A stretch of DNA of 64,000 nucleotides, taken from NCBI RefSeq assembly GCF_001428895.1, contig NZ_LMJA01000004.1, forward strand, positions 1-64,000, written 5' to 3'. The translations under genes were made by a program, and so were the position numbers. Shown here piece after piece: positions 1 to 64,000 of this stretch. The notes under the pieces are model-generated. The model did no database searches and had not been told where the DNA came from. It was given only the letters and a program-made list of their open reading frames with translations. Numbering within the stretch: the stretch's first letter is position 1; every line of letters starts with the position of its first letter. The stretch is from Mycobacterium sp. Root265. Its GTDB lineage: Bacteria > Actinomycetota > Actinomycetes > Mycobacteriales > Mycobacteriaceae.

Positions 1-46
1 ACGCCACCGCCGCACGAATGTCCATCGCCGTCACCTTCTGGGCCAT
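1..46 (-). CDS. IS481-like transposase, N-terminal fragment (runs off the window)
   Basis: The reverse strand from position 46 reads ATG and 14 further sense codons (MAQKVTAMDIRAAVA) before leaving the window. This resembles the beginning of actinobacterial IS481-family transposases, which carry an N-terminal helix-turn-helix followed by a DDE catalytic domain. The two 14-base repeats just upstream look like the matching element end. With only 15 codons visible the family call rests mainly on context. Confidence 0.45.
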   Translation of the reverse strand, partial: MAQKVTAMDIRAAVA

Positions 47-78
47 GAACCACTCTGGATCCAACCAGCCCGCTCAGG

Positions 79-120
79 TGTAAGCGATGTCCCGAGACAC
101 ACCCCTGTAAGCGATGTCCT
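79..120. repeat. Direct repeat at a probable IS481-like element end
   Basis: The 14-mer TGTAAGCGATGTCC occurs at 79-92 and again at 106-119, with starts 27 bases apart. Elements of this group start with TGT, so the outer copy (106-120) is the likely terminal repeat and the inner one a transposase-binding repeat. The other end lies outside the window. Confidence 0.5.
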
Positions 121-131
121 GCGACTTCACA

Positions 132-165
132 TCGGAACCATTCCGACGAGCACTCCACAAACCGC
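132..165. repeat. Hairpin repeat upstream of the DUF559 gene
   Basis: TCGGAA (132-137) and TTCCGA (141-146) form a small stem. They are followed by a stretch that, apart from three single-base differences, matches one downstream of the gene at 1090-1114 (both contain TTCCGACGA, ACTCCACAAA and CGC). It lies directly before the start codon, so it could be an operator or part of a promoter. Confidence 0.45.
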
Positions 166-168
166 GAT

Positions 169-1065
169 GTGGGGAACCGATCGGCGGGATGCTGCGTCCA
201 AATCAGTGTGCTGGCAGACCTACTGCGCGACCATGACGGCGTCATCACGCTTGCCCAGGCACAGGACGTCGGGCTCGGACGGGACGACGTGCACTACCGG
301 GTGCGCACCGGCGCCTGGCGACAATGCGCACGTGGTGTCTACTTCGCGGATGACCGGGAATTCACCGACCGGGCACGAATTCGTGCCGGGGTGTGGGCTT
401 ACGGTCACCGAGCCGTCGCCAGCGGCCTGACCGGGGCCTGGTGGCAGCGCCTCACACAGTTCGCGCCCGAGATCGTCGAAGTGACCGTGCCGCGGGAATG
501 CCGGCTGCGTCTCCAGCCCGGGACCAGGTTGCGTCGTCGCGATCTCGATCCGGCCGAGGTGATCGAACGAGACGACTTGCGCGTGACGGCGCTGCCACTG
601 ACGGTCGTCGAAGCCGCCGTTCGTCGCGGTGGGGGCGCCAAACTGATGGACTCCGCCCTGCAACGGCATGTCGAACTACCCGCGCTGTGGAAGGCCCACC
701 TCAACAACACAGGCCGGCACGGTTCACCGGCCGCGCGACGCCTGCTGAGAGCTGCGGAGGACGGAACCCGATCCGCGGCCGAACGCCTGCTCGCGACGCT
801 CCTTCGCCAGGCCGGGATCACCGGGTGGAAGGCCAATCACCGGGTGGCCGGGTACACAGTCGACTACGCGTTTCCCGACGCGAAGCTGATCCTGGAAGTC
901 GATGGCTGGGCATTCCACAGTGACGCAGCCGTTTTCAATCACGACCGGGTGCGTCAGAATGCCCTTATTCTGGCCGGCTTCCAGGTGCTGCGATTCACCT
1001 GGCTGGACCTCACCGAGTACCCCGATCACGTCATCGCGCAGATTGCACACGCACTCGCGCGGTGA
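169..1065 (+). CDS. AbiEi-like N-terminal domain and DUF559 endonuclease-fold protein
   Basis: This 298-aa protein has an N-terminal half like the AbiEi antitoxin-type winged helix (a DHDGVITLAQA segment, then a GAWRQCARGVY segment). The C-terminal half is a DUF559 domain of the Vsr/restriction-endonuclease fold: RSAAERLLATLLR, VDYAFPDAKLILEVDGW and QVLRFTWLDL carry the usual Glu, Asp and Glu-Val-Asp acidic positions. Such proteins are common and multicopy in mycobacteria, and their cellular role is unknown. The ORF opens with GTG at 169; an in-frame GTG at 208 (VLADLLRD) is an equally good start because the first 13 residues look atypical. The gene sits between two related hairpin repeats and next to an IS end, which suggests a mobile or cassette-like history. 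Confidence 0.8.
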   Translation: MGNRSAGCCVQISVLADLLRDHDGVITLAQAQDVGLGRDDVHYRVRTGAWRQCARGVYFADDREFTDRARIRAGVWAYGHRAVASGLTGAWWQRLTQFAPEIVEVTVPRECRLRLQPGTRLRRRDLDPAEVIERDDLRVTALPLTVVEAAVRRGGGAKLMDSALQRHVELPALWKAHLNNTGRHGSPAARRLLRAAEDGTRSAAERLLATLLRQAGITGWKANHRVAGYTVDYAFPDAKLILEVDGWAFHSDAAVFNHDRVRQNALILAGFQVLRFTWLDLTEYPDHVIAQIAHALAR

Positions 1066-1112
1066 TTTGGGGAGTTTTCGTCGGATTGGTTCCGACGAAA
1101 ACTCCACAAATC
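1064..1112. terminator. Long hairpin between convergent genes, also a copy of the upstream repeat
   Basis: Fifteen-base arms GGAGTTTTCGTCGGA (1071-1085) and their exact complement (1091-1105) surround a 5-base loop. After one mismatch the stem continues with GATTTG (1064-1069) against CAAATC (1107-1112). It lies between the stops of two convergent genes, so it could act as a bidirectional terminator. Its 3' arm is nearly the same as the repeat at 132-165. Confidence 0.6.
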
Positions 1113-1119
1113 GCAGGGG

Positions 1120-2616
1120 CTAGGGGAGGATCACCGTGCGCTGCACCGGCTCGGCGGCGGCCTGACGGGCGCGCAGGCCCCGGCGCAACGCGTCGAGCAG
1201 CTGATCGCGGGTCTCGCGCGGGTCGATCAGCTCGTCGAAACCGAGATGGTCCGCGGACCGGAAGGACGCGGACAGTTCGGCATCGCGCAGCTGCGCGGAC
1301 AGATCCGCCTCGGCGTGTGAGGCCTTCGACAACGCCGCCGCGCTCATCGCGCCCATGGTGGCCCCCGGGAAGGCGAACGTCGCCTCCTGACTGTCGAATC
1401 CCAACAGCGACATCACCATCGAGCCGAACCCGTAGGCCTTGCGCAACGTCACATGCAGCTTGAGCGTCGTCGCTGCCGTCTGCGCCGCGAACATCCGGGC
1501 ACCCGCGCGCAGCACGCCGGTCCGCTCCGAGCGGCTACCCGGCAGCATGCCGGGGTTGTCGGCGAGGAACACGATGGGCAGGTGGAAGGAGTCGGCCACC
1601 ATGATGAAATGCGCTGCCTTGTCGGCGGCGTCGGCGTCGATCGAGCCGGCCAGCACATTGGGCTGATTGGCGACCACGGCGACCGGGTGCCCGCCCAGGT
1701 GGGCGAGCGCGCAGATGATGGCCTTGCCGAACTGTGGCTGGACTTCGAACCAGTCGGTGTTGTCGAACAGGATGTCGAGCACCGAGCGCATGTTGTACAC
1801 GCGGCGGTTGTCGCGGGAGATGATGTCGAGCAGTTCCGGGGTGGGCCGCGGTTCGGAGTCTTCGTCATGGGGCAGTTGGTCGGGATAGGACCAGGCGCTG
1901 GACGGGAAGTAGGCCAGGTAGCGGCGGATATCGTCGATGACGGCTTCATCGGTGTCGGCGTGGTTGTGGATCACCCCGCTGTGCAGCGCGACCGCCGGCC
2001 CGCCGAGGTCCTCCTTGGTGATGTCCTCGCCGGTGGACTCCTTCACCACCGGAGGCCCGGCGGTGAAGATGGCGCCCTGACTGCTCATGATGCGGAAGTC
2101 GCTGACCGGGGCGACCAGGGCGCCGTGTCCGGCCGACGGGCCCAGCACCGCGGCGACCGTCGGCACCCGGCCCGAGCACTGCGCCTGGGCGATGAGGTCG
2201 GTGGGGGTGCGGCCGTAGTGCGCGCCGGTGGGGCGGAACCCGGCGCCCTCGAGCAGCATCACCAACGGGATCTTGTCGCGCACTGCGAGTTCGGCCAGCC
2301 GGTAGCGCTTGGCGTTGCCGGTGGAACCGATGCTGCCGGCCAGGGTGGTGAAGTCCTCGGCGCCCACCATCACCGGTGCGCCGTTGATCAGGCCGGATCC
2401 GGTGACGATGCCGTCGGCGGCGATCTCACCGCCGGCGAAGGTGCCGAATTCACGGAAAGTGCCTGCGTCCAACAGTCGGTCGATACGGGCTCGCACGTCC
2501 AGCTTGCCCTTGGCGTGATGCTTGGCGACGCGCTCTTCGCCGCCCATCGCCAGGCTGTGCTGACGACGGCGGTCGAGGTCGTCGAGCGTGTCCTGCCAGT
2601 CGGAAGCGTTCGTCAT
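1120..2616 (-). CDS. Acyl-CoA carboxylase, beta (carboxyltransferase) subunit
   Basis: The 498-aa protein belongs to the biotin-dependent carboxyltransferase family (AccD/PccB type), which moves carboxyl groups from carboxybiotin to an acyl-CoA. An N-terminal crotonase-fold half has GSIGSTGNAKR and GPSAGHGALVAPVSDF segments, and a C-terminal half has LADNPGMLPGSRSE and the GFGSMVMS oxyanion-hole region. Length is usual for the family. The ATG at 2616 (MTNASDW) is preferred over the longer ORF start at 2673, which would overrun the divergent promoter. No alpha (biotin carboxylase) subunit is adjacent. The divergent LLM oxidoreductase, SDR and P450 suggest a branched-chain, terpenoid or steroid catabolic setting, which is an inference. 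Confidence 0.85.
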   Translation of the reverse strand: MTNASDWQDTLDDLDRRRQHSLAMGGEERVAKHHAKGKLDVRARIDRLLDAGTFREFGTFAGGEIAADGIVTGSGLINGAPVMVGAEDFTTLAGSIGSTGNAKRYRLAELAVRDKIPLVMLLEGAGFRPTGAHYGRTPTDLIAQAQCSGRVPTVAAVLGPSAGHGALVAPVSDFRIMSSQGAIFTAGPPVVKESTGEDITKEDLGGPAVALHSGVIHNHADTDEAVIDDIRRYLAYFPSSAWSYPDQLPHDEDSEPRPTPELLDIISRDNRRVYNMRSVLDILFDNTDWFEVQPQFGKAIICALAHLGGHPVAVVANQPNVLAGSIDADAADKAAHFIMVADSFHLPIVFLADNPGMLPGSRSERTGVLRAGARMFAAQTAATTLKLHVTLRKAYGFGSMVMSLLGFDSQEATFAFPGATMGAMSAAALSKASHAEADLSAQLRDAELSASFRSADHLGFDELIDPRETRDQLLDALRRGLRARQAAAEPVQRTVILP

Positions 2617-2653
2617 ACACCGGTCCTGTTCTCGGTAACCCTGGTTATCCCTG

Positions 2654-2678
2654 TGACCATACTGATTGACCATACTGA
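2654..2678. promoter_or_regulatory. Tandem 12-base repeat in a divergent promoter
   Basis: TGACCATACTGA occurs at 2654-2665 and 2667-2678, a period of 13, in the 86-base gap between the divergent carboxyltransferase and LLM oxidoreductase genes. It could be a regulator-binding site or part of the promoter; no regulator gene is adjacent. Confidence 0.4.
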
Positions 2679-2702
2679 ATTGCTTACTGTAGCGTCCCCG
2701 GC

Positions 2703-3749
2703 ATGGGTAATGTCGCCCGGCTGAGCATCGATCGCGGTATCCCGAGCGACCTCACCGCTGTTCCCGCGCGGGCCCGGGAAATCGAACTGCAGGGCTACGA
2801 CGGCTGCTGGACCGGCGAGCTCGCCCACGACCCGTTCCTGCCGCTGCTGCTGGCCGCCGAACACACCTCCCGGCTGCAGCTGGGCACCAGCATCGCGGTG
2901 GCGTTCGCGCGTAACCCGATGCTGATCGCCAACCTCGGCTGGGATCTGAACACCTACTCCCAAGGGCGGTTCATCCTCGGTCTCGGCACCCAGGTGCAGG
3001 CGCACATCGAGAAGCGCTACGGAATGCCGTGGAGTCATCCGGCACGCCGGATGCGGGAGTTCGTCGCTGCGGTACACGCCATCTGGGCGACGTGGCAGGG
3101 CGAATCACGGCTGAGCTTCGAGGGCGAGTTCTACACGCACAAATTGATGACGCCGATGTTCACTCCCGAGCCGCAACCGCACGGGGTGCCGAGGATCTTC
3201 ATCGCCGCGGTCGGTGATCTGATGACACGGACCGCGGGTGAGGTCGCCGACGGCCTCATCGCGCATGCCTTCACCACCCGCCGCTACCTCGATGAGGTGA
3301 CCGCGCCTGCCCTGCAGTCCGGACTCGACGCCGCGGGCCGGTCCCGGGAGACCTTCGAGCTGTCCTGCCCGGTGTTCGTGGTGACCGGTGAGAACGCCGA
3401 GCAGTTCGAGGCCTCGGCGGCCGCGCACCGAAAGCAGTTGGCCTTCTACGGTTCGACGCCGGCCTACCGCAAGGTGCTCGAGCTGCACGGCTGGGGCGAT
3501 CTGCACACCGAGTTGCACCGGCTGTCGCGGCTGGGGGAGTGGGACACCATGGCGACGCTGGTCGATGACGACGTGCTGGCCGCGTTCGCCGTGGTCGCCG
3601 AATTGCCGGATGTCGCCGACGCCCTGGTGCGGCGCTGTGCGGGTGCGATCGACCGGGTGCTGCCCGGATTCCCGGCGGGAATGTCGGAGAACGCGATCGC
3701 GACGGTGCTCGGTGATGTTCGAAAGTCGTTGGCGGAGAACCAATCATGA
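2703..3749 (+). CDS. F420-dependent LLM-class oxidoreductase
   Basis: The 348-aa protein has the luciferase-like monooxygenase TIM-barrel pattern. An early ELQGYDGCWTGELAHDPF segment corresponds to the strand and helix that hold the cofactor, followed by LQLGTSIAVAFARNP, GRFILGLGTQ and later VPRIFIAAVG. In mycobacteria this group usually uses coenzyme F420 rather than FMN, acting as a hydride-transfer oxidoreductase; the substrate cannot be read from sequence. It is the first gene of a three-gene operon, since its last codons overlap the SDR start by 4 bases. The tandem repeat at 2654-2678 is just upstream. Confidence 0.85.
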   Translation: MGNVARLSIDRGIPSDLTAVPARAREIELQGYDGCWTGELAHDPFLPLLLAAEHTSRLQLGTSIAVAFARNPMLIANLGWDLNTYSQGRFILGLGTQVQAHIEKRYGMPWSHPARRMREFVAAVHAIWATWQGESRLSFEGEFYTHKLMTPMFTPEPQPHGVPRIFIAAVGDLMTRTAGEVADGLIAHAFTTRRYLDEVTAPALQSGLDAAGRSRETFELSCPVFVVTGENAEQFEASAAAHRKQLAFYGSTPAYRKVLELHGWGDLHTELHRLSRLGEWDTMATLVDDDVLAAFAVVAELPDVADALVRRCAGAIDRVLPGFPAGMSENAIATVLGDVRKSLAENQS

Positions 3750-4609
3750 TCGACAGAATCGGCGGCAAGGTTGTCGTCATCACGGGTGCGGCCCGTGGTA
3801 TCGGGTATGCGACAGCGCGCGCACTGCGCGATCGCGGCGCCCGGGTGGTGATCGGGGATCGTGATGTCGCCGTGCTGGAGAGCGCGGTGCAGTCCCTGGG
3901 CGGCGGTGTCGAGGGATATCCGCTCGATGTCACCGACCGGGACTCGTTCGCGGTATTCCTGGACAAGGCGCGCGGTGGGGGTCCCATCGACGTGCTGATC
4001 AACAACGCCGGTGTGATGCCCATCGGCGGTTTTCTCGACCAGGGCGAGCAGGCGTTGAGATCGGCGATCGAGGTCAACTTCTACGGCGTGGTCACCGGTT
4101 GCCAACTGGTGCTTCCCGAGATGATCGAACGCGGAGGCGGCCACATCATCAACGTCGCGTCGCTGGCCGGTTTGATGCCGGTGCCGGGGCAGACCGTCTA
4201 TGCCGGAACAAAATCCGCGGTGATCAGCCTGTCGAGCGCGATGGCCGACGAGTTCGCCGCGCGGGGCATCCAGGTCAGCGTGGTGATGCCGCCGTTCACC
4301 CGCACCGAACTGATCGCGGGCACCGCGGAGACCAGGACCAACAAGCCCGTCGAACCCGCGGCGATCGCGGCGGCGATCGTCAGGGCGCTCGACAAGCCCA
4401 AGACCCATGTCACCGTGCCCGGTGGCATCCGGTTCGTGCTGGGCCCGATCGGGCTGCTCGGCCCGCGCGGCCGGCGCTGGGTGGGCCGGCGCTTCGGCAC
4501 CGACAAGGTGTTCCTGGAATTCGACACCACCGCGCGGTCGGGATATGAGCAGCGGGCGCAGGACGCACTCGGCGTCGTGAGCACGGAACAACGAGGAGCA
4601 GACCGGTGA
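3746..4609 (+). CDS. Short-chain dehydrogenase/reductase
   Basis: This 287-aa classical SDR shows the dinucleotide-binding GAARGIG at 14-20, NNAG at 86-89 and the catalytic triad Ser139, Tyr152 and Lys156. The C-terminus is about 40 residues longer than a minimal SDR, with an LGPIGLLGPRGRR stretch that may contact membrane or a partner. It overlaps the LLM gene by 4 bases upstream and the P450 by 4 bases downstream, so the three are translationally coupled. A hydroxyl/keto conversion in the same lipid or steroid pathway is a reasonable inference. Confidence 0.9.
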   Translation: MIDRIGGKVVVITGAARGIGYATARALRDRGARVVIGDRDVAVLESAVQSLGGGVEGYPLDVTDRDSFAVFLDKARGGGPIDVLINNAGVMPIGGFLDQGEQALRSAIEVNFYGVVTGCQLVLPEMIERGGGHIINVASLAGLMPVPGQTVYAGTKSAVISLSSAMADEFAARGIQVSVVMPPFTRTELIAGTAETRTNKPVEPAAIAAAIVRALDKPKTHVTVPGGIRFVLGPIGLLGPRGRRWVGRRFGTDKVFLEFDTTARSGYEQRAQDALGVVSTEQRGADR

Positions 4610-5841
4610 GCATTCCGACCATGGACGACGCAGCGAAGGTACTCGCGGATCCGAAGGCCTATACCGATGAGGCCGGACTGCACGGCGCGCTGACGCATCT
4701 GCGCGCCCACGCGCCGGTGTCGTGGGTGGATGTGCCCGGCTACGCGCCGTTCTGGGCCGTCACCAAGCACGCCGACATCATGGAGATCGAGCGCGCCAAC
4801 GACATCTTCACCAACTCTCCGCGGCCCGTGCTGGTCACCAGGGAAGCCGATGAGCAGCAGGCCGCCATCGGCATCAAGACGTTGATCCACATGGACGACC
4901 CGCAGCACCGGGATTTCCGCGCCATCGGGGCGAACTGGTTCCGGCCCAAGGCGATGCGGGCTCTGAAAGAGCGCGCCGACGAGTTGGCCGTACAGTTCGT
5001 CGACACGATGGCGGCCGAAGGCCCGGAGTGCGATTTCGTGCAGCAGGTGGCGGTCAACTACCCGCTGTACATGATCATGACCCTGCTGGGCGTGCCGGAA
5101 GCGGACTTCGCGTCACTGTTGCGCTGGACGCAGGAGTTGTTCGGCAACGACGACGAAGAATTCCAGCGCGGCCAGAGCATGGAGGAGCGGGGGCTGGCGC
5201 TGCTCGAGATGTTCCAGTACTTCACCGAGCTCACCGCGTCCCGGCGGGCGAACCCCACCGACGATCTGGCCTCGACCATCGCGAACGCAACCATCAACGG
5301 CGAACCGCTCGATGACATCGCCACCGTGTCCTACTACGCGATTCTCGCTGCGGCCGGCCACGATACGTCGAGTGCCAGCATCTCCGGCGGCATGCATGCG
5401 CTGATCGAGCACCCGGATCAGTTGGCCCGGCTGCGCGAAAATCCCGCCCTGATGCCGCTGGCCGTCGAGGAGATGATCCGGTGGACCACCCCGGTCAAGG
5501 AGTTCATGCGAACGGCCCAGCGTGACTATGAGATCCGCGGGGCGCGCATCGCGGCGGGAGATTCGGTGCTGCTGTCCTACGTATCGGCCAACCGTGACGA
5601 AGACGTCTTCGGTGAGCCCTTCCGGTTCGACATCGGCCGGGATCCCAACAAGCACATCGCCTTCGGGTACGGCGTGCACTTCTGTCTGGGTGCCGCCCTA
5701 GCCCGCCTCGAGGTGAACAGCTTCTTCTCCGCGCTGCTACCGCGGCTGGAGTCGGTCGAATTGACCGGCACCCCGGCGCACGTCGCGACCACGTTCGTCG
5801 GCGGGCTCAAGCACCTGCCGATCCGGTATCGGGTGAGCTAG
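4606..5841 (+). CDS. Cytochrome P450 (CYP125/CYP142-like group)
   Basis: The 411-aa soluble P450 has the I-helix AGHDT at 250-254 (oxygen activation), an EEMIRW K-helix (ExxR) near 288-293, and the heme-binding loop FGYGVHFCLG with ligand Cys360. Length and the TNSPRP segment are typical of bacterial P450s related to the sterol and lipid hydroxylases CYP125/CYP142/CYP189; exact family assignment needs alignment. It is the last gene of the LLM-SDR-P450 operon. Redox partners (ferredoxin and reductase) are not encoded nearby. Its stop overlaps the end of the convergent ybdD-like gene by 4 bases. Confidence 0.9.
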   Translation: MSIPTMDDAAKVLADPKAYTDEAGLHGALTHLRAHAPVSWVDVPGYAPFWAVTKHADIMEIERANDIFTNSPRPVLVTREADEQQAAIGIKTLIHMDDPQHRDFRAIGANWFRPKAMRALKERADELAVQFVDTMAAEGPECDFVQQVAVNYPLYMIMTLLGVPEADFASLLRWTQELFGNDDEEFQRGQSMEERGLALLEMFQYFTELTASRRANPTDDLASTIANATINGEPLDDIATVSYYAILAAAGHDTSSASISGGMHALIEHPDQLARLRENPALMPLAVEEMIRWTTPVKEFMRTAQRDYEIRGARIAAGDSVLLSYVSANRDEDVFGEPFRFDIGRDPNKHIAFGYGVHFCLGAALARLEVNSFFSALLPRLESVELTGTPAHVATTFVGGLKHLPIRYRVS

Positions 5842-5974
5842 CAGCAGCGCGACTGCGGGTTGGCCTCGGTCGCCGCGTGGCGCATCCGCCAGTACTCCCG
5901 TTCGGTGGGAACCGGCGCACCGGGGTGCACACGATCGAGGTGCTCGACGTAGCGCCGGTAGTGATTGTCGCCCA

Positions 5975-8263
<2,289 letters not shown>

Positions 8264-8290
8264 GCGTTGATCCTTGCACCGGAGATAGGC

Positions 8291-8320
8291 CGCAACGGGA
8301 CTTTCCGGTCATCCGTTGCG
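8291..8320. terminator. Hairpin between cstA and ligB
   Basis: CGCAACGG (8291-8298) and CCGTTGCG (8313-8320) are exact complements around a 14-base loop; the second arm runs into the ligB stop codon. There is no T-tract, so termination is only possible. The loop starts GACTTTCCGG, loosely like a DosR half-site, which is not strong enough to call. Confidence 0.35.
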
Positions 8321-9838
8321 TTCGTAGTGTTCACGGACGGTGTCGACCGTGTCGGCCTCGGCGGCGTTCTTGTCGTCGCGGTAGCGCAGCACCCGGGCGA
8401 ACCGCAGTGCCATCCCGCCGGGATACCGGGTCGACCCCTGCACACCGTCGTAGGCGATCTCCACGACCTGCTCGGGCCGCACCTTCACGACGTAGCTGTC
8501 GGTCGGCCCGTCGGCGAGCTCGGTGAACCGCCGGGTCTGCCAGGCCAGCATCTCGTCGGTCATGCCCTTGAACGTCTTGCCCAACATGACGAAGCCCCCG
8601 GACTGCGGGTCGCGGGCGCCGAGGTGGATATTCGACAGCGTGCCGGTGCGCCGCCCGGAACCCCACTCCACGGCCAGCACCACCAGATCCAGGGTGTGCA
8701 CCGGTTTGACCTTCAGCCAGGCCGCGCCGCGCCGGCCCGCGGCGTAGGCGGCGGCCGGGTCCTTGGCCATCACACCCTCGTGGCCCGCGGCGAGCGTCGA
8801 ATCCAGAAATTGTTGCGCGGCAGCAGGGTCTGAGGTGTGCAGGCGCTGCATCCGCTGCTGCTCGGGCACCACTTCGTCCAGCGCGGCGAGGCGTTCGGTC
8901 ATCGGCAGGTCCAGCAGGTCCGTGCCGTCGCGGTGCAGCAGGTCGAAGAAGAACACCGACAGTGGCTCGCGGCCCAGCTCACCGGACCGGGTACCGAACC
9001 GGGACGCGGTGACCTGGAAGCGGTGCGGCCGTCCATCGGGGCGCAGCGCGATGGCCTCCGCGTCGGCGATGAGATCGGTGACCGGGAGCGCCAGCGTGGC
9101 CGCGACGACCTCGGGCAGGCGTGCGGTCACATCGTCGAGGCTGCGGGTGTAGATCGAGACGGTATCGCCGGCCCGATGGACCTGCACCCGGGCACCGTCG
9201 AGCTTGGATTCGAACAGTGCTGTGCCGCCGAGTTTGTCGAGCGCGTCCCCGACCGAGGTCGCGGTCTGGGCCAGCATCGGTCCGATCGGGCGGCCGACCT
9301 GAAGGGTGAACTGACCCAGCGCCGGCTCCCCACCGCTGAGGGCGGCGGCCGCGACGACCGGCAGATCCCCGGCCAGCATGGCCGCTCGCCGCACCGCAGC
9401 CACCGGTACCGCGGCGGCCTTGGCGACGGCGTCGACCATGACCCCGGCCAGCGCCCCCTGGCGTAACTCGCCGGCCAGCAGCCGTCGTAGGAACTGCTGC
9501 TCATCAGCGGTGGCGGCGCCGAACAGCGCGCCGAGATACTCCGCGCGACGGGCCTGCGAACCGGGCCCGGCCAGCCCCTTGAGCGTCGAGAACGTCGCAT
9601 CGACGCCGGCCGCGGTGAGGGTGGCGGTGGCGGCCGGGTCCGGCAGGGTGCGCAGCGAGGCCCAGCCGACGCCGATCTGGCGCTGCGGCAGCTCCCCGGA
9701 CAGCCACGCCACCACCACACCGATGTCGGCGGGCGTGCCGGCTGCGGACAGTACCGCCGCGACCCGGTTGACCTTGGCCAGGCGCGACGACAGGGAACCC
9801 ACCTCCGTCGAGGTGGCCGCGATCTCGGCGAGCAGCAT
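8309..9838 (-). CDS. ligB: ATP-dependent DNA ligase LigB
   Basis: The 509-aa protein matches the archaeal/mycobacterial ATP-dependent ligase layout: an N-terminal DNA-binding domain (1-190), an adenylation domain with the KLDG nucleotidyl motif (catalytic Lys212), [22 protein letters not shown] and MAKDPAAAY, and a C-terminal OB fold with AAWLKVKPV (motif V). M. tuberculosis LigB (Rv3062) is of similar length; it seals nicks with ATP and is non-essential because NAD-dependent LigA does the replicative work. The gene is divergent from the NarJ-like gene. Confidence 0.95.
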
Positions 9839-9926
9839 CGGTCCAGCCTGCCACCGGGCTCCGACACAAAATGAGGGAAAACATGCTCAGCAGGCAGTTC
9901 AGTGGTTCCCTTAGAGGTGTGACACC

Positions 9927-10595
9927 GTGGAATCGGCCCGCCATCCGGGAGCGCCGTTCATGAAGCGAGGCCGTGAGCACGGCCGACCTTCCGTCGTGCT
10001 GCAACACCGGACGGTGTGGCAGGGCAGCGCGCTGCTGCTGAAACGGCCCGACGAGCGGTTCCCGGCCCGGCTGGCGACGGTCGAGGAAATGCTCGGACAC
10101 CTCGATGCCGGGTTCGCGATACTGCTGGGCCGGACCACCGCCGCACTGCGGAACCTCGACACCGGGGCGGCAGTTCTCGATCACACGCATACGTTCGGCC
10201 GGCGCAAGCATTGCAGCCTGCTGCTCACGCACTGGATCGCCGACGACAACCGCGAACGGGCCGTGCACCGGCAAGCGTTCGTGGATGCCTATCGTGCGGG
10301 CGGGGTGCCGCCGCCCGCCGGCGTCATGCCCGACCATCTCGCGGCGGTGCTGGAGTTCGCCGCCCATGTCGACCCGGAGGGGGGCCGGCAGCTGTTGGTC
10401 GAGCACCGGGTGCCGATCGCGGCGCTACAACGGGCACTCAGCGACGCCGGTTCGCCGTACGCCCACGCCGTCGCCGCGGTCTGCGCGACACTTCCCGAGG
10501 TCGGCGCCGAAGAAGTCCGCAGCGTGCCCGGCAGCGGAGCGGCTGCCGAAACGGTTGGCACGCAACACGTTCACCTGGACGTTCCGCCGAACTGA
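9927..10595 (+). CDS. NarJ-like nitrate reductase assembly chaperone
   Basis: The 222-aa protein has the NarJ/TorD-fold chaperone pattern: RTVWQGSALLLKRPDERF, an LTHW..DDNRERAVHRQAFVDAYRAGG helix, PDHLAAVLEFAA, LLVEHRVPIAALQ and SPYAHAVAAVCATLP. NarJ binds the NarG subunit and helps insert the molybdenum cofactor. No narG, narH or narI lies nearby, so this is an orphan that could serve a remote nitrate reductase or another molybdoenzyme. The GTG at 9927 follows a GAGG; ATG at 9960 is an alternative. It lies in a small cluster with a DevR-like regulator. Confidence 0.75.
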   Translation: MESARHPGAPFMKRGREHGRPSVVLQHRTVWQGSALLLKRPDERFPARLATVEEMLGHLDAGFAILLGRTTAALRNLDTGAAVLDHTHTFGRRKHCSLLLTHWIADDNRERAVHRQAFVDAYRAGGVPPPAGVMPDHLAAVLEFAAHVDPEGGRQLLVEHRVPIAALQRALSDAGSPYAHAVAAVCATLPEVGAEEVRSVPGSGAAAETVGTQHVHLDVPPN

Positions 10596-10609
10596 GGACC
10601 TTTGGCCCT
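10595..10609. promoter_or_regulatory. DosR (DevR)-like box
   Basis: AGGACCTTTGGCCCT is an imperfect palindrome in the style of the DosR consensus (GGGAC, a short spacer, then GTCCC or GGCCC). It lies 78 bases before the split-barrel gene and two genes before the DevR homologue. Assignment is by eye. Confidence 0.4.
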
Positions 10610-10686
10610 GTCGCGCACCCCCGTTGTCCCCGACACTGGAGGTCGACGCGGCGAGACATGCACGCCGCCCCAGGGAGGTGGCCACG

Positions 10687-11127
10687 ATGTCCGCTGTCAC
10701 GACGCACGGAACGCAGCTCGATGTTCTGAACCGCAGGCAGTGCCTGGATCGGCTGGTGCAGGTGCGGGTCGGCAGGCTGGTGTTCACCGAGGACGCGTTG
10801 CCCGCGATCCAGCCCGTCAACTTCCGGGTATGGCGCGACGATGTGGTGATCCGGGTGGCCGGCGGGCCCAAGTTGCACGCGGCCACCGCCCACCAGGTGG
10901 TCGCCTTCGAAGCCGACGTGCTGGACCCTGACCTGCGCAACGGTTGGAGCGTGACGGTGGTCGGGCACGCCGAACCCATCACCGGGGTCGACGATCTGGT
11001 GGATGTCGCCGGCACCTTCATCGAGCCCTGGGCGCAGGGCCGACGGGATCATTTCATCCGGATCCGGACCGACCGGATGACCGGGCGGGAGTTCCGCGAG
11101 GCCGCTGCGCCGCGGTACCGGCCATGA
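10687..11127 (+). CDS. Pyridoxamine 5'-phosphate oxidase-like split-barrel protein
   Basis: The 146-aa protein has the flavin-binding split-barrel pattern: an early [24 protein letters not shown] strand pair, [24 protein letters not shown] and a final [14 protein letters not shown]. Small proteins of this type, such as Rv0080 and Rv3129, belong to the DosR dormancy regulon in M. tuberculosis and are thought to bind FMN or F420. The ATG at 10687 follows GGGAGGTGG. The next gene, a DevR homologue, begins 7 bases after the stop, so they form an operon. Confidence 0.8.
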
Positions 11128-11134
11128 TGGAGTC

Positions 11135-11791
11135 ATGCCGGTGGTGAAGGTGTTCCTGGTCGACGATCACGAGGTCGTCCGCCGCGGTCTCATCGACCTG
11201 CTCGGATCCGATCCCGACCTGGAGGTCGTCGGCGAAGCGGGCACGGTCGCCGAGGCGCTGGCCCGCGTGCCCGCCGCCCGCCCGGATGTGGCGGTACTCG
11301 ACGTGCGGTTGCCCGACGGCAACGGCATCGAGCTGTGCCGTGACCTGCTCTCGGACCTGCCGGAACTGCGGTGCCTGATGCTGACATCGTTCACCTCCGA
11401 CGAGGCCATGCTGGATGCGATCCTGGCAGGCGCCAGCGGGTATGTCATCAAGGACATCAAGGGACTCGAATTGGCAACGGCCATCAAGGATGTCGGTGCG
11501 GGGCGGTCGCTGCTGGACAACCGTGCCGCCGCGGCGTTGATGGCCAACCTGCGCGGCGCGGCCGAACGCGATGACCCGCTGACCGGGCTCACCGAGCAGG
11601 AACGCACACTGCTACATCTACTCTCGGAGGGCCTGACCAACCGCCAGATCGCCGCGCGCATGTTCCTCGCCGAGAAGACGGTGAAGAACTACGTGTCCCG
11701 GCTATTGGCGAAGCTGGGCATGCAACGCCGAACGCAGGCAGCGGTTTTCGCGTCGAAGCTGGAGCAGGGAGTCAGACCACCGAGAAGCTGA
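11135..11791 (+). CDS. devR: DevR (DosR)-like response regulator, NarL family
   Basis: The 218-aa protein is close to M. tuberculosis DevR along its length. The receiver domain (about 5-120) has DD at 10-11, phospho-acceptor Asp56 in VLDVRLPDG, the [17 protein letters not shown] helix and Lys near 107. The C-terminal LuxR-type helix-turn-helix (150-215) has [27 protein letters not shown]. DevR turns on the hypoxia/nitric oxide dormancy regulon. No sensor kinase (DevS/DosT) is adjacent, so this copy is an orphan or an extra paralogue. Its last 20 bases overlap the end of the convergent molybdoprotein gene. Confidence 0.85.
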
Positions 11792-13313
11792 CGGTGTGCC
11801 AGCCGGTGGCGCCGTCGGGGACGACGTCGGCCATCTCCTCGGTCTGCACATAGCCGGTGTTGTCGGTGGCCCGTACCGCGATCAGATGGGGCCCGGTCTG
11901 ATCGGCCTGCCAGTCGAAACTCCACAGCCGCCAGGTGTCATCCGAGTACGCCGCCCCGAGAGTGGCCTGCTGCCAGGGGCCCTCGTCGATGCGGACCTCG
12001 ACCGCACGCACACCGCGCGGCTGGGCCCACGCGACCCCGCCGAACCGGACCGGCCCGGCCGGGACGTCTTGCCCACTGCGCGGCACCTCGACACGGGACT
12101 GCGTCTTGATCGGGCCACGCTCGGACCAGCCCAGCGGTGTCCAATAACCTTCGGCGCGATCGAATCTCGTCAACTCCAGATCGACCACCCACTTGGTGGC
12201 CGAGACGTAGCCGTACAGGCCCGGCACCACCAGACGGGCAGGGTAGCCGTGTTCGATCGGCAGCGGCTGACCGTTCATCGTGATGGCCAGCAGCGAATCC
12301 CGATCGTCGGTCATGGCCTCGGTCGGGGTGCCCGCGGTGAACCCGTCGCTGGATTTCGAGAGCACCATATCGGCGTCGGGGGAGACCCCGGCCGCCGCCA
12401 GCAGATCCCGCACGCGGTACCCGCCCCAGACCGCGTTGCCGACGAGATCACCGCCGACCGGATTGGACACACAGGCCAGCGTCACCATCTGCTCGATCAG
12501 TTCGAACTGTTCGAGATCGGCGAAGGTGAAGGTCTTTTCGTTGTCGACCATGCCGTGGATGCGCAGTTTCCAGCCCTCACGCGACAGTTGCGGCACGCTC
12601 AATGCGGTGTCGATGCGGTAGAACTCGGCGTTGTCGGTGACGAATGTGCTCAGGTCGACGCCGGCGGGCTGAACACCGGGCGGCAGCGGCGGCGCGGGCT
12701 TGGCGATCTTCGGCGGGGTGAACGCCTCGCGGTCATCGGCCACCGAATGCACCCGCCGCGACCACACCGAGCCGACCGCCCCGCCGAGCACGCCGAGACC
12801 GAGCAGGCCGAGCGCGGCCAGCGACAACCGGCGGCCGGGGTCTGCTTCGGCGGATTCGTGGGCGGTCCCGTCGCTCAACCGCCCGGAGGTCAGGAAACGC
12901 AGGACCAGGATGCCGGCCACACCGCCGACCGCGGTCGGGATCACGTCGACCGGAGTGGATCCGGGGCGGGTCAGCACCGCCACACAGCCGGCCGTCGCGG
13001 CGGCGGCGAACATGACGCTGCCGATCGGGACCCGGCGCCGCTCGGCCAACCCGGCGATCGCGGCCAGCACGGCGATGACCAGCAGCACCGCCACCGCCAG
13101 GAACAGCTTGTCGGAGGTGCCGAAGGTCTGGATCGCCCACTCCTTGACCGGACCAGGGGTCAGGTCGATGACGGTGGACCCGATGGCGTTGCGGGCGTCG
13201 GCGGAGGAGCCGAGCGGGACTGCCACCAGTGCGCTGACGCCGAGGGTCACCGCGGCGGCCGCGATTCCGCTGAGAATGCGGGTGCCGGGGGAGGGGGAAG
13301 TCACGCTGACCAC
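11772..13313 (-). CDS. Membrane-anchored sulfite oxidase-type molybdopterin protein
   Basis: The 513-aa protein has four or five hydrophobic segments in the first 190 residues, then an exported molybdopterin domain of the sulfite oxidase/YedY fold. [11 protein letters not shown] carries the expected molybdenum-ligand Cys (about residue 285), followed by a [15 protein letters not shown] pterin region and a C-terminal immunoglobulin-like dimerisation domain ([13 protein letters not shown]). Mycobacteria have a related protein of unknown substrate (Rv0218). It is convergent with the DevR gene (20-base overlap) and near a NarJ-type chaperone, which hints at shared use under low oxygen; that link is inference. 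Confidence 0.85.
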
Positions 13314-13360
13314 GCTAGCCCAGCGAAGTTCCCGAAAGGCTTACCGTACTGTGACGTCGG

Positions 13361-13376
13361 AACGTAGCGTTACATT
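13361..13376 (+). promoter_or_regulatory. Candidate promoter/operator of the SDR gene
   Basis: AACG-TAG-CGTT (13361-13371) is a short perfect inverted repeat that abuts TACATT (13371-13376), a reasonable -10 element about 28 bases before the ATG at 13404. Repressor occupancy here would block transcription; no cognate regulator is adjacent. Confidence 0.25.
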
Positions 13377-13403
13377 CTGACCGCTTTATGGAAAGGGAGC
13401 CAG

Positions 13404-14171
13404 ATGGAGATTTCGGGTAAGAAGGCCGTGGTTGTCGGCGGGGCATCCGGCTTCGGGCGGGCCACCGTGGAGGCGCTGGCCAAGCGTGGCGCCAGCGTGG
13501 CGATCCTGGACCGGCCCCAGTCGAAGGGCAGGGAGGTCGCCGACCAGGTCGGCGGATCGTTTTACGAGGTGGACGTCACCGACTTCGACGGCACCGAGCA
13601 GGTATTGGCCAAGACTGTCGAAGACCTGGGCGGCCTGCACATCGCGGTGACCACCGCGGGCGGCGGCATCGGCGAGCGCACCGTCAAGAAGGACGGCCCG
13701 CACAGCCTCGAATCGTTCCGCCAGACCATCGATCTCAACCTGATCGGCACCTTCAACATCAGCCGGTTGTCGGCCTGGCACATGAGTAAGAACGACCCCG
13801 TCGACGAGGAAGCCGAGGAGCGCGGCGTCATCATCAACACCGCGTCCATCGCCGCGTTCGAAGGCCAGATCGGGCAGGTCGCCTACACGGCCGCCAAGGC
13901 CGCGATCGCCGGGATCACCCTGACGATGGCCCGCGACCTGGGCAGCCTGGGCATTCGCTCGCTGGCCATCGCACCGAGCCTGTTCGCCACCGGCCTGACC
14001 GAGGGCATCCCCGACGAGTTCGCCACCGTGCTGACCAAGGATGCGGCCTTCCCCAAGCGCCTGGGCAAGCCCGAGGAATACGCCAAGCTGGCCGTCGCGA
14101 TCGTGGAGAACCCGATGCTCAACGGTCAGTGCATCCGCCTGGATGCCGGGCAGCGTTTCGCCCCCAAGTAG
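13404..14171 (+). CDS. SDR, 3-hydroxyacyl-CoA dehydrogenase type-2-like
   Basis: The 255-aa protein is a classical SDR with GGASGFG at 12-18 and the triad Ser148, Tyr161 and Lys165. Its pattern (DRPQSKG after the second beta strand, a long DPVDEEAEERGVIINTAS loop, and the FATGLTEGIP and FPKRLGKPEEYA segments) matches the 17-beta-HSD10/3-hydroxyacyl-CoA dehydrogenase type-2 group, which oxidises 3-hydroxyacyl-CoA or steroid alcohols with NAD. GAAAGGGAGCC precedes the ATG. It appears to be a single-gene unit closed by the hairpin at 14182-14224. Confidence 0.85.
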   Translation: MEISGKKAVVVGGASGFGRATVEALAKRGASVAILDRPQSKGREVADQVGGSFYEVDVTDFDGTEQVLAKTVEDLGGLHIAVTTAGGGIGERTVKKDGPHSLESFRQTIDLNLIGTFNISRLSAWHMSKNDPVDEEAEERGVIINTASIAAFEGQIGQVAYTAAKAAIAGITLTMARDLGSLGIRSLAIAPSLFATGLTEGIPDEFATVLTKDAAFPKRLGKPEEYAKLAVAIVENPMLNGQCIRLDAGQRFAPK

Positions 14172-14181
14172 ACGTTGCGGG

Positions 14182-14224
14182 TTCGGCGCGCCGGTGACCG
14201 CTGAGCGGTCGCGGGCGCGCCGAA
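14182..14224. terminator. Stem-loop terminator after the SDR gene
   Basis: TTCGGCGCGCC (14182-14192) is an exact complement of 14214-14224, and the enclosed region has its own GACCGC/GCGGTC stem around TGA (14196-14210). It lies 11 bases after the SDR stop and has no T-tract, as is common for mycobacterial terminators. Confidence 0.7.
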
Positions 14225-14280
14225 ATCGCATTGTGCGCATGCAATGCCCATTTTGCCGAAACACCCGTTAATGTTTGCCC

Positions 14281-15636
14281 ATGAACATCAAGATCATGTT
14301 CGCGACGGCTGCCGTGCTGATGGTCGCGGCGTGCGGTTCTCCGCAGCCGGAGATCCCCTCGCAATCGGAGAAGAAGGCCTCCGCGCCGGACACCAGCAGC
14401 ATCACCGTCGAGGGTGATGCCTCCACTCCGGTGAACCAGATCGCGATCCAGGCGATCGCGGATCTGGAGCAGTACTGGGCCGAGAACTTCCCGGCCCTTT
14501 ACGACAAGGATTTCGAGCAGATCGCCGGCGGCTACTACGCCATCGACGACGGCAGCCCGGCCCCGCCGTGCACGACCGATCCCGAAGAGGTCTCCGGCAA
14601 CGCGTTCTACTGCTCGACCGAGGACGTGGTCGCGTGGGATGCCAAGTACCTGTTGCCCGACTTGCAGTCCCGCTTCGGCGATTTCGTCATCCCGGTGGTG
14701 ATGGCCCACGAGTTCGGCCACGCCGTCCAGGCCCGCTCGAACTTCACCGCCCGCACCGTCACCCGTGAACTGCAAGCGGACTGCTTCGCCGGTGCGTGGG
14801 CCCGGCATGCCAAGGACGACGGTGTCTTCGAGGTGACCAGCGCCAGCCTCGACACGGCGCTGGCCGGTGTGCTCGACCTGCGGGACAACCCGGGGACCTC
14901 GAAGACCGACCCCGACGCGCACGGTAGCGGCTTCGACCGGACCAGCGCCTTCCAGGACGGCTTCGACAACGGCCTGGATCGGTGCAAGGAGTACCGCGAC
15001 GACGAGCCGATGGTGCTGGCGCTGCCGTTCAACAACATCGAGGATGCGGCATCTGAGGGTAATGCGCCGTATGACTCGATCGTCAACGGAGTGCCCTATG
15101 ACCTCGAGGACTACTGGACGCAGCTCTACCCGGAGCTGACCAATGGTCAGGCCTGGACGCCGGTCGCGGGCCTGGAGGCCTTCGATCCGGCCGACCCGCC
15201 GATGTGCGGCGATCAGTCGACCGACGGTTACTCGCTGTTCTACTGCGTCCCAGACGATTACGTGGGCTGGGACAATGTCGAGACGATGCCTGAGGTGTAC
15301 CGCCAGGGCGGCGACTACGCGGTGTCCACGCTGCTGGCCACCCAGTACGGACTGGCCGCGCTGAGCCGCCTCGGCGACGAGTCCGATGAGAAGACGTCCA
15401 CCCTGCGCGCCGACTGCCTGGCCGGCGGCTACACCGCCAGCGTGATCCTGCACAACCGCGCCGAAACCAGTTCCTGGTCGATCTCACCGGGTGATCTCGA
15501 CGAGGGCATCAAGGCGCTGTTGGTGTTCCGTGGCGACGGCGACGCCGACCGCCAGGGCGCCGGTTTCGACCGGGTGCGGGCGTTCCGCGAGGGTGTCATC
15601 AACGGCGCCGAAAGCTGCCTGAGCTACGAGAACTGA
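14281..15636 (+). CDS. Lipoprotein with duplicated neutral zinc metallopeptidase domain
   Basis: The 451-aa protein starts with a lipoprotein signal ending VAAC (Cys18), so it is probably anchored outside the membrane. The first domain (about 45-245) has a zinc-peptidase MAHEFGHAVQ with HEFGH, and the later ELQADCFAGAW carries the third-ligand Glu. The second domain (about 255-451) repeats the same order of features (FYC..DDYVGWD, RADCLAGGYTASV, GFDRVRAFREGV), but the HEXXH position reads QYGLA, so it cannot bind zinc in the usual way. Related single-domain proteins (YpfJ/neutral zinc metallopeptidase) have unknown substrates. The ATG at 14281 is preferred over TTG at 14275. Confidence 0.85.
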   Translation: MNIKIMFATAAVLMVAACGSPQPEIPSQSEKKASAPDTSSITVEGDASTPVNQIAIQAIADLEQYWAENFPALYDKDFEQIAGGYYAIDDGSPAPPCTTDPEEVSGNAFYCSTEDVVAWDAKYLLPDLQSRFGDFVIPVVMAHEFGHAVQARSNFTARTVTRELQADCFAGAWARHAKDDGVFEVTSASLDTALAGVLDLRDNPGTSKTDPDAHGSGFDRTSAFQDGFDNGLDRCKEYRDDEPMVLALPFNNIEDAASEGNAPYDSIVNGVPYDLEDYWTQLYPELTNGQAWTPVAGLEAFDPADPPMCGDQSTDGYSLFYCVPDDYVGWDNVETMPEVYRQGGDYAVSTLLATQYGLAALSRLGDESDEKTSTLRADCLAGGYTASVILHNRAETSSWSISPGDLDEGIKALLVFRGDGDADRQGAGFDRVRAFREGVINGAESCLSYEN

Positions 15637-15639
15637 CGC

Positions 15640-16389
15640 TCACCGGTAGGTATCGAAGCCCAGCTTGACCGCCAGCGCCAGACCGGCGACCGCGATCAGC
15701 ATGCGCAGCGGGGTGGCGGGTGCGTGCCGCACCACGGTGGGGCCGAGTCGGGAGCCGATCAGGCAACCGATGCCCATCGCCGCCACGGCCGGCCAGTGCA
15801 CCGGTGCGACGATCGCGAACACCACGGCCGCAGCGCCATTGGAGGATCCGAGCACCACGTTCTTGGTGGCGTTGGCATCGGCGAGGGTGTTCGCGCCGGT
15901 GCGCAGGAACAACGCCAGCAGCAGCACTCCCGCTGCGGCACCGAAGAATCCGCCGTACACCGCGATGACGCCCACGGCGATCGCCTGCAGGGTGAGGTGC
16001 CGTGCCGTCGGTGCGTCGTCGGTGTCCTTGCCCCGGGGCAGCGCGATCGCCACCGCGGCCACCGCGAGCAGGATGGGCACCGCGTTCTCGAAACCCTCCG
16101 AGGGAATGGACAACAGCAGCACCGCACCCGCGAGACCGCCGAGCACGCCCACCGGGACGAGTCGTCTGAGGGTGGGAGCCTGACCCACCAGTTCGGGCAG
16201 CGAGCCGCGCACCGAGCCGAAGGCGTTGAACACCAGTGCCACCGTGTTCGTCACGTTGGCGGTCACCGGCGGCAGACCGACCATCAGCAGGGCCGGGTAG
16301 GTGGACACCGAGGCCAGCCCGGCGATGCTGCCGGTCAGCCCGCCACCGATACCGGCGGCGAACAGCAGCGCGATCTCGGCCCATGTCAC
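15640..16389 (-). CDS. TauE/SafE-family membrane permease
   Basis: The 249-aa protein has about eight hydrophobic segments in the two-repeat TauE/SafE layout: an N-terminal GIGGGLTGSIAGLASVSTYPALL and a second-half VYGGFFGAAAGVLLLA, each with the typical glycine-rich turn, and a C-terminal GSRLGPTVVRHAPATPLRM. The family exports sulfite, sulfoacetate or other organosulfur anions. GTG at 16389 is the likely start, since the longer ORF (to 16470) runs through promoter sequence for the divergent leader. Its stop lies 3 bases from the convergent peptidase gene's stop. The sulfur-anion role is by family only. Confidence 0.85.
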   Translation of the reverse strand: MTWAEIALLFAAGIGGGLTGSIAGLASVSTYPALLMVGLPPVTANVTNTVALVFNAFGSVRGSLPELVGQAPTLRRLVPVGVLGGLAGAVLLLSIPSEGFENAVPILLAVAAVAIALPRGKDTDDAPTARHLTLQAIAVGVIAVYGGFFGAAAGVLLLALFLRTGANTLADANATKNVVLGSSNGAAAVVFAIVAPVHWPAVAAMGIGCLIGSRLGPTVVRHAPATPLRMLIAVAGLALAVKLGFDTYR

Positions 16390-16452
16390 CGGGCCATCTT
16401 TGCCTATCTGATTCGCCGGGTCGCTGCGCTCCCACCCGCCGCCACAAAGAAG

Positions 16453-16482
16453 TTGCGCGCACCCGCCCAACGGGTCTAACCT
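16453..16482 (+). promoter_or_regulatory. SigA-type promoter of the leader peptide
   Basis: TTGCGC (16453-16458), an 18-base spacer and TAACCT (16477-16482) form a plausible housekeeping promoter. Position +1 would fall at about 16490, which is the GTG of the leader peptide, so the leader would be translated as leaderless mRNA, a common arrangement in mycobacteria. Confidence 0.55.
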
Positions 16483-16489
16483 CGGCCAC

Positions 16490-16534
16490 GTGATTCACCT
16501 TCTCGTAGTAGCCAGCACCCGCAGCGGGGTCTGA
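16490..16534 (+). CDS. Leader peptide with Leu-Leu-Val-Val codons
   Basis: GTG at 16490 opens a 14-codon frame reading M-I-H-L-L-V-V-A-S-T-R-S-G-V followed by TGA. Two Leu codons (CTT, CTC; CTT is rare in such GC-rich DNA) are followed directly by two GTA Val codons, also rare. The GTA-GTA-GC stretch is the 5' arm of a downstream hairpin. This is the design of branched-chain amino-acid attenuators. No ribosome site is present, and leaderless initiation fits the promoter spacing. Confidence 0.65.
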   Translation: MIHLLVVASTRSGV

Positions 16535-16605
16535 TCCAGACCGACCCCCCGCTGTGGGTCGGAAGCTACTACCCGTCGGTCGCTCCCTTTGAGCAGAGAA
16601 GACCG
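16505..16605 (+). promoter_or_regulatory. Attenuator-like leader RNA upstream of the LeuA-domain gene
   Basis: Arms 16505-16512 (GTAGTAGC) and 16565-16572 are exact complements and enclose a 13-pair stem (16517-16529 with 16547-16559, one G-T pair). Two competing hairpins can form inside: 16528-16533 with 16537-16542, and CCGACC (16541-16546) with GGTCGG (16557-16562). Further on CGGTC (16577-16581) can pair with GACCG (16601-16605) next to the ribosome site. Ribosome stalling on the Leu/Val codons would open the outer stem. Control may be of termination or of translation; there is no T-tract. Confidence 0.6.
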
Positions 16606-16609
16606 GCAC

Positions 16610-17083
16610 ATGAACACTCACACCACCACCATCGCGAGCCCCCGCTTCGCGGACTTCTTCGACGCACCCCTGCCGCGCGGACTGCGTGACCTGGCTTCCG
16701 AAATGTCCTGGGATGACGTCGCGGACACCTTCGGTTCGAGCGCCGGGCCCCTGCACCTGGACCGGTGGGAGCGCGCCGATCGGACCCACGGGCGCCACGC
16801 ACACACCTACCAGGCCACCCTTGCCATCGGCGAGCGCACCATCACGTCATCGGCCACCGCGTCGGGCCCGCTCGGGGCGCTGACCGCGATGCTCCACGAG
16901 CACGGCATCGCCGTCGAGATGCTCAACTTCCATCAGCTGCGCGCCGGCGGGCAGACCGCGACCTTCATCCGTGGCACCGACGGTTCGGATACCGAATGGG
17001 CGATCGGCTGGTCGGAATGCCCGAACCAGTCGGCGCTGCGGGCCGTCATCGCGTGCGCGAACCGGTTGATCGCGGCTTGCTGA
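16610..17083 (+). CDS. Stand-alone LeuA regulatory (allosteric) domain protein
   Basis: The 157-aa protein matches only the C-terminal leucine-sensing domain of alpha-isopropylmalate synthase: LDRWERADRTHGRHAHTYQATLAIGERTITSSATASGP is split here by the usual strands, then LGALTAMLHEHGIAVEMLNFHQLRAG, ATFIRGTDG and SALRAVIACANRL. There is no TIM-barrel catalytic domain. The first 45 residues (FADFFDAPLPRGLRDLA) are a linker of the kind that joins the two parts in full-length LeuA. It could form mixed dimers with LeuA or related synthases, or act as a free leucine sensor; both are inference. It is preceded by a leader peptide and attenuator-like RNA. ATG at 16610 follows GAGAAGA. Confidence 0.75.
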   Translation: MNTHTTTIASPRFADFFDAPLPRGLRDLASEMSWDDVADTFGSSAGPLHLDRWERADRTHGRHAHTYQATLAIGERTITSSATASGPLGALTAMLHEHGIAVEMLNFHQLRAGGQTATFIRGTDGSDTEWAIGWSECPNQSALRAVIACANRLIAAC

Positions 17084-17098
17084 CAGGCGCAGGGAGAG

Positions 17099-17476
17099 CT
17101 AACGCAGCGCCCAGGCGCCGAACGCCACGGCAGCCGCGGGCACGCCGACCATCGCTGCGGCACTGAGCGGTGTGACCTCACCGCGGCCCAGCGCGCCGGC
17201 GGTGCCGTCGGCGACATCGCAGGCCAGCCCGACCCGCGCCCACACCCGGCGGCGTGAGCCGGTCGAGGCCACCGTGCCCAACCCGACCATCACATCGCGC
17301 ACCCCGAACAACCGCCACAGGTAGCGCGCCTGACCGTCAGGGCGCGGGAAACCGAACAGCGACGAGGCCGCATCCGGTCGCACCCAGGCCAGGGCGCCGA
17401 TGCCGATCCGCATGGCCGCCAGGGACACGATGCCCGCCTCGGCAAGGCGGGCGCCGCGGTCGGGGGCGGTGCTCAT
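17099..17476 (-). CDS. Small membrane protein, DUF4267-like
   Basis: The 125-aa protein has three or four hydrophobic segments (VSLAAMRIGIGALAWV, LFGVRDVMVGLGTVAS, PLSAAAMVGVPAAAVAFGAWAL) with a YLWRLFGVRD motif like DUF4267 integral membrane proteins. Function is unknown. Its ATG overlaps the stop of the upstream P450 (ATGA), so it is translated from the same message and may accompany the P450 in the membrane. Confidence 0.7.
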   Translation of the reverse strand: MSTAPDRGARLAEAGIVSLAAMRIGIGALAWVRPDAASSLFGFPRPDGQARYLWRLFGVRDVMVGLGTVASTGSRRRVWARVGLACDVADGTAGALGRGEVTPLSAAAMVGVPAAAVAFGAWALR

Positions 17477-18969
17477 CAGAGCGGGCGCAGGATGACCGGC
17501 ATGCCGTCCATCGGCACCGGCATCCCGGCGTAGTCCAGCTTCGCCTTGTAGCCGGGGTAGGGCGGCTCCAGCCGGTACTTGCGCAGCAACCGGTGCATGA
17601 CGGTCTTGATCTCCAGCTGGCCGAAGACCATGCCGATGCACTTGTGCGCGCCGCCGCCGAACGGAGCGAACGCGTAGCGATGCCGCTTGTGTTCGTTGCG
17701 CGGTTCGGCGAACCGGTCCGGGTCGAACTTCTCCGGGTCGGTCCACAGTTCGGGCAGGTAATGGTTGATCGACGGCCAGGTCACCACGTTGGTGTTGGCC
17801 GGGATGAAGTGGCCGAGCAGTTCGGTGTCGCGCACCGTGGACCGCACGTTGAAGGGCAACGGGGTCACCAGGCGCAGCGCCTCGTTGATCACCAGGTCGA
17901 GGGTCTCCAGCTTGTCCAGCGCCTCGATGTCGAGCGGCCCGTCCCCGAGTCGTGCGCTCTCTTCGCGACAGCGTTCCTGCCATTCCGGGTTGGCAGCCAG
18001 GTGATACACCATGGTGGTCAGCGTCGAGGTGGACGTGTCGTGCGCCGCCATCATCAGGAAGATCATGTGGTTGACGATGTCCTGATCGGTGAACGTGTTG
18101 CCGTCATCGTCGGAGGTGTGACACAGCACCGTGAGCATGTCGGTGCCGTCGGAGTTGCGCTTCTCCTTCACCCGCTCCTCGAAGTAGTTGTCGAGCACCT
18201 TGCGGGCCTGCAGTCCCCGCCACCACTTGAACGGCGGCACGCCGGTGCGGATGATGGCGCCGCCCGCGCGGGTGGTCATGGTGAACGCGTCGTTGACCTT
18301 CGTCACCAATTCCTTGTCGCTGCCGGGCTCATGGCCCATGAACACCACCGAGGCGATGTCCAGCGTCAGCTCCTTGACCGCCGGGTAGAAGAGGAAGCGG
18401 GCATCGTTTTCCACCCAGTCATGGGCGATGACCGCCGACGCCACCCGGTCGATGTGCTCGACGTAGCCCGTGAGCCGGCTGCGGGTGAAGGCCTCCTGCA
18501 TGATCCGGCGGTGGAACATGTGCTCATCGAAGTCGAGCATCATCAGCCCGCGGTTGAAGAACGGCCCGATGACCGGATCCCAGCCCTTCTGCGAGAAGTC
18601 CTTGTTCCGGTTGGAGAACACCGCCTGGGTGGCATCCGGCCCGAGCGCGGCCACGCTGGGCAGCGCAGGGGAGTAGGCGTAGTGCACCGGGCCGAACTTC
18701 TTGTACACCTCGAGCAGATACTCGGGCCCGGCCCGGAACGTCTCGATCATGTGGCCCAGGATCGGCACACCAGAGTCGCCCATCACCGGCTTGAGCCCGC
18801 TGCCGGCGGGCGGCTCGGCCAGCACGAACTGCTTGAAATCGTGCTGCCGCAGCCGCTTCTCGACCGACCCCAGGCCGGGCATGTTGTTCAGGGTGGGGGT
18901 GAGTTTGCGCTTGGCCTGATCGAGCAGATAGGCCGGAGTACTGACGGCGGGCTTGCTGGTGGTCGGCAC
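17476..18969 (-). CDS. Cytochrome P450, CYP136-like (copy 1)
   Basis: The 497-aa P450 has an I-helix AAHDT at 308-312, ExxR (EALR) at 363-366, PDRF near 417-420 and the heme loop FGGGAHKCIG with Cys444. It is longer than most bacterial P450s, as is CYP136 (Rv3059), whose genomic neighbourhood it shares. It is a clear tandem paralogue of the next P450, with the heme region identical for many residues. A 26-base palindrome lies 73 bases before its start. The downstream membrane protein overlaps by 4 bases. Substrate unknown; a hydrophobic lipid is likely from family. Confidence 0.9.
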   Translation of the reverse strand: MPTTSKPAVSTPAYLLDQAKRKLTPTLNNMPGLGSVEKRLRQHDFKQFVLAEPPAGSGLKPVMGDSGVPILGHMIETFRAGPEYLLEVYKKFGPVHYAYSPALPSVAALGPDATQAVFSNRNKDFSQKGWDPVIGPFFNRGLMMLDFDEHMFHRRIMQEAFTRSRLTGYVEHIDRVASAVIAHDWVENDARFLFYPAVKELTLDIASVVFMGHEPGSDKELVTKVNDAFTMTTRAGGAIIRTGVPPFKWWRGLQARKVLDNYFEERVKEKRNSDGTDMLTVLCHTSDDDGNTFTDQDIVNHMIFLMMAAHDTSTSTLTTMVYHLAANPEWQERCREESARLGDGPLDIEALDKLETLDLVINEALRLVTPLPFNVRSTVRDTELLGHFIPANTNVVTWPSINHYLPELWTDPEKFDPDRFAEPRNEHKRHRYAFAPFGGGAHKCIGMVFGQLEIKTVMHRLLRKYRLEPPYPGYKAKLDYAGMPVPMDGMPVILRPL

Positions 18970-19041
18970 TGGCGGGCCTCCTCAAACGGTTCGTGCGGAC
19001 AGACCTGTGGTCGATGTCACTCTTGGCAGACATCCTGTACG

Positions 19042-19067
19042 TCAAACTTGACGCATGTCAAGTTTGA
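19042..19067. promoter_or_regulatory. Perfect palindrome upstream of P450 copy 1 (TetR operator)
   Basis: Eleven-base arms TCAAACTTGAC and GTCAAGTTTGA flank GCAT: 26 bases of perfect dyad symmetry. The 18-base core recurs exactly at 20643-20660 between P450 copy 2 and the TetR gene, preceded at both sites by a CATCCTGTA stretch. This suits the neighbouring TetR protein. Confidence 0.7.
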
Positions 19068-19080
19068 TCGCGGTGTGGGC

Positions 19081-20562
19081 TCAGCGGATGGGGCGCAAGA
19101 TGATTGGCATACCGTCCATCGGCACCGGCATCCCGCCGTTGTCCCATCGCGGGGTGTAACCGGGCTTGACCACTTCCAGCCGGTAATTGCGCAGCATCCG
19201 GTGCACGATCGTCTTGATCTCCAACTGGCCGAAGACCATGCCGATGCACTTGTGCGCGCCACCGCCGAACGGTGCGAAGGCGTAGCGGTGCTTCTTGTGT
19301 TCGCTGCGCGGCTCGGCGAAGCGGTCCGGATCGAAGGTGTCCGGGTCGGTCCACAGCTCGGGCAGCCGGTGGTTCATGCCCGGCCAGGTCACCACGTTGG
19401 TGCCGGCGGGCACGTAGTAGCCGAGCAGGTCGGTGTCGCGCACGGTCTGGCGCATGTTGAACGGCAGCGGTGTCACCATGCGCAGCGACTCGTTGATCAC
19501 CAGGTCGAGGGTCTCCAGCTTGTCGAGCGCCTCGATGTCGAGCGGGCCGTCCCCGAGGCGGTCGGACTCGTCGCGGCAACGCTCCTGCCACTCGGGATTG
19601 GCGGCCAGGTGGTAGGCGATGGTGGTCGTCGTCGACGTCGAGGTGTCGTGTGCGGCCATCATCAGGAAGATCATGTGGTTGACGATGTCTTCGTCGGAGA
19701 ACGAGTTGCCGTCGTCGTCGCTGGTGTGGCACAGCACCGACAGCATGTCGGTGCCACCGGAGTTACGGCGTTCCTTGATGCGCTCGACGAAGTAGTCCTC
19801 CAGCACCTTGCGGGCGCGCAGCCCCTGCCACCATTTGAACGGCGGCACGCTGAACCGCAGGATCGCCCCGCCCGAGCGGGTGGTGGTGGCGAATGCGTCG
19901 TTGACCTTGGTGACCAGTTCGTGGTCGTGCCCGCCGTGCTCGTGGCCCATGAACACCACCGAGGCGATGTCGAGGGTCAGTTCCTTCATGGCCGGGTGGA
20001 ACAGGAAACGGGCATCGTTGGTCTGCCAGGCCGCGACCTCCGCGGTGGCTACTTGGTCAATGTGCTCGACGTACCCGGTCAACCGGGTCCGGGTGAAGGC
20101 CTCCTGCATGATGCGGCGGTGGAACATGTGTTCCTCGAAATCGAGCATCATCAGCCCGCGGTTGAAGAACGGGCCGATGACCGGATGCCAGCCCTTCTGC
20201 GAGTAGTCCTTGTTCCGGTTGGAGAAGATGGTCTGGGTGGCGTCCGGGCCGAGCGCGACGATCGAGGGCAGGATCGGCGAATCGGCAAAGGTGATGGGCC
20301 CGCGGGTGTTGTACAGGTGCAACGGGAAGTCCGCACCCTCGCGGAACATCTCGATGATGTGCCCGACCAGTGGTAGGCCCGAATCTCCGGCGATGGCCTT
20401 GAGCCCGCTGCCGGCCGGCGGTTCGGCCAGGATGTGCTGCTTCCACTCGTGGTTGAGCAAACGCTTCTCGATGGCCCCCATGCCGGGGATCGTGTTCACC
20501 GTCGGAGTGAATCGTCGTTTGGCCTGATCCAGCAGGTAGCTCGGGGTGCTGACGGTCGACAT
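19081..20562 (-). CDS. Cytochrome P450, CYP136-like (copy 2)
   Basis: The 493-aa P450 has I-helix AAHDT at 303-307, ESLR in the K-helix, and heme loop FGGGAHKCIG with Cys439. It aligns with copy 1 nearly without gaps, differing at the N-terminus and in scattered substitutions (for example HGGHDHE against PGSDKE in the F-G region, which often shapes substrate entry). It is divergent from the TetR gene across a 135-base gap with a shared palindrome. Which copy is the true CYP136 orthologue cannot be told without alignment. Confidence 0.9.
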   Translation of the reverse strand: MSTVSTPSYLLDQAKRRFTPTVNTIPGMGAIEKRLLNHEWKQHILAEPPAGSGLKAIAGDSGLPLVGHIIEMFREGADFPLHLYNTRGPITFADSPILPSIVALGPDATQTIFSNRNKDYSQKGWHPVIGPFFNRGLMMLDFEEHMFHRRIMQEAFTRTRLTGYVEHIDQVATAEVAAWQTNDARFLFHPAMKELTLDIASVVFMGHEHGGHDHELVTKVNDAFATTTRSGGAILRFSVPPFKWWQGLRARKVLEDYFVERIKERRNSGGTDMLSVLCHTSDDDGNSFSDEDIVNHMIFLMMAAHDTSTSTTTTIAYHLAANPEWQERCRDESDRLGDGPLDIEALDKLETLDLVINESLRMVTPLPFNMRQTVRDTDLLGYYVPAGTNVVTWPGMNHRLPELWTDPDTFDPDRFAEPRSEHKKHRYAFAPFGGGAHKCIGMVFGQLEIKTIVHRMLRNYRLEVVKPGYTPRWDNGGMPVPMDGMPIILRPIR

Positions 20563-20640
20563 CGGGCAAGCTCCTCAGAAGGTCATCCCACCGACAGGGC
20601 CATGTGGTGGATCTCACTCTCGAAACCCATCCTGTATGCC

Positions 20641-20662
20641 AGACTTGACGCATGTCAAGTTT
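20641..20662. promoter_or_regulatory. TetR operator between P450 copy 2 and its regulator
   Basis: ACTTGAC-GCAT-GTCAAGT (20643-20660) is perfectly symmetric and identical to the core of the palindrome at 19042-19067. The flanks match except one base pair. Position, 38 bases before the TetR ATG, suits autoregulation and control of the divergent P450. Confidence 0.7.
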
Positions 20663-20697
20663 TGTTTCGGCGGGTCGCGGTGCCAAGGTTTAATGCC

Positions 20698-21342
20698 ATG
20701 AGCGCCATCCCCGAAACGGAATCCGAGACGCGGCGCAGTCGCGGGGACCGCCAACGCGATGCGATCGTCAAGGCGGTGCGTGAACTGCTGGGCACCAAAC
20801 CGTTCGCCGACCTGTCGGTCAGCATGATCAGCGAACGCGCCGGAGTGGCCCGATCAGGCTTCTACTTCTACTTCGATTCCAAGTACGAAGTGCTGGCCTT
20901 CATCGTCAAGGACGCACTCACCGAACTGGATGTGCTGACCCACAACTTCGCCCCGCGTGACCCGGAGGAATCGCCCGCCGCGTTCGCCAAGCGGATGGTC
21001 GGCAGTGCCGCCGCCGTCTTCGCCACCAATGACCCGATCATGGCGGCCTGCACCGCGGCACAGGCGACCGACAAGCAGATCGCCGCGATCATGAACGATT
21101 TCGAGGATCTGGTGATCGCCAAGATCGTCGGGGTCGTCGAAGATGAGGTCCGCAAGGGCACCCGGCCGATCTCCGATGACATCCCGGCCCTGGTCCGCAT
21201 GCTGACCGCGACCACCGCGATGACGCTGTCGCATGACGCGGCGTTCGTCGGACGCGGTACCGACCCCGAGCGGGCGATCGATGTGCTGGAACGGCTGTGG
21301 CTGAGCGCCCTGTGGGGAACCGCGGCTTCCTGGGAGGACTGA
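20698..21342 (+). CDS. TetR-family regulator of the CYP136-like genes
   Basis: The 214-aa protein has an N-terminal TetR helix-turn-helix (about 15-65; ISERAGVARSGFYFYFDSKYEVL) and a larger C-terminal ligand-binding domain (MLTATTAMTLSHDAAFVGRG). It corresponds in position to Rv3058c. The palindrome at 20641-20662 and its twin upstream of P450 copy 1 make it a likely repressor of both P450s and of itself, relieved by a P450 substrate. ATG at 20698 is chosen because the longer ORF frame upstream runs into the P450. Confidence 0.85.
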   Translation: MSAIPETESETRRSRGDRQRDAIVKAVRELLGTKPFADLSVSMISERAGVARSGFYFYFDSKYEVLAFIVKDALTELDVLTHNFAPRDPEESPAAFAKRMVGSAAAVFATNDPIMAACTAAQATDKQIAAIMNDFEDLVIAKIVGVVEDEVRKGTRPISDDIPALVRMLTATTAMTLSHDAAFVGRGTDPERAIDVLERLWLSALWGTAASWED

Positions 21343-21376
21343 TCGACCAGCATCGGCGCTCGGTAGTGTCGAGAAC

Positions 21377-22237
21377 ATGGGTCAGGCGGACAGCTTTGCG
21401 GGGAAACGTGTTCTGCTCACCGGCGCGGCGAGCGGTATCGGCCGGGCGGTCGCACTGAATCTGGCGCGCCAGGGCGCCGAGCTCTATCTCACCGACCGCG
21501 ATGTCGAGGGCCTGGCCACCACCGTGGTCGATGCCCAGGCGTTGGGCGCGCAGGTACCCGCCCACCGGGCGCTGGACATCTCCGACTTCGACGCCGTCTC
21601 CGCGTTCGGCGCCGACATCCACTCCGCCCACGGCGCACTGGACATCGTGATGAACATCGCCGGGATCTCGGCGTGGGGCACCGTCTCCACACTGACCCAT
21701 CAACACTGGAAGTCGATGGTCGACGTCAACCTGATGGGGCCCATCCACGTCATCGAGACGTTCCTGCCGCCGATGGTCGCCGCCGGGCGCGGGGGACACC
21801 TGGTCAACGTGTCCTCGGCGGCGGGCATCGTCGCGCTGCCCTGGCACGCCGCCTACAGCGCCAGCAAGTACGGCCTGCGCGGCCTGAGCGAGGTGCTGCG
21901 CTTCGATCTGGCACGGCACCGGATAGGGGTGTCTGTGGTGGTGCCCGGTGCGGTGAAAACTCCTCTGGTGCAGACGGTTCAGATCGCCGGCGTGGACCGC
22001 GAGGACCCGCGGGTGGCCAAATGGGTGGAACGGTTCGCCGGGCATGCCGTCTCCCCGGAGAAGGCCGCCGAGAAGATCCTCACCGGGGTGCGGCGCAACC
22101 GGTTCATGATCTACACCTCACCGGATATCCGCGCGCTGTATGCGTTCAAGCGCACCGCGTGGTGGCCCTACAGCGTGGCCATGCGTCAGGTGAACGTCCT
22201 GTTCGCCCGGGCGTTGCGCCCGAAATCCCGCAGCTAG
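21377..22237 (+). CDS. Short-chain dehydrogenase/reductase (Rv3057c-like)
   Basis: The 286-aa SDR has GAASGIG at 16-22 and the catalytic Ser147, Tyr160 and Lys164. Its long C-terminus after 220 (RRNRFMIYTSPDIRALYAFKRTAWWPYSVAMRQVN) is amphipathic to hydrophobic and typical of membrane-associated lipid SDRs in mycobacteria. It follows the TetR by 34 bases and likely shares its transcript. An oxidation after the P450 step is a reasonable inference. The stop overlaps the convergent lipoprotein by 4 bases. Confidence 0.9.
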   Translation: MGQADSFAGKRVLLTGAASGIGRAVALNLARQGAELYLTDRDVEGLATTVVDAQALGAQVPAHRALDISDFDAVSAFGADIHSAHGALDIVMNIAGISAWGTVSTLTHQHWKSMVDVNLMGPIHVIETFLPPMVAAGRGGHLVNVSSAAGIVALPWHAAYSASKYGLRGLSEVLRFDLARHRIGVSVVVPGAVKTPLVQTVQIAGVDREDPRVAKWVERFAGHAVSPEKAAEKILTGVRRNRFMIYTSPDIRALYAFKRTAWWPYSVAMRQVNVLFARALRPKSRS

Positions 22238-22434
22238 GCCGGAGCCAGGTCCCCGCCGGGTGCCGGCGCGAACTCGGGAGCACTCGGCGCCCCGGGTCTC
22301 GTGGTCGTGGTGGTTTTCGTCGTGGTGGTGGTCGACACCGGGGCCACCGTGGAGGTGTCTGCCGGCTCGGAGGTGTGTGCACAGCCCGACAGTGCGAGGG
22401 CCACGGCGACGGTGCCCACGATGCGCTTGCTCAT
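22234..22434 (-). CDS. Small threonine-rich lipoprotein
   Basis: The 66-aa protein has a lysine-arginine start, hydrophobic core VAVALALSG and lipobox Cys18 (ALSGC). The mature part is a Thr-rich, then Pro/Ala-rich tail (STTTTTKTTTTTR) with no recognisable fold, probably an extended cell-wall spacer and perhaps O-glycosylated. Function unknown. It is followed on the same strand upstream by the ATPase gene (19-base gap). Confidence 0.65.
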   Translation of the reverse strand: MSKRIVGTVAVALALSGCAHTSEPADTSTVAPVSTTTTTKTTTTTRPGAPSAPEFAPAPGGDLAPA

Positions 22435-22453
22435 GGGTGTCGATGGTAGGTGT

Positions 22454-23608
22454 TCAGCGCTTACCCCAGTCCCAGGGCGGCGCGGTCAGCATCGTCTGTC
22501 CCTCGACACGGGTTTCACCCCACTCCTTGATCAGCTCCACCGTCAGCGCATCTGCGGCGGCCAGCCGTTCCTGCATGGCGCCGGAATGGGTGACCACGAC
22601 CACCTGTGTATTCGCGGCCGCCTTGCAGATCATTCCCGCCAGTGGCGGGATCAGGTCGGGATGCAGTGAGGTCTCGGGCTCGTTGAGCACCATCAGCGAC
22701 GGCGGCCGGGGACTGAACAGTGCTGCGCCCCAGAGCAGGAAGCGCAGGGTGCCATCGGAAAGCTCGGCGGGCCGCAGCGCACGCAACATACCGCGCTGCC
22801 GCAGCTGTAGCTCGAAAAGTCCGTCGTTGTCGGCGACGGAGATGGTGGCGCCGTCGAACGCGTCGGCGACGGCGCGTGCCAGATCATCGTGGCCCACCTC
22901 GATGATGGTCTGCAACGCGGCGGCCAGGTCGGCGCCGTCATCGGAGAGCACCGGGGTGCGGGTACCCACGCGGGGCTGGCGTGCCGGTGCCGCGGCGTCG
23001 ACCCGGAATCCGTCGTAGAAACGCCAGCCGCGCAGCCGATCACGCACCGCATCCAGCTCCGGGAGTGCGCCCGCGTATTCGGACAGAACGCTGCGATGGG
23101 CCGGCAGTGCCTTGGTCAACTCGGTGAAACCGCGCCCGGTTTCGTCGGCCACATCGGCATAGTCGCCCTGGCGCCGGACGAGGGCGGAGGACGGACGCAA
23201 CCGTGGGCCCGCGAACACCGACTCCCGTTTGATCTCCGGATCGCGGCCGAACATCGAGCGGGGCCCCGCGTACTGCGGCAGGCCCAGGTCCACGAGGTAA
23301 CCGAATTCGTCTGAGGCAAAACCGAGTTCGAGCGATACCGGACGAGTGCGGGTGGTGCCTTCCGTCGCGCCGGTGCGACGGGCGCCCGCCGTCTGTTCAG
23401 GGCCGGCCCACAGCACCGACTGCAGCCCGCCCTCGCGGGCCAGCGAGCCGATCACCTCACCCCGACCACAATCCGCGAGCAGCATCAGCGCGCGATACAC
23501 CGAGGACTTGCCGGTGCCGTTGGCGCCGGTGATGACCGTCAGCGGGCCCAGTGGAAGCACGATGTCACGCAGTGACCGGTAGCCGCGAAAGGCGACGGTG
23601 CTCAGCAC
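22454..23608 (-). CDS. AAA_21-type ABC-like ATPase (COG4637-like)
   Basis: The 384-aa protein has an N-terminal RecF/SMC-like strand (FRGYRSLRDIVLPLGPLTVITG), Walker A GANGTGKSS (about 27-35), a central 180-residue insertion without coiled coil, then a signature-like LSDGTLRFL, Walker B LMVLNEPETSLHPDL and a VVVTHS switch. It resembles predicted ATPases of the OLD/SMC-like group with no TOPRIM nuclease domain. Start is GTG at 23608, overlapping the dinB2 stop (GTGCTGA), so translation is coupled to the polymerase. A DNA-repair or defence role is suggested by context only. Confidence 0.8.
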   Translation of the reverse strand: MLSTVAFRGYRSLRDIVLPLGPLTVITGANGTGKSSVYRALMLLADCGRGEVIGSLAREGGLQSVLWAGPEQTAGARRTGATEGTTRTRPVSLELGFASDEFGYLVDLGLPQYAGPRSMFGRDPEIKRESVFAGPRLRPSSALVRRQGDYADVADETGRGFTELTKALPAHRSVLSEYAGALPELDAVRDRLRGWRFYDGFRVDAAAPARQPRVGTRTPVLSDDGADLAAALQTIIEVGHDDLARAVADAFDGATISVADNDGLFELQLRQRGMLRALRPAELSDGTLRFLLWGAALFSPRPPSLMVLNEPETSLHPDLIPPLAGMICKAAANTQVVVVTHSGAMQERLAAADALTVELIKEWGETRVEGQTMLTAPPWDWGKR

Positions 23609-24633
23609 GGCATCTCCAGTTCCAGTCGGACACCCAGAAGCCTTACGGGGCGGTCCAATTCGAAGTCGTCGAGCAGGGACAGGGCCTGGGCGGTGATGGC
23701 GGCCGGGTCGGTCCCCGGCGCGGCCAGCTTGCGGATCTTGGTCCGGGTGAAGAACGTGCTGGTGCGCACCGTCACCGCCACCCGGGTCACGGTGCGGCCC
23801 TCGGCGACGATCTCGGTGAGCGTCTGGGCGGCGAGATCGGTGACGGCGCGGTCCATCTCGGCGCGATCGGTGAGGTCGTGCGGGAAGGTCACCACATGGC
23901 TGCGCGATCGCGGCACCCAGGGCTGCGAGCTGACCTCGGTGTCGCCGCCGCCCTTGGCGAGCAGCAGAATCCCCAGGCCGGTGCTGGGGCCGAAGGCCTC
24001 GGTCAGGGTGGTGGCATCGGTGGCGGCGAGGTCGGCAACGGTGCTGATATCCATCGCGGCAAGCTTTTTGGCGGTCTTGGGACCGACTCCCCAGAGTGCG
24101 TCGACGGGGCGGTCGCCCATCAGCGCCATCCAGTTGTCCGCCGTCAGCACGAAGATCCCGGCGGGTTTGCCGAACCCGGTGGCCACCTTGGCGCGCTGCT
24201 TGTTGTCGCTGATGCCGACCGAACAGGACAACCCGGTCTCTGCGGCGACGACGGTGCGGATCCGGTCGGCGAGGTCGACGGGATCGGCGACGTCGGCGCC
24301 CAGATAGGCCTCGTCCCAGCCCCACACCTCCAGTGGGTGGCCGAGGTCGCGCAGCAGGCCCATCACCCGTTCGGAGGCCTCGTCGTAGGCCTGCGGATCC
24401 GACGGCAGAAAGGTGGCATCCGGGCATCTGCGGGCCGCGACGCGCAGCGGCATCCCGGCGTGCACGCCGAACGCGCGTGCCTCATAGGACGCGCAGGTGA
24501 CGACCTTGCGCGCCTCGGTGGGGTCCCCGCTGCCACCCACGATGACGGGCTGGCCGACCAGTTCGGGATGGCGCTGCAGTTCGACCGAGGCCAGGAACTG
24601 GTCCAGGTCGACATGCAGGATCCAGCCGCTCAC
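23602..24633 (-). CDS. dinB2: Y-family DNA polymerase IV, DinB2 type with Leu steric gate
   Basis: The 343-aa polymerase has the catalytic DLDQFLASVE (Asp9), SYEARAFGVHAGMPL fingers and WDEAYL (catalytic Asp-Glu), then LWGVGPKTAKKL thumb and a little-finger domain with RSRSH. The steric-gate position after F13 is Leu14, where most DinB polymerases have Phe or Tyr. M. smegmatis DinB2 has the same Leu14 and is known to incorporate ribonucleotides readily. Length and position match Rv3056 (dinP). It overlaps the TetR upstream by 4 bases and the ATPase downstream by 7. Confidence 0.95.
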   Translation of the reverse strand: MSGWILHVDLDQFLASVELQRHPELVGQPVIVGGSGDPTEARKVVTCASYEARAFGVHAGMPLRVAARRCPDATFLPSDPQAYDEASERVMGLLRDLGHPLEVWGWDEAYLGADVADPVDLADRIRTVVAAETGLSCSVGISDNKQRAKVATGFGKPAGIFVLTADNWMALMGDRPVDALWGVGPKTAKKLAAMDISTVADLAATDATTLTEAFGPSTGLGILLLAKGGGDTEVSSQPWVPRSRSHVVTFPHDLTDRAEMDRAVTDLAAQTLTEIVAEGRTVTRVAVTVRTSTFFTRTKIRKLAAPGTDPAAITAQALSLLDDFELDRPVRLLGVRLELEMPC

Positions 24634-25238
24634 GTGCCGCAGAGCTTGCGCGCCACGGTCTCCCAGGCGTCGCCGAGTTCGTCGAGGGTCTTGCCGCGGT
24701 CGGTCAGCTCGTGTGCCACCCGGTCGGCGTCGAGCAGGGCCGTGAGCGCATCGGCCTGCGCATCGAGATCGCCTGTGGTTCCAGCATTTTCGAGCAGCAT
24801 CCGGACGTGGGTGCGATGCAGGTTCGACGGCGCGTTGAAGCGGGTGTGCGGGTCACGTGCGGCATCGGAGAGCAGCGCGTGGTGGACGTGGACGAACCTC
24901 AGCCTGCTGCGCCCGTAGGCCAGCAGACGCTCCAGCGGCGGCGCGCCGGGGCCCAGTGGTGGAGGGCCGAACATGAACGCCTGCTGCTCGATCACCTCGT
25001 CCTCGTCGAGCAGCACGATCATCAACCCCGACCGGCTGCCGAAACGGCGGAACAGGGTGCCCTTGCCGACGCCTGCCGCGGCGGCCACGTCGTCCATGGA
25101 GACCGCATCGGCGCCGCGTTCGGCGATAAGCTTGCGGGCGGCATCGAGCAGCAGCGCACGGTTGCGCGCCGCATCGCCGCGTTCGGCCGGTGCGGCGGTG
25201 CTCAGCGGCAGTGCATTCAGCCGGTCGGGTGCGCCCAC
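24630..25238 (-). CDS. TetR-family regulator (Rv3055-like)
   Basis: The 202-aa protein has an N-terminal TetR helix-turn-helix (about 25-70; VSMDDVAAAAGVGKGTLFRRFGSRSGLM) and a helical C-terminal domain. It overlaps dinB2 by 4 bases and lies divergent from the FMN reductase across 83 bases containing a CGGAC/GTCCG dyad. It most likely controls the reductase and its own TetR-dinB2-ATPase operon, which would put a mutagenic polymerase under a small-molecule sensor rather than only the SOS response; that is inference. Confidence 0.85.
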   Translation of the reverse strand: MGAPDRLNALPLSTAAPAERGDAARNRALLLDAARKLIAERGADAVSMDDVAAAAGVGKGTLFRRFGSRSGLMIVLLDEDEVIEQQAFMFGPPPLGPGAPPLERLLAYGRSRLRFVHVHHALLSDAARDPHTRFNAPSNLHRTHVRMLLENAGTTGDLDAQADALTALLDADRVAHELTDRGKTLDELGDAWETVARKLCGT

Positions 25239-25267
25239 CCTTGCACTTTAACTCAGCCGGAATTATT

Positions 25268-25281
25268 CGGACCGTAGTCCG
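25268..25281. promoter_or_regulatory. TetR operator candidate, CGGAC-CGTA-GTCCG
   Basis: A perfect 5+4+5 dyad lies in the 83-base divergent gap between the TetR-dinB2 operon and the FMN reductase. This GGACCGNNGTCC-like form is usual for mycobacterial TetR sites. Confidence 0.6.
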
Positions 25282-25321
25282 GTTATCCTGTGCGAGGATC
25301 ACCCAGACCACGAAAGGGAAC

Positions 25322-25888
25322 ATGACCATGGCCCAAAACCAGGACAACGCCGATACCAACGTGCTGGTGCTCGTCGGGAGCCTGCGCGCCGCCTCGATCA
25401 ACAAGCAACTGGCCGAACTGGCCGTCGAATCGGCTCCCGAAGGCGTCACGCTGCAGGTCTTCGACCGCCTCGGCGAGCTGCCGCATTACAACGAGGACAT
25501 CGACACCGAGGATGTCGCCGAGCCCGTGCAGGCACTGCGTGCCGCCGCCGCGGCGGCCGGGGCGGCGCTGGTCGTGACCCCGGAATACAACGGCTCCATC
25601 CCCGGCGTGCTCAAGAACGCCATCGACTGGCTGTCCCGGCCGTGGGGCAACGGTGCGCTCAAGGACAAGCCGGTGGCCGTGATCGGCACCGCACTGGGCG
25701 GATTCGGCGGTGTGTGGGCGCACGACGAGACCCGCAAATCCTTCGGTATCGCCGGCCCGCGGGTCATCGAGGAGCTGAAGCTGTCGATCCCGTCCAAGAC
25801 CCTCGATGACAAGCATCCCCGGGAGAGCGCCGAGGTGGCGGCCAACGTCCGTGAGGTGGTTGGGAAGCTCGTCGCCGAGATCAGCTGA
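25322..25888 (+). CDS. NADPH-dependent FMN reductase (Rv3054c-like)
   Basis: The 188-aa flavodoxin-fold protein has GSLRAASINKQLAELA (FMN phosphate loop), VVTPEYNGSIPGVLKNAIDWLSR and a GTALGGFGG loop, the pattern of the NADPH:FMN/quinone/chromate reductase family. It would reduce FMN, quinones or nitro compounds with NADPH. A ribosome site (GAAAGGGAAC) precedes ATG at 25322; ATG at 25328 is an alternative. Likely controlled by the divergent TetR. Confidence 0.85.
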   Translation: MTMAQNQDNADTNVLVLVGSLRAASINKQLAELAVESAPEGVTLQVFDRLGELPHYNEDIDTEDVAEPVQALRAAAAAAGAALVVTPEYNGSIPGVLKNAIDWLSRPWGNGALKDKPVAVIGTALGGFGGVWAHDETRKSFGIAGPRVIEELKLSIPSKTLDDKHPRESAEVAANVREVVGKLVAEIS

Positions 25889-25927
25889 TCCCGTGTAGTT
25901 CGATCGTCCGCGTGTGGGCCGCCAGTT

Positions 25928-25945
25928 GTGGGAATAGACTCCCAC
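25928..25945 (+). promoter_or_regulatory. Inverted repeat around a -10-like element
   Basis: GTGGGA (25928-25933) and TCCCAC (25940-25945) flank a spacer that includes TAGACT (25935-25940), a good -10 hexamer. It is 55 bases upstream of the glycosyltransferase ATG, so may be its promoter with an overlapping operator. Confidence 0.3.
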
Positions 25946-25999
25946 CTGTGAGTCGAAGCACCGGCTCGGCTCCCGAGCGTGGGGTGTTGACGTGCGACG

Positions 26000-27226
26000 A
26001 TGTCTACAATCCTGGCGTATACCTCGCCGTCCCTAGGCAATCTGTATCCCATCGCCGCGCTTCTGTCCGAACTGCACCGCCGCGGCCACCGGATCGTGCT
26101 GAAAACCCATACCGCCGGGCTGGCGGTCGGGCGCAGCGCGGGCTTTGACGTTACCCCGGTCGACCCCCGCATCGAGGCGGTCGCCATGACCGACTGGATG
26201 GCACGGACCGGCTGGCAGGCGATCAAGACGGGGTTCGCGGTGTTCGCCGAGCGGGCCGCCCTGGAGGTCGACGACCTGCGCTCGGCGATCGCGGCGGCCG
26301 TACCGGATGCCCTCGTCATCGACGCGAACTGTTGGGGCGCAGCGGCGGTCGCCGAGGCGCAGGGATTGCCGTGGGCGTCGTTCTGGCCGTACCCGCCGTA
26401 CCTGTCCTCCCCGGCGGTCCCGCCGTTCGGGCTGGGGCTGCGTCCGCGGCAGGGACCGCTCGGGCGCGTCCGCGACGAGGTGGTGGGCGCGGCGATCAAC
26501 GGACTGCTGGACAGGTCGATGATCGAACCGCTGGGCCGTATCCACCGTGCCCTGGGCACCCGCCCCATCCGTTCGGGTGACGACTTCATCAGGCGCGCAC
26601 CGCTGATGCTCGTGGCCACCGCCGAGCCGCTCGAATACCCCCGTCCCGATTGGGGCGAACGCGTCGCGTTGATCGGGCCGTGCGAGTTCGGCGCGCCGCC
26701 GGGGACGGCCCGGGAACGTTCACTGGTCGTGGTCACGAATTCCTCGGAGCGCCAACGTGATGACGCACTGCCGGTCATCGCGATGGCGGCGCTGGCCGAT
26801 GAGCCGGTCGACGTCGTCGTGACGTTCCCGTGTGGCGTGCCGGGTGGCATCGAGGTTCCCGCCAACGCGACGGTCCTGGGCTTCGCCGAGCATGGCCCCC
26901 TGCTGGACCGTGCGGTGTGCGCGATCACCCACGGCGGCATGGGCGTGACGCAGAAGGCGCTGGCCAGGGGAGTGCCGGTGTGCGTGGTGCCCTACGGCCG
27001 CGATCAGTTCGAGGTGGCCCGCCGGGTCGAGGTGTCGGGCAGCGGCACCCGATTGCCGGGTAAACGGCTCAATGCCAAACGGCTACGGTCCAGGGTTCTG
27101 GAAGCGATGACTATGACCGACGGCGCCCGTCGGGTGGCGGCCGGATTCGCCGCGGCCGGCGGTGTGCGGCGCGGTGCCGACCTGCTGGAGCGCCGGCTGC
27201 TCGGCATCCCGGTGACCGGCGGCTGA
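26000..27226 (+). CDS. UGT-type glycosyltransferase (GT1, MGT-like)
   Basis: The 408-aa protein has the GT-B fold of macrolide/sterol glycosyltransferases: an N-terminal TSPSLGNLYPIAALLSELHRRGHRI acceptor-domain start and a C-terminal VLGFAEHGPLLDRAVCAITHGGMGVTQKAL and GVPVCVVPYGRDQFEVA nucleotide-sugar binding region with the conserved His-Gly-Gly. Such enzymes move sugar from UDP- or TDP-sugar to small lipophilic acceptors. Nothing around it names the acceptor. The cyclase gene begins one base after its stop codon, so they are cotranscribed. Confidence 0.85.
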   Translation: MSTILAYTSPSLGNLYPIAALLSELHRRGHRIVLKTHTAGLAVGRSAGFDVTPVDPRIEAVAMTDWMARTGWQAIKTGFAVFAERAALEVDDLRSAIAAAVPDALVIDANCWGAAAVAEAQGLPWASFWPYPPYLSSPAVPPFGLGLRPRQGPLGRVRDEVVGAAINGLLDRSMIEPLGRIHRALGTRPIRSGDDFIRRAPLMLVATAEPLEYPRPDWGERVALIGPCEFGAPPGTARERSLVVVTNSSERQRDDALPVIAMAALADEPVDVVVTFPCGVPGGIEVPANATVLGFAEHGPLLDRAVCAITHGGMGVTQKALARGVPVCVVPYGRDQFEVARRVEVSGSGTRLPGKRLNAKRLRSRVLEAMTMTDGARRVAAGFAAAGGVRRGADLLERRLLGIPVTGG

Positions 27227-27227
27227 C

Positions 27228-30200
27228 ATGCCGGCCGGATGCGCGACATGCGGCACCGAACCCCGTGCGGGAGCCCGGTTCCGCGACGCCTGCGGCGCCG
27301 CATTATCTTCCGTTGCCTCGCTCGCCCCGCCGCTTTCCCCCGCCGCGCACCACGCGGAGTTCAAACAGGTCACCGTGCTGTTCGCCGACGTCGTGCGATC
27401 GATGGATCTGGCCGGTGCGTTGGGCACCGAGCGGCTGCGCGAGGTGATGAGCGAACTGTTCAGGCGTTCCAGTGCGGTCGTCCAACGCTACGGCGGGTCC
27501 GTGGATTTCACCGGTGACGGCGTGATGGCGGTCTTCGGCGCACCGGTTGCGCTGGAAGATCATGCTTTTCGCGCCTGTCTGGCGGCACTGGATCTGCAAC
27601 AGCAGGTGCGCCAGTTCGGTGCCGAGGTGCACCGGCGCGACGGGGTGGGGCTGCAGCTACGGGTCGGACTGAACTCGGGCCAGGTGATCACCGGTGAAAT
27701 CGGTTCCCTGCCCGGCAGTTACACCGCCATCGGGTCGCACGTCGGGATGGCGCAGCGGATGGAGGCGGTGGCCCCGCCCGGCGGCGTGATGCTCAGCGGT
27801 TCGACCGCCCGGCTGGTGGACGGTGTCGTCAAGCTCGGCGCGGTCGAGATGGTGCGGATCAAGAACGCCGACGCCCCGGTGCCCGCCCGGCGGCTGGTAT
27901 CCGCGGCGATGAGCGCGGGCCGCGGGCGCCGAGAGTCGAGTCTGGTCGGCCGGGAAGCCGAAGTGCGTTTGCTGGCAGGCCATCTGGACAACGCTCTCAA
28001 TGGGGCAGGTGGCATCGTCGGGGTGATCGGGCCGCCGGGGATCGGCAAGAGCAGGCTGGTCACCGAGGTGCTCCGGGTCGGGCAGGGCAAGGGAATCGGC
28101 GTCGTTTCCACGTTCTGCGAGGCGCACGCCCGCCAGGTGCCGTTCCATGCGGCGGCCCGGCTGTTCCGCAATCTCACCGGTGTCGGCAGCCTGCACGGGC
28201 AGGCGGCACGCACATGCGTCCGCGAACATCTGCCCGCCACCGACCCGGACGAACTGCTGCTGCTCGATGATCTGCTCGGCATCCGGGAATCCGAGAACGA
28301 CCTTCCCGCCATCGATCCGGACGCGCGCCGGCGCAGGCTCGGCGCCCTGCTGACCGCCGCGTCGGCGGCCCGGCCGGACCCCGCGGTCTACGTCGTGGAG
28401 GACGCGCACTGGATCGACGAGGCCAGCGAGTCCACCATCGCCGAGTTCCTTTCGTTGCTGCACGGCAGCCGGTCGATGGCACTGGTCACCTACCGTCCCG
28501 AATACCGGGGCAGGCTGGCCGTCCGGGATGCGATCTCCCTTGTGCCGTTGAATGACTCGCAATCCACGGTGTTGATCGGCGAACTGCTCGGGACCGATCC
28601 GTCGGTGGCGTCGGTGGCGGACGAGATCGCCGAGCATGCTGCGGGCAACCCCTTCTTCGCCGAGGAGATCGTGCGCGATCTCGCCGAACGCGGCGTGCTG
28701 CAAGGTCGTGCCGGCCGCTATGTGGCCATCGACGGCGCCACGGTGACGGGAGTGCCGGCCACGCTGCACTCGACCATCGCGGCACGCATCGACCGGCTCG
28801 GCGACACGGCCAAGAACGCGCTCAACGCGGCGGCGGTCATCGGTGCCCGGTTCACCGAGAGCCGCCTACACGACCTCGTCGAGCCGATGTGCATCGATGA
28901 ACTCATCACTGCCGAGATGATCGAGGTGACGGCGTCCGGCGCGGAATACGGGTTCCGGCACCCGTTGATCCGCACGGTCGCCTACGAGTCGCAACTGCGC
29001 TCGGAACGCGCCCGGCTGCATCGGCGGCTCGCCTCGACCATCGAGCAGCACGGGCCGGGAACGCCCGAGGCCAACGCCGCGCTGATCGCCGGCCATCTGG
29101 AGGCCGCCGGTGATCTGAAGACGGCCTACGACTGGCATATGCGGGCCGGGGTCTGGCTGACCGGACGCAATGTCGCGGCCGCCCGCGCGAGCTGGCGCAG
29201 CGCCGCAGAGGTGGCCCAGCGGTTGCCGGTCGGCGACCCGGACCGGCTGCGAATGCACATCGATGCCAGTGGTGCGCTGTGCGGTATGTCCTGGCGCGCC
29301 AGCGTTGCCGACGCCGAGGCCGAGTTCGGCGAGCTGCGTCGGCTGTGCAGGGAACAGGATGACCAACGATCGCTGGCCACCGGAATGGCGGGCTATGTGA
29401 TGGCGCTGACCTTCCACAACCGCCCCCGCGCCGCCTCGGCACACGCCTCGGAGTTGGAGCGGCTGCTGGAACGCAGCGGCGATGACACCCTGACGGTCGC
29501 GGTGTCGTTCGGCGCGCTGGCGGCCAAATGGGAAACCGCCGAAGTCGCCGAGATCACGCGGATTGCCCAGCGGGTCATCGACCTGGCCGCGGGTGATCTG
29601 CATCAGGGCGGAACCTTCTTCGGCTCGCCGTTGACCTTGGCCATCGCCATGCGCGGGGTGGCCGGCATGTCTGTGGGAAAGCCCGGATGGAAGGACGACC
29701 TGGACCGCGCCATCGAGTTGTCGCGCCCACTGGATCCGCTGATCCTGGTCACCACCACCCTGCACAAATACGCGCAGATCGGACTGGGCGCCCTGCGGTC
29801 CGGGCCCGACGCGCTGCGCGACACCGCCGCGGCGCTGGCCGCCGCCGAACGCGACGGTGACGATTTCACGGTGGTGCACGCCCACCTGGCCCGCGGTTTG
29901 GTCCTGGTCGCCGGGGAGGAAGCCGGCCGCGACGCCGGGTACGAACACCTGCGCCGGGCTCGGCTCAGCGCGCTGCAGGGCTGCGGTAACTCGTCGATCG
30001 TGCACATCGCCGACATCCAGTTCGCCCGCCGCCGGTGTGAGCTCGGCGACTTCGACGGCGCCGTCGAACTGGCCGGCGTCGTGGTGGATGCGCTGTTCTC
30101 CATCGGCGCCGTGGTGTGGCGCGGTCCGGCCGTCAGCGCACTGGTCGAGGCACTGCTCGGCCGCAACGCCGCCGGGGACGTGCGTGCCGCGCGCGCGGCG

Positions 30201-30425
30201 ATCGACCGACTCGCGGCCGTGCCCACCGATCCCGGATTCATGCTGCACGAGGTTCCGTTGCTACGGTTGCGGGCCCTGGTGGCCCGGGCCGAGGGCGACC
30301 TCAGGGCCGAGCGGGACTTTGCCGCCCGGTACCTGGCCGCCGCCGAGTCCTGCGGGTTCGACGGGCACGCGGCGGTCGGCGCACAGATGATGTCGGCAGC
30401 CGGGCGCCCGTCGCCGCTGCGGTGA
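27228..30425 (+). CDS. Cyclase-domain AAA/TPR signalling protein (LuxR/AfsR-like ATPase)
   Basis: The 1065-aa protein has, in order: a degenerate zinc ribbon (Cys5, Cys8, Cys22; the fourth expected Cys is Arg19), a class III nucleotide-cyclase domain (about 45-220), an ATPase with Walker A GPPGIGKS and Walker B VYVVEDAHW, and about 550 residues of TPR-like helices. Metal-binding Asp54 (LFADVV) and Asp97 (GDGVM) are present, but the usual GDxVNxAxR segment reads GSHVGMAQR, so both the base-specifying Asp and the transition-state Asn are lost. Cyclase activity is doubtful; it may be a nucleotide sensor. Similar proteins in mycobacteria (for example Rv1358 and Rv2488c) often add a DNA-binding domain, which is absent here. 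Confidence 0.85.
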   Translation: MPAGCATCGTEPRAGARFRDACGAALSSVASLAPPLSPAAHHAEFKQVTVLFADVVRSMDLAGALGTERLREVMSELFRRSSAVVQRYGGSVDFTGDGVMAVFGAPVALEDHAFRACLAALDLQQQVRQFGAEVHRRDGVGLQLRVGLNSGQVITGEIGSLPGSYTAIGSHVGMAQRMEAVAPPGGVMLSGSTARLVDGVVKLGAVEMVRIKNADAPVPARRLVSAAMSAGRGRRESSLVGREAEVRLLAGHLDNALNGAGGIVGVIGPPGIGKSRLVTEVLRVGQGKGIGVVSTFCEAHARQVPFHAAARLFRNLTGVGSLHGQAARTCVREHLPATDPDELLLLDDLLGIRESENDLPAIDPDARRRRLGALLTAASAARPDPAVYVVEDAHWIDEASESTIAEFLSLLHGSRSMALVTYRPEYRGRLAVRDAISLVPLNDSQSTVLIGELLGTDPSVASVADEIAEHAAGNPFFAEEIVRDLAERGVLQGRAGRYVAIDGATVTGVPATLHSTIAARIDRLGDTAKNALNAAAVIGARFTESRLHDLVEPMCIDELITAEMIEVTASGAEYGFRHPLIRTVAYESQLRSERARLHRRLASTIEQHGPGTPEANAALIAGHLEAAGDLKTAYDWHMRAGVWLTGRNVAAARASWRSAAEVAQRLPVGDPDRLRMHIDASGALCGMSWRASVADAEAEFGELRRLCREQDDQRSLATGMAGYVMALTFHNRPRAASAHASELERLLERSGDDTLTVAVSFGALAAKWETAEVAEITRIAQRVIDLAAGDLHQGGTFFGSPLTLAIAMRGVAGMSVGKPGWKDDLDRAIELSRPLDPLILVTTTLHKYAQIGLGALRSGPDALRDTAAALAAAERDGDDFTVVHAHLARGLVLVAGEEAGRDAGYEHLRRARLSALQGCGNSSIVHIADIQFARRRCELGDFDGAVELAGVVVDALFSIGAVVWRGPAVSALVEALLGRNAAGDVRAARAAIDRLAAVPTDPGFMLHEVPLLRLRALVARAEGDLRAERDFAARYLAAAESCGFDGHAAVGAQMMSAAGRPSPLR

Positions 30426-30453
30426 TTTGCTACCCGGCGTCGGGCCGCGGATC

Positions 30454-30476
30454 CGCCCGGGCCGATCGGCCGGGCG
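30454..30476. terminator. Hairpin after the cyclase-ATPase gene
   Basis: CGCCCGG (30454-30460) and CCGGGCG (30470-30476) pair around a spacer that is itself symmetric (CCGATCGG). It lies 29 bases after the stop, before the nrd promoter. Confidence 0.55.
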
Positions 30477-30588
30477 CGTAGACCCGGGCCTCCCGCTAGC
30501 CGACACACCCCCAATTGTGACGTTCGACACGCCGGTGGACGCGCCGATCAATTGGTTACGACCTGGGAATTCCACGAATGTTGTTCAG

Positions 30589-30632
30589 AACATCTTGTAT
30601 CTCTTCGGTTTGTCGGACACTAGGTGTAGTGT
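30589..30632 (+). promoter_or_regulatory. NrdR box and paired block at the nrdH promoter
   Basis: ACACTAGGTGTAGTGT (30617-30632) fits the NrdR consensus at 13 of 16 positions by eye. An AACATCT...GTA block starts 28 bases earlier (30589). The same pair, same spacing, precedes nrdF at 48349-48392. TAGTGT within the box could be the -10, which would place repressor directly over the promoter. Confidence 0.65.
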
Positions 30633-30637
30633 CTGAC

Positions 30638-30843
30638 GGACCGCGAGGCCCCAAAGCTTCAGGAGCCGGCGGAGCAGGATTCGAAAGCGTGTCGGTGGCC
30701 CCGTACACAATGGATCCGGCTCTCGAGATCCGGAATTTTCGGGCCCCGCGGTCCGCTGAAACTCAGAGGAAAGCAGTACCCGGTGAGTTGCCGGTCCCGA
30801 TACAAGCTCAACCCTTCCACACCACACAGGAGCCGTGCCGCAG
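30638..30843 (+). ncRNA. Structured 5' leader of nrdH (candidate regulatory RNA)
   Basis: Fourteen bases at 30638-30651 (GGACCGCGAGGCCC) pair with 30741-30754 with a single A-C mismatch, closing a domain of about 117 bases. Inside, GAGCCGG near 30663 can pair with CCGGCTC near 30716, competing with GGATC/GATCC near 30712-30730. If transcription starts near 30638, as the promoter suggests, the leader is about 200 bases. A cobalamin box was looked for and not found. Confidence 0.4.
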
Positions 30844-31089
30844 ATGACCGTCACCGTGTACACCAAGCCCGCGTGCGTGCAGTGCAATGCCACCTACAAG
30901 GCGCTGGACAAAGAGGGCATCGCCTACGAGAAGGTCGATATCAGCATCGACGCCGAAGCCCGGGATTACGTCATGGCGCTCGGCTACCTGCAGGCGCCCG
31001 TCGTGGTCGCAGGCAACGATCACTGGTCGGGTTTCCGTCCGGACCGGATCAAGGCGCTCGTCGGCACCGCGGCTGCCGTCACGGCCTGA
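30844..31089 (+). CDS. nrdH: Glutaredoxin-like NrdH redoxin
   Basis: The 81-aa protein has the NrdH active site CVQC (Cys11-Cys14), a thioredoxin/glutaredoxin fold and the C-terminal WSGFRPDRIKAL signature. It reduces the class Ib ribonucleotide reductase NrdE. ATG at 30844 (MTVTVYTKP) matches known NrdH starts; AGGAG lies 11 bases upstream. GTG at 30835 would be too close to that site. First gene of nrdHIE. Confidence 0.95.
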   Translation: MTVTVYTKPACVQCNATYKALDKEGIAYEKVDISIDAEARDYVMALGYLQAPVVVAGNDHWSGFRPDRIKALVGTAAAVTA

Positions 31090-31122
31090 CCCGACGGATC
31101 CGGCGACAGCGAGGAGGAGACC

Positions 31123-31575
31123 ATGAGTCATCTCGTGTACTTCTCCAGCGTGTCGGAGAACACCCACCGCTTCGTGCAGAAGCTGGGCTTTCCCGCCGAC
31201 CACGTCACCCGGATCCCGCTGCACGGCCGTATCGAGGTGGACCAGCCGTTCGTGCTCGTCCTGCCGACGTACGGCGGCGGCAGGGTCAGCCCCGACATCA
31301 ACAGCGGGGGCTATGTCCCCAAACAGGTCATCGCGTTTCTGAACAACGAGCACAACCGGTCGTTGATCCGCGGCGTCATCGCCGCCGGAAACAACAACTT
31401 CGGTGAGGAATTCGCCTACGCGGGCAATGTGGTGTCCGCCAAGTGCGGCGTGCCCTACCTCTACCGCTTCGAACTCATGGGAACCCCGGACGACGTGGAA
31501 TCCGTCCGTGCGGGCTTGGAAGACTTTTGGAAGGAACAGACGTGCCACCAACCGTCACAGCTGCAGAGCCTGTAA
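31123..31575 (+). CDS. nrdI: NrdI flavodoxin
   Basis: The 150-aa flavodoxin-like protein starts with [16 protein letters not shown] (FMN phosphate loop) and has LPTYGGG and [21 protein letters not shown]. NrdI supplies the oxidant for assembling the dimanganese-tyrosyl cofactor in NrdF. GAGGAGACC precedes the ATG. The last 34 bases overlap nrdE. Confidence 0.95.
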
Positions 31576-33710
31576 CCACGGGCGCTCATGCGCTCCCGGG
31601 GGAGACGGACTACCACGCGCTCAACGCGATGCTCAACCTGTACGACAAAGACGGCAACATCCAGTTCGACAAGGACCGGGAAGCCGCCAACCAGTACTTC
31701 CTGCAGCACGTCAACCAGAACACGGTGTTCTTCCACAACCAGGACGAGAAGCTCGACTACCTGGTCAAGGAGAACTACTACGAGCGCGAGGTGCTCGACC
31801 AGTACTCGCGGAACTTCGTGAAGTCGCTGGTCGACCGCGCCTTCGCCAAGAAGTTCCGGTTCCCGACCTTCCTGGGTGCGTTCAAGTACTACACGTCCTA
31901 CACGCTGAAGACCTTCGACGGGAAGCGCTACCTGGAGCGCTTCGAGGACCGCGTGGTCATGGTGGCGCTGACGCTGGCCGCCGGCGACACCGACCTGGCC
32001 GAGAAGCTGGTCGACGAGATCATCGACGGACGGTTCCAGCCGGCCACCCCGACGTTCCTGAACTCGGGCAAGAAGCAGCGCGGTGAGCCGGTCTCCTGCT
32101 TCCTGCTGCGCATCGAGGACAACATGGAGTCCATCGGGCGCTCCATCAACTCGGCCCTGCAGCTGTCCAAGCGCGGCGGCGGAGTCGCGTTGCTGCTCAC
32201 CAACATCCGTGAGCACGGCGCACCGATCAAGAACATCGAGAACCAGAGCTCGGGCGTCATCCCGATCATGAAGCTGCTGGAGGACTCGTTCTCCTACGCC
32301 AATCAGCTGGGTGCGCGCCAGGGTGCCGGTGCGGTGTATCTGCACGCGCATCACCCCGACATCTACCGGTTCCTTGACACCAAGCGCGAGAACGCCGACG
32401 AGAAGATCCGGATCAAGACGCTCTCCCTGGGCGTGGTCATCCCGGACATCACCTTCGAGCTGGCCAAGAAGAACGAGGACATGTACCTGTTCTCGCCGTA
32501 CGACGTCGAGCGCGTCTACGGCGTGCCGTTCGCCGACATCTCGGTCACCGAGAAGTACTACGAGATGGTCGACGACGCGCGGATCCGCAAGACCAAGATC
32601 AAGGCGCGCGAGTTCTTCCAGACGCTGGCCGAGCTGCAGTTCGAGTCCGGCTACCCGTACATCATGTACGAGGACACGGTGAACCGGGCCAACCCGATCG
32701 CCGGCAAGATCACCCACAGCAACCTGTGCTCGGAGATCCTGCAGGTCTCCACCCCGTCGGAGTTCAACGAAGATCTGTCCTACGCCAAGGTCGGCAAGGA
32801 CATCTCGTGCAACCTGGGCTCGCTGAACATCGCCAAGGCGATGGACTCGCCGGACTTCGCGCAGACCATCGAGGTGTCCATCCGGGCGCTCACCGCGGTG
32901 AGCGACCAGACCCACATCTGGTCGGTGCCTTCGATCGAGCAGGGCAACAACAGCTCGCACGCCATTGGGCTGGGGCAGATGAACCTGCACGGCTACCTGG
33001 CCCGCGAGCGCATCCACTACGGCTCCGAAGAGGGCGTGGACTTCACCAACATCTACTTCTACACGGTGCTCTACCACGCCCTACGCGCGTCGAATCTCAT
33101 TGCCATCGAACGGGGTTCACGGTTCGGCGGGTTCGAGCAGTCCAAGTACGCCTCGGGTGAGTTCTTCGACAAGTACACCGACCAGGTCTGGGAGCCGGCC
33201 ACCGACAAGGTGCGAAAGCTGTTCGCCGACGCGGAGATCCACATCCCGACCCAGGACGACTGGAAGCTGCTCAAGGAGTCCGTGCAGAAGCACGGCATCT
33301 ACAACCAGAACCTGCAGGCCGTGCCGCCGACCGGTTCGATCAGCTACATCAACCACTCGACCAGCTCGATCCACCCGGTGGCCAGCAAGATCGAGATCCG
33401 CAAGGAAGGCAAGATCGGTCGCGCCTACTACCCGGCGCCGTACCTCACCAACGACAACCTGGACTACTACCAGGACGCGTACGAGATCGGGTACGAGAAG
33501 ATCATCGACACCTACGCCGCGGCCACCCAGCACGTGGACCAGGGCCTGTCGCTGACGCTGTTCTTCAAGGACACCGCCGATACCCGTGAGGTCAACAGGG
33601 CGCAGATCTACGCCTGGCGCAAGGGCATCAAGACGCTGTACTACATCCGTCTGCGCCAGATGGCCCTGGAGGGCACCGAGGTCGAGGGTTGCGTCAGCTG
33701 CATGTTGTAG
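31542..33710 (+). CDS. nrdE: Ribonucleoside-diphosphate reductase, class Ib alpha subunit
   Basis: The 722-aa NrdE has the radical and substrate-site stretches [36 protein letters not shown] and [10 protein letters not shown], and ends with the redox pair in EGCVSCML that NrdH reduces. It makes deoxyribonucleotides from ribonucleoside diphosphates with NrdF. GTG at 31542 (start of [10 protein letters not shown]) matches the M. tuberculosis NrdE start and gives a 34-base overlap with nrdI. It is separated from nrdF by an accessory block of about 14.7 kb (33711-48442), larger than the gap usual in M. tuberculosis. A strong terminator follows. Confidence 0.95.
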
Positions 33711-33720
33711 CGCTCGCGTA

Positions 33721-33764
33721 GCCAGAAGCAGGCCAGGGGACACGTCTCCTGGCCTGCTTCTCTT
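33721..33764 (+). terminator. Strong terminator after nrdE
   Basis: Fourteen-base arms AGAAGCAGGCCAGG (33724-33737) and 33748-33761 are exact complements and extend inward by three pairs (one G-T) to a CACG loop. CTTATGTCTG follows, giving a short T-bearing tail. It ends the nrdHIE unit. Confidence 0.85.
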
Positions 33765-33852
33765 ATGTCTGTGGCGATGAGTTCCGGAGCCCCGCCCGGT
33801 CTATCCATTGACGGCGCCCGCTCCCGGACGCCGTGGACCACAGGAGCCCCCG

Positions 33853-34281
33853 ATGCACACCACCCTCTTCGTGAACCTGCCCGTCGCCGACCTGGAGCGC
33901 TCGCGAAAGTTCTTTGCCGACCTCGGCTACTCCTTCAACGCGACGTTCTCGGGACCTACCGCGGTGACAGTCGTGTTGGGCCGGAATCAGTTCGCGATGC
34001 TGATACAGCGCGATGCCTTCGACGCGCTACACCCGTTCGAGACCGCGGCACCCTCGGTGAAGGAGTGCGTGATCTGCCTGGGTGTCGAGAGCCGAGAGTG
34101 CGTGGACGGGTTGGTGGACCGTGCCCTCGCCGCGGGCGCTGCGGCAGGAGACTGCGAGGACCACGGCGATATGTACGGCCGCAGCTTCACCGACCCGGAC
34201 GGGCACTCGTGGCAGATATTCTGGATGGACCCGGCCGCCGTCGAGGCTGGCGCCGAGGAGTTGGACGCCGCGGTGGGGTGA
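33853..34281 (+). CDS. VOC-family (glyoxalase/bleomycin-resistance fold) protein
   Basis: The 142-aa protein has one VOC module pair: LFVNLPVADLERSRKFFADLGYSF, then QFAMLIQRDAF and a C-terminal DHGDMYGRSFTDPDGHSWQIFWMD with the usual metal-site Glu replaced near the end. Members act as dioxygenases, glyoxalases or binding proteins; no substrate can be inferred. ATG at 33853 follows AGGAGCC. It begins the accessory block after nrdE. Confidence 0.8.
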   Translation: MHTTLFVNLPVADLERSRKFFADLGYSFNATFSGPTAVTVVLGRNQFAMLIQRDAFDALHPFETAAPSVKECVICLGVESRECVDGLVDRALAAGAAAGDCEDHGDMYGRSFTDPDGHSWQIFWMDPAAVEAGAEELDAAVG

Positions 34282-34315
34282 CGGGGCTGAATGCGCGGTG
34301 TGGAACCATCCGTCC

Positions 34316-34948
34316 ATGAACACCACGGGAAGCGAGCCGGACGCACCACGACCGACGCACCGGGTCAAGTACGCGATGGCCGTCGCGGTGTCGGTCGTCG
34401 TGGCCATCGCCGCGGTGGTCGTGGTCGTCGGAGACGTTCCGGGCCGGATCAGCCGTGCGCTAGGTGGCGTCTCGAGCGAGCCCCTGTACTCCGCGCAACG
34501 GCTGGACGCGGAACTCGACGTGGTGCGCGCCCAGCTCGGCGAGCTGCCCATGCGGCGGGTGGACGTGACGTCCAACCTGATCTCGGTCGAGGCCGTCGCC
34601 GCTGACGGTCAGCTTCACAAGTACTGGGTGCGCGACGGCGAGGTGGAGGACGTGGACTCGATCGCCGACCTGCATGCCGGCGAGACGGCGTTCACAGCTG
34701 CGGACCTGTCGGGGCAGCGGATACGGGCGGCAGTGGCCGATGTCCGCAGTCTCGGGAAGCCCGGCGACATCGAACTGGTCTCCTACATTTTCCGCCCGGG
34801 GCATCCGCTGTCGGTGGCCGTGTGGATCCGGCACGACCCGGTGAGCTCGGTACTGCACTTCGACCCGAGGGGCGGTTCCGCCGTGGTGCGCGAGGAGTCG
34901 ATCGAGACCGACGAACACACCTCATCGTTCGGCGGTTGCTGGTGTTGA
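34316..34948 (+). CDS. Membrane-anchored hypothetical protein
   Basis: The 210-aa protein has one transmembrane segment (about 19-42, AMAVAVSVVVAIAAVVVVVG) and a 165-residue soluble domain, probably outside the membrane, ending with FGGCWC. I do not recognise the family. The internal VDVTSNLISVEAVAADGQLHKYWV and LVSYIFRPGHPLSVAVWIRH strands suggest a beta-rich domain. It follows the VOC gene by 34 bases and could be cotranscribed. Confidence 0.6.
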   Translation: MNTTGSEPDAPRPTHRVKYAMAVAVSVVVAIAAVVVVVGDVPGRISRALGGVSSEPLYSAQRLDAELDVVRAQLGELPMRRVDVTSNLISVEAVAADGQLHKYWVRDGEVEDVDSIADLHAGETAFTAADLSGQRIRAAVADVRSLGKPGDIELVSYIFRPGHPLSVAVWIRHDPVSSVLHFDPRGGSAVVREESIETDEHTSSFGGCWC

Positions 34949-34982
34949 CGAGGCGGTGGCCGGAGTGCGCGATGATGTCCCG

Positions 34983-35147
34983 GTGTCGACCACCGTTGAG
35001 GCGATCCTCATCACCGCCCTGGTATTCGGGATCGTCGCCGCGATCTTCGGCGTGATCTACGTCTGGGACAAGTGGGGCAAGGGTTCTCGACTGGAGCAGC
35101 GTGTCGATCGCTTCTTCGATCGCCTCAGCGACCTGTTCGACCGGTAG
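34983..35147 (+). CDS. Small single-pass membrane protein
   Basis: A 54-aa frame from GTG at 34983 reads VSTTVEAILITALVFG and continues with a hydrophobic helix, then a charged amphipathic tail (WDKWGKGSRLEQRVDRFFDRLSDLF). An in-frame GTG at 34956 would add 9 residues. No good ribosome site is visible. Its end overlaps the convergent hypothetical by 23 bases. Unrecognised; moderate support from its clean helix-tail design. Confidence 0.4.
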   Translation: MSTTVEAILITALVFGIVAAIFGVIYVWDKWGKGSRLEQRVDRFFDRLSDLFDR

Positions 35148-35604
35148 GCCGCCCCGGGTAGCCGGCGTACCCCAAGGCGATCGCGATGGCGGCGAACTTG
35201 AGTGAGGCCGCGACCTGGGCGCGACGCGCATTGGCCGGGATGTCCCGCCGGTCGAGCACGCGCAGCAGCGCCACTCCCTCGATGGCGTCGGCCGCGACGG
35301 CACCGGCGACGATGCCCGGTACCCATGCCGCGTGACCCCGGCGTCGCCGGCGTCGGTCGACGAGCAACCCGAGCAGGATTCCGTAGCTGCTCATGTACCC
35401 GAAGTCGAGCCGCATGGACTGACGGGCTGCGCGCCGGCCGTCCGGCCCCCAGCGGCCCATGATGGCCTCCGCTTTGGCGGCAGTGCCCGCGAGCTCGAAC
35501 GGGATGACTCCCGGTCCGCCGGCGCATCGCATGCGGTCTTCCAACCGCATCATCACCGCGGTATAGCCGACGAACACGACCGCGGCCGCGGCGATCCGGT
35601 TCAT
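35125..35604 (-). CDS. Hypothetical membrane protein
   Basis: The 159-aa protein has an N-terminal hydrophobic helix, then FGYMSSYGILLGLLVD, WVPGIVAGAVAADAIEGVALL and AASLKFAAIAIALGYAGYP segments, indicating about four membrane helices with basic loops (RRRRRRG). I do not recognise the family. Its ATG touches the stop of the upstream DUF5997 gene, indicating translational coupling. Confidence 0.6.
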   Translation of the reverse strand: MNRIAAAAVVFVGYTAVMMRLEDRMRCAGGPGVIPFELAGTAAKAEAIMGRWGPDGRRAARQSMRLDFGYMSSYGILLGLLVDRRRRRRGHAAWVPGIVAGAVAADAIEGVALLRVLDRRDIPANARRAQVAASLKFAAIAIALGYAGYPGRPTGRTGR

Positions 35605-35990
35605 CAGCTCTTACGCGGCTTGTGCGCCTGCAGCGCCTTCACCCGGCGCTCCTCGCTCAGCACCGCCTGGAAGCTCTCGCGTTCGGCGACCAGCCAGTCC
35701 GGCTTCTCCTCGAGCAGCGCAGTGATCTGCGCGGTGGTGAGCGCTTCGGTGACCCCGCCGCGGGCCAGGCCGGCGATCGACACGCCCAGCTTGGCTGCCA
35801 CCAGGTTCTTCGGGTGCGGCCCGTTCTTGCGGAGGTCCTGAAGCCACTGCGGCGGGTCCTCCTGCAGTGCTGCGAGTTCGCCGCGGGTGATCGCGTTCTC
35901 CTGGAATTCCGCAGGCGTCGCAGGGAGGTACACGTCCAGCTTCTTCGCCGCGGTGGCGGGTTTCATGGACTGCGCGTTGGGCCTGCTCAT
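35604..35990 (-). CDS. DUF5997 family protein
   Basis: The 128-aa protein matches DUF5997: KPATAAKKLDVYLPATPAEFQ, LAALQEDPPQWLQDLRKNGPHPKNLVAAKLGVSIAGLARGG split by family-typical helices, and TTAQITALLEEKPDWLVAERE. The KLGVSIAGLARGG region looks like a recognition helix, so it may bind nucleic acid. Start is ATG at 35990, or 35966 for MKPATAAK. In actinobacteria this gene usually lies divergent from a LysR-substrate-domain gene, as here. Function unknown. Confidence 0.75.
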   Translation of the reverse strand: MSRPNAQSMKPATAAKKLDVYLPATPAEFQENAITRGELAALQEDPPQWLQDLRKNGPHPKNLVAAKLGVSIAGLARGGVTEALTTAQITALLEEKPDWLVAERESFQAVLSEERRVKALQAHKPRKS

Positions 35991-36031
35991 GACCAGAGCT
36001 TATCGATGAGGCCCAGCGGTAGCCTGATGCG

Positions 36032-36745
36032 GTGCCCCAGCCCTCGCTCACCCTCGGCTACGTCCCGGGAGGGACGCCCGCGAAGTGGGCCCGGACCTGG
36101 GCGCAGCGCCACCCCGATGTACCCCTGCACCTGCGCACCGTCGCCGCGGCCGACGCCGCCGACCAGGTGCGCACCGGTGCCGTCGACGTCGTGGTGCTGC
36201 GGCTGCCCGCCGACACCTCGGGGCTGTCGGTCATCCCGCTCTACGAGGAGACGACGGTGGCGGTGGTCCCGGCCGATCACCTGCTCACGGCCGCCGACAC
36301 GATCACCGCCGCGGACCTCGACGGTGAGCCGACCCTGTGTCCGCTCGACCACGTCGTCGACTGGGCGGACGCCCCTGGTGCTCCGGTCGAACACCGCCCC
36401 GAAACCACAGAGGACGCAATAGAACTCGTGGCCGCCGGGATGGGTACGCTCATCGTTCCGCAGTCGCTGGCCCGGCTGCACCACCGCAAGGACCTGACTT
36501 TCCGTCCGATCACCGACGCGCCCACCTGCCCGGTGGCGCTGGCCTTCGCCGACGGACCGCAGTCCGAGCTCGTCGAAGAGTTCATCGGGATCGTGCGCGG
36601 CCGCAAGCCGAGTTCGTCGCGCGGACAGGCCGAGTCGGTACCGAAACGCACCGCCCGGGAAAAGACACTCGCCAAACAGGCCGCCCGCGCCGCCGCGGGA
36701 AAGGTCGCCCGTAAGCCGGGACCGGCCAAGCGCGGCCGCCGCTGA
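36032..36745 (+). CDS. LysR substrate-binding domain protein without DNA-binding domain
   Basis: The 237-aa protein is only the effector-binding part of a LysR regulator (about 1-190; LTLGYVPGGTPAKWARTWAQRHP, VDVVVLRLPAD, VELVAAGMGTLIVPQSLA). No winged helix precedes it. Its last 40 residues are rich in Lys, Arg, Ala and Pro (KRTAREKTLAKQAARAAAGK), like histone-like tails that bind DNA without sequence specificity. TAGCCT 6 bases before the GTG at 36032 suggests a leaderless transcript. The convergent and divergent DUF5997 partner implies a shared job. It may sense a ligand and hand it to a partner. Confidence 0.75.
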   Translation: MPQPSLTLGYVPGGTPAKWARTWAQRHPDVPLHLRTVAAADAADQVRTGAVDVVVLRLPADTSGLSVIPLYEETTVAVVPADHLLTAADTITAADLDGEPTLCPLDHVVDWADAPGAPVEHRPETTEDAIELVAAGMGTLIVPQSLARLHHRKDLTFRPITDAPTCPVALAFADGPQSELVEEFIGIVRGRKPSSSRGQAESVPKRTAREKTLAKQAARAAAGKVARKPGPAKRGRR

Positions 36746-36748
36746 CGC

Positions 36749-37732
36749 TCAGGCCGACAGGTCCAGCGTCGTCCCGATTCCCCGTGCGGTGGCACGCTCG
36801 ACGAGCGTATGCGCGGTCACCAGGTCCTGCAGCCCGATACCGACCGAATTGAACAGGGTGATGTCGTCCTCGCTGTGCCGGCCCCGCCGCGCATCGATGA
36901 TCACCTCACCCAGCTCGACGCTGACATCGGCCTCGGACAGCTGGCCCTCCGCGATCGCCAGCAGTACGTCACCGGACTTGGCCAGCGCGGTCGCACGGCT
37001 GTCGACCACCAGACGCACCGAACCCATTCCGGCGCCGTCGATCTCGCGGTGATCGGCGCGCGGCGGTGCCCCGACGGCATTGAGGTGCAGGCCGGGCCGG
37101 AACCAGGCGCCGTGCACGATCGGCTCCTTGGAAGGTGTCAGCGTGCAGACCACATCGGCCGCGGCGAGCACCTGCCGCGGGGATTCGGCGTATTCGACGC
37201 TCAGATCCAGATCGGCCACCCGGCCGCGGAACGCCTCCACGGTCGCCGGGTTGCGTGACCAGACGAGCACCTTCTCCACCGGGCGCACCCGCGCGATGGC
37301 CCGGGTGTGCTCGACGGCCAGGGTTCCCGCCCCGATCAGACCGAGAGAGCTGCTGGTCTCGCGGGCCAGGTGCGCGGTGGCCACCGCACTGGCCGCCGCC
37401 GTCCGGACCGCGGTGATGAGCCGGCCGTCGAGCACCGCGCGGCATTCGCCGGTCTCGGCCGACATCAGCAGGATGGTGGACCGTTGCGTCGGCAACCCGC
37501 GGTCGCGGTTGAACGGCATGTCCGACAACATCTTCACCGCGCTGGATCGCTGCCGCGAGGAGGTGGCCGCCATCGGTAGCGCGGCCCCGCCGCCGTCCAG
37601 TGCCAGGTTCGCCGGTGCCGGATTGCCTGCGGTGCCGGCCGCCAGATCCGCGTGGGCGCGTTCGACGGCATCGTAGACGCCCGCCCGGTCGATCAGGGCG
37701 TTGATGTCGGAGTGGGTGAGAACGAGGGTCAT
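36749..37732 (-). CDS. Ornithine cyclodeaminase/mu-crystallin family protein
   Basis: The 327-aa protein has the OCD/mu-crystallin fold with NAD(P)-binding GLIGAGTLAVEHTRA, the substrate Lys in SAVKMLSD, and DAVGAPPRADHREID replaced by its near form. Family members are ornithine cyclodeaminase, alanine or ketimine reductases. It precedes the nucleoside-type ABC transporter on the same strand (28-base gap), so it is the last gene of that operon and may process the imported compound. Confidence 0.85.
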   Translation of the reverse strand: MTLVLTHSDINALIDRAGVYDAVERAHADLAAGTAGNPAPANLALDGGGAALPMAATSSRQRSSAVKMLSDMPFNRDRGLPTQRSTILLMSAETGECRAVLDGRLITAVRTAAASAVATAHLARETSSSLGLIGAGTLAVEHTRAIARVRPVEKVLVWSRNPATVEAFRGRVADLDLSVEYAESPRQVLAAADVVCTLTPSKEPIVHGAWFRPGLHLNAVGAPPRADHREIDGAGMGSVRLVVDSRATALAKSGDVLLAIAEGQLSEADVSVELGEVIIDARRGRHSEDDITLFNSVGIGLQDLVTAHTLVERATARGIGTTLDLSA

Positions 37733-37760
37733 GGGAGGTCCTTGGTAGAAAGGGCGGGGG

Positions 37761-38687
37761 TCAGACGCGGCCGACGTAGGGGACCGTCAGGCAGGACGGT
37801 GCGGTGCGTCCGCCGACGAATCCGCTGATGGCGATCAAGGCGATCAGGTAGGGCAGCATCACCAGGACTGCATAGGGGATATCGACCCCGACCGCGGGCA
37901 GCGCGAACTGCATCGCCCGGGCGACACCGAAGAACAGCGCGGCCCATAGGATTCCGGTGATCTTCCAGCGGCCGGCGATGACGGCGACGACGGCGAGGTA
38001 ACCCATTCCGGCGGTCATGTTCTCGCTGAAGGAGCGCACCTCTGACAGCGCGAGCTGAGCACCGGCCAATCCACCGGCACCCGAGGCGATGAGCACCCCG
38101 AGCGCCCGGGTCCGGTTGACCGCGAGCCCGGTCCATCCTGCCGAGGTGGCGTCCTCACCGACCGCGTCGATCCGGATACCGGCCATCGTGCGGGCAGAGA
38201 AGACCACGGCGAGCACGACGATGGCCCCGATGCACAGGTAGCCGAGCAGGGTCTGGCCGAACACGGCGGGGCCGATGACGGGCAATTCGCTGAGCACCGG
38301 GATCCGGATGTCGGCGAAGGCAGCCACGTTCTGCCCCTTGCCGTCGGCGAGCAGAATCCGCGCGCCGAAGGTGGTGAGTCCCAGCGCCAGCGCGTTCGCC
38401 GCGATGCCGACCACGATCTGATCGGCGCGGAATCGCACGCTCAGCAGTGCCTGACCGAGCCCGAACAGGAGGCCGGCGAGCAGCCCGGCGAGTGCGCCCG
38501 CGACGGCCGATCCGGTGCTCACCGAGCCGAGGACGCTGGCGAACGCGCCGGTCAGCATCATGCCCTCCATGCTGAGGTTGAGCACTCCGGCCCGCTCACT
38601 GATCGATTCGCCGCTCGCGGCGAGCAACAGCGGGATCGCGAATGCCACACCGCTGGAAATTATTTCGGTGAGCATGGCGATGTTCAT
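37761..38687 (-). CDS. ABC transporter permease, BMP/nucleoside type (second permease)
   Basis: The 308-aa permease belongs to the branched-chain/nucleoside permease family (YufQ-like): SISERAGVLNLSMEGMMLTGAF near the start and the EDATSAGWTGL coupling region. It overlaps the upstream permease by 4 bases (ATGA). Together with the BMP lipoprotein and the ATPase it should import a purine nucleoside or related compound; the family includes guanosine and uridine systems. Confidence 0.9.
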   Translation of the reverse strand: MNIAMLTEIISSGVAFAIPLLLAASGESISERAGVLNLSMEGMMLTGAFASVLGSVSTGSAVAGALAGLLAGLLFGLGQALLSVRFRADQIVVGIAANALALGLTTFGARILLADGKGQNVAAFADIRIPVLSELPVIGPAVFGQTLLGYLCIGAIVVLAVVFSARTMAGIRIDAVGEDATSAGWTGLAVNRTRALGVLIASGAGGLAGAQLALSEVRSFSENMTAGMGYLAVVAVIAGRWKITGILWAALFFGVARAMQFALPAVGVDIPYAVLVMLPYLIALIAISGFVGGRTAPSCLTVPYVGRV

Positions 38688-39754
38688 ACGGCTACTTTCT
38701 GAGCGGAGGGCCGGGTGGTGGTCGTCCACCAGGCTGCGCCGGCGATCACGATGATCAGGACGCTCTGCACGACGGTGATGGTGGAGGACGGGACCCCGGC
38801 GGCCAGTTGCAGGTTGATGCCGCCGGACACCAGGAATCCGAACAGCAGGGAGACCGCGGCGACGGCGGTCATGGATCCGCGAGCGAGGAGGCCGACCACC
38901 AGCCCGGCGAACCCGAAGCCCGAGGAGAACCCGTCGGCCAGGATGAACGGCGCTGTGGTGACCAGGCAGCCGCCGGCCAGCCCGGAGAAGGCCCCCGCGG
39001 TGGTGAGTCCGAGGAAGGCGGTGCGGTCGACCTGCACACCGAGGCGCGCCGAGGCGGCACCGGACAGCCCCACTGCGCTCAGACGCAGTCCGGCGGCGCT
39101 GTGTCGCAGCATGATTCCGACGGCGGCCACCAGAATGACGGCGAGCACGATGGCGATGGTCGCCGGATTCTTGGCCAGACCCAGCAGCGGGAGGTGAGCC
39201 GAGGCGGCCAGCGGCTCGGACTGAGGAAGTGTCTCCGAGGACGTCATGGGCTGGCGCAGCAAGGAGGGTTCCTGCACCATCAGCACCACCAGCGCCAGGC
39301 CGACGAAGTTCAGCAGCAGCGTGGTGATGATCTCGCTGGTGCCCCGTTTCACCCGCAGCCAGGCGGCGACCGCGGCCCATCCGGCGCCGGCCAGTGCCGC
39401 GGCCGTCAGCGTGGTGAGCACTCCGATCGGCGCCGGTATACCCGCCGGCATCGCCACCCCGACCGCGGTGGCGGCGATGCCGCCCAGGCACAGTTGTCCC
39501 TCGCCGCCGACGTTGACCAGCCCGGCCCGGTAGGCGATGGTGAAACCGGCCGCCACCAGCATGAGCAGAGCCGCATTGTTCAAGGATGTGCCGATGGCGA
39601 ACGGCGATCCCAGGGTGCCCTCGACGAGTGCGTCGACGACGTCGGCGGGTCCGGCGCCGGCGGCAGCGGCCAGGACGAAGCCGACGAGCGCCGCGATGAC
39701 CATGGCGGCCAGCGCCACCACCACCGGGTGGCGGGGGTGCAGGGTCGGCGTCAT
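38684..39754 (-). CDS. ABC transporter permease, BMP/nucleoside type (first permease)
   Basis: The 356-aa permease (YufP-like) has AGLVNVGGEGQLCLGG and the coupling segment VGLSGAASARLGVQVDRTAF. ATG at 39754 (MTPTLHPRHP) overlaps the ATPase stop by 4 bases. Its ten or so hydrophobic segments match the heterodimeric partner of the second permease. Confidence 0.9.
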   Translation of the reverse strand: MTPTLHPRHPVVVALAAMVIAALVGFVLAAAAGAGPADVVDALVEGTLGSPFAIGTSLNNAALLMLVAAGFTIAYRAGLVNVGGEGQLCLGGIAATAVGVAMPAGIPAPIGVLTTLTAAALAGAGWAAVAAWLRVKRGTSEIITTLLLNFVGLALVVLMVQEPSLLRQPMTSSETLPQSEPLAASAHLPLLGLAKNPATIAIVLAVILVAAVGIMLRHSAAGLRLSAVGLSGAASARLGVQVDRTAFLGLTTAGAFSGLAGGCLVTTAPFILADGFSSGFGFAGLVVGLLARGSMTAVAAVSLLFGFLVSGGINLQLAAGVPSSTITVVQSVLIIVIAGAAWWTTTTRPSAQKVAV

Positions 39755-41286
39755 GTGCTCACTCCCGTCATGAGGGTGCCGATATCGTGTGCCGCCGTGT
39801 CGGATTGCGTGGGCACCGAGCCCAGCAGCCGGCCCCGGTAAGCGACGACGATCCGGTCGCACACCGCGATCAGTTCGTCGATCTCACTGGAGGTGACCAG
39901 TACGGCGGCCCCGTCATCGGCGGCGGTGCGCAGCCGGTCCAGCACGAACGCGACCGCGCCGGCGTCGAGGCCGCGGGTGGGCTGGGCGGCCACCACCACC
40001 CGCAATCCGGCGGTCGACAGCTCCCGCGCCAGCACCACCTTCTGCTGATTGCCCCCGGACAGCGATCCGATCGGTGCGTCGGGTCCCGGTGCCCGGATGG
40101 AGAACTCGGTGATGGCGGCGGCCGCGTCCGCGCGCATCCGCGTGCGGTCGAGCAGTCCCCAGCGCCGGTAAGCGGACAGCCGGGGCATGGCGATGTTCTC
40201 CGCGATGGACAGGGCACCGATGATGGCCTCGGCGTGGCGGTCTTCGGGGATCACCGCGACACCGCCGGCGGTCCGATCCGCGGGGGTCGCGGTGGTCAGG
40301 TCGGCACCGTCGATGTGTACCGAGCCCGCGTCCGCGGCGAGGGCGCCGGAGAGCACCGAGGTCAGTTCGGACTGCCCGTTGCCCTCCACGCCGGCGATGC
40401 CGACGATCTCACCCCGCCCGACGGTGAGGTCCACCTCGTCGAGTGCGGTGCTCCCGTCGGCCCGGGTGACGCGCAACCCGCTGATCTGCAGCACCGCGTC
40501 GCCGCCGGCGCCACGGCGTGACCGGGGAGCGACGGCGCGGTCCAGTGGTTCGGTATCGCCGAGCATCAGCTCCAGCAGGGTGGACATGCCCATCTCGGAG
40601 ACCCGGCCGCCACCGACGACGGTGCCGCCGCGCAGCACCGTGGCCTCATCGGCGGCGCGGGCCACCTCACCCAGTTTGTGGGTGATCAGCACGACGGACT
40701 TTCCGTCGGCGGTCAGAGCCGCGCAGGTGGCGATCAGCGCATCGATCTCCTTCACGTCGAGCACCGCGGTGGGCTCGTCGAGCAGGATCAGCTGCGGGTC
40801 ACGCAACAAGGCCTTGACGATCTCGACCCGTTGCCGCGCACCGACGGTCAGCCCGCCGACGGTGGCCTTCGGGTCGACACGCAGCCCGTAACTGTCGGCG
40901 ATGCGATCCAGATCGGTGGCCAATTGAGCGCGCGGCGGGCGGAACCCGTCCCGGCCGAGCAGCAGATTGTCCGCGACGGTCATGGTGGGGATCAGCGAGA
41001 AATGCTGATGGACCATCGCCACCCCGGCCTGCAGGGCGTCGGCGGGGTTGCGCGGGCGGTACTCGTTGCCGCCCAACGTCATACTGCCGGTGTCGGGGGA
41101 GACGGTGCCGTAGATGCTGTTGCACAGGGTGGACTTGCCCGCCCCGTTCTCGCCCAGAATGCAGTGCACCGAGCGGGGCTTCACGTTGAGCGTGACGCCA
41201 TCCAGGGCGCGGACCGGGCCGAAGGACTTGCCGACGCCGCTCATGGCGAGCAGTGCGGTGCGTTCGGGAGCTGTGGTGGTGGTCAT
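39751..41286 (-). CDS. ABC transporter ATPase, duplicated (RbsA/YufO-like)
   Basis: The 511-aa protein has two nucleotide-binding halves. The first has Walker A GENGAGKST, signature-like VGARQRVEI and Walker B LILLDEPTAV. The second has the degenerate Walker A GVEGNGQSE with signature LSGGNQQKVVLARE and AQPTRGLD. This asymmetry is typical of the family. It follows the lipoprotein gene by 14 bases, forming the lipoprotein-ATPase-permease-permease-OCD operon. Confidence 0.9.
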   Translation of the reverse strand: MTTTTAPERTALLAMSGVGKSFGPVRALDGVTLNVKPRSVHCILGENGAGKSTLCNSIYGTVSPDTGSMTLGGNEYRPRNPADALQAGVAMVHQHFSLIPTMTVADNLLLGRDGFRPPRAQLATDLDRIADSYGLRVDPKATVGGLTVGARQRVEIVKALLRDPQLILLDEPTAVLDVKEIDALIATCAALTADGKSVVLITHKLGEVARAADEATVLRGGTVVGGGRVSEMGMSTLLELMLGDTEPLDRAVAPRSRRGAGGDAVLQISGLRVTRADGSTALDEVDLTVGRGEIVGIAGVEGNGQSELTSVLSGALAADAGSVHIDGADLTTATPADRTAGGVAVIPEDRHAEAIIGALSIAENIAMPRLSAYRRWGLLDRTRMRADAAAAITEFSIRAPGPDAPIGSLSGGNQQKVVLARELSTAGLRVVVAAQPTRGLDAGAVAFVLDRLRTAADDGAAVLVTSSEIDELIAVCDRIVVAYRGRLLGSVPTQSDTAAHDIGTLMTGVST

Positions 41287-41300
41287 CGGTGCCGGCTCAC

Positions 41301-42287
41301 TCAGTACGGTGTGACACTGCCGGCGACGATCGCCGCCTGGGCATCGGTGACGGCCGCGGCGACCGCGGGATCCGTTGTGCAGGTCAGGAAGTCGCTGCCG
41401 CCCTTGTCGGTGGTGACACCGAAGGGCACCTGCGCGGCGGTCCAGCTGCCGTCGAGCACCGAGGACACCGCGTATTCGATCTCGGTGCCGATATCGGTGC
41501 GGACATACCCCGCGTAGACGCTGTCGGTGCATTCGCCGGGGATCGGGCCGCCGTTGAGCCGGTTACCGGATTCCTTGGCGGCCTGTTCCATGCCCTGCTT
41601 GCCGAGGTTGACGATCTGGCCGAGCACATCGGCGCCGCCGGCGTAGGCGGTGCCGGCGGCCTGCTTGGCCTTCGCCGGATCGTTGAAATCACCGACGTAC
41701 TGCGGGTTCAGCACGGTCACGTCGGGGCGGACGAAGCGTGCGCCGTTGCCGAAGGCGGTGGCGGCGTTGACGATGGCGGGCAGTTCGACGCCGCCGACGA
41801 AGCCGACCGTGCCGGTCTTGGACGCCGCGGCGGCAGCCGCGCCGGAGAGGAACTCGGCTTCGGCCTGCTGCGGGTCGTAGTAGGCGAGGTTCGGCAGCGG
41901 CTCGGCGTCCGAGGGGCCGCCGATCTCGACGAACTTCACGTCCGGGAACTGCGGGGCGACCTTGCGCACGTCGGCGTCGGTCTGCCCGCCCACCGAGATC
42001 ACCAGGTCGTTCTGGGAGGCGAACCGCTGCAACGCCTGCTGATAGTCGGCAGCGGCCACCTGTTCGACATAGCTGGCGTCGATCTTGTCGCCGTGGGTGG
42101 CCTGGATGCGTTGGAAGCCTTCATATCCCGATTGCATGAAGCCGGTGTCGTTGACGGATCCGGGCAGGAACACCCCGACGGACAGTGCGTCGCTGTCGGC
42201 GGCGTCGCCGGAGGAGCCGCAGGCGGTGGTGGCCACGGCGAGCGCTCCCGCGGTGGCCAGGGCGAGGATTTTCGGCAGGGTCTTCAC
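41301..42287 (-). CDS. BMP-family substrate-binding lipoprotein
   Basis: The 328-aa protein has a lipoprotein signal with lipobox TTAC (Cys23) and the BMP/PnrA fold (VGVFLPGSVNDTGFMQSGYEGFQRI, VGFVGGVELPAIVNAATAFGNGA). Members bind purine nucleosides in bacteria such as Treponema and Bacillus. It is the first gene of the operon, divergent from the GntR gene, with two copies of a GGTATACC operator between. Confidence 0.9.
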   Translation of the reverse strand: MKTLPKILALATAGALAVATTACGSSGDAADSDALSVGVFLPGSVNDTGFMQSGYEGFQRIQATHGDKIDASYVEQVAAADYQQALQRFASQNDLVISVGGQTDADVRKVAPQFPDVKFVEIGGPSDAEPLPNLAYYDPQQAEAEFLSGAAAAAASKTGTVGFVGGVELPAIVNAATAFGNGARFVRPDVTVLNPQYVGDFNDPAKAKQAAGTAYAGGADVLGQIVNLGKQGMEQAAKESGNRLNGGPIPGECTDSVYAGYVRTDIGTEIEYAVSSVLDGSWTAAQVPFGVTTDKGGSDFLTCTTDPAVAAAVTDAQAAIVAGSVTPY

Positions 42288-42318
42288 GGATTCTCCTGGT
42301 CTCGGTGGCTACCGGTTA

Positions 42319-42329
42319 GCGGTATACCG
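42319..42329. promoter_or_regulatory. GntR operator, copy 1 (AGCGGTATACCG)
   Basis: The palindrome CGGTATACCG (42320-42329), with AGC before it, is mirrored by 42394-42404 in opposite orientation. It lies near the start of the BMP-operon lipoprotein gene and suits the FadR-like GntR encoded nearby. Confidence 0.6.
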
Positions 42330-42393
42330 TTACGCAGAAGCATTGAGCCCGGCCATTTCGGTGCGGTTAAACGAATGTAAGGATCGAGTTAAT

Positions 42394-42404
42394 GGTATAC
42401 CGCT
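42394..42404. promoter_or_regulatory. GntR operator, copy 2 (GGTATACCGCT)
   Basis: GGTATACCGCT is the reverse complement of 42318-42328, with a spacing of about 75 bases. It lies before the GntR gene, so binding to both could loop and repress both promoters. Confidence 0.6.
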
Positions 42405-42438
42405 ATTGAGGCGTGGGTTAAGCTCGACGGCAACGCCG

Positions 42439-43170
42439 ATGGGAAAGGCTCAGGAAGTGACCTCAGTTGTTGCGCACAGTCGAAAGCCGTTGCGCGAACA
42501 TGCCTATGACGAGTTGCGGGCCCGCATCGTCGGCCTGGAACTGGCACCCGGCACCCGGCTGATCGAGCGTGATCTGGCCGAAGAGCTCAAGGTGTCGCGC
42601 ATCCCGTTGCGTGAGGCGATGCAGCGACTCGCCCAGGACGGACTGGTGGTCGTGGTGCCCCGCCAGGGTGCGATCGTGTCACCGTTCACCGTCGACGATG
42701 TCCGGGATCTTTTCGATGTCCGGGAGAGCCTGGAAGTGCTGGCCGCCCGGCTGGCCGCCGAGCGGGCCGATCAGGCGGGTCTGGATCTGCTTGCCGCGCA
42801 ATTGGATACCGCACGGAAGGCGACCGAGCGCAAAGACGGCCCCGCCATCGCGGCCGCCAATGCCAGGTTTCACGTGATCATCGTCGATCTGGCGGCCAAC
42901 CCGCTGCTGGAGTCGCTGCTGGAACCGCTTCAGGCGCGGGTGCAGTGGCTGTTCCATCTCACCAGCGATCGTGACGCCCACGTCCAGTGCCACGAACATG
43001 AGGAGTTGCTGGCCGCGATCGCCGAGCACGACCCCGACCGGGCTGCCGCGTCGGCGTTCCATCATGTGCACTCCGGTCGCGCGCACAGCTTGGAGCTGGC
43101 AGCGCAGTGGTCGCGGGTGGAGATCGACCCGATCGAGCTCACCAAGAGCCGGCGCCGCGGCGCGGGATAG
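42439..43170 (+). CDS. GntR-family (FadR subfamily) regulator of the BMP operon
   Basis: The 243-aa protein has an N-terminal winged helix (REHAYDELRARIVGLELAPGTRLIERDLAEELKVSRIPLREAMQRLAQDGLV split by the wing) and a helical FCD effector domain with the metal-site His in FHHVHSGRAHSLE. The likely ligand is the transported molecule. GTG at 42457 after GGGAAAGG is a good alternative start. It lies divergent from the BMP lipoprotein, between mirror-image GGTATACC sites. Confidence 0.85.
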   Translation: MGKAQEVTSVVAHSRKPLREHAYDELRARIVGLELAPGTRLIERDLAEELKVSRIPLREAMQRLAQDGLVVVVPRQGAIVSPFTVDDVRDLFDVRESLEVLAARLAAERADQAGLDLLAAQLDTARKATERKDGPAIAAANARFHVIIVDLAANPLLESLLEPLQARVQWLFHLTSDRDAHVQCHEHEELLAAIAEHDPDRAAASAFHHVHSGRAHSLELAAQWSRVEIDPIELTKSRRRGAG

Positions 43171-43175
43171 GGACG

Positions 43176-43592
43176 TCAGATCGTCAGTGTGCCGTCGGAA
43201 TTGATGGTCCACTCCGGGTTGAGCGCGACCTCCCAGACGTGACCGTCGGGGTCGGCGAAGTATCCCGAATACCCGCCCCAGAACACCTTTTCGGCCGGTT
43301 TGAGGATCGTCGCGCCGGCGGCCTCCGCCTCGGCCAGCACGGTGTCGACATCGGCCTCGGTGCGCTGGTTGATCGCGATGCTGAAACCGCTGAACCGGCC
43401 GTCGATCGGATGGTGGGCGTCTTCGGCGAGATCCGCGCGGCCGAACAGCGCCAGGGCGATGCCGGCGAGCTGATAGAACACCACTCCCTCGGGCGCGGCC
43501 TTGGGTTTCCAACCCAGACCCTGCTCGTAGAAGGTACGGGCCCGGTCGAGGTCGTCAACGCCGAGCGTGATCAAGCTGATGCGTTGTTCCAT
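43176..43592 (-). CDS. VOC-family protein (glyoxalase fold)
   Basis: The 138-aa protein has VOC strands RISLITLGVDDLDRARTFYEQGLGW, a central FSIAINQRTEADVDTVLAEAEAAGATI and the C-terminal YFADPDGHVWEVALNPEW with Asp and Glu near the metal site. Substrate unknown. It ends 5 bases after the GntR gene's stop (convergent). A second VOC gene lies immediately upstream, so the two may be cotranscribed. Confidence 0.8.
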   Translation of the reverse strand: MEQRISLITLGVDDLDRARTFYEQGLGWKPKAAPEGVVFYQLAGIALALFGRADLAEDAHHPIDGRFSGFSIAINQRTEADVDTVLAEAEAAGATILKPAEKVFWGGYSGYFADPDGHVWEVALNPEWTINSDGTLTI

Positions 43593-43629
43593 GCTCCGCA
43601 GGTTACGCATGCCCCCCGACAAGCACGCC

Positions 43630-44037
43630 TCACCAGCTGTCGGGCTGGCCGGGGAGGTAGGTGCCGATCGACCACTGCCGGCCCTCGGGGTCGAGCAGCT
43701 CCACCCGGAAGTTGCCCCACGCCGTGGTCTCGGGAGCGACGAGAACCGTGCTTCCGGCGGCGACCGCGCGCTGGTGAATGACGGTGACCTCGGCGTCGTC
43801 GACCACGACGTACAGACCCGAACCGACGCAGTCGCCCTTGGGGGCGGGCACGTCGTAGCCGCGGTCGTCGTGCTGCACACACAGCACCGCGTCACCGCGG
43901 CGCAACTCCACATGAAAGAGCTGGCCGCCCTCGCCGAAGCTGCGCACCACCTCGAACCCGAGCACGCCGGTGATCCAGCGCACCGCTGCCTCGGGGTGGC
44001 GGTAACAGATGAACGCGGTCAGCTGCCCAGTCGTCAT
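43630..44037 (-). CDS. VOC-family protein, second copy
   Basis: The 135-aa protein has a VOC pattern with FICYRHPEAAVRWITGVLGFEVV and VELLDPEGRQWSIGTYLPG. The segments resemble the PhnB/glyoxalase-superfamily proteins that lack catalytic metal ligands. It is followed by the other VOC gene after 37 bases. Function unknown. Confidence 0.75.
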   Translation of the reverse strand: MTTGQLTAFICYRHPEAAVRWITGVLGFEVVRSFGEGGQLFHVELRRGDAVLCVQHDDRGYDVPAPKGDCVGSGLYVVVDDAEVTVIHQRAVAAGSTVLVAPETTAWGNFRVELLDPEGRQWSIGTYLPGQPDSW

Positions 44038-44076
44038 GGCTCAGGTGTACCCCTCACCACCGACACCGGGCAGTGA

Positions 44077-45261
44077 CTACTTCACCTTGTGCTGAGGCCC
44101 CTGTGCCTTCTTGTACAGCGCCTTGAGCATCCGATCCCGGAACGCGGCATTGTCGATGAGCTTGATGCCGGCGTCGGCGACCTTCGGGTAGCCGATCAGC
44201 TTGTGCATGTAGCGGCCGCGCTTGTATTCCTTGCCCCACGCCGCTTCCATGCGCTGCGCGTAGTTCGTGAAATCGTCGGGACCGCCGTTGTTCAACGCGG
44301 CGACCGCACACTCGCCGGCGGCCAGCCCGGACTCGAGGGCCTTGGAGATGCCCGCCCCGGAGGCCGGCTTCCCGGCACCCAGTGAGTCGCCGGTGAAGAG
44401 CACGCCGGGTCGCCACGGCGGCCAGGCGGTGAAGCCCATCGGCAGTCGCCAGGCCCGTACGCTCTTGTTCTTCTTGAGCTCCTCGATGGGCGGGGCTTCC
44501 CACTCGGCGGGCAGGCCGCGCAGGAACTCACCGAGGAACTGGGTGGCGTTGATCGACTGCCAGTTCTTGTAGCTGTTCACGTAGCCCAGGCCGATGTTGA
44601 AGATGTTCCCGCCCATCGGGAAGACCCAGCCGTAGCCCGGCAGCTGATCACCCTGGAACAGCAGCTTCAGATAGATGTCGAGGCTGTCGTTGTCGGGCCG
44701 GTTGAGGTGCATCTCGGAGCGGATGGCGATCGCCGAGTAGCCGTTGTACTCCGAATCCAGCTTGAGGGCGCGTTTGATGGGGGAGTAGGCGCCGTCGGCG
44801 GCGATGACCGCGTCGCCGAGCACCTTCTCGCCGCTCTTGAGCACCACGCCGACCACGCGGCCGTTGGCATCGAATTCGGGTCCGGCGACCTCGGCGCTCT
44901 GACGCACTTCGGCGCCGGCGGATTCGGCGTGCTTGAGCAGCACGGTATCGAGGTGCTCGCGACTCACGGTGTGACCGTGATCGGGCATTCCCGGGCGGCG
45001 CGGGAACGACAGCTCCCATGCGCTGGGGCTGAACACCGTCACCTTGTTCACCCGGTGGTAGGTGGCGACCTCGTCGGCCAGGCCCATCTTCTGCAGGTAG
45101 CTCACGGCGCGTGCGGTCAACCCGTCACCGCACGGTTTGGATCGGGGGAACTCGGCCTTGTCCAGGACGACAACACGCGCGCCGGCCTGGGCGGCCTGCC
45201 ACGCGGCGGCCGAACCTGAGGGGCCCCCGCCCGCGATCACAACGTCGTATCGGGCAGTCAT
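44077..45261 (-). CDS. Geranylgeranyl reductase-family FAD oxidoreductase
   Basis: The 394-aa flavoprotein has GGGPSGSAAAW (FAD dinucleotide-binding, about 11-21), FPRSKPCGDGLTARAV with the PxxKPCGxG motif typical of the geranylgeranyl reductase family, ADGAYSPIKR and the second FAD motif FTGDSLGAGKPASGAGI. Family members reduce prenyl double bonds in lipids and menaquinone side chains; MenJ in mycobacteria is a related example. The gene is a single unit, divergent from the TetR gene. Confidence 0.85.
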   Translation of the reverse strand: MTARYDVVIAGGGPSGSAAAWQAAQAGARVVVLDKAEFPRSKPCGDGLTARAVSYLQKMGLADEVATYHRVNKVTVFSPSAWELSFPRRPGMPDHGHTVSREHLDTVLLKHAESAGAEVRQSAEVAGPEFDANGRVVGVVLKSGEKVLGDAVIAADGAYSPIKRALKLDSEYNGYSAIAIRSEMHLNRPDNDSLDIYLKLLFQGDQLPGYGWVFPMGGNIFNIGLGYVNSYKNWQSINATQFLGEFLRGLPAEWEAPPIEELKKNKSVRAWRLPMGFTAWPPWRPGVLFTGDSLGAGKPASGAGISKALESGLAAGECAVAALNNGGPDDFTNYAQRMEAAWGKEYKRGRYMHKLIGYPKVADAGIKLIDNAAFRDRMLKALYKKAQGPQHKVK

Positions 45262-45417
45262 TGTCTCGTCTCGATGAGGTGGGCTGTGGACCTTTGGATG
45301 TTACCGAAGCAACGTGCAGGCCGCCGGTTGGCGGAATCTCGGCCGGGGGTTACCCACTCACGGCGCGGGCCAAACCGCCCGCACGGCCGGGCAGTCTGAC
45401 CAGGTCAGCATCGCCCG

Positions 45418-45431
45418 GTACAGTGAGCGGG
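45418..45431 (+). promoter_or_regulatory. Promoter -10 of a leaderless TetR gene
   Basis: TACAGT (45418-45423) lies 7 bases before the GTG at 45431, putting the transcript start at the start codon. No ribosome site precedes the GTG. Confidence 0.4.
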
Positions 45432-46174
45432 TGCGCAGACCATCGCTTCCGCTGCCGGGACAGCCCGGCGTGAAGGTCGATGCGCGCAGCGAACGTTGGC
45501 GTGAGCACCGCAAAAACGTCCGGGCGGAGATCGTCGAGGCCGCCTTCCGCGCCATCGACCGCCTCGGCCCCAACGTGAGCGTGCGCGAGATCGCCGAGGA
45601 GGCGGGCACCGCCAAACCCAAGATCTACCGCCACTTCACCGACAAGTCCGACATGTTCGCTCAGATCGGCGAGCGCATGCGAGACATGTTGTGGGCTGCG
45701 GTCATCCCGTCCATCGATATCGAGTCCGACTCGGCGCGCCAGGTCATCGGCCGCGCCGTCGAGCACTATGTCGAACTGGTGGAACAGCATCCGAACGTGG
45801 TGCGTTTCCTGCTACAGGGCCGTTTCGCCGATCAATCCGCTGCCGCGATGACCACCGTCAACCGGGGACGCGACATCACCCTTGCGATCGCCGAGATGGT
45901 CAGCGGTGAGCTCAGTGAGATGGATCTCAATCCCGCCGTCTTCGAACTGGCCGCCTTCGCGCTGTTCGGCACGGCGGCATCGGCCACCGACTGGTGGCTG
46001 GGCGGCGACGCCGACAGCCCCCGCAGGATGCCCGCCGAGGAGTTCGTGGCGCACATGACGACGATCATGATGGGTGCGGTGAACGGCACCGCCGAACTGA
46101 TGGGCGTCCAGATCGATCCCGATCAGCCCATTCACGACGCGGTGCGCCGCCAGGAGCCCGCGCAGCAGGCCTGA
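45431..46174 (+). CDS. TetR-family regulator (Rv3050c-like)
   Basis: The 247-aa protein has a TetR helix-turn-helix (about 35-80; VSVREIAEEAGTAKPKIYRHFTDKSDMF) and a long helical ligand domain (AVEHYVELVEQHPNVVRFLLQGR). It matches Rv3050c in position and length, next to the monooxygenase it may regulate. GTG at 45431 is chosen because the long upstream frame runs into the divergent gene's promoter; it appears leaderless. Confidence 0.85.
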   Translation: MRRPSLPLPGQPGVKVDARSERWREHRKNVRAEIVEAAFRAIDRLGPNVSVREIAEEAGTAKPKIYRHFTDKSDMFAQIGERMRDMLWAAVIPSIDIESDSARQVIGRAVEHYVELVEQHPNVVRFLLQGRFADQSAAAMTTVNRGRDITLAIAEMVSGELSEMDLNPAVFELAAFALFGTAASATDWWLGGDADSPRRMPAEEFVAHMTTIMMGAVNGTAELMGVQIDPDQPIHDAVRRQEPAQQA

Positions 46175-46274
46175 CCGGAACTCCGCACCCACCTGGGGCG
46201 TTGACAGTTGTTATCCGCTGCCGAAAGACTGAAAAGTATCCGGTACCGGCGCTCCCAGGAAAGGCGTTGACGTC

Positions 46275-47759
46275 ATGTCTGCCATCACCACCCGCGCACT
46301 GATCATCGGTTCTGGATTCTCCGGACTCGGCATGGGGATCGCGCTGAAGAAACAGGGCGTCGACTTCCTGATCCTGGAGAAGGCCGATGAGATCGGCGGT
46401 ACCTGGCGCGACAACACCTACCCCGGTTGCGCGTGTGACATCCCGTCGCACATGTACTCGTTCTCGTTTGAACCGAAGGCCGATTGGACCCACATGTGGT
46501 CCTTCCAGCCCGAGATCTTCGATTACCTCAAGGGTGTCACCGACAAGCACGGCCTGCGTCGCAGTATCCGGTTCGGCACCCACGTCGACAGTGCGCACTG
46601 GGACGAGGACGAATCGCGCTGGCATGTGTTCGATACCGCCGGCCAGGAATACATCGCGCAGTTCCTGGTCTCCGGTGCCGGCGGACTGCACATCCCGCTG
46701 ATCCCCGACATTCCCGGAGTCGACGAATTCGCCGGTGCGGCTTTCCATTCCGCGCAGTGGGATCACGATGTGGACATCAGGGGCAAACGGGTCGCGGTGA
46801 TCGGCACCGGCGCCAGTGCCATCCAGATCGTGCCGGCCATCGTCGAGGACGTCGCCGAATTGCAGCTCTACCAACGCACCCCGGCCTGGGTGATGCCGCG
46901 GCCCAACAACGCCTTCCCGCAGTGGATGCGCAACGTGTTCCGCCGGGTGCCCGGTGTCCGGGCGCTACTGCGCGCCGGCATCTACTGGACTCATGAGGGC
47001 GTCGGCTTCGCCATGACCAAACAGCCCCGGTTGCTCAAGATCGGTGAGCTGATGGGTAGATGGAATATCAAGCGCAGCATCAAAGATCCCGAACTGCAGC
47101 GCAAGCTCACCCCCGATTATCGGGCCGGATGCAAGCGAATCCTCAACTCCGACACCTACTATCGTGGGATCGCGAACCCGAAGACCAGTGTGATCACCGA
47201 GCGGATCGAGCGGGTGACCCCGAGCGGTGTCCGCACCGTCGACGGGGTCGAGCATCCGGTGGACGTGTTGGTGTGGGCCACCGGATTCCACGTCACCGAC
47301 TCCTACACCTACGTGGACATCAAGGGCGCCGACGGTGAGGATCTGGTGGACCGCTGGACCTCCGAGGGGATGGCGGCCCACCGCGGGATCACCGTCGCCG
47401 GGATGCCGAACCTGTTCTTCCTGCTCGGACCGAACACCGCGCTCGGGCACAACTCGGTGGTGTTCATGATCGAGTCCCAGATCCGTTACGCCGCCCAGGC
47501 CATCGCCGCGGTGGACAAGGCGGGTGCCGTCGCACTGGCACCGAGCCGCCGCGCGCAGGACGAGTTCAATGCCGAGCTGCAGCGCGACCTGGCCGGCACC
47601 GTGTTCAGCACGGGCGGTTGCCAGAGCTGGTACATGGACTCCCATGGCGTCAACCGCACCCTGTGGAGTGGCATGACCTGGCAGTACTGGCTGGCCACGC
47701 GCACGTTCAAGCCGTCGGAGTACCGCTTCACCAGTCGGCCGCAGACGGTGCGTTCCTAG
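46275..47759 (+). CDS. Baeyer-Villiger-type flavin monooxygenase (Rv3049c-like)
   Basis: The 494-aa protein has two dinucleotide-binding motifs, GSGFSGLGMG near 12-21 for FAD and GTGASAIQ near 179 for NADPH, GGTWRDNTYPGCACD, and the Baeyer-Villiger fingerprint FAGAAFHSAQWD. Such enzymes insert oxygen into ketones; related mycobacterial ones also activate the drug ethionamide. TTGACA (46201-46206) with AAGACT 18 bases on could be its promoter. It follows the TetR by 100 bases, as in M. tuberculosis. Confidence 0.9.
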   Translation: MSAITTRALIIGSGFSGLGMGIALKKQGVDFLILEKADEIGGTWRDNTYPGCACDIPSHMYSFSFEPKADWTHMWSFQPEIFDYLKGVTDKHGLRRSIRFGTHVDSAHWDEDESRWHVFDTAGQEYIAQFLVSGAGGLHIPLIPDIPGVDEFAGAAFHSAQWDHDVDIRGKRVAVIGTGASAIQIVPAIVEDVAELQLYQRTPAWVMPRPNNAFPQWMRNVFRRVPGVRALLRAGIYWTHEGVGFAMTKQPRLLKIGELMGRWNIKRSIKDPELQRKLTPDYRAGCKRILNSDTYYRGIANPKTSVITERIERVTPSGVRTVDGVEHPVDVLVWATGFHVTDSYTYVDIKGADGEDLVDRWTSEGMAAHRGITVAGMPNLFFLLGPNTALGHNSVVFMIESQIRYAAQAIAAVDKAGAVALAPSRRAQDEFNAELQRDLAGTVFSTGGCQSWYMDSHGVNRTLWSGMTWQYWLATRTFKPSEYRFTSRPQTVRS

Positions 47760-47808
47760 GAGAACCGCGGCCTCCCATGCGCATTGAGACCCTCCTAGCG
47801 TCGGTGTC

Positions 47809-49429
<1,621 letters not shown>

Positions 49430-49440
49430 GCCGTCGGTAG

Positions 49441-50061
49441 GTGGCAGGCCGGATACTCTCCGAGGCTGAGATCGATGACGCGTGGCGGCCGTGGACTCCC
49501 GACGAGGTCGCCCGGCGACTGTCATCGGTCACCGCCCCGTGGTGTGTGGCCGCGGGGTGGGCACTGGAACTGTTCTCCGACTCGGCGGCCCGCCCACACC
49601 ACGACCTTGAGATAGCCGTGCCCGCCGCTCGGTTCGAGGAGATCGAGGCGGCGCTACCGGGGTTCGCCTGGGATGTGGTGGGCGACGGCCAGGTATGGCC
49701 GTACCCGCAGGAACGGGCGAACCATTTCCAGACGTGGCTGCGCGATCCTGAAAACGGCCACTATCACCTCGACGTGTTCCGGGAACCGCACGTCGCTGAT
49801 CGTTGGGTCTGCCGCCGCGACCCGGCGATCACCCTGCCGTACAGCCAGCTGATCCTGCGTACCCACAGCGGTATCCCGTATCTGGCGCCCGAGGTGGTGC
49901 TGCTGTTCAAGGCCAAGCACCTGCGACCGAAGGACCAGGCCGATTTCGCCCAGGTCTTACCCGCCATGGATCGCGAACGGCGGTCCCGGCTGGGTGGCTG
50001 GCTTCACCGGATCCATCCCGGGCACCGGTGGATCCCCGACCTTTCACAGCAAAGTCTGTGA
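49441..50061 (+). CDS. Nucleotidyltransferase-fold protein (aminoglycoside adenylyltransferase-like)
   Basis: The 206-aa protein has AAGWALELFSDSAARPHHDLEIAVP near 36-60, the Gly-Trp...His-Asp-x-Glu pattern of small nucleotidyltransferases such as ANT(2'') and lincosamide transferases, then QTWLRDPENGHYHLDVFRE and PYLAPEVVLLFKAKHLRPKDQADF. The second Asp of the usual DxD is Glu. It could modify a small molecule or act as a toxin-like transferase; no resistance role is shown. GTG at 49441 starts 11 bases after nrdF's stop. Confidence 0.7.
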   Translation: MAGRILSEAEIDDAWRPWTPDEVARRLSSVTAPWCVAAGWALELFSDSAARPHHDLEIAVPAARFEEIEAALPGFAWDVVGDGQVWPYPQERANHFQTWLRDPENGHYHLDVFREPHVADRWVCRRDPAITLPYSQLILRTHSGIPYLAPEVVLLFKAKHLRPKDQADFAQVLPAMDRERRSRLGGWLHRIHPGHRWIPDLSQQSL

Positions 50062-50168
50062 CAGCGCTGGGCGTTGTGACGTTTCATCGGGTGAACTCGG
50101 TATCAGTGTGCTAGACACGCAAGCGGAATCAGCATGCCGCTAATGGCGCCGACGACTGGAGAACCAAT

Positions 50169-50501
50169 ATGACCGAGCCCGTCAGCGCTGCCGAAATCGA
50201 CGGTGTCGTGCCGCCGGCCGAGCCCAAGAAGTCGAACTGGCGATTCCTCGTCGACGCGCTCAAGCCGTCTACGGTCTGGAAGATGGCCGACGGCCAGCCC
50301 GTGGTGCTCAAACAGTTCGTCCAGTTCTGCCTGATCATCGTCTATCCCGGGTGGGTGCTCGGCATCCTGGGCTGCCTTGCCGTCTATGGCCTGTTCTACA
50401 TCACCGTCTATCCGGTGCTGTGGGTGCTGTTCTGGCCGATGCGGGCCTGGATGAAGAAGAACCGCCCCGAGGAATACGCCGAGAGCCAGCGCAAAAAGTA
50501 G
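50169..50501 (+). CDS. Conserved small membrane protein
   Basis: The 110-aa protein has a charged N-terminus (SNWRFLVDALKPSTVWKMADG), two adjacent hydrophobic helices (FVQFCLIIVYPGWVLGILGCLAVYGLF split, then ITVYPVLWVLFWPMRAWM) and a basic tail (NRPEEYAESQRKK). I do not know its function. Its position between nrdF and adhC recalls the Rv3046c/Rv3047c conserved hypotheticals, but that is not verified. Confidence 0.65.
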   Translation: MTEPVSAAEIDGVVPPAEPKKSNWRFLVDALKPSTVWKMADGQPVVLKQFVQFCLIIVYPGWVLGILGCLAVYGLFYITVYPVLWVLFWPMRAWMKKNRPEEYAESQRKK

Positions 50502-50568
50502 CCGGTTACCGTCGGCGTTTGATGTCCCACCTCAGCGGGCATTCTTCTTACCAAGTTCACGGCCTTTG

Positions 50569-50582
50569 TTGAGGGTCCTCAA
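50569..50582. promoter_or_regulatory. Palindrome TTGAGG-GT-CCTCAA
   Basis: Six-base exact arms around GT lie 58 bases upstream of the 57-codon gene at 50641. It could be a promoter-proximal operator; no other function is evident. Confidence 0.3.
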
Positions 50583-50640
50583 TGATCCGCAGCGGAGTCT
50601 GGAACACAGACGGTGAGAAAGCCGCTCCTAGGAGGACATC

Positions 50641-50814
50641 ATGGCGACGATCGCAATGGCCGACACCAATGTCGTCGAACTCTCGACGCGCCGGGCCCGC
50701 CGCAACCTGCGAGCGATCAACGAGGCCAAGCACCGGCACCCGTCCTTCATCGGCCGGATGACCGTCGCCAAGAACGACTCCGAGGCGTGTCGGGTCCTGC
50801 AGTTCAGGAGCTGA
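50641..50814 (+). CDS. 57-aa basic small protein
   Basis: ATG at 50641 follows AGGAGGACATC, an excellent ribosome site. It opens 57 codons (MATIAMADTNVVELS, then a basic helix-like stretch TRRARRNLRAINEAKHRHP, and a FIGRMTVAKN segment). The Arg/Lys-rich pattern could bind nucleic acid or a partner protein. The last 11 bases overlap the end of the convergent sensor kinase gene. I do not recognise a family, and it is too short to be found by many tools. Confidence 0.6.
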   Translation: MATIAMADTNVVELSTRRARRNLRAINEAKHRHPSFIGRMTVAKNDSEACRVLQFRS

Positions 50815-52306
50815 CCGGGATCGTTGCGCGCAGCGTGGTGCCCGCACCCGGGGCGCTCGTCACCCCGAACGCACCTGAGAGCGCCTCCACCCGGTCCCGC
50901 AGACCGATCAGCCCCGACCCGACGCCTGCTGTGGCGCCACCGACGCCGTCGTCGGTGACCGACAGGTGCAGCACGCCGTCCTCGACGTACAGACACACCG
51001 TCACCACGTCCGCTCCGGCGTATTTCGCCGTGTTGGTCAACGCTTCGGCGATGACGTAGTACGCGGCCACCTCCACGGACTCGGGAAGCCTGCCCTCGAC
51101 CCGCAGGTCGAGTTCGACGGGGATCGGTGAACGCCGCGCCAAGGCTCGCAGCGCGGGTCGCAGGCCGCCACGCGACAGCACCGCCGGGTGCATACCGCGA
51201 GAGAGCTCCTGCAGATCGGTGTGCAGTTCCGCCAGACCGGTGACCACCTGCGACAACTCGGTGCGCAACGCCTCGTCGGCGGCAGCCTCGATCGCGCGCA
51301 ACTCCAGGCTCAACGACACGATCCGCTGCTGGGCGCCGTCGTGCAGATCGCGCTCGAAACCGCGACGGGCCTCATCGGAGGCGGCCACGATGCGGGCCCG
51401 CGACGCGGTCAGCTCGGCGCGGGTCTCGGCATTGGCGATCGCCGTGGACACCAGGTCGGCGAAGTCGCCGATATGATCCTGGAATTGCGCCGAAATCGCC
51501 TGCGGTTGATGCGTTCCCACCAGGAGCGCACCGCGGACAACGCCGTCGACGATCAACGGGGTGCCGGCTCCGGAATGCACCCCGAGGCCCTGCAGGCGGG
51601 CTGCGATCGGGCCCGATGCGTCGGCATAATCATCGATACGGTCGGGCAGGCCGGTCGTGCGAATGCGGGCACTGATGCTGTCGCCGGTCAGCGGAAACCG
51701 CTCGCCGGCAACCAGTCCGGGGTTGGCCTGTTCGGTCCGGTCCCGCGCCGCCAGCACCACGCACTCATCGGACTCGAAACGGACCAGCGTCACGTGATCG
51801 GCGGCCAAGCTGTGGGCCAACTCATCGACAGCCACCGTGTACACCTCGGCGAGGTCGGCCGATCGCGCGACCAGGGTGGCCACCCGGCGCAGTGCGGCTT
51901 GCTGCGCGGCCAGCAGATCCGCCTCCCGCCTGCGCTCTTCGGCCTCGGCGGCACGCAACCGGGCTTGCCCGACAAGCACATTGGTCAGCAACGCGAGCGT
52001 CAGGAACACCGCCAGCGCGGGCGCGAGGCTGTCCCGACCCTCCAGGTGCAGGTAGGCGTAGACGGCCGCGCTGGCCAGCGAGGTCGCGATGGCCAACCCG
52101 AAGTCCCAGCCCGCGGACACCACCAGCACACCCAGCAGCAGTACCGCGCCGAACGCGTTCTCCGGGGCCACCTGCTTGAGCCCGACCACGGCGCCGATCT
52201 CGGCGATCAGGAAGACGATCGCGACGACGATGCCCACACCCAACGGCCGAGCGGTCGGGCGCACCACCTGGGCCAGCAGCCGGTTGGGCAGCGATTGCCA
52301 GTTCAC
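50804..52306 (-). CDS. GAF-domain sensor histidine kinase (NarL type)
   Basis: The kinase of about 500 aa has several N-terminal hydrophobic segments (about 15-110), a GAF sensor domain (about 150-290; LVARSADLAEVYTVAVDELA), a HisKA_3 phospho-acceptor in FERDLHDGAQQRI and a HATPase domain with TNTAKYAGAD, DDGVGG and GSGLIGLRDR. Start is GTG at 52306; TACCAT on this strand 6 bases upstream suggests a leaderless transcript. The adjoining receiver protein (52400) and NarL-type regulator (52758) complete a three-gene two-component set. Confidence 0.85.
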   Translation of the reverse strand: MNWQSLPNRLLAQVVRPTARPLGVGIVVAIVFLIAEIGAVVGLKQVAPENAFGAVLLLGVLVVSAGWDFGLAIATSLASAAVYAYLHLEGRDSLAPALAVFLTLALLTNVLVGQARLRAAEAEERRREADLLAAQQAALRRVATLVARSADLAEVYTVAVDELAHSLAADHVTLVRFESDECVVLAARDRTEQANPGLVAGERFPLTGDSISARIRTTGLPDRIDDYADASGPIAARLQGLGVHSGAGTPLIVDGVVRGALLVGTHQPQAISAQFQDHIGDFADLVSTAIANAETRAELTASRARIVAASDEARRGFERDLHDGAQQRIVSLSLELRAIEAAADEALRTELSQVVTGLAELHTDLQELSRGMHPAVLSRGGLRPALRALARRSPIPVELDLRVEGRLPESVEVAAYYVIAEALTNTAKYAGADVVTVCLYVEDGVLHLSVTDDGVGGATAGVGSGLIGLRDRVEALSGAFGVTSAPGAGTTLRATIPVSS

Positions 52307-52399
52307 CGGGAGATGGTATGCGACGGGTGGGGCCGGTGACGCCCGAAGATTCCCGTTAACAGGAATGCCATCGCCTTCGCACCCTGCCAAGCTGGATGC

Positions 52400-52753
52400 A
52401 TGAGAGTTCCGCGCTGCTTGATCGTCGACGACAGCGCCGCCTTCCGGGACGCCGCGCGCGCCATGCTGGAGCGCGGCGGTTTCGCGGTGGTCGGCGCCGC
52501 TGCGGATGCCGCCGAGGCGGTGCGTCTGACCGAGGAGCTACACCCCGACGTCGCCCTGGTCGATGTCGATCTCGGTGCCGACAGCGGGTTCGACGTCGCC
52601 GGCCTGCTCCACGACGAACACGGCGATGTCGCCGTCATCCTCACCTCGACCCACGACGAGCAGGATTTCTCCGACCTGGTCGCGGCCAGCCCGGCCCGGG
52701 GATTCCTGCCCAAGCTCACGCTCACCGCAGACGCGATCCGCGGCCTGCTCTGA
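52400..52753 (+). CDS. Single-domain response regulator (receiver only)
   Basis: The 117-aa protein is only a CheY-like receiver domain: acidic Asp-Asp near 10, phospho-acceptor in LVDVDLGADSG (about residue 56), and a switch ILTSTHDEQD, with Lys in LPKLTL. It has no output domain, so it may compete for or relay phosphate. It is divergent from the kinase and convergent with the NarL-type regulator (4-base gap). Confidence 0.85.
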   Translation: MRVPRCLIVDDSAAFRDAARAMLERGGFAVVGAAADAAEAVRLTEELHPDVALVDVDLGADSGFDVAGLLHDEHGDVAVILTSTHDEQDFSDLVAASPARGFLPKLTLTADAIRGLL

Positions 52754-52757
52754 GCGG

Positions 52758-53411
52758 TCAGCGGGCTTCGAGATACATGATGACGGCCCGTACCCGGCGG
52801 TGATCATCACCGGTTTCGGGGAGGTCGAGCTTGGTCAGGATGCTGCGCACGTGTTTTTCGACGGTGCCCTCGGTAACCCACAGCCGGCGCCCGATCCCGC
52901 CGTTGGACAGCCCCTCGGCCATCAACGTCAGCACCTCGCGTTCCCGCGTGCTCAGCGCGGCGAGCGGATCGTCGCGGCGGCGTGCGGACACCAACTCGGC
53001 CACCAGCGCGGGGTCGATGACCGACGCACCGTTGGTGACCCGGCGCAAGGTGTCCACGAAATCGTGCACATCGGTGACCCTGCTCTTGAGCAGGTAGCCG
53101 ATGCTCTGGCCGCCCGCCAGCAGTTCCATGGCGTGGTCGACGTCCACGTGGGCGGACAGCACCATGATCGCCGTCTCCGGCGAGCGCTCGCGGATCACCC
53201 GCGCGGCGTCCAGGCCTTCGGTGCTGTGGCCCGGCGGCATCCGGATATCGGTGAGGACGAGATGCGGGCGCTGATCGTGGACGAGGCCCAGCAGTTCCTC
53301 GGCGTCGCCGGCCTGTCCGATGACCTCGAATCCTTCGCGCTGCAGCAGGCTGGCCAAACCCTCGCGCAGCAGCACGTCATCGTCGGCGATGACCACCCGT
53401 AGGGCATCCAT
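52758..53411 (-). CDS. NarL/FixJ-family response regulator
   Basis: The 217-aa regulator has a receiver (ADDDVLLREG; phospho-acceptor Asp in LVLTDIRMPPG; IMVLSAHVD; LLKSRVTD with Lys) and a LuxR-type helix-turn-helix (LSTREREVLTLMAEGLSNGGIGRRLWVTEGTVEKHVRSIL, in two pieces). ATG at 53411 (MDALRV) follows AAGGA. It is the likely DNA-binding output of the neighbouring kinase. Its target promoters are not obvious in the window. Confidence 0.9.
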   Translation of the reverse strand: MDALRVVIADDDVLLREGLASLLQREGFEVIGQAGDAEELLGLVHDQRPHLVLTDIRMPPGHSTEGLDAARVIRERSPETAIMVLSAHVDVDHAMELLAGGQSIGYLLKSRVTDVHDFVDTLRRVTNGASVIDPALVAELVSARRRDDPLAALSTREREVLTLMAEGLSNGGIGRRLWVTEGTVEKHVRSILTKLDLPETGDDHRRVRAVIMYLEAR

Positions 53412-53623
53412 GCGGTCCTTCCGGCGCCGACCCATTCAGCGCGGCTGCATTGTCGCACCCGGGCGGGGTTTGCGCGCGGATGCGATGCGGAATGGGGGTT
53501 AGCCGGTAGCGCGGCCTGCGAGAAGTCCGCCCCGGCGATTGCGGCCAGCGGCGGCGACAGCACACCCCGCCGTATACCAGGCTGGGACCTACCGAGATCG
53601 ACTCCAGCCGAGGAGAGCACATC

Positions 53624-54685
53624 ATGACCGCAGCACCCGTCCGCAGCCCGCACGCCACCTCGCTGTTCGACAGCGATGACGTCGAACAGTCCGAGCTGGG
53701 CTCGATCCACCGGATCACCGCCGACAACTTCCCGATCCTGCGTGGGCTGTCCATGAAGCGGCTGGTGCTCAACCCCGGGGCGATGCGGACCCCGCACTGG
53801 CACGCCAACGCCACCGAACTCACCTACTGCGTGTCCGGGACCGCCCTGGTCTCCATCCTCGACGACGGCAGCACGTTCTCCACCTTCGTGGTGACCGCCG
53901 GCCAGATGTTCCACGCCGCCTCCGGCTCGCTGCACCACATCGAGAACATCGGCACCGAGGCGTGCGAGTTCATCGTCGCCTTCCGCAGTGAACGGCCCGA
54001 GGACTTCGGTTTCGGTGCCACACTCGGCGCTTTCAGCGACGCAGTGCTGGGCAACACCTACGACCTGCCCGCCTCGGATATGGCCAAGATCCGGCGCAGC
54101 ACCGTCGACCGCAAGATCGCCGCCCGCGTCGGCGACCCGGTGATCCCGGCCGGGGCCTACTTCGGCGATCCGCACAAGTTCGACATCGAAGCGCAGGAAC
54201 CCGGCCTCAACTATGTCAGCGGCAACGCGCGCTTCGCCCGCGACCAGTTCTGGCCGATCCTGAAGGACATCTCGATGTACTCGCTGCGCGTCAACGACAA
54301 CGGGATGCGGGAACCGCACTGGCACCCGGTGACCGCCGAGATGGGCTATGTCCAGCACGGCGACGCCCGGATGACCATCATGAATCCCGATGGCACGCTT
54401 GATACCTGGAACCTGACCGCGGGGGACATGTACTTCATTCCGCGCGCCTACCCGCACCACATCGAGAACACCGGCACTGATCCGTGGCATTTCCTGATCT
54501 TCTTCGACCAGCCCGTCCCAGCCGATATCGGCTACCGCGCCTCGGCGAGCGCCTACTCCCGCGAGGTGCTGGCCGCCGCCTTCGACACCCACATCGACGA
54601 TCTGCCGGCGTTCCCGTTCACCCCGGCCGACCCGCTGATCGTGTCGCGGTGCAACCCCGTCGACACCGACACCGTCGCTCGATGA
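53624..54685 (+). CDS. Bicupin, oxalate decarboxylase-like protein
   Basis: The 353-aa protein has two cupin domains. The first (about 50-150) has HWHANATELTY and HHIEN; the second (about 220-320) has HWHPVTAEMGY and HHIEN, both matching the manganese His-x-His, Glu and His ligands of oxalate decarboxylases. GAGGAGAGC precedes the ATG. Its stop overlaps the aldehyde oxidoreductase large subunit by 4 bases, so it heads a four-gene operon. The substrate may be oxalate or another organic acid. Confidence 0.8.
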   Translation: MTAAPVRSPHATSLFDSDDVEQSELGSIHRITADNFPILRGLSMKRLVLNPGAMRTPHWHANATELTYCVSGTALVSILDDGSTFSTFVVTAGQMFHAASGSLHHIENIGTEACEFIVAFRSERPEDFGFGATLGAFSDAVLGNTYDLPASDMAKIRRSTVDRKIAARVGDPVIPAGAYFGDPHKFDIEAQEPGLNYVSGNARFARDQFWPILKDISMYSLRVNDNGMREPHWHPVTAEMGYVQHGDARMTIMNPDGTLDTWNLTAGDMYFIPRAYPHHIENTGTDPWHFLIFFDQPVPADIGYRASASAYSREVLAAAFDTHIDDLPAFPFTPADPLIVSRCNPVDTDTVAR

Positions 54686-56877
54686 CACCCGCCACCGGCC
54701 GGCCCGTCGACCGCATCGAGGGCCGGGACAAGGTCACCGGGGCGGCCCGCTACGCCGCCGACACCGTGATCGACGGACTCGTGCACGCGGTGCTGGTGCA
54801 GTCCACCATCGCCAACGGCCACGTCACCGCCGAATCCATGGCAGCGGCGTCAGCCGCGGCGGCAGCAGCGCCGGGCGTGCTGCACGTGCTGACCCCACTG
54901 AACTGCCCACCGCTGCACGTGCTTCCGGTTGACATGACCTGGGACCTGCCGCTGGAACGCCGCCCGCCGCTCTCGGATCTGAGCGTGCAACACGTCGGTC
55001 AGCACCTTGCGGTGGTCATCGCCGAAACCCCGGAGCAGGCCGCCGAAGCGGCGTCGCTGATGAGTTTCGACTACCTCGGCGAGCCCGCCCAGCTCAGCGC
55101 TGCGGACGTGCTGGGCAGGCCGGTGCCCGCCGACGAGAAGGACGGGCAGATCCGCCACGGCACCTACCGACCGGATCATTTCGTGAAGCTGGACGAGGAG
55201 AAGCTGCAGGACAGCCGAGGCGCCGCCGACGAACCCGATGGCATCCGTATCGCCTCGCGGTTCACCACACCGATCAACGCGCACTATCCGATCGAACTGT
55301 CCGCGACCGTCGCGCACTGGGACGGCGACATGCTCACCGTGCACGACAGCACCCGCTGGATCACCGGCGAAAGACGGGCACTGGCCGCCTATCTGGGCAT
55401 CCCGGAGGACCGGGTGCGGATCCTGTCCCCGCTGGTCGGCGGCGCATTCGGATCCAAGAGCTTCCTGTGGATGCACGTGGTGCTGTGCGCGGTGGCCGCC
55501 CGGCAGGTCGGCAGGCCTGTCAAACTGGTGCTGACCCGCAACCAGATGTTCAGCTCGACCGGGCACCGGCCCCGCACCGAGCAGCAGGTCGTGCTGGTGG
55601 CCGCAGCCGATGGCAGCCTGCTGAGCACCGAACAGCACACCCTCACCGAGACGTCCACGGTGGCGCACTTCTGCGAACCTGTCGGACTCACGGCCCGCTT
55701 CCTCTATGAGTCCCCGCGGATGGTCGTCTCCCATACGGTCGCCCGGATCAACGCACCCACACCGTGTTTCATGCGCGGACCGGGCGAGGCGCCGGGAATG
55801 TTCGCCCTCGAAGTGGCCATGGACGAGCTCGCCGAGGCCACCGGAACCGACCCCGTCGCGCTGCGGCTGCACAACGACCCGGCCTGCGACCAGCCCAGCG
55901 GCCGGGCCTGGTCCGGTAAGCACCTGCGGGACTGTTACCTGCAGGGTGCCGAACGGTTCGGCTGGTCACAACGGCCGGCCGCGCCACGCGCGATGCGCCG
56001 CAACGGGATCCAGGTGGGATGGGGGATGGCGACCGCGAGCTACCCGGGACGCCGGATGGCTTCCGGGTGCCGGGTCGTCACCACCCCGGACGGGCAGATC
56101 CGGTTCGCCGCGGCCACTCACGAGATCGGCACCGGGGTCCGCACCGTGATGGCGCAGGTCGGTGCGGATGCCGCCGGGATGCCGCTGGAGGCGGTGACCT
56201 TCGAATCCGGTGACTCGTTGTTTCCCGACGCGCCCTACAGCGGTGCCTCGCAGACCACCGCCACCGTCGGATCCGCGGTGGAACTTGCCGGCCGGCAGTG
56301 GCGGCAGCGGTTGGGTCGCACGGTGACCTCGGCCGCCGAACTGCGCGACGCGCTGCGCGCCGACCCCGACCTGTGCGAGCGCCTGACGTTCACCGTCACC
56401 AGTGCCGGACCCGACGAAACCGGTCCGTTGTCACAATCTTTCGGCGCTCATTTCTGCGAGGTCGAGGTGGACGAGGAGATCGGCCGGGCAAGCGTGACCC
56501 GATGGACCGCGGTGATGGACTGCGGGCGTGTCCTGAACCCGAAGCTGGCGGCCAACCAGGTCATGGGTGGTATCACCTTCGGGCTGGGTATGGCGCTGCT
56601 GGAACAGGTGCCCTACGACGAGCACACCGGCCAGCTCATCGGCGAGTACTACCTGCCCACACACGCCGACCGCCCCGACTTCGACATCACCTTCATCGAC
56701 GTGCCGGACTACGGCCTCGACCCCATCGGGGTGCGCGGCATCGGCGAGATCGGTACCTGCGGAGTGCCCGCGGCCATCGCCAACGCGGTGTACCACGCCA
56801 CCGGTAAGCGGCTGCGTGATCTGCCCATCACCCTGGAATCCCTGCTACAGCCCTTCGAATCGGAGCCGGCATCATGA
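54682..56877 (+). CDS. Aldehyde/xanthine dehydrogenase-type molybdenum subunit (PaoC-like)
   Basis: The 731-aa protein is the molybdopterin-binding large subunit of the xanthine oxidase family: GRDKVTGAARYAAD at the start, VGGAFGSK, MRGPGEAPGMFALE near the pterin site, GTGVRTVMAQ and GIGEIGT near the end with the active-site Glu. No Tat signal is visible, so it may be cytoplasmic. It sits between the bicupin and the iron-sulfur subunit with 4-base overlaps. Confidence 0.9.
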   Translation: MTPATGRPVDRIEGRDKVTGAARYAADTVIDGLVHAVLVQSTIANGHVTAESMAAASAAAAAAPGVLHVLTPLNCPPLHVLPVDMTWDLPLERRPPLSDLSVQHVGQHLAVVIAETPEQAAEAASLMSFDYLGEPAQLSAADVLGRPVPADEKDGQIRHGTYRPDHFVKLDEEKLQDSRGAADEPDGIRIASRFTTPINAHYPIELSATVAHWDGDMLTVHDSTRWITGERRALAAYLGIPEDRVRILSPLVGGAFGSKSFLWMHVVLCAVAARQVGRPVKLVLTRNQMFSSTGHRPRTEQQVVLVAAADGSLLSTEQHTLTETSTVAHFCEPVGLTARFLYESPRMVVSHTVARINAPTPCFMRGPGEAPGMFALEVAMDELAEATGTDPVALRLHNDPACDQPSGRAWSGKHLRDCYLQGAERFGWSQRPAAPRAMRRNGIQVGWGMATASYPGRRMASGCRVVTTPDGQIRFAAATHEIGTGVRTVMAQVGADAAGMPLEAVTFESGDSLFPDAPYSGASQTTATVGSAVELAGRQWRQRLGRTVTSAAELRDALRADPDLCERLTFTVTSAGPDETGPLSQSFGAHFCEVEVDEEIGRASVTRWTAVMDCGRVLNPKLAANQVMGGITFGLGMALLEQVPYDEHTGQLIGEYYLPTHADRPDFDITFIDVPDYGLDPIGVRGIGEIGTCGVPAAIANAVYHATGKRLRDLPITLESLLQPFESEPAS

Positions 56878-57386
56878 CCGATCTGCACCTGACCGTCAAC
56901 GGCACACCACAACGGTTGTGCGCCGATATCCGCACCACATTGCTTGACCTGCTGCGCGAACGGCTCGGGCTCACCGGTACCAAGAAGGGCTGCGATCACG
57001 GGCTGTGCGGTGCCTGCACGGTAACCGTCGACGGGGAACGGGTGCTCAGTTGTCTGACGCTGGCCGCTTCGATCGACGGTGCCGCGGTGGAAACCATCGA
57101 GGGCGCCGGTGGGGACCTGGACAACGTGCAGTGCGCCTTCATCCGGCATGACGGATTCCAGTGCGGCTACTGCACTTCCGGTCAGATCACCTCGGCGCGC
57201 GCGGTGCTGCGCGAATTCGCCCGCGGAGATCTGTCCGCGGCATCGTTCGACGGGTGCCGGCACAGCGTCACCGACGGACCCGAAGAGTTGTCCGACGAGG
57301 AGATCCGGGAACGGATGGCCGGCAACATCTGTCGGTGCGGCGCCTACGCCAACATCGTCTCGGCGATCAAGGACGCGGCGATATGA
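56874..57386 (+). CDS. [2Fe-2S] subunit of the molybdenum dehydrogenase (PaoA-like)
   Basis: The 170-aa subunit binds two [2Fe-2S] clusters: a plant-ferredoxin-like site in CDHGLCGACTV with a later Cys at LSCLT, and an alpha-helical site with CGYCTSGQ and the final CRCGAY. No Tat signal precedes it. It overlaps the large subunit and the FAD subunit by 4 bases each. Confidence 0.95.
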   Translation: MTDLHLTVNGTPQRLCADIRTTLLDLLRERLGLTGTKKGCDHGLCGACTVTVDGERVLSCLTLAASIDGAAVETIEGAGGDLDNVQCAFIRHDGFQCGYCTSGQITSARAVLREFARGDLSAASFDGCRHSVTDGPEELSDEEIRERMAGNICRCGAYANIVSAIKDAAI

Positions 57387-58360
57387 AAACCTTTGCCTTC
57401 GAGCACGCCGGTACGGTCGACGGTGCGGTGCGTAGCGCCGCCGCGGGTGCCCGCTACTTCGCCGGTGGCACCAACCTGCTCGATCTGATGAAGCTCGGTG
57501 TGGAAAGCCCTGGCGCACTGGTCGACATCGGCCGCCTCGACCTGCGTGCCATCACCCCGACCGAGGATGGTGGTGTGCTGGTGGGGGCGGGGGCCACCAA
57601 CAGCGCGGCGGCCAACCACCCGTTGATCCGCCAGCAGTACCCGATGCTGTCGCAGGCCATCCTGTCCGGTGCCACCACCCAGATCCGCAACATGGCCACC
57701 GTCGGGGGAAACCTCATGCAGCGCACCCGGTGCCCATATTTCATGGATCCGTCCTTCGCCCACTGCAACAAGCGCGATCCGGGATCCGGTTGCGCCGCGC
57801 AACAGGGCTTCAACCGGGAACACGCCCTGTTCGGCGCCAGCGCGGCGTGTGTGGCGGTGCATCCCTCGGATATGGCGGTCGCGCTGGCCGCGCTCGATGC
57901 CCGGGTGCACGTCCGGGGGCCCGACGGTGCCCGGTCGGTGCGCATCGATGAGTTCTTCGCGTTGCCGGGGGACTCGCCGGAACGCGACAACACGCTGCAT
58001 GCGGCCGAACTGATCACCGAGATCGAGCTGCCGCCGTCGACCCTCGGCCCGCACAGCTGGTATCTCAAGGTGCGCGACCGGCACAGCTACGCGTTCGCCT
58101 TGGTGTCGGTGGCGGCCGGTGTCGACGTCATCGACGGTGAGATCGTGTCGGCCGCGCTGGCACTCGGTGGTGTCGCCGCCAAACCCTGGCGGGTGCCCGC
58201 GGCCGAAGCGCGCCTGGTCGGCGCCCCGGCCGGCGATGCCGCATTTCGTGCCGCGGCCGAACTGCTCACCGAGGGCGCGGCCCCGCTGGCGCAGAACGGC
58301 TTCAAGGTCGATCTGGCCCGAAACAGTGTCATGCGGGCTCTGCGCCGTGCGGTCCAATGA
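57383..58360 (+). CDS. FAD subunit with extra Cys-rich insert (PaoB-like)
   Basis: The 325-aa subunit has the FAD-binding YFAGGTNLLDLMKLG and MATVGGNLMQRTRC. It carries a Cys-rich insert (TRCPYF, HCNKR, GSGCAA) like the [4Fe-4S]-binding insert of E. coli PaoB. The operon order is thus large subunit, [2Fe-2S], FAD. The complex should oxidise aldehydes or N-heterocycles, with electrons leaving through the iron-sulfur centres. Confidence 0.9.
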   Translation: MKTFAFEHAGTVDGAVRSAAAGARYFAGGTNLLDLMKLGVESPGALVDIGRLDLRAITPTEDGGVLVGAGATNSAAANHPLIRQQYPMLSQAILSGATTQIRNMATVGGNLMQRTRCPYFMDPSFAHCNKRDPGSGCAAQQGFNREHALFGASAACVAVHPSDMAVALAALDARVHVRGPDGARSVRIDEFFALPGDSPERDNTLHAAELITEIELPPSTLGPHSWYLKVRDRHSYAFALVSVAAGVDVIDGEIVSAALALGGVAAKPWRVPAAEARLVGAPAGDAAFRAAAELLTEGAAPLAQNGFKVDLARNSVMRALRRAVQ

Positions 58361-58372
58361 GACACTCACATC

Positions 58373-58693
58373 ATGACCGTCACGAATCTGATGGCTTCGA
58401 TCTTGAACTGGTTACGCGCCGGATACCCCGACGGGGTGCCCGGTCCGGACCAGGTGCCGCTGCTGGCGCTGCTGCGGGCGACTCCGCTGACCGAAGAACA
58501 GGTGCAAGAAGTGGTGCGCAATATCGCCGAGGTCGCAGCGCCCGCCGATATCGAGGACCCGATCACCCGCGACAGTATCGAGGCGTCGATCTCTGAGGTC
58601 ACCAACCACGATGCGGGCCCGGAGAACACGGCCCGGGTGGCGGCGAAATTGGCGGCCGCGGGGTGGCCGCTCGCCGACCTCGCCGGACCGTAG
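58373..58693 (+). CDS. DUF3349 family protein
   Basis: The 106-aa helical protein matches mycobacterial DUF3349: LNWLRAGYPDGVPGPDQVPLLALLRATPLTEEQVQEVV in two helices and the ENTARVAAKLAAAGWPLA C-terminus. M. tuberculosis has several (for example Rv0543c) with a small helical bundle and unknown function. It lies 12 bases after the FAD subunit and may share its transcript. Confidence 0.8.
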   Translation: MTVTNLMASILNWLRAGYPDGVPGPDQVPLLALLRATPLTEEQVQEVVRNIAEVAAPADIEDPITRDSIEASISEVTNHDAGPENTARVAAKLAAAGWPLADLAGP

Positions 58694-58697
58694 CCGG

Positions 58698-59477
58698 CTA
58701 GCGCCGACCCGGTGTCCACATCTGCTCGTTGGCCTCGAGGCGCTGCCGCTCCTCGGTGCGCTCGTCGGCCCAGGCTTCCTCGAACCGCTTACCCGGTTTG
58801 GCGCTGGGCACCCGGTTGAGAATATTGCTCAGCCACTCGGGCGGCTGGGACGGTTCCCATTGGGGCAGTGCGGTACTCAGCGAGGCCATGGTCTTCAACA
58901 CCACGAACACCCCGAAGAACGTGTCCGGGGCATCGGTGACGGCGATCGCGACGAAACCGATGAGCAGCGTGAGATGCACGACCATGACGCGGCTGAGTAC
59001 CTGACTGGCGGTCTGCTCGAGCCGGCGGAACGACCAGCGCCGAAGGCTGAAGAGGTCCACCACGAAGCCCACCGTCAGAAAGACCAGCACGCTCAGGCAG
59101 CCGAATCCGGCACTGCGCCAATCGACCTGGGCCAGATGTCCGACACCGTTGTGGTCGAGTAGCAGGAGGATGGCGCCGAGGAACACCGCGTGCGCTGCGC
59201 AGAAGCTCAGACTGATGACGGCGAAGCTGGACAGGAACGTCGACAGCGCCTTGCGGCCACCACCCTCGTTGCCCGGCCCGTTGTAGCGGAAGTGCCCGCG
59301 CCGCGGTGACCACCGCCGGTGCAGCGCGATACGCGCCACGATGAACAGACTGGCGGCCAGCGTCTCGAACCAGTAGACCGCCAGTGTGGTTCCGCCGGAC
59401 CAGTCCTGGGTGAACCAGCCGACCACGGGGACCGCGATGACCCCGAGCACCGACAGCACGTGCAGGATCCGGTTCAC
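58698..59477 (-). CDS. DUF6498-like membrane protein
   Basis: The 259-aa protein has about six hydrophobic segments (ILHVLSVLGVIAVPVVGWF; TTLAVYWFETLAASLFIVARIAL; FAVISLSFCAAHAVFLGAILLLL; and others), fitting DUF6498-containing proteins. Its C-terminus is hydrophilic (RFEEAWADERTEERQRLEANE). GTG at 59477 is preferred to the long ORF, which runs into adhC. Function unknown. It is convergent with the DUF3349 gene (4-base gap). Confidence 0.7.
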   Translation of the reverse strand: MNRILHVLSVLGVIAVPVVGWFTQDWSGGTTLAVYWFETLAASLFIVARIALHRRWSPRRGHFRYNGPGNEGGGRKALSTFLSSFAVISLSFCAAHAVFLGAILLLLDHNGVGHLAQVDWRSAGFGCLSVLVFLTVGFVVDLFSLRRWSFRRLEQTASQVLSRVMVVHLTLLIGFVAIAVTDAPDTFFGVFVVLKTMASLSTALPQWEPSQPPEWLSNILNRVPSAKPGKRFEEAWADERTEERQRLEANEQMWTPGRR

Positions 59478-59507
59478 CCGCAGATCGTCGCACGCCGCAA
59501 CGCAAGA

Positions 59508-59540
59508 CACCGGGTATCGCCTCAGCGGCGATACCCGGTG
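59508..59540. terminator. Hairpin after adhC
   Basis: Fourteen-base arms (59508-59521 and 59527-59540; CACCGGGTATCGCC-type) pair exactly around TCAGC. It lies 14 bases after the adhC stop on the minus strand and 31 bases before the DUF6498 gene. Confidence 0.8.
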
Positions 59541-59554
59541 GCTGTCAGTTGGTG

Positions 59555-60604
59555 TTACAGCGTGGCGGTGTCGATGACGAAGCGGTACCGCACATCGCTG
59601 GCGAGCACCCGCTCGTAGGCCTCGTTGATGTAGTCCGCCGAGATGACCTCGATCTCGGGCGTGACACCGTGCTCGGCGCAGAAGTCCAGCATCTCCTGGG
59701 TTTCGGCGATGCCACCGATCATCGAACCGGACAGGCTGCGACGGCCGCCCGCGAGGGGAAAGAACGGAACTTCCAGCGGCTGCTCGGGAGCGCCGAGTTC
59801 GACGAGGGTGCCGTCGATGGCGAGCAGCCCGATGTAGGCACCCATGTCGAGGTTGGCCGACACGGTGTTCAGGATCAGGTCGAACTTGCCCGCGAGCTTG
59901 GTGAAGGTGTCCGGGTCGCTGGTGGCGTAGTACTCGTTCGCGCCGAGACGCAGGCCGTCCTCCATCTTCTTGAGCGACTGGCTGAGCACGGTCACGTCGG
60001 CGCCCATCGCGTGCGCGATCTTCACGCCGACGTGGCCGAGTCCGCCGAGTCCGATGATGGCGACTTTCTTGCCGGGACCCGCGCCCCAGTGGTGCAGCGG
60101 GGAGTACAGGGTGATGCCGGCGCACAGCAGGGGAGCGGCCTTGTCCAGCGGGATGCTGTCGGGGATGCGCAGCACGTAGTTCTCATCGACCACGGTTGCC
60201 TGGCTGTAGCCACCGTAGGTGGGGGTGCCGTCCTTGCCGGTGGCGTTGTAGGTGCCGATCATGCCGCCCTCGCCGGTGCAGTACTGCTCGAGGCCGGCCT
60301 TGCACTGGTCGCATTCACGGCAGGAATCGACGAAGCAGCCGACCCCGACGTGATCGCCGACCTTGAATTTGGTGACCTCGGAGCCGACCTCGGTCACGAT
60401 GCCCGCGAGCTCGTGACCGGCGACGACGGGGTAGTTGGGCTCGCCCCACTCGGCCTTGACGGTGTGGATGTCGCTGTGACATATGCCGGCGAACTTGATG
60501 TCGAACGCGACGTCGTGCGGGCCGACGTCGCGGCGCTGGATGGTCGTCTTGGTCAGCGGTGCGGTGGCCGACGTGGCGGCGATGGCGGAAACGGTCGTAG
60601 TCAT
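59555..60604 (-). CDS. adhC: Zinc-dependent alcohol dehydrogenase (adhC-like)
   Basis: The 349-aa protein is a CAD-type medium-chain dehydrogenase: catalytic-zinc GICHSDIHT and AGHELAG, structural-zinc Cys cluster ([15 protein letters not shown]), and NADP-binding [11 protein letters not shown]. It converts alcohols and aldehydes with NADP(H). Rv3045 is the M. tuberculosis counterpart in the same place. GAGGACTGAG precedes the ATG. Confidence 0.95.
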
Positions 60605-60780
60605 TTTCTCAGTCCTCTACATGCGTTTTGTATTTATGGACAGCAAGGCATGTCCACGTGCGAATACATGCACCTTCACCCGACAGTAGTGAAGGCGACA
60701 GAATCAGGCGCTGCTGTGCGCCCTGTGAAGCACAACGAACGGAGTACCCGAGCTAATCCCGGTTCACGCTGTGAATCGGG
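60605..60780. other. Intergenic region between adhC and the yciI-like gene
   Basis: On the minus strand this holds the adhC promoter region, with an AT-rich stretch TACAAAAC (60628 to 60621) and ACATGC repeats at 60619-60685 that may bind a regulator. A small stem CCTTCAC/GTGAAGG lies at about 60672-60694. No gene is recognised here. Confidence 0.35.
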
Positions 60781-60783
60781 TTA
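60755..60783. terminator. Terminator after fecB-yciI
   Basis: CCCGGTTCAC (60758-60767) and GTGAATCGGG (60771-60780) pair with one G-T around GCT. It follows the YciI-like gene's stop on the minus strand, closing the fecB-yciI operon. Confidence 0.65.
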
Positions 60784-61056
60784 TAGCCCGGTCGCACGGA
60801 ACCCGGCGTTGAAGCTGACCCGGTCATAGCGCACGACGCCGGCCTGGGTGTACGGGTCGCTCGCGGCGACGGCGTCGGCCTCCGCGGCGGACATGTCCCC
60901 GGCGATCAGCACCGCACCCTCCTGTGATTCCACCCGGCCGGCCAGCAGGATGCGACCGGCGGCGACCTCGTCGGTCAACCATTGCAGGTGCGCCGGACGG
61001 GTCTGGTCGATGACGTCGAGCGGCTGCAGATAGGTGATCGTGAGTACGTGGAACAC
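60781..61056 (-). CDS. YciI family protein
   Basis: The 91-aa protein has the YciI fold (a dimeric ferredoxin-like barrel): MFHVLTITYLQPLDVIDQTRPAHLQWL in two pieces with the His-Asp pair, LLAGRVE and DPYTQAGVV. YciI-like proteins act as small-molecule enzymes, for example dehydrochlorinases or stress proteins, with unknown substrates here. It starts 9 bases after the fecB stop, so they share an operon. Confidence 0.8.
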   Translation of the reverse strand: MFHVLTITYLQPLDVIDQTRPAHLQWLTDEVAAGRILLAGRVESQEGAVLIAGDMSAAEADAVAASDPYTQAGVVRYDRVSFNAGFRATGL

Positions 61057-61065
61057 GCCCGAAGA

Positions 61066-62136
61066 CTAGTTGATCGGCGCGTTCAGCCAGCGCAGGTCTT
61101 CGATGATGCCGCGGGCCGCGACCACTCCCTGTCCCGTCTGCCAGACCTCGTTGTTCACCGCGAACACCCGGTCGTCCCGGTTGGCCGACAGCTTGCGCCA
61201 GGCGTCGCTGTTGAGCACGGTGGCCGCCCGCTCCCTGGCTTCGGCCGTCTCGAAGGACAGGTAGATGATGTCGCCGTCGGCCGCGGACAGGTCGGTGTCC
61301 CCGGACAGGTCGGCGGTACTCACCTCGGTGTAGGGGACATCCGTGAAGCGTTGTGCGGCAGGGCGATCCACGCCGACCGCGCGCAGCACGGTGGCCGGGA
61401 AATTCGCCGCGCCGTACACCCGCATGGACGTCTCGGTGAATTGCACGACCGAGGCCTGGAAGTGGGTGGCGTCGGCACGTTCGCCGGCCTCGCGGGCGTC
61501 ACGCTCGAAATTGTCGAGCACCGCATCGGCGGCGCCGGGGCGCCCGGTCGCTGCCGCCACGGCGCGCAGGGTGTCCTGCCAGTCGGTGGCACCGCCGGTG
61601 AACACCGTCGGCGCGATATCGGTCAGCGCGGCGAAGGAATCCGGGGTCTGGTCCGCCGATCCGAGGATCAGGTCCGGGGCGGCAGTGCGGATGGCGTCCA
61701 GGTCAGGTGCGTCACGCGGACCGAAGGCGGGGGCGTCGTGCAGGACGGTGCCCAGGTAGGACGGCGGGGGCGCGGCGGTGCCGACCACCCGGCTCTGCAG
61801 GCCCAGCGCGCACAGCGCGTCGAGCTCGGAATCCGACAGCGCCACGATGCGTTGCGGATCGCCGCGCACCTCGGTTTCCGGCGCCACGCCGCCGGCGTTG
61901 CGCACTCGGCGCGGTTCATCGGGGGACTGGGCGGGCGCCGGTTCGGGGGCACACGATTCATCGGGCCTGCGGTGGTTGCCCAGCACGTCGGCGCTGGCTA
62001 TCCGGGTGGTGCTGGTGATGGGGGCGCCCGGTTCGGTGATGGGTGCGGTGTCGTCGGCCCCACACGCCGTCAGCAGAGCGAACGTGACTGCGACACCCGC
62101 GGCGAACAGGCCTTTGCGCGCACTGGGTAACGGCAC
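61066..62136 (-). CDS. fecB: FecB, heme/siderophore-binding lipoprotein
   Basis: The 356-aa protein has a lipoprotein signal with lipobox LTAC (Cys25) and a periplasmic-binding fold of the FepB/FecB family (DPQRIVALSDSELDALCALGL; APDLILGSADQTPDS; VVAARGIIEDLRWLN). It corresponds to Rv3044, which binds carboxymycobactin and heme and delivers iron. It is divergent from ctaD across 162 bases. Confidence 0.9.
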   Translation of the reverse strand: MPLPSARKGLFAAGVAVTFALLTACGADDTAPITEPGAPITSTTRIASADVLGNHRRPDESCAPEPAPAQSPDEPRRVRNAGGVAPETEVRGDPQRIVALSDSELDALCALGLQSRVVGTAAPPPSYLGTVLHDAPAFGPRDAPDLDAIRTAAPDLILGSADQTPDSFAALTDIAPTVFTGGATDWQDTLRAVAAATGRPGAADAVLDNFERDAREAGERADATHFQASVVQFTETSMRVYGAANFPATVLRAVGVDRPAAQRFTDVPYTEVSTADLSGDTDLSAADGDIIYLSFETAEARERAATVLNSDAWRKLSANRDDRVFAVNNEVWQTGQGVVAARGIIEDLRWLNAPIN

Positions 62137-62208
62137 GGGCCGAGGGTATCAACCGGGCTGTTTCCGGCCGGTCAGGCACCGTTCGGGCTCGAATACGACA
62201 GTTTGTAG

Positions 62209-64000
<1,792 letters not shown>

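Follow-up and report, generated by a model that had tools for sequence, protein, structure and literature searches.

In the window, by which we mean the whole 64,000-nt stretch of Mycobacterium sp. Root265 that was analysed, positions 16453 to 17083 appear to hold an old truncated paralogue of leuA, which would have kept a 5' leader of the LEU-element type and the 3' regulatory domain while the catalytic barrel is gone. The best explanation of the locus overall, to which we give a probability of about 0.57, is that this paralogue is governed by translation attenuation through a switch between a pseudoknot and a start-region sequester helix, and that its free domain acts in trans on LeuA. The features concerned are given below; paired cells are aligned pair counts with gaps set aside.

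16477..16482, + strand: TAACCT, a -10-like hexamer 7 nt 5' of the leader GTG (TANNNT conserved in the genus)
16490..16534, + strand: leader ORF VIHLLVVASTRSGV with its stop, 14 codons, leaderless-looking (from conservation and frame)
16505..16512, + strand: GTA GTA (rare valine codons) plus GC, the proposed sensing codons and 5' arm (A) of the outer stem (GTA in 132/132 leaders; pairing with 16565-16572)
16517..16529, + strand: 5' arm of the main hairpin (ACCCGCAGCGGGG), within the leader ORF (1705/1716 cells paired)
16539..16545, + strand: pseudoknot loop strand GACCGAC (pairs with 16575-16581)
16547..16559, + strand: 3' arm of the main hairpin (CCCCGCTGTGGGT; from folding and alignment pairing)
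16565..16572, + strand: 3' arm (E) of the outer stem, GCTACTAC, opposite the valine codons (from folding and alignment pairing)
16575..16581, + strand: switch strand GTCGGTC, partner of 16539-16545 in the pseudoknot or of 16601-16607 in the start-region sequester
16596..16601, + strand: GAGAAG, candidate Shine-Dalgarno sequence, judged by where it stands before ATG 16610 (mostly kept in the alignment)
16601..16607, + strand: sequester strand GACCGGC, between the Shine-Dalgarno sequence and the ATG (881/921 cells paired with the switch strand)
16610..17083, + strand: free domain of 157 aa, with the last part of the LeuA linker ahead of the regulatory domain (from profiles, alignment and tree)

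Sequence comparison relates the free domain to the part of LeuA that forms its dimerising leucine-site fold. The LeuA_dimer profile (PF08502) gave 11.9 bits on the window protein, below its curated cut-off of 24.9, and NCBIfam 2-isopropylmalate synthase models matched it at E values of 2e-4 and 5e-4. Across 35 family members, LeuA_dimer matched 22 and two NCBIfam LeuA models matched 33 and 32, all at E <= 0.01. A family profile searched against the PDB found M. tuberculosis LeuA (1sr9/3fig) at a whole-sequence E value of 2.2e-4, to which two stretches contributed, neither of them sufficient by itself; at E <= 1 it otherwise matched just a superoxide dismutase entry (0.58). The window protein shows 30% identity to LeuA over residues 33-153, and alignment with 21 LeuA tails reveals that the free domain spans the region from the LeuA linker (LPRxL...W..F..Y) to the C-terminal NR motif, short of some 16 residues in the linker and some four in a loop. 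Conserved in both groups are L-P-R, W, G-P (of the G-P-x-A-A turn), A-A, W (of W-x-x-G), A and N-R; other positions conserved in LeuA are changed as a group in the free domains, with F for Y and Q for E (alignment columns 166 and 168). The regulatory domain of M. tuberculosis LeuA (1sr9, 3fig) shares G-P, A-A, W-x-x-G and N-R with the window protein, which differs in lacking the catalytic domain. The description of the protein in the earlier note as only the leucine-sensing domain of LeuA was right as to the regulatory domain and the missing catalytic domain, but a piece of the LeuA linker is retained as well. A tree of 58 rows separates the free domains from the LeuA tails by one branch with support of 100/99. 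Descent of the free domain from the second LeuA type is conceivable; with a midpoint root, the tree puts all LeuA rows across one branch from the free domains and so does not decide the matter.

An orthologue was found in 129 of 148 genus genomes (E <= 5.5e-36), while 16 of the remaining genomes gave weak matches only (E 2.9e-4 to 2.4e-7) and three gave none at E <= 1e-3; seven of the 129 genus matches contain one in-frame stop. Among the matches listed for 298 genomes of the order, stand-alone copies, with frames of 157 to 272 aa, occur only in the family of the window, in seven genera including its own, and the matches listed for other families are LeuA-domain frames of 377 to 964 aa, mostly near 600. 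Contig 1 of genome G217 has a pair of equally scoring LeuA-domain matches separated by 3 kb (337686-338060 and 340818-341192), one of them in a frame of 263 aa, which is perhaps another truncated leuA copy.

These data also bear on the suggestion that the locus is a pseudogene, a chance small ORF in front of a decayed leuA fragment. It could draw on the score of the window protein below the Pfam cut-off and on locus L077, the one case in 132 that is cut short by a stop. However, the other 131 proteins reach the C-terminal helix from their own start codon (130 by motif and L060 by eye), orthologues stand in most genus genomes and in other genera of the family, and 11 columns are invariant across the 35 family sequences, so that this conservation already contradicts such a reading and we regard it as extremely improbable. 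The L077 protein (genome G031) is 146 aa long, lacks the C-terminal helix and forms row 20 of the 35-sequence alignment.

The leader proposed in the earlier note, 14 codons of leaderless appearance with the run CTT CTC GTA GTA, is indeed present at 16490-16534 (GTG ATT CAC CTT CTC GTA GTA GCC AGC ACC CGC AGC GGG GTC TGA), and the 5' arm of the main hairpin is made up of its final codons; that note had the leader overlap the 5' arm of a nested hairpin. The TAACCT-to-GTG spacing of 7 nt is as for a leaderless start and would suit leaderless translation. A strict sigma-70 scan requiring two hexamers found no promoter in 16380-16700, and no Rfam family matched in the window at gathering score. Among six ORFs of the window, GTA accounts for 4 of 206 valine codons and CTT for 0 of 215 leucine codons.

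We then compared 138 loci, 129 from the genus scan and 9 from named Mycolicibacterium/Mycobacterium relatives, of which three with identical upstream sequence were removed, leaving 135 distinct loci. Mycolicibacterium neoaurum and M. aurum (loci L042, L039) are among the carriers. The leader is kept in 132 of them; L069 and L141 run into a contig edge and L138 has no leader. L138 (G060; oriented 2331-2744) is the sole genus orthologue with ample upstream sequence yet no leader, and its upstream region holds, by eye, ORFs of hydrogenase-maturation type and others that bear no relation to the locus, which gives the impression of a substituted 5' end. A TANNNT hexamer lies 6 to 10 nt 5' of an in-frame leader start in 131 of the 132 genus loci (all except L051), a count that stands without a shuffled control, and the start codons of these 131 leaders are 112 GTG, 17 ATG, 1 TTG and 1 CTG. 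In every one of the 128 loci in which GTAGTA could be located, 24, 27 or 30 nt separate it from the stop, each a multiple of three; between the stop and GTCGGTC, by contrast, the spacing drifts, and the 132 loci fall 41/72/19 into the three residues modulo 3. This preservation of the frame before the stop, with drift of the spacing after it, is the best sequence evidence that the leader ORF is read.

As for the codons, every one of the 132 free-domain leaders contains GTA, and 130 contain it twice, while the leucine before Val-Val is lost in many genus loci (AVVASTRSGV forms). The conservation of the leader codons, suggested earlier as a check, therefore held for the valine codons but not for the leucine codons, which makes valine no less likely than leucine as the signal. 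Outside the genus, 13 of 17 family loci carry an in-frame leader ending in RSGV before the stop, with one to four GTA codons within the last 12, so a leader frame is conserved across species, its absence having been named in the earlier note as a ground for rejection. The TANNNT hexamer stands at leaderless distance in 7 of these 13, and the scan found none in L167-L172, whose open frames extend further upstream; these longer frames still end in VVVTRRSGV or similar before the stop, and by eye a leaderless GTG further upstream is possible. In L161 the element is present and the frame is broken before the stop. L164 and L165, from another genus with genomes of 2.4 to 2.7 Mb, have a diverged leader (MQ.NI...RVA.ATNPGGG...) and a different hairpin sequence with one GTA kept, and no leader was seen in L173.

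The RNA of this region is unusually stable. The segment 16490-16612 folds at -56.3 kcal/mol (z of -4.95, with 0 of 200 shuffles as good), and the predicted fold pairs GUAGUAGC with GCUACUAC and ACCCGCAGCGGGG with CCCCGCUGUGGGU. In the family alignment, the outer stem 16505-16512:16565-16572 is paired in 945 of 991 cells and the pseudoknot 16539-16545:16575-16581 in 914 of 918. On 44 diverse sequences, the hairpin and pseudoknot together are paired in 96.5% of cells versus 32 to 51% when the arms are slid against each other, and the pairing is thus conserved across species, as the earlier note's proposal called for. The covariation score and the number of doubly changed cells both exceeded all 500 shuffles of these 44 sequences, but a total of three doubly changed pairs was unremarkable (63 of 500 shuffles gave as many or more), and a control slid by +3 equalled that total (3) and surpassed the count of doubly changed cells (9 versus 6). 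The hairpin and loop are nearly invariant in sequence.

A pseudoknot helix score of at least 6.5 was reached by 132 of 132 free-domain elements versus 2.5% of mononucleotide shuffles. The sequester helix is weaker, reaching the same score in 86 of 132 elements versus 11.8% of shuffles, moderately above the shuffled level. Because they share the switch strand 16575-16581, the pseudoknot and the sequester helix are mutually exclusive, and their duplex energies are close (-10.8 and -10.2). In folding without pseudoknots, the switch strand lay in the sequester helix in all nine cases of a stalled or stopped ribosome; the program cannot draw pseudoknots, so this folding does not decide the switch. 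The codon side of the outer stem hardly varies and its far side drifts, partly to G-U pairs, which suggests that the valine codons are held by more than pairing; still, the stem uses the same bases as these codons, and their conservation is therefore not purely codon-based. We also tried a base stem between the leucine codons and the Shine-Dalgarno sequence (CUUCUC:GAGAAG), which exists in the window but is paired in only 465 of 789 family cells, and rejected it as a family feature.

The relation of this element to the leuA leader was revealed by a covariance model (R1) built from 44 free-domain leaders with no leuA leader included. The same genome holds two LeuA-type ORFs above the Pfam cut-off. 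One is the full-length leuA that the earlier note advised looking for, found on contig 30, where the longest listed ATG ORF is 615 aa and the stop-to-stop frame 648 aa; the other is a LeuA paralogue of 568 aa on contig 1 (L002 148-1854, G000). In the genome scan, R1 scored 103.2 bits on the window and 48.2 bits on the leuA leader (E 2.4e-11); third, at 25.9 bits, came the window hairpin read on the antisense strand, with all further matches at E > 2. Since a model made from free-domain leaders finds the leuA leader, the window element is paralogous to the LEU element, and the window leader is, on this sequence match, a paralogue of the leuA leader of its own genome, a point the earlier note missed. 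The leuA leader reads VQRVLLLGRRDGV up to its stop, followed by TCCAGACTGGCCTCCCGTCGCGGG, and the window leader ends in RSGV before its stop, followed by TCCAGACCGACCCCCCGCTGTGGG.

At E <= 0.01, R1 matched in 64 of 200 genomes of the order, and 40 of the listed matches outside the free-domain loci were taken as the leuA-type set. Leu-Leu occurs in all 40 and GTA in one, L246, behind which no LeuA-type ORF was seen. With Leu-Leu in the leuA-type elements and GTA in the free-domain leaders, the codon run has changed with the gene, leucine against mainly valine. The pseudoknot helix score of at least 6.5 was reached by 40 of the 40 leuA-type elements versus 6.9% of shuffles. Its core is GACCGAC:GTCGGTC in 127 of 132 free-domain elements and GACCGGC:GCCGGTC in 33 of 40 leuA-type elements, and the difference between the two families is a two-sided paired change. 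Seven further element loci were inspected by eye (up to the three longest ORFs each), and six of them precede LeuA-type ORFs; L282, considered as a LEU element in front of another gene because no LeuA-type ORF was seen there, is probably a chance match and was set aside. Among the R1 matches listed, no LEU element stands at the 568-aa LeuA paralogue. Second LeuA-type genes in other genomes (L278, L279 and L281) do have leucine-coded elements.

The LEU element described by Seliverstov et al. 2005 (PMC1262725) and the window element both have a leader ORF ending in (D/G/S)GV and a stop, together with a hairpin that starts in the leader, a pseudoknot between its loop and a downstream strand, and a position near the start codon. 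They differ in that the published element has a run of leucine codons, a base stem between these and the Shine-Dalgarno sequence, and leuA behind it, whereas here there is a (Leu-)Val-Val core with GTA, an outer stem between the codons and a spacer arm instead of the Shine-Dalgarno sequence, and a free regulatory domain behind it. Given this core, the window element is a variant of the LEU element and not a plain member.

Membership among ilvB-type leaders, the other family brought up in the earlier note, was dropped, since the R1 match places the leader with that of leuA. We had tried an ilvB-type attenuator and rejected it: the ilvB leader of the same genome differs and has a T-run hairpin by eye, and the window stretch has no terminator-like site. 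That ilvB leader (L143, about 1190-1390) is MYTPDKLVVIGWRVDAALALCRA with codons CTC GTA GTA ATT, and it shows none of the searched element motifs except CTTCTC, which is located elsewhere in the locus. In PMC13236596, the M. tuberculosis ilvB1 leader is shown to be a transcription attenuator with a branched-chain uORF whose LVVI codons include GUA, and expression rises when branched-chain amino acids are low. That paper also cites the leaderless polycysteine uORFs of mycobacteria (Canestrari et al., as cited in PMC13236596), which are likewise short leaderless ORFs whose codons sense an amino acid and gate downstream translation, in that case cysteine. The window leader carries leucine and valine codons instead. 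We know of no pseudoknot in the polycysteine uORFs. Free regulatory subunits exist in IlvN/IlvH of acetohydroxyacid synthase, where the feedback domain is encoded apart from the enzyme, with a fold family different from that of the LeuA regulatory domain. The likeness lies in this separate encoding, while the partner of the window protein is only putative. Among titles and abstract starts of the open-licence papers listed, we recognised none on a stand-alone LeuA regulatory domain or a valine-coded LEU element, and we found no description there of the regulatory protein behind this variant.

In the mechanism we favor, transcription would begin at the leader GTG or next to it, and a ribosome would translate the leader. 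When charged Val-tRNA, and in this species also Leu-tRNA, is short, it would stall on CTT CTC GTA GTA; the main hairpin and pseudoknot could then form and occupy the switch strand, leaving the Shine-Dalgarno sequence and ATG free, and the sensor domain would be made. If the ribosome instead ran on to the stop at 16532, it would sit over the arm of the hairpin and the loop of the pseudoknot, and the switch strand would then pair with 16601-16607 and shut the start region. By the size of the ribosome footprint, a ribosome with 16508 in its A-site would hide the RNA roughly to 16520, with the hairpin core, pseudoknot loop and switch strand left free, and one at 16532 would hide it to about 16544, most of the loop strand 16539-16545. 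From this geometry we infer that stalling favors the pseudoknot and opens the start region.

It is also conceivable that the ribosome position sets Rho-dependent or intrinsic termination rather than translation initiation. This has been shown for the M. tuberculosis ilvB1 leader in PMC13236596, and the coupling of leader translation to a hairpin is the same in kind. But the terminator scan returned 0 terminator-like sites in 16380-16700 and no U-tract was seen by eye at the locus, which speaks against terminator-based attenuation, and a rival helix between the Shine-Dalgarno sequence and the ATG fits control of translation; we consider termination unlikely here, with Rho-dependent control at the leader possible. 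Similarly improbable is a LEU element bound by a protein or ligand, with the leader peptide incidental, as Seliverstov et al. 2005 proposed for leuA. That paper (PMC1262725) names a DEAD-box protein (ML1624 and orthologues) for the leuA element and cites leader mutations in S. coelicolor as inconsistent with classical attenuation. A hairpin and loop kept near-invariant beyond what pairing would need also seem to suit a bound element. It accounts poorly, however, for a frame kept in 128 of 128 loci when the spacing after the stop is not, for codons that differ as a block between the paralogues (Leu-Leu versus GTA), and for a -10-like hexamer at leaderless distance in 131 of 132 loci.

The free domain would most likely act in trans on a LeuA enzyme, its likeliest target. 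Tuning of LeuA by mixed assembly, and a rise of the protein at low leucine, both put forward in the earlier note, are putative. Alternatively, it may be a stand-alone amino-acid-binding protein without contact to LeuA, having another target or buffering its ligand. Its sequence is far from LeuA (30% identity over 33-153), the F-for-Y and Q-for-E positions in columns 166 and 168 differ as a group, and the gene stands alone: its neighbors, a TauE-type transporter, a DUF4267 protein and two P450 genes, are all on the opposite strand, so that, judging by the sequence, no other gene shares the transcript of the sensor gene. Yet both groups keep the other LeuA positions in common (L-P-R, W, G-P, A-A, W, A and N-R), and the leader is that of leuA, which makes an independent function possible though doubtful.

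Returning to a domain that acts on LeuA, we tentatively propose, as a rather unlikely extension, a cross-control from valine to leucine. Valine limitation would induce the free LeuA domain, which would join LeuA and keep it inhibited, steering 2-ketoisovalerate into valine (and pantothenate) rather than leucine; the family would have evolved by truncation of leuA with the leader kept and recoded from leucine to valine. 2-Ketoisovalerate is the shared precursor of valine and leucine, and LeuA is the committed enzyme of leucine synthesis. By pathway logic, if valine shortage is the trigger, a brake on LeuA would save 2-ketoisovalerate for valine. Apart from this extension, the comparison of the leaders, with rare valine codons largely in place of leucine codons, suggests control of leucine synthesis by two amino acids. 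In 2005 the working of the LEU element could not be settled, since leucine-codon mutations in Streptomyces were at odds with attenuation. One genome with two paralogous elements, which have the same hairpin and pseudoknot and carry Leu-Leu-Leu in one and Leu-Leu-Val-Val in the other, allows codon sensing to be compared side by side and, if the reading is true, amounts to a natural codon-swap experiment on the LEU element. The homology would also give a widely conserved mycobacterial protein a clear hypothesis, that of a trans regulator of LeuA.

Next to the sensor gene and convergent with it, the window holds two adjacent related P450 genes at 17476-20562. Of the 138 locus sequences, 136 contain a P450 relative, which makes the locus syntenic across the genus and its neighborhood old. 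In L094, L115 and L119, the upstream gene runs in the same direction and encodes a protein of 578 to 587 aa, by eye a TPP enzyme resembling pyruvate oxidase.
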